A stretch of 21,756 nt of DNA from IMG/VR virus record IMGVR_UViG_3300003702_000494, positions 1 to 21,756 of that record. The stretch is one strand, 5' to 3'. The notes under the pieces were generated by a model, which worked only from the letters and a program-made list of their open reading frames with translations, made no database searches and was not told where the DNA came from. This DNA comes from a virus. The position numbers and the translations under genes were made by a program. Of this stretch, positions 1-21,756 are shown piece by piece; the stretch's first letter is position 1, and every line of letters begins with the position of its first letter.

Positions 1-427
1 GTTTTTATCTGCTCAAGCTCATCAATATTTTTCTGAGTGGAGAGAACTTGGTGTTGAAGTAACTAGAACAATTAAACGAGAAGGGCCTCCTGCTACGAAG
101 GCCAAAGTTATAATAAGAGCTGGGTATCATACAGACCTTGCTTCTATACATAGAGCGGCGTGGTCTTTTATAGCACCTTGGGATGTTGCTCGTGCGGCAG
201 TAATACATGATGTACTCTACGAAGCACTAAGAGAAAACAAAGCTGTATTTTCAAAAGAAAAAATAAAAAAGTTGAGAAAAAATGCTGATAGTGTTATGTT
301 AGAAGGTATGACCGCGGCCCAACCTACAGTACCAAATCTCAAAGTAAAAGTAGTATATAGAGTATTGAGAATTACAGGAGGAATGGCATTGAAACATTCT
401 TCTTATCGTGAACGACAAGGCTGGTAA
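1..427 (+). CDS. DUF1353 family protein, 5' end outside window
   Basis: The open frame starts before the window, and 141 codons are visible from base 2. The core reads TDLASIHRAAWSFIAPWD followed by AAVIHDVLYE, which matches the DUF1353 pattern (TD.ASIPR then A..HD.LY). DUF1353 proteins are small, mostly phage-encoded proteins of unknown biochemical role. The sequence ends in a basic tail (KHSSYRERQGW). The stop codon overlaps the next start as TAATG, so the two genes are probably translationally coupled. The missing N-terminus cannot be judged. The family call is from recognised motifs; no function is claimed. Confidence 0.75.
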   Translation, partial: FLSAQAHQYFSEWRELGVEVTRTIKREGPPATKAKVIIRAGYHTDLASIHRAAWSFIAPWDVARAAVIHDVLYEALRENKAVFSKEKIKKLRKNADSVMLEGMTAAQPTVPNLKVKVVYRVLRITGGMALKHSSYRERQGW

Positions 428-675
428 TGGGCTTTTTATTTTGGTTTGTTTTGCGATCAATGATAATGGGAGTTATAGGTAACTCTTTTTACAAATGGTT
501 TGCAACAACAAAAACAGGTAAATGGTTTGATGCGAAGATAGAAAAACTGTTAAATAAAGTCACCAATAAACATGACGAAACGCTAGCAAAAAGCAAACAG
601 CTAGAGATGTTTGTAGAAGAAGAAAAACTCCAGAAAGCACCAGTTAGGCGTCTAGATGGGGGTCCTGCTAAATAA
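427..675 (+). CDS. Small membrane-anchored protein, unknown
   Basis: This 82-residue protein has a hydrophobic N-terminus (about residues 2-20, MGFLFWFVLRSMIMGVIG), then a charged, probably helical segment (residues 33-70) and a basic end. It looks like a single-pass inner-membrane protein with a cytoplasmic tail. It starts in the TAATG overlap with the DUF1353 gene, and its 3' end overlaps the next gene by about 20 bases. The position suggests it belongs to the envelope operon that leads into csgF and csgG. I do not recognise a family. A holin accessory role is possible but nothing in the sequence shows it. Confidence 0.6.
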   Translation: MGFLFWFVLRSMIMGVIGNSFYKWFATTKTGKWFDAKIEKLLNKVTNKHDETLAKSKQLEMFVEEEKLQKAPVRRLDGGPAK

Positions 676-910
676 TTTGATAAATAGTTATGTGACAAAA
701 CTATTTACTAAACACCCTAAAGAAATAAATGAGACTTACTTGCAACATGGAATGCAATCTTTAAGATATAGTCTTACTTTTTTATTTTTATTTTTTGTTA
801 GTTTCATCCATGCTATATTTCCCTTTCTGTTAAAACAAACAGTAAGTGATGTCCTCCGTGAATTGAATAATCATGTCAACCGGAGACATATGCATGGCTC
901 CGAAACCTGA
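656..910 (+). CDS. DUF6356-like small membrane protein
   Basis: The 84-residue protein carries FTKHPKEINETYLQHG (about residues 17-32), a long hydrophobic stretch (about 38-60) containing HAIFPFLL, and a TVSDVLREL tail. An HP..-E.Y..H motif followed by a TM helix with HA..P and a Ser/Thr-Asp helix is the layout I associate with DUF6356 (capsule-biosynthesis-like, function unknown). The ATG at 656 lies inside the previous gene. A GTG at 692 is in the same frame and would skip the first 12 residues, so the start is uncertain. The C-terminus overlaps the next gene. The family call is tentative. Confidence 0.5.
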   Translation: MGVLLNNLINSYVTKLFTKHPKEINETYLQHGMQSLRYSLTFLFLFFVSFIHAIFPFLLKQTVSDVLRELNNHVNRRHMHGSET

Positions 911-1184
911 CTTAGTTATTCAACTTTTAGAACTAGGATTCTCTGCCGCAGCAGCAGTAGGGATGGGGTTCTTTATTATCCTATTAATCAAATACATCCT
1001 TGAGTCTGTTGTAGGACAGGCTAAGAGTTTGCATAGTATGATTACGGCACTGGATAATCGTGTACGCACAATGAACAATGATGTGATCCGTATTGATACT
1101 TTAATCTGCCAAGTTGTAGGTATAAGGCCGGACTTGGAAAGAATAGCTAGAACAGACGGACAGAAAGATGCAAGGAAAGATTAA
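894..1184 (+). CDS. Single-TM coiled-coil protein, paralogue of the next gene
   Basis: I chose the ATG at 894 because GGAG at 882-885 lies eight bases upstream; an in-frame ATG at 873 would add seven residues. The 96-residue protein has one membrane segment (about residues 16-37, rich in Ala, Gly, Ile and Leu) and then a heptad-like segment with ALDNRVRTMNNDVIRIDTL. The following gene has the same layout and a matching block (KLIDRVRMLDNDLIRLDQKL), so the two are tandem paralogues. The architecture, an N-terminal TM then a coiled coil, recalls BhlA/UviB-type holin-like proteins, but the similarity is only in layout. Its stop overlaps the next ATG at base 1184. Confidence 0.65.
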   Translation: MAPKPDLVIQLLELGFSAAAAVGMGFFIILLIKYILESVVGQAKSLHSMITALDNRVRTMNNDVIRIDTLICQVVGIRPDLERIARTDGQKDARKD

Positions 1185-1456
1185 TGGACTTAACAGAGTT
1201 TGTAAATCGTTTCGGCCTTCCAGTCGTAATAGCGGGAGGCCTTGGTTATTTCATTTATTTTATTTGGAAGTATGTCACCGCACAGATTAAAGTTAAACTT
1301 GGAGAAACCTTTACTGTATTGGTTAAGTTGATAGACCGAGTTAGAATGCTAGATAATGACCTTATTAGATTAGATCAGAAATTAAATGTTTTTATAGAAC
1401 TGTCAGAAGAACAAAAGTTAAAGAAGTTGGAGGAAATAGAACATGAAAAAAAGTAA
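1184..1456 (+). CDS. Single-TM coiled-coil protein, paralogue of the previous gene
   Basis: The 90-residue protein begins MDLTEFVNRFGLPVVIAGG, with one TM helix at about residues 11-31. A charged amphipathic helix follows, with DRVRMLDNDLIRLDQKL at about 51-67, and the tail is Lys/Glu-rich. Both this and the preceding gene keep the D.RVR..(D/N)ND.IR.D spacing after one TM, so they share ancestry and may form a hetero-oligomer in the inner membrane. The gene overlaps csgF by 14 bases and supplies the csgF ribosome binding site (GGAGG at 1429-1433). Function is unknown; a holin-like role or a curli-export accessory role are both guesses. Confidence 0.7.
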   Translation: MDLTEFVNRFGLPVVIAGGLGYFIYFIWKYVTAQIKVKLGETFTVLVKLIDRVRMLDNDLIRLDQKLNVFIELSEEQKLKKLEEIEHEKK

Positions 1457-1955
1457 TCTTTTATTATTGGCAGCTCTTGCTGTATGTGGAGTTTCCTCTG
1501 CATTTGCAGGCCAAATAAATTTTAAATTTCATTCACCTAGTTTTAGTGGTATAGGAACCAGCTCACATTATTTAACGATAGAGAACTTAGAAACAACACG
1601 CAAACAGGCCATCAAGAAAAAGGCCGAGGATGAGGCTAAGGCATTAGAATTGGAATTGGAATATGAATTAGCGAACACCCCCATAGAATTATTCCGTAAG
1701 AATTTAGAGTCACGATTCTACACCGCATTGGCAAAGAACATCATAGATAATGTGTTTGGTACAGACGGCACAAGACAAGATGGCGGCACAACGGTAATAG
1801 ATGGCTACACGATTACTTGGGCATCTACTGGTACAAACAACGATGCAGATGGTACAACACTGACCATCACAGATGCTAATGGTAATACTATCTATGATTA
1901 TACTATGCCTTTTCAAGAGAAGGAAGGTTGGGCTTGGGGAGATGAAGAAGGATGA
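1443..1955 (+). CDS. csgF: CsgF-like curli assembly protein
   Basis: CsgF is a secreted subunit that caps the CsgG pore and couples curli subunit export to nucleation at the cell surface. The 170-residue product has a clear signal peptide (MKKSNLLLLAALAVCGVSSA, cleavage near FA-G at residue 22). The conserved start of mature CsgF follows: GQINFKFHSPSFSGIGTSS, compared with GTMTFQFRNPNFGG in E. coli. The middle is a charged helix (about 50-80). The C-terminal half has the dG..I.w....tltitDa.GnTi pattern of the family. At 170 residues it is longer than E. coli CsgF (138), mainly because of the Lys/Glu helix. GGAGG sits nine bases before the ATG. The stop overlaps csgG as ATGA. Confidence 0.88.
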   Translation: MKKSNLLLLAALAVCGVSSAFAGQINFKFHSPSFSGIGTSSHYLTIENLETTRKQAIKKKAEDEAKALELELEYELANTPIELFRKNLESRFYTALAKNIIDNVFGTDGTRQDGGTTVIDGYTITWASTGTNNDADGTTLTITDANGNTIYDYTMPFQEKEGWAWGDEEG

Positions 1956-2968
1956 TACATAAACTGATAGCAATAGTAACTGTTGCTTTATTAGTATCGG
2001 GTTGTGCTTCTACTTTGGCTAGAACTATGAAGAACTTGGACCAAGTTCCAAGAATTCAAACAATGAATCATAGTATTCTAAAAGACCTAAGAGAACCAGA
2101 CCAGAATCCTATTATACTAGCAGTGTATGGTTTCACAGACCAGACCGGGCAACAGAAACCCGGCGGGGCCTATGCTGAGATGTCCAAGGCAGTAACACAA
2201 GGCTCACAACATTTACTCATCAAGGCTTTATTAGATGCCGGTGATGGTAAATGGTTTAGAGTATTAGAAAGAGACACACTACAAAGTCTATTACAAGAAC
2301 GTAAACTGATTAGAACCACAAGACAAATACAACACGGCGACAAGGCCAAACCTATCGGACCTATGTTGTATGCTGGTGCTTATCTTACAGGTGCCATCAC
2401 TGGGTATGATACTAACATACTGACCGGTGGTATTGGCGCTCGTTACTTAGGCATTGGTGCTAATGCAGAGTATCGTTTAGATGTGGTGACTGTAGTATTA
2501 AAACTTATCAATGTCACAAGTGGTGAAGTAGAACTGACCGCTATCGTAGAAAAGAGTATCGCTAGTGCCGGCATTCACGGTGATGTATTCCGATATCTTG
2601 ATACAGCTACTAAGTTGATAGAGGCAGAGGCAGGCGCAGCGACTAATGAACCAGTAGGCTATGCTGTAAGAAAAGCTATTGAAAAGGGAGTGGTTGAAAT
2701 AATTGTGATGGGTGAGGAGAAAGGACTTTGGAAGTATAAGTTTGATGCTGTGTTGGATACCGAACCCTTGGAAGATAATGTTGAGTGGGGATCTGTTGAG
2801 TTGTTTGAGTCGATAACAAGTGCTGGAGTTCCTGATAAAGTAAACCCCGAAGAGTTGAAAGAAATTTATGATAGTACAGATTTAGGACTTAAAATTCTTA
2901 AAGAGGTAGCGGATGAAGAAACTGATAAGCTGCATGATACTATGGTTAATTTTAGTCCCCACCAGTAA
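1952..2968 (+). CDS. csgG: CsgG-like outer-membrane curli secretion lipoprotein
   Basis: CsgG forms the nonameric outer-membrane channel of type VIII (curli) secretion. The product has a lipoprotein signal with lipobox LVSGC (Cys18). Family blocks appear in order: DQTGQQKP, WFRVLERDTLQSLLQERKLI, TGAITGYDTNILTGGIGARY followed by LGIGANAEYRLD, LINVTSGEV, VFRYLD and AATNEPVGYAVRKAIEKGV. These align closely with E. coli CsgG (IIGYESNVKSGGVGARYFGI, TSNEP). At 338 residues it exceeds the E. coli protein (277), through an acidic C-terminal extension of about 65 residues. The pore-constriction loop differs: E. coli YPASNF is here about GGAYAEM. The start overlaps csgF by four bases, and the last 56 bases overlap the curlin-like gene. 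Confidence 0.93.
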   Translation: MIHKLIAIVTVALLVSGCASTLARTMKNLDQVPRIQTMNHSILKDLREPDQNPIILAVYGFTDQTGQQKPGGAYAEMSKAVTQGSQHLLIKALLDAGDGKWFRVLERDTLQSLLQERKLIRTTRQIQHGDKAKPIGPMLYAGAYLTGAITGYDTNILTGGIGARYLGIGANAEYRLDVVTVVLKLINVTSGEVELTAIVEKSIASAGIHGDVFRYLDTATKLIEAEAGAATNEPVGYAVRKAIEKGVVEIIVMGEEKGLWKYKFDAVLDTEPLEDNVEWGSVELFESITSAGVPDKVNPEELKEIYDSTDLGLKILKEVADEETDKLHDTMVNFSPHQ

Positions 2969-4010
2969 TGCACACAATTTACTGTGGGGCGATTTTGATG
3001 ATCTCACCAACAGTACTATAATTATCAAACAGGCCTCTCCCCATACAGAAATGTATGGAACATCGTCTGGTAATGATTTTGTCATATCAGGCAACAATGT
3101 AATAGTAGATATTACTCAAGAGCAGTCAGGAACTATTAGTTTTATTAAAGGTAATTTTCAATGTAGTAATTGTTCTTATACTGCCTACATAGGAGGTAGC
3201 AATAATGGCTCTTACATTAAGACAACGTATCTACATACCACTTCTAGTTATCATCACCTTGATGTCGATATTGCTGGAACTGGCTCTAGTAATGTGGTAG
3301 TGGTAACTGATGCGGCCCACGATCATAGTAATACATCAGTTGAAGTTGATATTGTAGGCGGGTCTAATAACACAATAAGAAATAGAATTTACGGTACACG
3401 CCAGACAATGAAAACCTACATTGATGGTAGTAGTAATACCGTCCGTCTCCAGAATGAAGGTACAGGTGACTACACTACAGGACAGACCGAACTTGCCAAT
3501 TTTTCGGACATTACGGAATATAATAACTACTTACATATAACAGGTAGTAGTAATCAAGTTCAAGTTAAGGCAGTTAATACAGGTAGAAGTAATATTATTA
3601 TTACTGGAGATTCTAATAAGATATGTAAGTATGGTACTAGCTGTACCGATGCCAATTATATGGCACACATTTATGGGTTGATGTCTATAGATGTGAATGG
3701 CGACTCCAATTCAATAGGTGTTTATTCCATTACAACAGGTGATGAAATAAAAATAGACCTTGATGGAGATGGACATACTATTGATGTCCACCAAGAAGGC
3801 ACAAGCAACTATGCTGGCCTGAAAATATATGGCGAAGGCCTTTACAAAGTTACATACGACCTCAAGCAACGTGGGAATGATACCCATTCGGGCTGTATAA
3901 ACATTGCTGATTTGGGCGCTAATACTACATACACTTATGACACTAATACATCAAGTCATAGAAATATAACAAATCATACTGCCAATGCAACGGGGTGTCT
4001 AACAAATTGA
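2913..4010 (+). CDS. Secreted curlin-like repeat protein, candidate CsgG substrate
   Basis: The product is 365 residues with a signal peptide (MKKLISCMILWLILVPTSNA, mature from His21). The mature part is Asn/Ser/Thr/Gly-rich. It has irregular curlin-like units of the form G(S/D)(S/N)N.(I/V)....: GGSNNTIRNR, GSSNTVRLQNEGTG, GSSNQVQVKAVNTG, GDSNSIGVYSITTG and GHTIDVHQEGTSN. Such units stack as beta-solenoid or amyloid repeats in CsgA/CsgB. Six cysteines sit in CSNC (near residue 84), CKYGTSC, and the C-terminal pair SGC and TGC. The start is placed at 2913, inside csgG, because AGAGG lies about six bases upstream and the signal peptide begins there. It may be the exported subunit or nucleator. 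Repeats are more degenerate than in enterobacterial CsgA. Confidence 0.72.
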   Translation: MKKLISCMILWLILVPTSNAHNLLWGDFDDLTNSTIIIKQASPHTEMYGTSSGNDFVISGNNVIVDITQEQSGTISFIKGNFQCSNCSYTAYIGGSNNGSYIKTTYLHTTSSYHHLDVDIAGTGSSNVVVVTDAAHDHSNTSVEVDIVGGSNNTIRNRIYGTRQTMKTYIDGSSNTVRLQNEGTGDYTTGQTELANFSDITEYNNYLHITGSSNQVQVKAVNTGRSNIIITGDSNKICKYGTSCTDANYMAHIYGLMSIDVNGDSNSIGVYSITTGDEIKIDLDGDGHTIDVHQEGTSNYAGLKIYGEGLYKVTYDLKQRGNDTHSGCINIADLGANTTYTYDTNTSSHRNITNHTANATGCLTN

Positions 4011-6271
4011 TTCGCAATTTATTATGGGTACTCTTGCTTACCCCAACATTGGTTTTAGCAGGTGTAGGTAAGGTTGAACACAACGAAGGCCGCACCTGGA
4101 ATGAGAGATCAAATAAGACACAAAATATAGCTGAAGGCTATGATGTGTTGATGGATGATTTTTACCAGACAGGTGAAGATGGAAAGATTGGTATTATTTT
4201 TGAAGATGAAACATCGGTAACAGTCATCGAAAATTCTGAATTAATGATTGATGATTTTGTATATGATCCTGCAAATAATATTGGAAAGTTAGCCTTCAAT
4301 GTGACAGTTGGATCGTTTCGTTATGTTTCTGGCGCTATTGGAGCAAATAATGAACAGCGTGTAAAAATCACAACCCCCTCTGCTACAATAACTGTCCGTG
4401 GTACTACTCTTACAGGTAATGTTACACCTGAGGGAGTAACTACAGTGACGCTGTTGCGTGATAGAGATGGCGGCCTTGGTAAAGTTCAAGTCGCTAATAG
4501 GGCGGGAACAGTTTTATTAACCCAACCCTTTCACACAGTAACAGTATTGTCGCCGACGATTGCACCTCCCTTACCTATTATACCTTCTCCTTCTGCATTA
4601 GCTGGGATGAATTTGGTTTTAGAACCTATAATGAATGAACCTGTAGTCAGGAGAGAAGTCCGGAGAGAAGATCGTCAAGATACCGATGAGGAAGATGAAG
4701 CGGAAGAAGTGGAGGAAGATCCTGAGGACAAAGAATCTGAGGATAAAGAATCTGAGGTAGAAGAAGATGGACAAGAGAAAGAGGAAACTGATGGAGATAA
4801 AGAAACAGAAGGAGAAGAAACCACCGACGATAAAGGAGATGTGGAAGATGACGAAGGAGAAGTCGCTGAAGAGGATAGAGAAGGTGGAGACCAAACTGAA
4901 GAAGATAAAGGACAAGATGATGTTGAAATTACGGATAAGGAAGTTGAAGAAATTAGAGAAGAAACGTCAGAAGACGTATCAGATGAGTCCGATGGGCCAC
5001 AAGATTCCGGACCAGAAGAAATCACAGATGAACCAATTGAAGAAGTATCCGATGGAGATACGTCAGGAGAAATTGACGAAGTGGGCTCGGAAACGGACGA
5101 AGTTAGAGAAGTTGGGCCGGAGATAGTAGAAAGTGAGCCTGTGTTTGAAGAACCTGTTGAGACAGAACCATCAGAACCTGTCTTTGATGAGCCTACATTT
5201 GAAGAACCCACCTTCAATGAAGATACCTTGATGACTGATTCAAATATGTTTGATGATACTTCCGTATTTGAAAGTGATATGCCAATGAACGATACAGGTC
5301 CGGTGATGGATACTGGACCTGTATTTGAAACAGAAACAGTTGAGGTTGAAGTAGAGGTTATGGAAGTTGAGGTAGAAACTGTAGAAACTTGGGACGAGCC
5401 CGAAGTTGTAGAGGTTGTTGAAGTGTTTGATGAACCAGAAACAACAACACCCACATATGAATCCACAACTCCATATGTGCCTGTTACAACCACAACAGAG
5501 GACACATTCTATTATGAAGAAACAGAAACTACCACCTTTGCCGATATCTTTGATACGAACTTGACAGATTACACTGATTATGCTGATGAGACAGATACAA
5601 CATCAACCGATGACTGGATGGATGATACCACTACAACAGACACAACAGCTGATGACGAGGAATATTGGTGGGAAGAGGAAGAGGAAGAGGTAGACATTAC
5701 TATTTACGGAACTTATATAGGGTATTCTGAAACTACTTACGGCACCACGACTGCCGTTAGCTCATCAGAAGAAACATCTACCGTAACAAGTGGCACGGCA
5801 ACTACCGGCACCGTGGTATCAACAACAGATGGCACAGTCAGCTACACACCTGCCGGCACCCAAACTACCATTACAACCACAACTACATATAATCAGACAC
5901 AAACAGATACTGATTACATTTATTATTGGTATGACTCCTCATCTGCTGGCACCAATGTTTCTACAACCACCTTGGTCACAACAGGCACATCAACATCAAC
6001 TAGTAATACCGACGGCATACCAACAACGATATACATCACAACCTCCGACAATACTTATTACAACAACACTGCTTGTAGCACCAGTAACAGTACCTGTAAT
6101 GTGTATGAGCTCAATTATGGTAATGATAAAATAGATATTCATATCAACCCCAGCAACACTAGGTTGGTCATAGCAGGCAAGAAGAATAGTAGTGGCACGA
6201 TGGAGTCCCAAATAATAGGTACTACTTCAGGTCAGTCTAACAATATCGTTATCATCCAATACCAGCCGTGA
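3995..6271 (+). CDS. FecR-domain protein with long acidic and Thr-rich tail
   Basis: The start is a GTG at 3995, 16 bases inside the curlin-like gene; it yields a signal peptide (SNKLIRNLLWVLLLTPTLVLA). Residues about 45-170 form a FecR domain, a periplasmic signalling module: the lines DGKIGIIFEDETSVTVIENS and ITTPSATITVRGTTLTG are typical, the latter containing the VRGT hallmark. A very acidic stretch (about 220-420, Glu/Asp with few basic residues) follows, then Thr/Tyr/Asp-rich sequence with WWEEEEEEVD. The C-terminus holds two Cys (ACSTSNSTC) and units such as GQSNNIVIIQYQP that echo curlin repeats. FecR proteins are often encoded beside CHASE2 cyclases, as here (GTGA overlap). It may scaffold, display or sense the polymer. 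The low-complexity tail is not assignable. Confidence 0.78.
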   Translation: MSNKLIRNLLWVLLLTPTLVLAGVGKVEHNEGRTWNERSNKTQNIAEGYDVLMDDFYQTGEDGKIGIIFEDETSVTVIENSELMIDDFVYDPANNIGKLAFNVTVGSFRYVSGAIGANNEQRVKITTPSATITVRGTTLTGNVTPEGVTTVTLLRDRDGGLGKVQVANRAGTVLLTQPFHTVTVLSPTIAPPLPIIPSPSALAGMNLVLEPIMNEPVVRREVRREDRQDTDEEDEAEEVEEDPEDKESEDKESEVEEDGQEKEETDGDKETEGEETTDDKGDVEDDEGEVAEEDREGGDQTEEDKGQDDVEITDKEVEEIREETSEDVSDESDGPQDSGPEEITDEPIEEVSDGDTSGEIDEVGSETDEVREVGPEIVESEPVFEEPVETEPSEPVFDEPTFEEPTFNEDTLMTDSNMFDDTSVFESDMPMNDTGPVMDTGPVFETETVEVEVEVMEVEVETVETWDEPEVVEVVEVFDEPETTTPTYESTTPYVPVTTTTEDTFYYEETETTTFADIFDTNLTDYTDYADETDTTSTDDWMDDTTTTDTTADDEEYWWEEEEEEVDITIYGTYIGYSETTYGTTTAVSSSEETSTVTSGTATTGTVVSTTDGTVSYTPAGTQTTITTTTTYNQTQTDTDYIYYWYDSSSAGTNVSTTTLVTTGTSTSTSNTDGIPTTIYITTSDNTYYNNTACSTSNSTCNVYELNYGNDKIDIHINPSNTRLVIAGKKNSSGTMESQIIGTTSGQSNNIVIIQYQP

Positions 6272-8316
6272 CTAAGATACTAACATCATCCTGGCTGGTA
6301 TTGATTACATTATTGATACTTACTTCTATTCGTTATTGGGATCCTATTCCAGTACAAACCTTACGCCTAAAAAACTTTGACGGTTATCAAGCCCTACTTA
6401 ATAAAACGGTATCGGATAAAATTGTTCTTTATGATGTAGGTGAGAAAGAACTAAAGGAACATGGTCAATGGCCGTGGAAAAGAACAGTCATTGCACAGTT
6501 AGTTGCCGATCTATATAATGCTGGTGCTCGTCTTGTAGTTCTGAACATTCTATTCGCCGAAGAGGATCGTTTGGGTGGTGATGATGACTTAGTAGGTGTT
6601 CTGCAGCAAGTGCCCGTGGTGGGCGTCCAAGCCGCCTCTAGTCGTGCTATAGAAGGACAAGCTACACCTAGAGGCTTATCGTACAGTGGTAATCCTTTCC
6701 CCTATCTATACACATATAAGGGTGCAGTAAGAAACATCAAGCCCATTGCAGATGCACTCGCAGGCATAGGTATGGTAAGTACTGTGCCTGAGATAGATGG
6801 TGTGGTTCGTAGAGTGCCATTGTTTGTCCGTGTCGGCGAAAAGGTTATCTACCCATCACTACCGATGGAGATACTCCGAGTCCTTGTAGGTAGTAAATCA
6901 GCACAGATAAAGACAGAGGCCGCAGGCATCAGTAAGGTGAGAGTAAGAGGGTTCCCTATAGTCAATACAGATTCACATGCTCGTATATGGATTGACTATT
7001 CAACCAACATAGAAAGAAACGTAGATGTGAAGGGTAAGATAGTTCTAGTCGGGTTGACAGCTGAAGGATTGACACAGACAGTACCCACACCATTCGGGCC
7101 TAAAGATATACACGAGGTCAATGCCAAGACATTATCAACTATACTAACAGGCACATCTATACAACGATATGATTTTGCCAACTTGGCAGAGTTGTTATTG
7201 ATATTAGGGATCGGTATTCTTATTATAGTTATTGCACCAAGAGTGAGTGTGAAGTGGACTATTCCTGTGATGTTGTTGTTTGTTAGTGGGACAGCATATG
7301 GTGGCTTTTTTGCGTTTGTAGAAAGAAATGAGCTGTGGGATGTAAGTTATCCGTTGTTTGCTATATTGATACTCTATCTACAAGTGACATTCAATAACTT
7401 TGCTCGTGAATTTAGATTGAAACAACAGATAAAGAAACAGTTTGGTACATACTTATCACCTGCAATGGTAGTGATCTTACAAAAAAATCCAGAGCTGTTG
7501 AAGTTAGGAGGTGAGACTAAAGAACTGTCTATTTTATTTTGTGATATAAGAGGGTTCACACCTATCAGTGAACAGTACAAGACAGACCCACAAGGTTTAA
7601 CAAAACTTATCAATCGGTTTCTTACTCCCATGACAAATTTGATAATGAATAATCAAGGCACAATAGATAAATATATGGGAGACTGTATAATGGCTTTTTG
7701 GAATGCTCCTGTGGGAGTGATAGACCATAAGAAACGAGCAGTAAGCTCAGCTTTAGCTATGGTCGAAGGTTTAAAGAAACTTAATACAGAACTAGAAGAA
7801 GAAAATCAACTGCCTATTACTGTTGGTATAGGCATCAACACAGGTGAGGTCGTCGTGGGAAACATGGGAAGTACTAGTAGATTTGATTATTCAATTTTAG
7901 GAGATGCTGCTAATTTAGCTTCACGATTAGAAGGACAATCAAAAAGTTATGGTGTAACAATTATTTTGGGTGAAGAAACTGCTAAAGATATAGATGATGA
8001 ATATTTTTGTGTAGAACTTGATTCTATTGCAGTTAAAGGAAAGAAAGATGCGGTTCGTATCTATACAGCATTAAGTACGCAAAAATATATGTGGCATAAT
8101 ACTAATTGGGTTCACCTAGAACAACAACACGAAAAATTTTTAGTTTTTTATCGTAATCAAAAATGGATATTGGCAGAGAAGTGGGCTCAAGATTTGGAGA
8201 CAGCTTGGCCTATCATGTCTGTCTATTATTCTATAATGCTTGAGCGTATAGAGAAGTTTAAGAGTAATCCTCCTGGCAATGATTGGGATGGAGTATATCA
8301 TGCAACAACAAAATAA
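6268..8316 (+). CDS. CHASE2-domain class III adenylate cyclase
   Basis: This inner-membrane cyclase should make cAMP from ATP in response to a periplasmic signal. Its 682 residues start at a GTG that overlaps the FecR gene by four bases. TM1 is at about residues 6-23, and the periplasmic CHASE2 domain spans about 30-300 (QWPWKRTVIAQLVADLYNAG, then IGMVSTVPEIDGVVRRVP). Three TMs follow at about 307-375, then a cytoplasmic catalytic domain at about 415-600. Catalytic residues are all visible: metal ligands Asp426 (LFCDIRGFT) and Asp472 (KYMGDCIMAF), adenine-selecting Lys468 and Asp540 (RFDYSILGD), and transition-state Asn549 and Arg553 (NLASR). That points to ATP rather than GTP. Such enzymes are bacterial; one in a phage is unusual. 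Whether cAMP is the true product is inferred. Confidence 0.93.
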   Translation: MTKILTSSWLVLITLLILTSIRYWDPIPVQTLRLKNFDGYQALLNKTVSDKIVLYDVGEKELKEHGQWPWKRTVIAQLVADLYNAGARLVVLNILFAEEDRLGGDDDLVGVLQQVPVVGVQAASSRAIEGQATPRGLSYSGNPFPYLYTYKGAVRNIKPIADALAGIGMVSTVPEIDGVVRRVPLFVRVGEKVIYPSLPMEILRVLVGSKSAQIKTEAAGISKVRVRGFPIVNTDSHARIWIDYSTNIERNVDVKGKIVLVGLTAEGLTQTVPTPFGPKDIHEVNAKTLSTILTGTSIQRYDFANLAELLLILGIGILIIVIAPRVSVKWTIPVMLLFVSGTAYGGFFAFVERNELWDVSYPLFAILILYLQVTFNNFAREFRLKQQIKKQFGTYLSPAMVVILQKNPELLKLGGETKELSILFCDIRGFTPISEQYKTDPQGLTKLINRFLTPMTNLIMNNQGTIDKYMGDCIMAFWNAPVGVIDHKKRAVSSALAMVEGLKKLNTELEEENQLPITVGIGINTGEVVVGNMGSTSRFDYSILGDAANLASRLEGQSKSYGVTIILGEETAKDIDDEYFCVELDSIAVKGKKDAVRIYTALSTQKYMWHNTNWVHLEQQHEKFLVFYRNQKWILAEKWAQDLETAWPIMSVYYSIMLERIEKFKSNPPGNDWDGVYHATTK

Positions 8317-8373
8317 CTAAATAATAGAATTGTTATGGGAAGTATAATGTGGTAGATGATAGGAGAAAATATC

Positions 8374-8811
8374 ATGTTTACATTAGAAAGTACTTTGCCA
8401 TGGAAGAAGCAATCGGGCTTCACTTTGATAGAATTGATGATAGTTGTAGCTATCATAGGCATTCTTGCTGCGATAGCGGTGCCACAGTATAACACATACA
8501 TTACCAAATCCAAAGCATCAGAAGGATTAACATTAGCTAATGGGGCTAAACTAGCCGTTGCAGAATATCATTCGATGAATGGTGAAATGCCAGTTAATAA
8601 TGAACAAGCAGGTTGGGAATCTGTATCTGGAACTAGTGTAGGATCTGTTAATATAGGCGTTGATGGTGTTGTTACCGTAATATACAACGATAAATCTGGG
8701 TCTGTACTAAGAGGAAAAACATTAGAACTAACACCTACTGCTGCTGGTGCTATCAATTGGGCTTGTAAGGCCACGGATATCTCAAAGTATGTTAAGGGCT
8801 GTACAGAATAA
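8374..8811 (+). CDS. Type IV major-pilin-like prepilin
   Basis: The ATG at 8374 is chosen because AGGAGA (8361-8366) lies seven bases upstream; an in-frame ATG at 8356 lies before that site and would add only six residues. The leader of 15 residues ends in KKQSG, and prepilin peptidase would cut before [20 protein letters not shown], a canonical type IV pilin helix with Glu5. The globular part is short (145 residues in all), and two cysteines ([15 protein letters not shown]) close the usual C-terminal disulfide loop. It would be inserted in the host inner membrane and could join host pili or pseudopili, since no pilus machinery is seen here. The gene is preceded by a 57-base gap and is likely expressed separately from the cyclase operon. 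Confidence 0.9.
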
Positions 8812-8837
8812 TGCATCAATCTCGCTTCATAAAACAT

Positions 8838-8866
8838 TTGACATTGTGATGTAGTTCATGTATAAT
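8838..8866 (+). promoter_or_regulatory. Perfect sigma70-type promoter upstream of primase
   Basis: TTGACA at 8838-8843 and TATAAT at 8861-8866 are separated by exactly 17 bases, so both hexamers and the spacer match the bacterial housekeeping consensus. Transcription would start near 8873, which is where the primase frame's GTG lies. This implies very early expression by host RNA polymerase of the primase and reductase genes. Two further promoters of the same quality lie at 15704 and 19511. Confidence 0.85.
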
Positions 8867-8872
8867 GAATGA

Positions 8873-9844
8873 GTGGTCTATATTGATTTAAAGTTTATTA
8901 TGATGTTGTCACCTCGTCTTGGTAAGTTCAAGAAGGTTCGTGATAATCTATTTAATTTCCGATGCCCCTACTGTGGTGACTCTCAGAAGTCTCACAGTAA
9001 GGCTCGGGGTTATTTTTATCGGAAGAAAAATGATTTTTTTTATCGGTGTCATAACTGTGGGAAAGGAACCACATTTGGCAAAGTATTAGAATATATTGAT
9101 CCAGATTCATATAAAGCTTATGTCATGGAACGATATACAAAAAATGAAATTCAAGAACCTGAGTTTAAATTTGATGCTCCTAAATTTAAAAAGAGAGATC
9201 CAAAACTGAAGGATTTGATTTCTATAAATAAACTTAACGGCGATCATCCCGCCCTAGAAATTCTAAAGAAAAGACAAATTCCAGAAAAACATTACGACAA
9301 ATTTTTCCTGTGTCATAAATTTTTTAGTTGGGCAAATATACCTTCTCTTGTTCCACGAAGGGAAGAACATCCTAGATTGGTGATTCCGTTTTATGACGAA
9401 AATGGAAAAGTTTTTGCTGCTCAAGGCAGAGCTTTTGGTAAGGAGCAACCGAAGTACTTAACAATTAAGTTTGAAGATAGACCAAAAATATTTGGTCTTG
9501 ATCGGGCCGATCTTACTGAACGAGTTTATGTAGTAGAGGGTCCGATAGATTCTCTGTTTTTAGAAAATAGTTTAGCGGTTGCAGGTTCTGATTTTAGAGA
9601 TTTGCCACCATGTGATACGACGATAATAATGGATAACGAACCAAGGTCAAAAGAAATAATAGATAAAATGGAAAAGCTGATTGATAAACAATATGAACTT
9701 GTGATTTGGCCTGATTCTATTCCCCAAAAAGATATTAACGACATGGTCCTAGGTGGTCACCAGGACATTCAAACAACAATAGACAACAACACTTTTTCTG
9801 GGTTGCAAGCTAAAATGCGTCTTGCGGCCTGGAAGCGAATTTAA
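8873..9844 (+). CDS. DNA primase, T4 gp61-like
   Basis: The primase makes RNA primers for lagging-strand synthesis together with a replicative helicase. The N-terminal zinc finger is CPYCGDS (about residue 31) with CHNCGKG (about residue 59) and the conserved ARGYFYRKKNDFFYRCHNCG block between. A TOPRIM domain follows in the second half, with VYVVEGPIDSLFLENS and TTIIMDNEPRS supplying its acidic residues. The length of 323 residues fits T4 gp61 (342). Related proteins begin M.YIDYKYI, which favours the GTG at 8873 (VYIDLKFIMM). That start coincides with the predicted transcription start, so the message may be leaderless; ATG codons at 8900 and 8903 are alternatives without a clear ribosome binding site. 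The 3' end is near the nrdJ ribosome binding site. Confidence 0.9.
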   Translation: MVYIDLKFIMMLSPRLGKFKKVRDNLFNFRCPYCGDSQKSHSKARGYFYRKKNDFFYRCHNCGKGTTFGKVLEYIDPDSYKAYVMERYTKNEIQEPEFKFDAPKFKKRDPKLKDLISINKLNGDHPALEILKKRQIPEKHYDKFFLCHKFFSWANIPSLVPRREEHPRLVIPFYDENGKVFAAQGRAFGKEQPKYLTIKFEDRPKIFGLDRADLTERVYVVEGPIDSLFLENSLAVAGSDFRDLPPCDTTIIMDNEPRSKEIIDKMEKLIDKQYELVIWPDSIPQKDINDMVLGGHQDIQTTIDNNTFSGLQAKMRLAAWKRI

Positions 9845-9857
9845 GGAGAGAAAACCT

Positions 9858-11777
9858 ATGGTGCTACCTACACCTTATCAGGAGTATATTCATTTATCTA
9901 GATATGCTCGATACCGATATGAAGACAACCGACGAGAAACTTGGGAAGAAACTGTAGTACGTTATCTTCAATTTTTTAAAGAACATTTAAAAAATGAACG
10001 AGATTTTAGTGTAGGTAGTGTAGAAAAATATAAAAATGTTATAATGAATTTAGAAGTAATGCCTTCGATGCGGGCGCTAATGACTGCCGGAGATGCGTTA
10101 AAACGAGAAAATGTAGCTGGCTATAATTGTTCGTACCTTCGGGTAGATAGTTTTCGTGCCTTTGATGAGTTACTTTATATATTGATGAATGGAACAGGCG
10201 TTGGTTTTAGTGTTGAGAGGCAGTATGTCAATAATCTTCCAGCAATTAATGAAGAATTTTTTGAGACAGATACAATTATCATGGTGTCTGATTCCAAGTT
10301 GGGTTGGGCAAAGGCTTTACGAGAGCTTATCTACCTGTTGGCGGCAGGGCAAATTCCTAAATGGAACTTATCAAGAGTAAGACCTGCAGGTGCACCCCTT
10401 AAAACATTCGGTGGTCGTGCCTCGGGCCCTGAGCCCTTAGAAGATTTGTTTCGCTTTTGTGTAAACGTCTTCCGGGACGCCGCAGGTAGAAAGCTCACCT
10501 CATTAGAAGCCCATGATATTTGTTGTAAGATAGCTGAGAGTGTTGTTGTTGGTGGTGTAAGACGTAGTGCTTTATTAAGTTTATCTAATTTATCAGATGA
10601 TCGTATGCGTCATGCAAAGGCAGGTCGTTGGTGGGAGTCTAATGTGCAACGTGCATTGGCTAATAACTCAGCTTGTTATACTGAGATGCCTGATATGGGT
10701 ATCTTTATGGAAGAATGGAAGTCCTTATATGAGTCTAAGTCTGGTGAACGTGGTATCTTTAGTAGACCTGCCGCACAGGCACAGGCGGCATTACATGGTA
10801 GACGAGACGGTGACCATGATTTTGGGACCAACCCCTGCTCTGAAATTATATTGCGTAATTGTGAGTTTTGTAATTTAACAGAAGTTGTAATAAGAGAAAA
10901 TGATACCCTAGAAACATTAAAAGAAAAGGTCCGATATGCTACTATATTAGGCACATGGCAATCAACATTAACCAACTTCCGATATCTAGGTAAAAAGTGG
11001 CGAGAAAATTGTGAAGAAGAAAGATTACTTGGTGTGTCCTTAACAGGTATCATGGACAATGTATTAACTAATGGTAAAAAGAAAGGTCTACCTCAGTTAC
11101 TACAAGAATTACGAGAAGAGGCAGTTAAGACAAATAAAGAATGGGCGACTAAGTTAGGTATTAATCAATCAGTTGCTATTACTTGTGTCAAACCATCAGG
11201 TACAGTGAGTCAATTGGTAGATAGTGCTAGTGGTATTCATGCACGACACAACCCACATTATGTCAGAACGGTTCGTGCTGATAAGAAGGACCCACTGGCA
11301 AAGATGATGTACGACCAAGGTTTCCCCTGTGAAGATGATGTGACTAAGCCAGAACATACATGGGTATTCAGTTTTCCTGTGAAGGGTCCGAAGAATGGTG
11401 TATATAGAAAAGATATGTCGGCAGTGGAACAGTTAGAATTATGGAAAGTTTATCAGGAGAATTGGTGTGAGCATAAACCTTCTGTTACTATTACAGTTAA
11501 AGAAGAAGAATGGATGGCAGTTGGTGCATGGACGTATGAAAATTTCAATATGATGAGTGGCGTATCATTCTTACCATTTGCAGATCATAGTTATAGACAG
11601 GCCCCCTATCAAGACTGTAGTAAACAAGAGTATGAAACTTTATTAAAGAAAATGCCAAAGAAATATGATTGGGCACTATTATCTGAATATGAGGAACAAG
11701 ATATGACAGCCGGTTCACAAGAACTTGCGTGTAGTGCTGATGGGTGTGAAGTTGTAGACCTTACATCTGTGGGATAA
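9858..11777 (+). CDS. nrdJ: Adenosylcobalamin-dependent (class II) ribonucleotide reductase
   Basis: The enzyme reduces ribonucleoside triphosphates to deoxynucleotides for phage DNA synthesis, using coenzyme B12. The ATG at 9858 is supported by AAGGAG at 9843-9848. Active-site residues can be matched to Lactobacillus RTPR: Cys91 (NCSYLRVD), the Asn325, Cys327 and Glu329 triad in TNPCSEIIL, Cys338 (EFCNLTEVV), and the C-terminal redox pair Cys625 and Cys630 (ACSADGC). The phosphate-loop-like CVKPSGTVSQLVDSASG is also present. At 639 residues it is shorter than the bacterial RTPR (about 740); much of the loss lies between Cys91 and Cys327. No thioredoxin or B12 synthesis gene is in the window, so cofactor and reductant would come from the host. 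Confidence 0.92.
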   Translation: MVLPTPYQEYIHLSRYARYRYEDNRRETWEETVVRYLQFFKEHLKNERDFSVGSVEKYKNVIMNLEVMPSMRALMTAGDALKRENVAGYNCSYLRVDSFRAFDELLYILMNGTGVGFSVERQYVNNLPAINEEFFETDTIIMVSDSKLGWAKALRELIYLLAAGQIPKWNLSRVRPAGAPLKTFGGRASGPEPLEDLFRFCVNVFRDAAGRKLTSLEAHDICCKIAESVVVGGVRRSALLSLSNLSDDRMRHAKAGRWWESNVQRALANNSACYTEMPDMGIFMEEWKSLYESKSGERGIFSRPAAQAQAALHGRRDGDHDFGTNPCSEIILRNCEFCNLTEVVIRENDTLETLKEKVRYATILGTWQSTLTNFRYLGKKWRENCEEERLLGVSLTGIMDNVLTNGKKKGLPQLLQELREEAVKTNKEWATKLGINQSVAITCVKPSGTVSQLVDSASGIHARHNPHYVRTVRADKKDPLAKMMYDQGFPCEDDVTKPEHTWVFSFPVKGPKNGVYRKDMSAVEQLELWKVYQENWCEHKPSVTITVKEEEWMAVGAWTYENFNMMSGVSFLPFADHSYRQAPYQDCSKQEYETLLKKMPKKYDWALLSEYEEQDMTAGSQELACSADGCEVVDLTSVG

Positions 11778-11780
11778 ATA

Positions 11781-11945
11781 ATGGAAGATAGTCGAGTGTT
11801 TTGTGAGTGTAGTGAATGTAGTGGTGAATTTAGTATAGAAACTCCTATGGATATGGAGATATATTTTTGTTGCTTTTGTGGTGAAGTATTAGAGCCTATT
11901 GAACGAGATTTTACTAGGCTAGGATTAGATTATGATGACGAATGA
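11781..11945 (+). CDS. Small Zn-ribbon-like protein, unknown
   Basis: A 54-codon frame fills the gap between nrdJ and the nuclease gene. The product begins MEDSRVFCECSECSGEFSIE and carries a second Cys cluster, YFCCFCGEVLEP, so two CxxC-type knuckles could hold one zinc ion. The tail is acidic (GLDYDDE). GATAAATA lies directly before the ATG and its middle bases form the nrdJ stop codon. The gene overlaps the next by ATGA. The size, the Cys pairs and the tight packing support a real gene; function unknown. Confidence 0.7.
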   Translation: MEDSRVFCECSECSGEFSIETPMDMEIYFCCFCGEVLEPIERDFTRLGLDYDDE

Positions 11946-12286
11946 AAACACAATCAGCTAAAGCTAAAGGTAGACGATTACAACAGTGGGTGCGTGAGCG
12001 ACTTATTGAGGGGTTAGATATTCACCCTGAGGATATAGAATCACGTCCCATGGGTTCTGGTGGTGAAGATTTAATAATGGCCCGTGCTGCTAGAGAAAAA
12101 TTTCCATTTTCAATTGAATGTAAAAATCAAGAAAGTGGTAATGTATGGAAGGCCTACGAACAGGCGAGTGTAAACGCCAAGAACTATGAGCCTTTAGTTA
12201 TCTTAAAGAAGAATAATGAAAAACCATTAGTCGTAGTAGATGCACAAATTTTTATAGATTTGATAAGGAAGATAAATGATGAATAA
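11942..12286 (+). CDS. PD-(D/E)XK-type nuclease, probable Holliday-junction or VRR-like
   Basis: The 114-residue protein begins with a basic helix (KTQSAKAKGRRLQQWVRERL). The core has RPMGSGGEDLIM followed by FPFSIECKNQES, which supplies the (E)D...ExK catalytic signature. The next helix (WKAYEQASVNA) and strand (EPLVILKKNNEKPLVVVD) fit the restriction-endonuclease fold in small phage enzymes. Such proteins resolve junctions or trim DNA during recombination and packaging. Gene order, after nrdJ and a Zn-ribbon gene and before clpP, fits DNA metabolism. The fold is well supported by motif order; the exact substrate is not. Confidence 0.72.
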   Translation: MKTQSAKAKGRRLQQWVRERLIEGLDIHPEDIESRPMGSGGEDLIMARAAREKFPFSIECKNQESGNVWKAYEQASVNAKNYEPLVILKKNNEKPLVVVDAQIFIDLIRKINDE

Positions 12287-12857
12287 TTTAGAAGATGTGC
12301 TGCCTAAGATGGCTAATACATTTGAAGAAGCAGAACTTTACAAGTCGGGTATTTACTTGTTTATGGGAGATGTTACTACAGATAGTTGTAGAGAAGGTAT
12401 AGAATTTATTTTAAAACAAAATACTGAAAAGAGAAAACATAAGAAACTTCAACTCTTAATGTGTAGTAATGGTGGTGAAGTCCCCGCCTGTTTTGCAATG
12501 ATTGATATAATGAAGGGGAGTAGAATTCCTATACATACAGTTGGTTTGGGAGTAATAGCATCTTGTGGTTTGTTGCTTTTTATTACAGGCCAAAAAGGCC
12601 ATCGTACTCTTACTCCAAATACTTCAATATTATCACACCAATATTCATGGGGTACATATGGTAAAGAACACGAATTGTTTGCACAGGTAAAAGAGTTTGA
12701 ATTGTCAACCAAAAGAATGATAGATCATTATAAGAAATGTACAGGACTCACAGAGAAAGATATTAGAAAATTTTTGTTGCCACCTGAAGATGTTTGGTTA
12801 TCTGCTAGAGAGGCTAAGAAATTAAATATATGTGATAATATTAGAACCATGTATTGA
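12276..12857 (+). CDS. clpP: ClpP-like serine protease
   Basis: The 193-residue product is a full-length ClpP homologue with the catalytic triad in place. Ser96 sits in GVIASCGLLL, His121 in ILSHQYS and Asp172 in PEDVWLSA. The Ser-His and His-Asp spacings (25 and 51) match the E. coli enzyme (Ser97, His122, Asp171) closely. SNGGEVPACFAMIDIM corresponds to the oxyanion-loop and helix block (SPGG in E. coli, where Pro is replaced here by Asn). No Clp ATPase gene is in the window, so it would need a host ClpX or ClpA, or act alone on peptides. The gene overlaps the nuclease gene by 11 bases. Possible roles are procapsid processing or adjusting host protein turnover. Confidence 0.85.
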   Translation: MMNNLEDVLPKMANTFEEAELYKSGIYLFMGDVTTDSCREGIEFILKQNTEKRKHKKLQLLMCSNGGEVPACFAMIDIMKGSRIPIHTVGLGVIASCGLLLFITGQKGHRTLTPNTSILSHQYSWGTYGKEHELFAQVKEFELSTKRMIDHYKKCTGLTEKDIRKFLLPPEDVWLSAREAKKLNICDNIRTMY

Positions 12858-12863
12858 TAAATA
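12856..12863 (+). promoter_or_regulatory. T4 late-promoter-like GATAAATA
   Basis: GATAAATA lies at the clpP stop codon and 22 bases before the ATG of the next gene. It differs by one base from the T4 late -10 element TATAAATA. The placement is right for a late start near 12869. Similar strings occur inside coding sequence in this AT-rich window (for example 9223-9230), so chance is a real alternative. Confidence 0.25.
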
Positions 12864-12885
12864 GTAACACATACGGAATACTATC

Positions 12886-14037
12886 ATGTCAAGATATAGA
12901 AAAACTATGGCCGATGCCTATGCAGAAGTAATTGAGCATAAAGGTACAGAGCCCCACGAACATCCACACGAACCTACAGACCCAGATATTCCTGAGTCAG
13001 GAACTGATCCAGAATTTATTATTGAAGATGGTATGGAAGAGTTGCATAAGTTAATTAGTCAAGGTAAAAGTGCGGAAGAAATTGCAAAGATAATGAACTT
13101 AGATATGGATACTATTAGAGCTTTAATGTCTAATGATGTAGATGAAGTAGCACCACCAGGATGGGGCCATACAAAGGCAGAGAAAGAGAAAACTAAGCCG
13201 AATAAACCTAAGTCAAAGATAGGTGGCACGGCACACGAGTTTCAAAAAGATTTAGACTCAGGTAAGTTTAAAGGTCTACCTGGAGACAAAACATACAAAG
13301 ATAAGAAGGCGAGTATGTTTAAATTGATGTGGTCGATGAAAAATAAAGGTGACAAGCCACATTATAAACCAGGTGTAAAAGATAAACTCAAAAAGAAGTA
13401 TAAAGGTCCAGAAGGACAGAATGAAGAAAAGGAAGAGGCTCGGCTGTTTACAAATGTTCCTAACTCAGTTGTAAAGAAAGCCAACAAAGAAGCTGATAAA
13501 ATTAAGAAACAATTAGAGAAAAAAGTGTTGGGTAAGTCAACGCAGAATACTACCTCAGGTGCCGATATTACTAGTAAGAATGATGTTTATGAGGGGAGTG
13601 TTAAAGCCAAGAAGGCACGTAAGTTTAAAGTTACAACTCCAGGTCAAGATCGAAATTATGAAAAGTTATCAGCTGAGCGTATGTTTAAGGCCTATGAAGC
13701 TTCTTTTAGTGTTCCGAATGATGCAGGTGGGTGGCCAACAGGAGATACGCCACCAGTTCCCGATGAAGCTTATCAGCAAGCGACTACTAAGAACAAGATA
13801 AAGACGAAGAAACAATTTGCACAGAATTGGGCAAACGCTGTGGCTAAGAAACGAGTACGAAAAGAAGAAGTTGAAATACAAATGCGAGAAGGTAAAGACG
13901 ATTGGGATTTGATTATGAAAAATGCAAGAGCTTATTGGACTATGAAAAACGCCAAACACTTTGTAGATAATATGCCATCCTTAACGTCGCAACAGAAAAA
14001 GGATGCCATGAAGGCAGCTAAGAAGTGGCTAAGGTGA
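12886..14037 (+). CDS. Lys-rich phage protein, unknown
   Basis: The 383-residue product starts MSRYRKTMADAYAEVIE and then has a His/Pro/acid-rich segment (residues 20-50). A short helix pair (SAEEIAKIMNLDMDTIRALM, about 63-82) has the look of a small helix-turn-helix. The middle is strongly basic (about 95-250), with KASMFKLMWSMKNKG at about 142-156. A helical C-terminal domain ends DAMKAAKKWLR. No signal peptide or TM is visible. I do not recognise a family. The composition and the MFKLMWSMKNKG-type motif are common in phage virion- or DNA-associated proteins, but nothing here proves a role. A GATAAATA box 22 bases upstream hints at late expression. Confidence 0.75.
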   Translation: MSRYRKTMADAYAEVIEHKGTEPHEHPHEPTDPDIPESGTDPEFIIEDGMEELHKLISQGKSAEEIAKIMNLDMDTIRALMSNDVDEVAPPGWGHTKAEKEKTKPNKPKSKIGGTAHEFQKDLDSGKFKGLPGDKTYKDKKASMFKLMWSMKNKGDKPHYKPGVKDKLKKKYKGPEGQNEEKEEARLFTNVPNSVVKKANKEADKIKKQLEKKVLGKSTQNTTSGADITSKNDVYEGSVKAKKARKFKVTTPGQDRNYEKLSAERMFKAYEASFSVPNDAGGWPTGDTPPVPDEAYQQATTKNKIKTKKQFAQNWANAVAKKRVRKEEVEIQMREGKDDWDLIMKNARAYWTMKNAKHFVDNMPSLTSQQKKDAMKAAKKWLR

Positions 14038-14041
14038 ATAC

Positions 14042-14524
14042 GTGGAACGATATAAAAATGTTTTATTACGGTGGTGGTTTCTGTTTTGTGTGCAGGGATC
14101 AATAGGGATTGTAGCATATTACTTTGGGTTTTTTCACCATCTAGTAGAAAAAGATCCAACTCGTTTAGGTTTTATAATACTAACTATTCTTATACTAACT
14201 ACTCTATGGTTAGGTAAAAAAGTATATTCGTTTAGAAAAGATATACCAGCTAAACCAATTAAAGAACTTGCTGTTGGTTGGTTTATTGCAGAAACTTGTT
14301 TAGTGTTAGGACTTGTTGGTACTGTGACTGGATTTATATTAATGCTTAGTGGTGCATTTATAGATTTAGATGTTAGTGATGTAGTGTCTATACAAGCTGC
14401 CTTGGTTAAAATGTCTTTAGGTATGTCTACTGCTCTTTATACTACTCTTATGGGATTGTTATGTTCCCTTGCTATTAAGGTCCAACTTGTCAATATAGAA
14501 AGACAACTTGAAAAATGCATATAG
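14042..14524 (+). CDS. MotA/TolQ/ExbB-like proton channel subunit
   Basis: The start is a GTG five bases after AAGGTGA, whose TGA is the previous stop. The 160-residue protein has TM helices at about residues 12-30, 42-58, 82-104 and 124-147. The third and fourth carry the family's channel-lining pattern: ETCLVLGLVGTVTGFILML (about 84-102) and LGMSTALYTTLMGLLCSLA (about 126-144). In ExbB, TolQ and MotA these two helices, with Thr residues, form the inner ring around the partner's Asp helix and convert proton flow to motion. It is shorter than TolQ (230) and lacks the large cytoplasmic loop. The partner gene starts inside its last ten bases. Confidence 0.82.
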   Translation: MERYKNVLLRWWFLFCVQGSIGIVAYYFGFFHHLVEKDPTRLGFIILTILILTTLWLGKKVYSFRKDIPAKPIKELAVGWFIAETCLVLGLVGTVTGFILMLSGAFIDLDVSDVVSIQAALVKMSLGMSTALYTTLMGLLCSLAIKVQLVNIERQLEKCI

Positions 14525-15213
14525 GTAGATATGTTTCTAGTACCGGGTTTACAGATTTATTATTTAATATAGTAGTAGGTCTGGCCTTTATGTTTGTCTT
14601 GGCTTTTATTCTTATTAATCCGATTACGAAAAAACATGACGTAGAAGAAAAATCTGATTATCTTATAATTTTAACTTGGGATGATAAGTCAAAAGATGAT
14701 ATAGATATTTGGGTTCAAGATCCTCTTTCTAATATAGTTTCATTTAGAAATAGAGGCACAGGGTTTATGCATTTAGACCGAGATGATTTAGGAACACGAA
14801 ATGATATCATTTATTTACCAGATGGAACTAGAAAGATCATTGAAAGAAACCGAGAAGTAGTTTCTTTGCGAGGAACAGTAGAAGGTGAGTATCTAGTTAA
14901 TGCTCATATTTATGATACTACATCTATTGAAAATGATTATATTGATGGTAAAAATTATCCTAAGAAACTTGATATAAACATAAAGGTGGAGTTAATACAA
15001 GTAAATCCTTATAAGTTGGTTACGTTTACAAAAATGCTTGGGAAACATCGAGGTCAAGAGTTTACAGCGTTTAGGTTTACATTAGATGCGAAAGGAAAGA
15101 TTACAAAGTTGAGTAATGAACGTAAATCTATTATTGCAACTAGAACGTATAGTAATTTAAGTGGGGGAGAAGCAACAGAACAAGCTAAGATATTCTGGGG
15201 GGAAGCCTGGTAA
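14515..15213 (+). CDS. TolR/ExbD-like partner with large periplasmic domain
   Basis: This 232-residue protein has one N-terminal TM (about residues 12-34), preceded by Asp14 in TGFTDLLFNIVVGLAFMFVL. The Asp followed by a hydrophobic helix ending in F.F is the signature of the ExbD/TolR/MotB proton-relay helix. After the membrane is a domain with DDIDIWVQDPLSN and FMHLDRDDLG (about 62-95), an Asp-rich, possibly calcium-binding beta layout. The C-terminal part is basic and stranded. No OmpA-like peptidoglycan motif was seen. It overlaps the channel gene by ten bases and touches the next gene (TAATG), so the three form one operon. The pairing supports a true ExbB/ExbD-like complex; the load on the motor is unknown. 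Confidence 0.75.
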   Translation: MHIGRYVSSTGFTDLLFNIVVGLAFMFVLAFILINPITKKHDVEEKSDYLIILTWDDKSKDDIDIWVQDPLSNIVSFRNRGTGFMHLDRDDLGTRNDIIYLPDGTRKIIERNREVVSLRGTVEGEYLVNAHIYDTTSIENDYIDGKNYPKKLDINIKVELIQVNPYKLVTFTKMLGKHRGQEFTAFRFTLDAKGKITKLSNERKSIIATRTYSNLSGGEATEQAKIFWGEAW

Positions 15214-15695
15214 TGGAACAACTTGTTTATTTAAGTATTATTTTTATTGTCATGTTATGTTTGTGGACAATTATAGCCTACCCTAAGAATTATCTCTTTA
15301 AGGCTATTTTTATACCTTTGGTGTTAATAGTTTCGATATCAATAGGGGTGACATACAAGGCACTATTAGGTTATCCGACAGACAGTGAAGCGGGAGGGTA
15401 TCAAGTTTATCACTATTTTATACCAGATCAACAAAATAAAGTTATCTATGTTTTATTAACACGGGTGGGAGAAAGTAAACCTAGGCTATATGCTTATCCT
15501 TGGAATAAAGATTTGTTAGAGAGCCTTAAAAAGGCTGAAGAAAAACGAGGGCAAACCGTTAAGGTTGTTGGTGAATTTAGGAACCCTAAGAAAAAAGATG
15601 GAAAGTTATTGGATACAGGAAGAATGTTATTTTATATGTTACCTCCACAGGTTTGGTTACCTAAAACTAAAGATAATTCTGAAGAAGATCAGTAA
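15213..15695 (+). CDS. Two-TM protein, third member of the channel operon
   Basis: The 160-residue product has TM helices at about residues 4-22 and 29-48 with a short loop between. A soluble domain of about 110 residues follows: YQVYHYFIPDQQNKVIYVLL, then GESKPRLYAYPWNKDLLESL and a basic FRNPKKKDGK stretch. It starts in the stop codon of the TolR-like gene (TAATG), which argues for co-production with the channel pair. I do not recognise a family. With both termini on the same side, the soluble domain could sit in the cytoplasm, but the Lys residues leave orientation open. It ends nine bases before the next promoter. Confidence 0.7.
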   Translation: MEQLVYLSIIFIVMLCLWTIIAYPKNYLFKAIFIPLVLIVSISIGVTYKALLGYPTDSEAGGYQVYHYFIPDQQNKVIYVLLTRVGESKPRLYAYPWNKDLLESLKKAEEKRGQTVKVVGEFRNPKKKDGKLLDTGRMLFYMLPPQVWLPKTKDNSEEDQ

Positions 15696-15703
15696 AATAG
15701 TGC

Positions 15704-15732
15704 TTGACATGTTGTTAGTTTTGTTGTATAAT
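15704..15732 (+). promoter_or_regulatory. Perfect sigma70-type promoter upstream of the bS21 operon
   Basis: TTGACA (15704-15709) and TATAAT (15727-15732) are 17 bases apart, a full consensus match. The -35 box is preceded by AGTGC, as in the promoter at 19511. The likely start near 15739 gives a leader of about 23 bases with GGAG (15751-15754) seven bases before the ATG at 15762. It should drive the four-Cys, bS21, kdsA, tRNA and RNase H genes early in infection. Confidence 0.87.
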
Positions 15733-15761
15733 GATATATCAGGTAAGGTTGGAGTAATATT

Positions 15762-15962
15762 ATGAGTAAGATAGTGAAGAAAAAATATGCAGGGAAGGTA
15801 TTGAAAGTTATCTATGATTTCCCATGTGATCGGTGCAGTCATTATCAAAAGTGTAAGAAAGAATATCTGCAATGTAAGGCATTTAAGGAATATTATAATT
15901 TCGGATGGTATGATATCTATAAAGTCGGCCTAGGCCTAAAGAAAATTCCTACTTCAAAATAG
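15762..15962 (+). CDS. Small four-Cys protein, unknown
   Basis: The 66-residue product is basic at its N-terminus and holds four cysteines (22, 25, 31, 38) spaced CX2CX5CX6C in PCDRCSHYQKCKKEYLQC, followed by KAFKEYYNFGWYD. The pattern fits a small zinc or iron-sulfur knuckle seen in many marine phage proteins of unknown role. GGAG lies seven bases before the ATG, and the gene is first after a consensus promoter, so it is probably made very early. It could bind nucleic acid or a host protein, but no specific function can be given. Confidence 0.75.
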   Translation: MSKIVKKKYAGKVLKVIYDFPCDRCSHYQKCKKEYLQCKAFKEYYNFGWYDIYKVGLGLKKIPTSK

Positions 15963-15970
15963 TTATAAAT

Positions 15971-16183
15971 ATGAGAGTGAATAAGAAATTTCGTAATGAA
16001 TCTTTCGAGTCCCTAATAAAAAGATTTAGGAAGAGTTGCGAGCGGAGTAATTTGTTTTTGGAATTGAAAGATCGAGAACATTTTGAAAAGCCATCAATGA
16101 GTCGTAGACTCAAGAGAAAGCTGGCTATAAAAAAAGAACAGAAGAGGCAGGAGGATCAAAGAATAAATAGATTTCCTGTGTGA
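15971..16183 (+). CDS. rpsU: Ribosomal protein bS21, viral
   Basis: bS21 is the last small-subunit protein to join the 30S ribosome and helps start translation near the anti-Shine-Dalgarno region. The 70-residue product matches the family along its length: ESFESLIKRFRKSCERSNL is the equivalent of EPFDVALRRFKRSCEKAGV in E. coli, followed by ELKDREHFEKPSMSRRLKRK and a Lys/Arg tail. Length equals that of E. coli bS21 (71). A phage copy could replace the host protein and favour phage messages. No Shine-Dalgarno sequence is visible before the ATG (TATAAAT lies there), although most genes nearby have one. It overlaps the next gene by GTGA if that GTG is used. Confidence 0.93.
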   Translation: MRVNKKFRNESFESLIKRFRKSCERSNLFLELKDREHFEKPSMSRRLKRKLAIKKEQKRQEDQRINRFPV

Positions 16184-16461
16184 TAATGAAAGTTGAAATT
16201 TATATGCATGAGAAGATTAATGAAACATCATTTAGAGTTTTAAAATTACTAACAATAAATTATATACAATTTATTACTTATACTTTTGATGATGAAGTTT
16301 CTATGGATCTAATTTCGGAGAAAATCGGAAAGAGGATAAGAAAGTTACCGCAAGTAGTGGTTGATAATGAACCCGTGGGTGGTTACTATGATGTGATGGA
16401 GTACCTTATAAATAAAAAAATAATAAATTACGAAGGTACACTATGGCAGACTCCTATATAG
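16180..16461 (+). CDS. Glutaredoxin-fold protein without catalytic cysteines
   Basis: The 93-residue protein starts at GTG 16180 (ATG 16186 is an in-frame alternative). It has the glutaredoxin plan: MKVEIYMHEKI as strand one, a helix, the cis-Pro block KLPQVVVDN and the GGYYDVMEYL helix that binds glutathione in true glutaredoxins. At the position of the CPYC active site the sequence is KINETSFRVLK, and the whole protein has no cysteine. It therefore cannot do thiol exchange itself. It may have become a binding module or scaffold. It overlaps the next gene by 19 bases. The fold call is based on the cis-Pro and GGY motifs and the length. Confidence 0.72.
   Translation: MIMKVEIYMHEKINETSFRVLKLLTINYIQFITYTFDDEVSMDLISEKIGKRIRKLPQVVVDNEPVGGYYDVMEYLINKKIINYEGTLWQTPI
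16407..16414 (+). promoter_or_regulatory. T4 late-promoter-like TATAAATA
   Basis: A perfect TATAAATA octamer lies inside the glutaredoxin-like gene, 29 bases before the ATG of the next gene, the right place for a late transcript start near 16421. The same octamer also occurs within the primase gene (9223-9230), so this could be chance in AT-rich DNA. Confidence 0.25.
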
Positions 16462-16874
16462 AAGATAAAATGGCTAAGGTTCGGGCGGCCAAGAAGCCGG
16501 CTGAATATAAGAATATACATCCTGCCGTTAAAGATTTAGATGATGACCATCCGGCTAGTCTTAAAATTGTTAAAGAATGGGAACGTCACAATAGAACTTT
16601 AATAAAAGAGTTGAGATATAAATGGCGTAGAATGGAGAAAGGAAAAGAAAAGGATAAAGTACAAAGAGAAATAAGAAATCGTGAAGATTACCTTAATAGT
16701 ATTAAAACGTATTTAGGAACAGCAGTATGGCGTGATTTATTTTGGGGTAAGGATATGGAGAATAAAACACATTTTGTTTGTTTGGCTACGGCTTATGATG
16801 TTGACGGTATTCAGAAAAAAACTCCACGAACTCGATACACTAGAAGACTTTTTATAGAAGATAATGTGGTATGA
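16443..16874 (+). CDS. Conserved-looking basic phage protein, unknown
   Basis: The 143-residue product starts MADSYIEDKMAKVRAAKKPA. It has a DDDHPASLKIVKEWERHNRT block and a long charged helix (about 55-85, WRRMEKGKEKDKVQREIRNR), and ends with a strand-rich part (ENKTHFVCLATAYDVDG, then RTRYTRRLFIEDNVV). It is soluble with no signal peptide. The start overlaps the glutaredoxin-like gene by 19 bases and the end overlaps kdsA by 11, so it is translated as part of this operon. I do not recognise a domain. The basic helix could bind nucleic acid. Confidence 0.65.
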   Translation: MADSYIEDKMAKVRAAKKPAEYKNIHPAVKDLDDDHPASLKIVKEWERHNRTLIKELRYKWRRMEKGKEKDKVQREIRNREDYLNSIKTYLGTAVWRDLFWGKDMENKTHFVCLATAYDVDGIQKKTPRTRYTRRLFIEDNVV

Positions 16875-17934
16875 TAAGTTAAAAAATTCAAGGTTTAATT
16901 TAATAGCAGGACCTTGCGTATTAGAAAGCGAACAACACGCTTTTGATATGTCAGGTGCTATTAAAGATATTTGTAATGATTTAAATATAAATTTTATTTA
17001 TAAAACATCATTTGATAAAGCGAATAGAACTAGTAAAGATAGTTATAGAGGTGTCATTGGTGAAGTGAAAGTACATATGTACCGTGTAGAATTGGCTAAT
17101 GAAAGTTTTGGTAAGATTAAAAAACAAATTGGATGTGAAATACTAACAGATGTTCACGAAAGTTGGCAGCCCGTTCTTTTACCTACTATAGATATTTTTC
17201 AGATACCCGCTTTTCTATGTAGACAAACCGATTTGATAGTTGCATGTGCTGAAACAGGAAAGCCTACTAACATAAAGAAGGGACAGTTTACATCTCCTGA
17301 GTCTATGGTATGGGCTGTTGAAAAACATGGTGGGGATGTGATGTTGACTGAACGTGGAACATTTTTTGGTTATGGTAGACTAGTGGTAGATATGGCTGGG
17401 TTGATTGTAATGAGAAAATATGCTCCTGTGATATTTGATGCAACCCATAGTGTTCAACAGCCAACAGGCAAAACTACTAAAGGTAATCGACTTGTAGCAC
17501 CATTTTTAGCACGGGCCGCATTGGCAGTTGGGGTAGATGGTTTGTTTATGGAAGTGCATGATGATCCAGATAACGCTCCGTCTGATGGTCCGAATATGAT
17601 ACGATTAAAAGATTTACAAGGTATCTTAGAGACCTTATTAGAATATGCTACACTCACGAAACAGGCGGAACAAGGTTCTATTTTAGGTTCGCATTCTCCA
17701 TTCTATATGAATACTAACAGCAATTATATAGATGAGTATAGGAGACAAAAGCCTCTAGAAGAATATACGATAGAGGAATATAAGTTTGATCCACCAGAAA
17801 GCTTTACTAAAGATGCAGGTCATGTGGCCGGACAAGTTGAAGAAGATCATTCAAATGCCAGCTGGCATAGCCGCACCGGCGGCGGTGGCTTCGGTCCAAT
17901 CTTCGGACCCACAGACGAAACTAACGATGACTAG
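16864..17934 (+). CDS. kdsA: KDO-8-phosphate synthase, metal-dependent type, with extension
   Basis: KdsA joins phosphoenolpyruvate and arabinose 5-phosphate to make KDO-8-phosphate for lipopolysaccharide cores. Family blocks run in order: NLIAGPCVLESEQHAFDMSG, YKTSFDKANRTS, LTDVHESWQ, IPAFLCRQTDL, NIKKGQF, LTERGTFFGYGRLVVDM, FDATHSVQQP and FMEVHDDPDNAPSDGP. The metal ligands Cys18, His195, Glu230 and Asp241 are present (Aquifex: Cys11, His185, Glu222, Asp233), so this is the metal-requiring class; E. coli has Asn at the Cys site. At 356 residues it carries about 80 extra C-terminal residues, ending in a Gly-rich tail (RTGGGGFGPIFGPTDETND). No other KDO gene is near. The last stop base is the first base of the tRNA. 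Confidence 0.93.
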   Translation: MWYDKLKNSRFNLIAGPCVLESEQHAFDMSGAIKDICNDLNINFIYKTSFDKANRTSKDSYRGVIGEVKVHMYRVELANESFGKIKKQIGCEILTDVHESWQPVLLPTIDIFQIPAFLCRQTDLIVACAETGKPTNIKKGQFTSPESMVWAVEKHGGDVMLTERGTFFGYGRLVVDMAGLIVMRKYAPVIFDATHSVQQPTGKTTKGNRLVAPFLARAALAVGVDGLFMEVHDDPDNAPSDGPNMIRLKDLQGILETLLEYATLTKQAEQGSILGSHSPFYMNTNSNYIDEYRRQKPLEEYTIEEYKFDPPESFTKDAGHVAGQVEEDHSNASWHSRTGGGGFGPIFGPTDETNDD

Positions 17935-18009
17935 CTACCTTAGCTCAGCAGGCAGAGCAGTTGCTTTGTAAGCATCAGGTCGTTGGTTCGATCCCAACAG
18001 GTAGCTCCA
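17934..18009 (+). tRNA. tRNA-Thr (anticodon UGU), CCA encoded
   Basis: The 76-base cloverleaf folds as acceptor GCTACCT/AGGTAGC, D-arm GCTC/GAGC, anticodon stem GTTGC/GCATC with loop TTTGTAA (anticodon TGT), variable region AGGTC, and T-arm GTTGG/CCAAC with TTCGATC. Discriminator T and an encoded CCA complete it. One T-T mismatch lies in the second anticodon-stem pair (28-42). The first base is shared with the kdsA TAG. It reads ACA-type Thr codons, which are abundant in the Thr-rich FecR-domain gene. Confidence 0.93.
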
Positions 18010-18030
18010 TAGAGAATGAAAAGGTGATTT

Positions 18031-18903
18031 ATGTTATTAATTGATTTTACTCAAATTGCAATTGGAGCGTTAATGTCCCAATTACATCATAAGAGTGAAA
18101 CGGTAGATGAAAAATTGGTACGTCATGTAGTATTAAATACATTACGTTCCTATTATTCTAAGTTTAATGAAAAGTATGGTGATATGGTGTTGTGTTGTGA
18201 CAGTAAACATTATTGGCGCCGTGATTATTTTCCCAACTATAAGGCTAACCGTAAAAAAGATAGAGAGGCTTCTCCTTATAACTGGAATATGATTTTTGAA
18301 TGTCTTAATACAATTCGGGATGAGTTGAAAGAGAATTTTCCATATAAGGTAGTAAATGTGTACGGTGCCGAGGCCGATGATATTATAGCTACGTTGGTAA
18401 AGAGTGCTGAAGAAAATACTAATACTCTCATAGTATCATCAGATAAAGATTTTATACAATTACATGGACCTGCTGTGGACCAATATAGTCCTGTCAGTAA
18501 GAAGATGTTGGTGTCAAAAGATCCGTTAGAATATTTACGAGAACATATTATTAAAGGTGATCGTAGTGATGGTGTACCTAACATTCTGTCGTCTGATGAT
18601 ACCTTTGTGTCTGAGAAAAGACAGAAGCCAATAAGAAAGACAATCATAGTGACCTTGGTGGAAGCTATGATTGAGTATGAACCTGAGGCACTTTATCAAA
18701 TAGCAAAGTGCCAAAAGGATACATGGATTCGTAATTGGCAAAGAAATCAAACTCTAATAGACTTAGGTAGAATCCCCCCAGAGATTAGTACTAAAATTTT
18801 AAAAGAGTATAATGACATCATCCCCAATGATAGAAGTAAGTTATTTAATTACTTTATCGAACACAAACTAAATGATTTAATGCAAAATATAGGAGATTTT
18901 TAA
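18031..18903 (+). CDS. rnh: RNase H, T4 Rnh-like 5' nuclease (FEN family)
   Basis: The enzyme removes RNA primers and nearby DNA from lagging-strand fragments. The 290-residue length compares with 305 in T4. Acidic metal-site motifs of the FEN family appear in order: LLIDFTQ (Asp5), CCDSKHYWRRDYFPNYKANR, GAEADDIIATLV, VSSDKDFIQL and IKGDRSDGVPNI. The YFPNYKANRKKDRE stretch is the typical phage/T4 signature. AAGGTG about six bases before the ATG gives a good ribosome binding site. It sits just after the tRNA and before the DUF6433 gene, and with the primase at 8873 shows that the phage brings its own T4-like replisome parts. Confidence 0.93.
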   Translation: MLLIDFTQIAIGALMSQLHHKSETVDEKLVRHVVLNTLRSYYSKFNEKYGDMVLCCDSKHYWRRDYFPNYKANRKKDREASPYNWNMIFECLNTIRDELKENFPYKVVNVYGAEADDIIATLVKSAEENTNTLIVSSDKDFIQLHGPAVDQYSPVSKKMLVSKDPLEYLREHIIKGDRSDGVPNILSSDDTFVSEKRQKPIRKTIIVTLVEAMIEYEPEALYQIAKCQKDTWIRNWQRNQTLIDLGRIPPEISTKILKEYNDIIPNDRSKLFNYFIEHKLNDLMQNIGDF

Positions 18904-18904
18904 A

Positions 18905-19390
18905 ATGGTTTTTGAAACATACACACCATTATTCCATGAGATTTTTTTACAAGTGAATAATGCAAAAGATAAAAGTAAAAAGATTGCAATTCTAAGAAAG
19001 TATAAAACAAAGTCCTTAGAACAATTTTTAAAGGCGGCGTTTGATCCCAAGATTGAGTGGTTAATACCTGAAGGGGATGTACCATATATGCCCAATGATG
19101 CACCTGATGGTACAGAGCATACACGCTTAGAAAGAGAGGTGCGACAAATAGCTAATTTTGTAGTGTTGCATCGTAGTAGTGGTCCAAATGTTGAAGGGAA
19201 TCCTAACATCAATAAGATGAGGCGAGAAATGATGTTTATTCAGGTGCTTGAAGGATTGTCCTCTGGGGAAGCTGAATGTCTTATCATGGCAAAAGAAGGA
19301 ACTTTAGGCAAAAAGTATAAAGGGTTAACAGCCAGTGCTGTCCGGGAGGCTTTTAAGTGGAATGCGACATATAGTGGATATGTAAGTTAA
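18905..19390 (+). CDS. DUF6433 family phage protein
   Basis: The 161-residue protein is of the kind found widely in T4-like marine phages. Recognisable features are the N-terminal FHEIFLQVNNAKDKSKKIAI helix and the C-terminal block MMFIQVLEGLSSGEAECLI followed by GKKYKGLTASAVREAFKW. AGGAG lies about nine bases before the ATG, and the RNase H stop is one base upstream, so the two are co-transcribed. In other marine phages, as I recall, this family is encoded in the replication and recombination region. Its biochemical role is not known, and the family name here is from motif memory. Confidence 0.75.
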   Translation: MVFETYTPLFHEIFLQVNNAKDKSKKIAILRKYKTKSLEQFLKAAFDPKIEWLIPEGDVPYMPNDAPDGTEHTRLEREVRQIANFVVLHRSSGPNVEGNPNINKMRREMMFIQVLEGLSSGEAECLIMAKEGTLGKKYKGLTASAVREAFKWNATYSGYVS

Positions 19391-19458
19391 TAACTATATA
19401 AGAATATTCTAATAGATACCTCATATCTCTATAGTTTCCGTCAAAAGAAATTTTCCTT

Positions 19459-19504
19459 TATAAATCAATGACTTATGAAAAAACCTATATAAATCAATGA
19501 CTTA
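19459..19504 (+). repeat. Two 17-bp direct repeats upstream of a promoter
   Basis: TATAAATCAATGACTTA occurs at 19459-19475 and again at 19488-19504, a spacing of 29 bases start to start. The second copy ends six bases before the -35 box at 19511. They lie in the 155-base gap between the DUF6433 gene and the next ORF, so no coding constraint explains them. Paired sites just upstream of a strong promoter suggest a regulator binding site. Confidence 0.9.
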
Positions 19505-19510
19505 GAGTGC

Positions 19511-19539
19511 TTGACATAGGATCCTACCTATAGTATAAT
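19511..19539 (+). promoter_or_regulatory. Perfect sigma70-type promoter with palindromic spacer
   Basis: TTGACA (19511-19516) and TATAAT (19534-19539) are 17 bases apart. The spacer starts with the palindrome TAGGATCCTA (19517-19526), which could be an operator placed between the two boxes. Transcription should start near 19546. The DUF6433 gene ends about 120 bases upstream and the small-ORF cluster begins downstream. Confidence 0.87.
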
Positions 19540-19575
19540 ATACATATGGACTATTCAACATTAGGAGAAATGCAT

Positions 19576-19785
19576 ATGGTAACTTATCCAGAAGTGGAAA
19601 AATATGATGTGTGCAACTATACACCTCGCAATCTAGGATGGGGTTCTGTGCAAACCGCAGCAATTAAAGCAGACCTAGCGAAAAGGACATTCAAGGTGGT
19701 TAAGAGCTTTGACAATATTGCAGAGGCACGTGAGTTTATTGTGAATACGACTTATGTTATTCAGTATGTATTTAAGGAAGCCTGA
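19576..19785 (+). CDS. Small protein, unknown, first in early cluster
   Basis: I chose the ATG at 19576 because AGGAG (19563-19567) is eight bases before it. ATG codons at 19546 (at the predicted transcription start) and 19570 are in frame and would add ten or two residues. The 69-residue product (MVTYPEVEKYDVCNYTPRNL and on) has a central basic part (KADLAKRTFKVVKSF) and one Cys. No family is recognised. Its place right behind a consensus promoter marks it as a likely very early product, perhaps one that acts on the host. Confidence 0.6.
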   Translation: MVTYPEVEKYDVCNYTPRNLGWGSVQTAAIKADLAKRTFKVVKSFDNIAEAREFIVNTTYVIQYVFKEA

Positions 19786-20249
19786 TGCTCATTTCAATTG
19801 GTGGCTATAGAAGCCAGAATAAAAAATTGAAGATGTTGCTTGAAAAGGCAGCCTCGTTCTATGGAACTAAATTGATGAGTAAGCGTCTGTATAATAACAT
19901 AGAGTTGAGTATTGTTTTAACACGAAAAATGAAAAAGAAAGAAGGGTGTTATGGGACATGTCATTTTGAAGATAACGAGTGGCGACCTAGAGAGTTTATT
20001 ATTGAACTCGATGGGGGCCCACGGCGTTCTTTGGAGATGCTTTTAATGACGTTAGCTCACGAAATGATCCATTTAAAACAGTGGGCCAGGGGAGAGATGC
20101 AAGATTACGCAAGAAAACCTGCAATGCGAAGATGGAAGTCAAAGACCTATGATGTTCGTAAAATTGACTATGTTGATGAGCCGTGGGAGAAAGAAGCCTA
20201 TCGGTTGGAAGAAAAACTTTATAAGGAATTTGCGGAGGTTGTATTATGA
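19785..20249 (+). CDS. SprT-like zinc metallopeptidase
   Basis: The 154-residue protein carries LAHEMIHLKQWARGEM, a classic HExxH zinc site, at about residues 88-103. A downstream acidic helix (DEPWEKEAYRLEEKL) could give the third ligand. The layout, with strands (IELSIVLTRKM, FIIELDG) ahead of the HExxH helix, is that of the short SprT-like peptidases found in phages. These may cleave DNA-bound or host proteins. The start overlaps the previous stop (TGATG) with AAGGA in front. The fold is likely; the substrate is not known. Confidence 0.78.
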   Translation: MLISIGGYRSQNKKLKMLLEKAASFYGTKLMSKRLYNNIELSIVLTRKMKKKEGCYGTCHFEDNEWRPREFIIELDGGPRRSLEMLLMTLAHEMIHLKQWARGEMQDYARKPAMRRWKSKTYDVRKIDYVDEPWEKEAYRLEEKLYKEFAEVVL

Positions 20250-20506
20250 GTGATTTATATCATTGTACATATAAGAAAGTGTTTCCCATAGATGAGTATG
20301 GGAGACTTGGTGGGTTATATTCATTGGCAGATTTGCCTATAATGGAACACAAGGAAATGAGTCGTTCGGGAGTCATTGTAGAAAAGAATGAAGAAGAGCA
20401 GTTTTATAAAGTCAGAGATATGGAAAAGAACTTTGAAGAATGGGTCCCTATGATGGATGTGACAGTTGTTCAAGACCCAAAAAAATTGTTGAATGAAGGG
20501 AGATAG
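20246..20506 (+). CDS. Small early-type protein, unknown
   Basis: The 86-residue protein begins MSDLYHCTYKKVFPIDEYGR and has EMSRSGVIVEKNEEEQFYKV and EEWVPMMDVTVV, an alternating strand pattern that suggests a small beta domain of SH3/Tudor type. GGAGG lies eight bases upstream and the ATG overlaps the previous stop (ATGA). No homologue is recognised. Confidence 0.65.
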   Translation: MSDLYHCTYKKVFPIDEYGRLGGLYSLADLPIMEHKEMSRSGVIVEKNEEEQFYKVRDMEKNFEEWVPMMDVTVVQDPKKLLNEGR

Positions 20507-20511
20507 AATTT

Positions 20512-20817
20512 ATGCTTAGTCAACAGATAGTAATGGCGTTACGAAGAAAGTATGAGGCAGAGATAGATTGTGCTCGCACTAATGTACAGGTGTATTTAGA
20601 ACACCCAGCTGGTGTTGCAGAACATCCGGATATCATTTCATCTGTAGATACTCAAATACAGATTGTTGCTGAGGCGAGAGATAAGCTTCAAGAAATTGAA
20701 GATATGGAAATGCAACAGATACATCAAATGACAACCCGAGATTCTGACCAACAGTTGGTCGACCATAATCATCAGAAAGAAGGAAATGGAAATCAGAAAG
20801 AAGGAAATGGAAAGTAA
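20512..20817 (+). CDS. Small helical phage protein with C-terminal repeat
   Basis: The 101-residue protein has an N-terminal helix (SQQIVMALRRKYEAEIDCAR) and a block TNVQVYLEHPAGVAEHPDII followed by a coiled helix (VDTQIQIVAEARDKLQEIED). A ALR.KYEA...A....YL..P.GV.EHPD pattern like this is common in small T4-like marine phage proteins of unknown role. The C-terminus ends in a seven-residue unit (NQKEGNG) present twice, encoded by the 21-bp tandem repeat. GGGAG lies about nine bases upstream. Confidence 0.68.
   Translation: MLSQQIVMALRRKYEAEIDCARTNVQVYLEHPAGVAEHPDIISSVDTQIQIVAEARDKLQEIEDMEMQQIHQMTTRDSDQQLVDHNHQKEGNGNQKEGNGK
20771..20812 (+). repeat. 21-bp tandem repeat, two copies, in frame
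   Basis: Bases 20771-20791 and 20792-20812 are identical 21-mers that begin ATCAGAAAGAAGG and end AAATGGAA. They extend the C-terminus of the gene by seven residues per copy, so copy number can change without shifting the frame. The unit contains an AAGGA-like ribosome binding sequence just before the start of the next gene at 20817. Confidence 0.92.
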
Positions 20818-21098
20818 TGGCTAATTATCCAGCAAAACATTTGGAAGAAAGAGCGGTAGAAGTTATTAAAAGTTTTGAAGAACCGGTGATGCGAAAAGAA
20901 GGTCCCGATATTTTGAATGTAATTAAAGAGCTTCTGCAATACTTTCAAGAAAGTCATACTTGGTATGCGGAGAATCAATCCATAATTGATCGTGCATTGC
21001 ATGAACATGGTATGCGTGAGGTCGAACGTGAAGAACAACAGGAAGAACGTGACTATGAGCGTGAACAATTGAGAAAGGAGCTCGGACTCGATGACTGA
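20817..21098 (+). CDS. Small acidic helical protein, unknown
   Basis: The 93-residue product starts in the previous stop codon (TAATG). It is charged and helical (IKSFEEPVMRKEGPDILNVI, then YFQESHTWYAENQSIIDRAL), ending in a coiled-coil-like Glu/Arg tail (EVEREEQQEERDYEREQLRK). No membrane segment or known motif is seen. It overlaps the next gene by eight bases. Confidence 0.65.
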   Translation: MANYPAKHLEERAVEVIKSFEEPVMRKEGPDILNVIKELLQYFQESHTWYAENQSIIDRALHEHGMREVEREEQQEERDYEREQLRKELGLDD

Positions 21099-21429
21099 AG
21101 GCCGATGGGCAGACTGGCAGGTTCGCACAATAGCTGAGAACATGGCAGAGAAACGTCCCAAACGAGATTGGTTTGAAAATGATGGCAACGGTGAAGATTA
21201 TTTTACATCGCTCAAGAGTTGGTCACACATTACAGCTAGACAGCTATACTCTATGGAGTTAGAAGAGCGACAATTGATTATCTTTGTACATCATTTAGGT
21301 ATTGAACATGTTGGGATAGAGACATTTGATCCTCAAGATAAAGGTCGATATGCTCAACAGAGTGACTTTACGCCGAGTGAGGGTGATGCTCCCAATACAC
21401 CTCGTCTTGACATTGCAGGTTCTGAATGA
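21091..21429 (+). CDS. Small protein, unknown
   Basis: The 112-residue protein has a Trp-rich N-terminus (GRWADWQVRTIAENMAEK), a middle with SWSHITARQLYSMELEERQL and a tail rich in Asp, Pro and Thr. It begins inside the end of the previous gene and its stop overlaps a following ATG (ATGA). I recognise no family; the alternative is that it forms a complex with the neighbouring small proteins. Confidence 0.62.
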   Translation: MTEGRWADWQVRTIAENMAEKRPKRDWFENDGNGEDYFTSLKSWSHITARQLYSMELEERQLIIFVHHLGIEHVGIETFDPQDKGRYAQQSDFTPSEGDAPNTPRLDIAGSE

Positions 21430-21461
21430 TTTTAAACCACATGAAGGAAAAGGATAAGAGT

Positions 21462-21722
21462 ATGAGTATAAAAGAAACAGGTAGTGCTATGTTTGATACA
21501 GAGGAATTAATGGATGTATTTCTTAGCGGAATAACTCCAGGTTCTACTGTTATGATAAAGGAACCAGGCTTGTGCACAGAATATGAGAATAGTTGGGAAA
21601 TTCGTTGGTGCCTTGGCAAAAATATTACCAAACATTTTGATAAGGGTGCTAATAGTTCAGAGGACATTTATTGGTACAGTCACGATAAGTTATGGCAATC
21701 GATCCCGGCGTTTGCAGTTTAA
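21462..21722 (+). CDS. Small protein, unknown
   Basis: I chose the ATG at 21462 because AGGA lies seven bases upstream; ATG codons at 21426 and 21441 are in frame and would add 12 or 7 residues, and the one at 21426 overlaps the previous stop as ATGA. The product (86 residues from 21462) has a helix (DTEELMDVFL), a strand-like segment (GSTVMIKEPGL) and Trp-rich C-terminal strands (NSWEIRWCLGKNI, EDIYWYSHDKLW). No family is recognised. Confidence 0.6.
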   Translation: MSIKETGSAMFDTEELMDVFLSGITPGSTVMIKEPGLCTEYENSWEIRWCLGKNITKHFDKGANSSEDIYWYSHDKLWQSIPAFAV

Positions 21723-21725
21723 GAT

Positions 21726-21756
21726 ATGGACATGTCCACTTTAGCGATGAGTATTG
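21726..21756 (+). CDS. Possible start of a further ORF, cut by window end
   Basis: An ATG at 21726 opens a frame (MDMSTLAMSI) that runs to the end of the window. It begins four bases after the previous stop, as expected for this tightly packed cluster. The fragment is too short to identify and the ATG at 21732 is an equal alternative start. Confidence 0.25.
   Translation, partial: MDMSTLAMSI

Follow-up and report, generated by a model that had tools for sequence, protein, structure and literature searches.

A viral curli secretion gene cassette linked to a FecR-domain protein and a CHASE2 adenylyl cyclase

The window analysed here, a stretch of 21,756 nucleotides from virus record IMGVR_UViG_3300003702_000494, carries a run of five overlapping genes that encode, in order, CsgF, CsgG, a curlin-like protein, a FecR-domain protein and a CHASE2-adenylyl cyclase (Table 1). 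On balance we lean toward the reading that this run, at positions 1443-8316, is a phage cassette for curli (type VIII) secretion that makes an adhesive curli-like fibre and is coupled to an envelope sensor. An earlier note made from the letters of this DNA had placed the genes at exactly these coordinates, and translations together with Pfam searches bear out their content, order and positions; the signal peptides and lipobox that it described are visible in the translations, the lipobox as LVSGC in CsgG, and the cyclase active site is complete, with all six class III catalytic positions present. Neighbouring genes from CsgF to the cyclase overlap by 4-56 bases, and the Pfam matches of CsgF, CsgG, FecR, CHASE2 and Guanylate_cyc all exceed curated cut-offs. 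The run begins earlier than had been described, with t1 and t2, two genes that overlap into the cassette and encode membrane proteins (103 and 90 aa, respectively). The source is a virus record, and phage primase, ribonucleotide reductase and exonuclease genes lie on the window.

Table 1 Features of the cassette and its borders (positions in the window)
Feature	Position	Strand	Evidence
t1, small single-span membrane protein, 103 aa	873..1184	+	phrog_18771 6.2e-28; hydropathy
t2, small single-span membrane protein, 90 aa, t1 paralogue	1184..1456	+	phrog_18771 5.4e-28; hydropathy
CsgF, with signal peptide	1443..1955	+	Pfam CsgF 5.7e-13, above cut-off
CsgG outer-membrane secretion pore, lipoprotein signal (LVSGC), C-terminal extension	1952..2968	+	Pfam CsgG 6e-49
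Secreted curlin-repeat protein, the window's single curlin	2913..4010	+	profile A3 vs PDB; model beta-solenoid
FecR-domain protein, 758 aa, GTG start, signal peptide	3995..6271	+	Pfam FecR 1.5e-7; phrog_37870 1e-39
FecR domain proper, aa 57-154	4163..4456	+	Pfam
FecR curlin-like C-terminal strand, last 16 aa, ends SNNIVIIQYQP	6221..6268	+	motif in viral FecR
CHASE2 periplasmic sensor, membrane spans, class III adenylyl cyclase domain; GTG start	6268..8316	+	Pfam, phrog
Type IVa pilin	8356..8811	+	Pfam Pilin 3.9e-19, N_methyl 8.1e-12; PDB type 4 pilin 1ay2 1.5e-19
Perfect sigma-70 consensus (TTGACA-17-TATAAT) after pilin, before primase gene	8838..8866	+	12/12 match

The curli (type VIII) assignment is borne by a CsgG pore lipoprotein, CsgF and a curlin-repeat subunit, each of which is present. 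CsgG matches solved CsgG structures in the PDB at 8.5e-44 and the NCBIfam CsgG model at 2.9e-48, a score below that model's equivalog cut-off. A simple hydropathy scan gave N-terminal peaks for CsgF, CsgG, FecR and the cyclase, and none above threshold for the curlin-like protein. The curlin identity of this last protein rests on its relatives, because its own Pfam Curlin_rpt match (0.051) falls below the cut-off: a profile of 17 sequences (A3), made from the window protein and 16 relatives, matches the solved curlins 8c50 (1.8e-12) and 8enq (3.1e-5). In a low-confidence model of the window protein (mean pLDDT 61.8) the best structural neighbour (VIA) is 8c50 (Z 21.9, 259 residues, rmsd 9.1), and Foldseek alone did not single out a curlin (8c50 E 4.3). 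The sub-cut-off Pfam match and this model count against the fibre-and-sensor reading, as does the absence of a recognised CsgE or CsgC, for which no Pfam match was obtained among 30 window proteins scanned (E<=0.05 or 0.1; some small ORFs lay outside the scan, and the window is a fragment). According to PMC7029224 CsgE is not essential, and both CsgE and CsgC are absent from the published phage modules as given in the available part of PMC9599517 (here and below, sources are cited from partial text). Cultures of the isolate Melnitz showed no clumping (PMC9004378), which is likewise counted against this reading. Export and surface display would be compatible with the signal peptides, CsgG/CsgF and the curlin repeats.

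A central question is whether the export genes and the signalling genes belong together. Viral contigs with the cassette are common, with at least 600 candidates in each of the cyclase and CsgG scans, and the gene order is conserved in viral relatives. When viral loci anchored on CsgG are restricted to those with flanks of at least 4 kb upstream and 6.5 kb downstream, 29/29 have FecR and cyclase genes, counted anywhere in the locus, and therefore the first of two circumstances that the earlier note had named as fatal to its idea of one working system, related phages lacking these two genes, does not hold. Linkage supports that idea, but its novelty is not upheld: the full five-gene set is already found in the isolates HTVC008M and Melnitz and was described in PMC9599517 (2022). 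Comparison with marine phages placed the window's CsgF-CsgG-curlin-FecR-cyclase order in both isolates, where the full order is t-t-CsgF-CsgG-curlin-FecR-curlin-cyclase (HTVC008M gp011-gp019, Melnitz gp97-gp104); identity to the window is 38-45% in the cyclase and CsgG, a second curlin is present there, and the window's pilin has no match. The pelagiphage T8SS module of PMC9599517 shares CsgF, CsgG, curlin, FecR and adenylate cyclase in the same order, with linked upstream small genes. The window, by contrast, lacks a second curlin; its FecR protein is 758 aa long and contains an extended acidic linker, and the cyclase gene is followed by one for a pilin. Viral curli gene transcripts in metatranscriptomes are reported in the available text of PMC9599517; fibre, export and cAMP are not reported in that text.

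Bacterial curli operons (E. coli; Alphaproteobacteria) resemble the window in CsgG, CsgF and curlin repeats. CsgF was matched in 6/385 alphaproteobacterial genomes; five of these loci (L330-L334) have curlin, CsgG and CsgF only, with neither FecR nor a CHASE2 cyclase detected, although a remote bacterial FecR could be missed because a viral FecR profile was used for the search, and the sixth match lies below the cut-off in a 3.2 kb locus. In the best 80 bacterial cyclase loci among the matches listed (flanks of at most 10 kb; several of the contigs were short), curli genes were found only in L084, which carries the phage-type gene order, and CsgF was found in 2 of the 40 genomes searched from these loci, both with a phage-type cassette (L335, L336). 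A bacterial operon that could be the ready-made source of the cassette was found nowhere in the bacterial loci and genomes searched. Thalassospira loci do resemble the window in that a periplasmic FecR protein adjoins a CHASE2 sensor enzyme, but no curli genes were found alongside, and in a Burkholderia biofilm operon FecR adjoins a CHASE2 kinase where the window has a cyclase (PMC5192318). This separation of the two halves in the bacterial loci examined favors the view that the curli genes and the FecR-CHASE2 pair are mere neighbours that form no single system, a view that we find hardly credible given the 29/29 viral linkage, the gene overlaps and the FecR tail described below.

The cyclase protein matches CHASE2 (7.3e-40, aa 14-319) and Guanylate_cyc (5.5e-23) in Pfam and phrog_35576 over its full length (1.2e-191), and CHASE2 sits between membrane spans (hydropathy peaks at 1-22 and 301-351). 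The catalytic positions are D426, K468, D472, D546, N549 and R553, which we take to comprise the two metal Asp residues, the Lys/Asp adenine selectors and the Asn/Arg of the transition state. These residues are invariant in 81/81 cyclases of a first set, with N549 in 80/81; in the alignment of a second viral set Ser replaces this Asn in 21/81 readable sequences, which counts against the fibre-and-sensor reading. A cAMP response would be compatible with the complete catalytic site of the window protein. Precedents that favor the fibre-and-sensor reading are the Burkholderia FecR-CHASE2 kinase pair noted above and the CHASE2 cyclases of Sinorhizobium, which raise cAMP via an outer-membrane barrel protein (PMC13001267, citing earlier work).

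How might the state of an exported fibre reach this cyclase? The FecR-domain protein is the candidate link. It carries a periplasmic FecR signalling domain by its Pfam match and by the modeled FecR domain of a relative (L253), whose fold lies near the PupR cell-surface signalling domain (CSSD, Z 15.8) and also matches the surface-anchoring domain 5ix9 (Z 11.1). The window protein is not of the FecI/FecR type, because it begins with a signal peptide only and Pfam at E<=0.1 finds PF04773 alone, with no N-terminal cytoplasmic anti-sigma domain. The same observation argues against the proposal (PMC7029224, PMC9599517) that infected cells use the pore to take up iron carriers or nutrients of larger size, FecR acting as a regulator that responds to iron state, and since that proposal also leaves the curlins and the heads of the second curlins unexplained, we judge it improbable. 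By composition, the FecR domain is followed by a linker that is at first very acidic and then Ser/Thr-rich, and this leads to the curlin-like C-terminal strand.

The tail motif occurs in 56/59 viral FecR vs 25/743 other ORFs of the first set and in 79/84 viral FecR vs 21/1107 other ORFs among new sequences; it was relaxed after inspection of the first-set tails, so that the 84 new FecR sequences are the test set, and because the relatives are not independent the counts describe conservation and not many events. The strict form (N.[hydrophobic].[hydrophobic].Q close to the C terminus) is found in 18/59. When the curlin profile was searched against the last 70 residues of FecR, 15/144 matched at E<=0.01, compared with 0/144 shuffled sequences and with two other segments of FecR, each of which gave 0/144. 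At full length only 3/175 FecR ORFs reach a curlin-profile i-E<=10, a point against the fibre-and-sensor reading; as a curlin, the tail is therefore short and weak. In the L253 FecR model six C-terminal strands recur with a 20-23 residue period (block pLDDT 70-88). This curlin-like strand of viral FecR is not mentioned in the available parts of published accounts of these phages.

Taken with the anchoring-like domain of L253, the tail suggests that FecR may tether the fibre to the cyclase. As a tentative proposal, FecR would be a tether-sensor: a periplasmic domain of adhesin-anchoring/signalling type would be connected by a flexible linker to a curlin repeat, and this repeat would either become part of the extracellular fibre or nucleate it. 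The phage could then read fibre export and loading from inside and turn this into cAMP via CHASE2. Such a protein would be a phage-evolved fibre-state sensor, one without counterpart in the bacterial curli loci examined.

For the cassette as a whole, the fibre-and-sensor reading predicts the following sequence of events. The genes would be co-expressed, CsgG and CsgF would form a pore in the outer membrane, and the curlin-repeat protein would be exported through it and polymerise into an adhesive fibre on the infected cell surface. FecR, which its signalling/anchoring-type domain would keep periplasmic, would pair its C-terminal strand with curlin and in this way report, anchor or nucleate the fibre. 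It would relay fibre state to CHASE2 in the inner-membrane cyclase, and the cAMP that this enzyme makes would set host physiology. The benefit may lie in aggregation of new hosts or in keeping competitors out. If the FecR tail does couple fibre to cAMP, this would bear on the question of why curli are worth several kilobases to marine phages, and the presence of FecR and cyclase beside CsgG in 29/29 phage and 0/5 bacterial loci would be explained.

Curlin is found in 74/80 CsgG loci. The window has no second curlin between FecR and the cyclase, whose genes overlap by 4 bases; because a second curlin at this place is frequent and not universal, it does not define the pelagiphage T8SS module. 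In some relatives the second curlin bears a binding-type head (PA14, F5/8C or GLEYA; PA14 in HTVC008M), which would make the fibre specifically adhesive, and these heads are absent from published accounts of these phages as far as the accessible text goes. An alternative suggested in PMC9599517 is that the fibre is real but masks the infected cell surface and excludes competing phages, cAMP and the pilin adding to the changes at the surface. The window pilin and a KDO-8-phosphate synthase, also encoded in the window, are both surface-related and would suit this explanation, yet exclusion alone does not explain the binding heads, and we regard it as unlikely though worth keeping in view.

The t1 protein has a conserved C-terminal coil with a DGxxDARKD-type end (alignment A2), and in a comparison with 50,697 phage records it matched only HTVC008M and four Melnitz strains. 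In the closest relative (L172) t2 is 100% identical. Where t loci have at least 5 kb on both sides a cassette gene is present in 23/23, and with at least 3 kb in 35/37, the exceptions being L284 and L289. Six flanked CsgG loci have no t gene, and t1/t2 are 70/68% identical to L253, compared with 32-45% for the cassette genes; t1 and t2 may therefore be phage backbone rather than cassette members. CsgG is an outer-membrane pore, and by family knowledge opening of the cytoplasmic membrane would require another agent. This weighs against the idea that the CsgG/CsgF pore has been co-opted to time lysis, forming a gated hole in the outer membrane that on opening depolarises or triggers lysins, as does the fact that such a hole has no need for curlin, binding heads or a curlin-like FecR tail. 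The idea was put forward for Melnitz (PMC9004378), and the small single-span proteins directly upstream, with a weak YvrJ hint in 2/11 t1 members (best E 0.13), lend it something; we consider it unlikely.

PMC9599517 places a 'histidine kinase' upstream of CsgF in the pelagiphage module, whereas the window's upstream genes have no recognised kinase domain. HisKA and HATPase gave no match in window t2, the HTVC008M pair or 11 t1 members, and size and domain content argue against histidine kinases here. We infer from position in HTVC008M, itself in the published set, that this pair corresponds to the published kinase gene; the reported 'kinase' would then most likely be two small proteins, each with a single membrane span and no kinase domain. 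That reading does not appear in the available portions of published accounts of these phages.

The pilin gene starts 39 bases past the cyclase, and its product resembles type IVa pilins in having a prepilin motif (class III signal GFTLIE) and a pilin domain; pilus assembly genes were not recognised among the window proteins scanned. The pilin had no match in the phage collection, and a profile search of the first set of viral loci returned the window itself only. A 44 aa ORF in L010 that fits a loose prepilin regex was judged spurious, and a stricter regex found nothing in the second set. L253 is the nearest relative in which the order is complete, and it has no pilin between cyclase and primase; the L172 contig ends inside FecR, short of the pilin position. 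Seen in the window alone among the viral loci examined, the pilin is unsupported as a member of the system, and its position beside the cassette is not described in the available text of published accounts of these phages. The T4-type late promoter motif, which we take to be TATAAATA, occurs at four sites, a chance level, with zero inside the cassette. A sigma-70 scan of positions 1-9000 gave 27 sites vs 27.9 expected, and the sole 12/12 match, the consensus after the pilin gene, possibly marks the far edge of the unit.

In the window, a 21.8 kb virus fragment that also carries phage primase, ribonucleotide reductase and exonuclease genes, the five overlapping genes claimed in the earlier note were confirmed in order and with exact coordinates, with adjacent genes overlapping by 4 to 56 bases. 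The unit extends beyond the five genes first described, such that a pair of related small membrane proteins (both phrog_18771), here called t1 and t2, overlap the cassette on its upstream side, a type IV pilin gene starts 39 bases past the cyclase, and a perfect sigma-70 site lies between the pilin and primase genes.

Cassette and other features of the window, with the basis of assignment
Feature	Position	Strand	Basis
CsgF, CsgG, secreted curlin-like protein, FecR-domain protein, CHASE2 cyclase	1443-8316	+	Pfam
Type IVa pilin, between cyclase and primase	8356-8811		
MotA/TolQ/ExbB-family protein, then one-span protein, then two-span protein	14042-15695		Pfam, 6.5e-6 (first protein)
3-deoxy-8-phosphooctulonate (KDO-8-P) synthase	16864-17934		NCBIfam NF003543, 320.6 bits against a cut-off of 242

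The set had been put forward as new. A search of phage genomes for the same gene order, the check then proposed, finds it in the isolated phages HTVC008M (gp014-gp019) and Melnitz (gp99-gp104), both reading CsgF, CsgG, curlin, FecR, curlin, cyclase, with the FecR identity in HTVC008M set by a separate domain search. According to the accessible portion of PMC9599517, the viral module contains FecR, an adenylate cyclase, curlin repeats and a “histidine kinase”; its movement from one phage family to another, how abundant it is and the transcripts it yields are also treated there. The CsgF/CsgG part is described, with sibling-capture and lysis hypotheses, in the accessible portions of PMC7029224 and PMC9004378, and that of PMC9636769 mentions csgGF in sediment viruses; a literature search that covered few subscription papers turned up no further publication describing the full combination. 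The window is a further member, with variant features, of this published phage module.

What does the kinase label refer to? Ahead of csgF, HTVC008M encodes two 93-residue proteins, both of the same family as the window pair, and a 41-residue ORF. Because domain searches found no kinase domain in the HTVC008M pair, window t2 or 11 t1 members, the HK label in the accessible text of PMC9599517 appears unsupported at the sequence level if the small membrane pair is what it names. Among 50,697 phage records, only HTVC008M and four Melnitz strains match the pair.

CsgG matches solved CsgG structures (8.5e-44). The window curlin-like protein by itself is weak in Pfam (0.051) and is not one of the 6 members, in an alignment of this protein and 16 relatives, that match at 0.01 or below; the profile of all 17 retrieves the solved curlins 8c50 (1.8e-12) and 8enq (3.1e-5). 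Its predicted model is a beta-solenoid (mean pLDDT 61.8), and VIA ranks the Pontibacter curlin 8c50 first among its neighbours (Z 21.9, 259 residues, rmsd 9.1). Since other beta-helices only start at Z 16.9, this margin is useful for the predicted model, although so high an rmsd asks for a cautious reading; a search with Foldseek alone failed to single out 8c50. The N-terminus, MKKLISCMILWLILVPTSNA, reads as a signal peptide despite a hydropathy scan that detected no signal peptide peak. All six catalytic positions are present in the window cyclase, and in a first set all 81 proteins have them unchanged, except at N549 (80/81). A second set comprises 83 cyclases including that of the window, two of them too short to cover the last three positions; here the metal aspartates and Lys are retained in 83/83, Arg in 81/81 and Asp in 80/81. 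The transition-state Asn is replaced by Ser in 21 of the 81 readable viral cyclases, e.g. L253:14742-16829, with the other catalytic residues retained.

The earlier note raised the possibility that related phages lack the cyclase and FecR genes. A cyclase scan and a CsgG scan each contributed 80 loci, among the matches listed, with a few contigs shared. Because FecR and cyclase were both found in 29 of 29 CsgG loci flanked by at least 4 kb upstream and at least 6.5 kb downstream, among the matches listed, this possibility was not borne out; the small membrane pair was present in 23 of the same 29. Across all 80 CsgG loci among the matches listed, many of which are cut by contig ends, CsgF was found in 79, curlin in 74, FecR in 64, cyclase in 55 and the pair in 48. 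The curli half and the FecR-cyclase half stand apart in the bacterial loci examined. Among the matches listed, 80 bacterial loci holding a related cyclase were compared: 12 have a FecR relative, and of all 80 a single one has curli genes, L084, a 32 kb contig with phage gene order from a Caulobacteraceae assembly that is probably a phage contig. Without L084 the FecR count is 11 of 79, and in six of those 11 (L101, L124, L134, L145, L147, L151) FecR lies at most 370 bases upstream of the cyclase in the same orientation. Five alphaproteobacterial curli loci of 17.5-18 kb each contained no FecR and no cyclase.

Contigs bearing the phage-type cassette turn up in Caulobacteraceae (L084/L335) and Flavobacteriaceae (L110/L336) assemblies, where they are probably phage sequence that was binned with the MAG. 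OR851715.1, a 1.5 kb record in the phage collection named as Salmonella phage, matches CsgG and is possibly host DNA. In the L173-L188 subgroup, complete FecR proteins are 714-727 aa, cyclases are shorter (538-591 aa) and often on the opposite strand, and the locus has no small membrane pair. Between the window and the related locus L253, identity is 69% for primase and 81% for ribonucleotide reductase but 32-45% for the CsgF-to-cyclase genes, as if the cassette had been swapped or were evolving faster than the backbone. In locus L172, adjacent cassette genes are 93-100% identical to those of the window but CsgG only 75%, which would be compatible with local recombination in the pore gene.

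What may be new here is a curlin-like FecR tail. The viral FecR proteins are similar in the FecR domain and variable beyond it, and nearly all end in one type of strand, described by the motif hydrophobic-x-hydrophobic-x-Gln within the last 16 residues. This motif, chosen after inspection of first-set tails, occurs there in 56 of 59 viral FecR proteins (18 of 59 for a stricter earlier version) versus 25 of 743 other ORFs of at least 150 aa, and on new sequences in 79 of 84 versus 21 of 1107, counts that, because the relatives share ancestry, show conservation rather than independent events. It is found in 1 of 11 bacterial FecR proteins, L084 excluded, and is rarer at the very end of curlins (20/55 upstream of FecR, 10/27 downstream) than in FecR; it is absent from the end of the window's own curlin. 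The final Gln is invariant in an alignment of 24 chosen FecR proteins. In 130 tails the commonest distances to the previous similar strand are 21 residues (63 occurrences) and 22 residues (22), both close to the length of a curlin repeat. Of 144 FecR tails, taken as the last 70 residues, 15 matched a curlin profile at E<=0.01 and 117 did so at E<=1, compared with 0 and 23 for shuffled tails and 0 and 42, and 0 and 12, for two other FecR segments; of full-length FecR ORFs, only 3 of 175 matched at i-E<=10. The model of the L253 FecR, a relative of the window protein (pLDDT 80.6, pTM 0.56), places six strands in the tail (322-380) with a period of 20-23 residues.

The FecR domain of the same model resembles the PupR cell-surface signalling domain (Z 15.8, 134 residues, rmsd 2.5), a Parabacteroides putative anti-sigma factor (Z 14.8 and 14.5) and 5ix9, a “Cell surface anchoring domain” (Z 11.1, 74/76 residues, rmsd 2.1), with the next match at Z 4.9. 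The FecR alignment profile also leads to 5ix9, there named antifreeze protein (0.0022), a structure belonging to the anchoring part of a giant ice-binding adhesin. Past the domain, D and E make up 45-57% of residues 241-360 in the window FecR linker, which makes it very acidic there; in residues 481-720 it turns rich in Ser and Thr (37-48%).

In some relatives a second curlin, of which the window has none, carries a head ahead of the curlin repeats. Among 26 second curlins chosen for scanning, mostly longer ones, repeats were found in 16 and heads of PA14 (3), F5/8 type C (2), a NedA-like galactose-binding family (2) and GLEYA (1) type, counts that may overlap in part; the HTVC008M second curlin has both PA14 (2.7e-6) and Curlin_rpt (5.2e-8). 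PA14-headed curlin-type proteins include L042:8684-9988 and L082:7598-8920, with F5/8C or GLEYA in others. Because these domains are typical of binding modules, the heads favour adhesion over a bare pore. Our best reading is that the module encodes a curli-like adhesive fibre that would be sent out by the phage's own exporter, together with an envelope sensor in which FecR would signal through CHASE2 to cAMP; the fibre, the contact and the cAMP are what we infer. There are precedents: the accessible text of PMC5192318 has FecR next to a CHASE2 kinase that takes part in controlling biofilms, and that of PMC13001267, citing earlier work, states that CHASE2 cyclases raise cAMP in response to the sensing of an external protein by an outer-membrane barrel protein.

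The window pilin is a standard type IVa pilin; none was found in the other viral loci examined, and no record of the phage collection matches it at E<=1e-3. Related pilins are widespread in the class to which a Lysobacteraceae MAG belongs (258 of 274 genomes; best 58% identity, 117 bits) and less so in an alphaproteobacterial sample (51 of 289; best 60.8 bits), a hint that the source or host may be gammaproteobacterial. Further downstream, the MotA/TolQ/ExbB-family gene and its two neighbours are possibly a proton-driven motor set in a phage; the one-span protein has an extended soluble region and matches nothing in Pfam. The KDO-8-P synthase has a C-terminal extension, and its presence suggests lipopolysaccharide modification.

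Follow-up and report, generated by a model that had tools for sequence, protein, structure and literature searches.

Proton-driven 5:2 motors have been described in flagella, in the Ton and Tol systems, in gliding and in Zorya. The phage locus described here, A-B-C, shares features with the MotA/TolQ/ExbB (PF01618) and ExbD/TolR/MotB proteins of such motors: A scores over the family cut-off and keeps the transmembrane (TM) motifs and threonines, and B, encoded directly after A, has one TM helix and an invariant Asp. It differs from ExbB/ExbD-type motors in that A is a short protein of four hydrophobic segments, B is TerD-like in its predicted fold and lacks a match to ExbD/TolR, and a two-TM protein, C, is constantly present. 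As in TonB-ExbB-ExbD and Tol-Pal, an inner-membrane channel is combined with an Asp-helix protein at the envelope, but no TonB or TolA was identified with A-B-C, and the additional gene of some chromosomal operons (D) appears to encode a lipoprotein. Zorya ZorAB has in common with the locus a MotA/ExbB-type channel, a phage-related setting and a weak profile similarity to A; however, A (160 amino acids) has no long ZorA tail, the B domain is modelled as TerD-like, and ZorC, ZorD and ZorE effectors were not identified. The TerD domain (PF02342) of tellurite-resistance and stress proteins resembles the predicted periplasmic fold of B (Z 11.9 to 3ibz), although the B domain sits behind a TM helix and shows no significant sequence or profile match to the family. 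The PQQ-dependent alcohol dehydrogenase system (PedABC, TIGR03861/03863-03866) co-occurs with chromosomal A-B-C, but its NCBIfam models match none of the three proteins.

The single report on phage ExbB or MotA found in the literature that we searched concerns an ExbB of deep-sea Lentisphaerae chronic phages, proposed as an auxiliary metabolic gene (PMC11361711). That ExbB stands alone, with polysaccharide genes, and a conserved A-B-C trio is not described there. In the same literature we found no description of the trio or of its predicted TerD-like outer domain, no record of its occurrence across phages or of its co-occurrence with PQQ genes, and no motor assigned to PQQ-dependent alcohol oxidation. 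The channel family itself is already known.

Organization of the locus

The locus lies in an IMG/VR virus record of 21,756 bases, the whole of which is called the window here. The window includes T4-like genes, for example RNase H. Its relevant features are the following.

12886-14037, + strand: upstream ORF, 383 amino acids, stopping 4 nt 5' of A
14042-14524, + strand: gene A, GTG start, 160 amino acids, MotA/TolQ/ExbB-family channel protein
14515-15213, + strand: gene B, 232 amino acids, Asp-helix partner, 10-nt overlap with A
B residues about 43-210: periplasmic all-beta domain, as predicted in the AF2 model
15213-15695, + strand: gene C, 160 amino acids, two TM helices, 1-nt overlap with B (TAATG)
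15704-15732, + strand: consensus sigma-70-type promoter (TTGACA, 17 nt, TATAAT), directly 3' of C, read from sequence

The ORF calls bear out an earlier note on this DNA, which had placed three overlapping genes end to end on one strand at 14042-15695. The upstream ORF is outside the conserved trio; a profile search with its product gave helix-turn-helix matches, all below threshold. The promoter probably serves the genes downstream of it and not the trio. Elsewhere in the window, 16864-17934 encodes a PF00793 (KdsA/DAHP-synthase-type) protein, perhaps an auxiliary gene for LPS sugars, and 1443-8811 holds genes for CsgF, CsgG, a curlin-repeat-like protein, a long FecR-domain protein, a CHASE2-cyclase and a type IV pilin-like protein. 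Relatives of the CHASE2-cyclase and FecR genes also occur in two other phage loci (L046 and L059).

Protein A is a member of the MotA/TolQ/ExbB family

Protein A matches PF01618 (MotA_ExbB) at 26.4 bits, above the Pfam cut-off of 22.9, which upholds the MotA/TolQ/ExbB-like channel proposed earlier. Chromosomal copies of A that adjoin B reach up to 43.5 bits. The A profile aligns with the ExbB/TolQ profile in hhalign (Prob 96%, E 2.3e-9), and a profile of 18 sequences, run against the PDB, hit the TM2-TM3 motif of MotA, TolQ, ExbB and ZorA structures (E 0.002-0.17). When window A was used in tblastn, no phage records were matched.

There are four hydrophobic segments (residues 7-25, 40-58, 86-104 and 132-150), as in most A proteins, and this count is MotA-like rather than ExbB-like. 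Chromosomal copies carry additional sequence between the second and third segments. The conserved TM motifs are GLVGTVTG (residues 90-97) and TALYTTLMG (residues 130-138). Among 141 A proteins, D38 and T135 are each kept in 140 and T134 in 129; G90, G93 and G138 are near-invariant, like D38 and T135. Residue 94 is Thr in 105 of the 141 and Lys in 33.

Protein B combines an Asp-bearing helix with a predicted TerD-like outer domain

Protein B has a single hydrophobic helix (residues 16-34) with Asp14 just before it. Its AF2 model (mean pLDDT 85.6) consists of a TM helix at residues 9-34 and an all-beta domain; rows from annotated phage records were left out of the AF2 alignments. Asp14 is invariant in an alignment of 83 sequences, as are W55, D62, D64, D90, D91 and E114. 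A single TM helix with an invariant Asp is a trait of ExbD/TolR/MotB-type stator partners, and in this layout the TolR/ExbD-like character given to B in the earlier note stands. The likeness does not extend to sequence, in which no significant profile match of B to ExbD/TolR appeared, nor to the periplasmic domain, which is TerD-like in the model. With E values up to 1 allowed, PF02472 (ExbD/TolR) matched neither window B nor any of the 18 aligned sequences, and hhalign of B against the ExbD profile was no better than a reversed control. No Pfam family matched B, and searches of B and C against Pfam and PHROG gave nothing convincing. A DUF2135 domain, considered for B, was rejected for want of a Pfam match.

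VIA-align comparison of the modelled outer domain found the TerD structures 3ibz (Z 11.9 over 140 residues), 2qng (Z 10.5) and 2qz7 (Z 10.3), followed by unrelated structures at Z 6.7 and below; Foldseek with the B model returned nothing at E below 0.001. Profile comparison of B with TerD was not significant (P 0.065; reversed control 0.21), and its best alignment, likewise not significant, puts W-D, DxD and H-x-D...G in register with the TerD motif. PF02342 (TerD) had no match in window B, and none at E up to 10 in three B-positive genomes (G001, G007 and G053). Because the profile comparison was not significant, we claim for the modelled outer domain a TerD-like fold and not membership of the TerD family. 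TerD has a known calcium site; by analogy, one might guess that the outer domain of B binds metal.

Protein C is a two-helix protein with a small domain predicted to lie outside

The hydrophobic helices of C, at residues 4-22 and 28-46, agree with the third, two-TM protein described earlier. The AF2 model of C (mean pLDDT 82.5) has two helices and a small mixed alpha/beta domain, for which the best match in a fold search reached only Z 6.9. Unfused C proteins match no Pfam family. Phage C proteins have on average 0.16 Lys and Arg residues in the N-terminal tail and 1.89 in the loop, and this charge distribution suggests an N-out/C-out topology with both ends in the periplasm.

The trio is widespread in phages

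Scans of IMG/VR with B, A and the B alignment as queries found 351 B relatives, and tblastn with B found 26 Rhizobium and Sinorhizobium phage records, in all of which the gene is annotated as hypothetical. The earlier statement that these are not standard phage genes holds in that the trio is unannotated, but such numbers show it to be widespread in marine phages and in rhizobiophages. The order A-B-C is present in 109 of 118 phage loci, window included, so the array is not chance; of the other nine, some are cut off by the end of the contig and the rest have C split or show an additional lysozyme hit. Phages RHph_N34, 16-3, RHph_N3_19, RHph_I1_18, P10VF and RHph_X2_25 have the same order. The surrounding genes vary while the trio persists, and no gene other than A, B and C is common to nearly all loci. 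The B tree contains deep phage groups. In three loci (L069, L070 and L077) B and C are separated by an inserted foreign gene, OMP-decarboxylase-like, with C retained. Genes for trypsin-like peptidases lie near the trio in three Rhizobium phages (L002:3244-4143, L003:8237-8929 and L006:3610-4257); in RHph_X2_25 such a gene is directly upstream of A.

We identified no TonB-like partner gene next to the phage trio and recognised no PQQ gene families among the annotated phage neighbours. In 12 of 72 phage loci, which belong to several deep B branches, a gene for SbmA/BacA (PF05992, E 3e-132) follows C at a distance of 10-1280 nt, and a Na/Pi cotransporter gene abuts C in L098 and L099. Genes for SbmA/BacA-like peptide transporters are common in marine phage contigs (L020, L021, L035, L072, L078, L084, L089, L108, L109, L110, L113, L117 and L242-L319), with 216 relatives found with or without A-B-C. 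The idea of SbmA as a constant partner is weakened because just 18 of the 80 phage SbmA loci include A-B-C; most A-B-C loci are without SbmA.

Chromosomal operons co-occur with PQQ-dependent alcohol oxidation

A scan of bacterial genomes found 344 B relatives. A, B and C occur together in 74 of the 80 chromosomal loci kept, which come from Alpha-, Beta- and Gammaproteobacteria; their host genomes also have separate ExbB and ExbD genes. The additional gene D follows C in 22 chromosomal loci. The four examples of its product that were inspected are probable lipoproteins, and D has a DUF3108-like match that is below threshold. Given that the trio is common to phages and bacterial operons, phages appear to have taken over an undescribed envelope machinery. 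Some chromosomal B relatives have no recognised A and C in the locus (L134, L175, L178, L186 and L197), which is possibly a different use of the B fold; L175 has two tandem B copies, and a substrate-binding-protein gene lies near some of these relatives.

The neighbours of the chromosomal trio include genes for PedC, PQQ_ABC_ATP, a PQQ beta-propeller protein, PQQ_ABC_bind, PQQ alcohol dehydrogenase, PedF, a SoxYZ-like carrier and PQQ_CXXCW. In Thiothrix, the PQQ_CXXCW gene lies immediately before A. Across 289 Alphaproteobacteria, TIGR03866 is present in 14 of 21 genomes with a strong B match and in 23 of the 268 others (p 1.7e-9, uncorrected for kinship). Among 200 Burkholderiales, five genomes carry B, and in four of them a gene for PQQ alcohol dehydrogenase lies 1.5 to 27 kb from it on one contig. 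In Methylomicrobium alcaliphilum, expression of the MotA/TolQ/ExbB genes MEALZ_3990/3991 falls when La replaces Ca (PMC6277846). This drop fits the PQQ link, provided that both genes belong to the A-B-C family.

A proposed proton motor as an auxiliary envelope module

We consider it probable that A and B form a proton-driven unit, and this is much more likely than any one use proposed for it. The observations behind a motor are the family of A, the conserved Asp and Thr, the fold and the synteny; from these we infer an A-B complex and its rotation. The phage trio would be a version of the chromosomal three-gene envelope motor. This motor would be proton-driven and of the 5:2 type, with A as the ring in the membrane and B as the axle that bears the Asp. 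Protons passing Asp14 and the Thr-lined A channel would move the TerD-like domain of B in the periplasm, with C as a putative periplasmic partner of that domain. In bacteria, the motor probably energises a step in the handling of substrates or metals in the periplasm or at the outer membrane, as suggested by the co-occurring PQQ genes and the occasional lipoprotein gene. In phages, it would most likely keep energised uptake or envelope work running during infection, and in some lineages it may work with the SbmA/BacA or Na/Pi transporters encoded right after C. The phage loci offer three leads that diverge, towards transport, lysis and defence, and we weighed them together with the chromosomal context. 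Taken as a whole, the proposal that phages carry a chromosomal envelope motor and use it in infected cells as an auxiliary module for envelope work or uptake is tentative, and we give it a little less than an even chance.

A bolder version is somewhat unlikely: that A-B-C(-D) is a separate motor branch with a metal-binding TerD-like outer domain, which would serve Ca- or lanthanide-linked quinoprotein alcohol oxidation in Proteobacteria and, long carried by marine and rhizobial phages, would steer the envelope energetics of infected cells.

Alternative functions

The trio could instead be a lysis or peptidoglycan module, in which the motor senses the proton gradient, or draws on it, to hold back, deliver or release a peptidoglycan hydrolase, so that the wall would be broken down when the gradient collapses as infection ends. 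A role in lysis had been suggested earlier and retains one indirect link: a GH24 lysozyme sequence continues the reading frame of C in a single clade. This arrangement occurs in 17 loci with 12 distinct domains (PF00959, E 3e-49, with an E-x8-D-x5-T triad), and the predicted topology of C would put the lysozyme domain in the periplasm. Eleven loci in which C runs in frame into the lysozyme are L008, L009, L010, L011, L014, L049, L053, L054, L056, L061 and L062. A lysozyme gene precedes the trio in Rhizobium phage X2_25, and in 7 of 69 loci, against about 1.4 expected, the late-promoter-like TATAAATA stands in the 250 nt before A. However, the lysozyme part retains its own ATG or GTG and a Shine-Dalgarno-like site, and may therefore be merely a neighbouring gene read in frame. 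This conserved internal start weakens the C-lysozyme fusion as a clear Rosetta stone, and because it is conserved, fused and free lysozyme may both be made from these loci. The arrangement is confined to one B clade, of which L051 and L059 are without a fusion; in N34 and P10VF the trio lies among replication genes, and the chromosomal operons are not lysis operons. We regard a lysis module as unlikely. In L051, a free GH24 lysozyme with an N-terminal hydrophobic helix (L051:7380-7913) is encoded 4.4 kb downstream of an unfused A-B-C, and is a possible SAR endolysin.

Superinfection exclusion or defence, with a complex that detects or blocks incoming phages at the envelope in the manner of Zorya ZorAB, is improbable; the earlier note had also raised the blocking of competing phages. 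A does match ZorA models and ZorA structures weakly, but its 17.5-20 bits against the models are far under cut-offs of 100-700 bits (17.5 against 500 for one model), and a protein of about 160 amino acids without a long cytoplasmic tail is unlike ZorA. The ter genes, whose products share the fold modelled for the B domain, have been linked to phage inhibition, and the trio occurs in temperate phage 16-3 as well as in T4-like phages; against this, the outer domain, in which no Pfam domain was found, looks TerD-like rather than peptidoglycan-binding in its model, no nuclease effector family is common to the loci, and the chromosomal copies co-occur with metabolic genes and not with defence genes.

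Still more doubtful is the idea that the trio has no motor function and acts as an ion channel or a proton leak, perhaps to tune the membrane potential of the host. It would agree with the channel helices and the Asp being the only demonstrably conserved parts and with no TonB, TolA or rotor partner being known, but the periplasmic domain of B is strongly conserved with invariant acidic residues and C is constantly present, which suggests that force or a conformational change is passed outwards.

Energising of the curli-like export genes of the window phage, also raised in the earlier note, is very improbable and was rejected for lack of co-occurrence with A-B-C across 72 phage loci: although CsgF, CsgG and curlin-like genes are in the same window, they lie about 10 kb from the trio, CsgG relatives are in only two of the 72 distinct loci (the window and L059), CsgF and curlin are in the window alone, and annotated curli genes are absent from the Rhizobium phage neighbourhoods.

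Implications

The presence of the trio among the hypothetical proteins of the cultured Rhizobium phages 16-3, P10VF and RHph_N34 makes concrete tests of an auxiliary envelope motor possible, and tests are also possible in bacteria with PQQ-dependent alcohol oxidation. If the proposal is true, A-B-C would be a further branch of 5:2 motors, found both in phages and in bacterial chromosomes and distinguished by an outer domain of its own and a third subunit that is always there, and phages would gain a handle on the envelope energy of their hosts.
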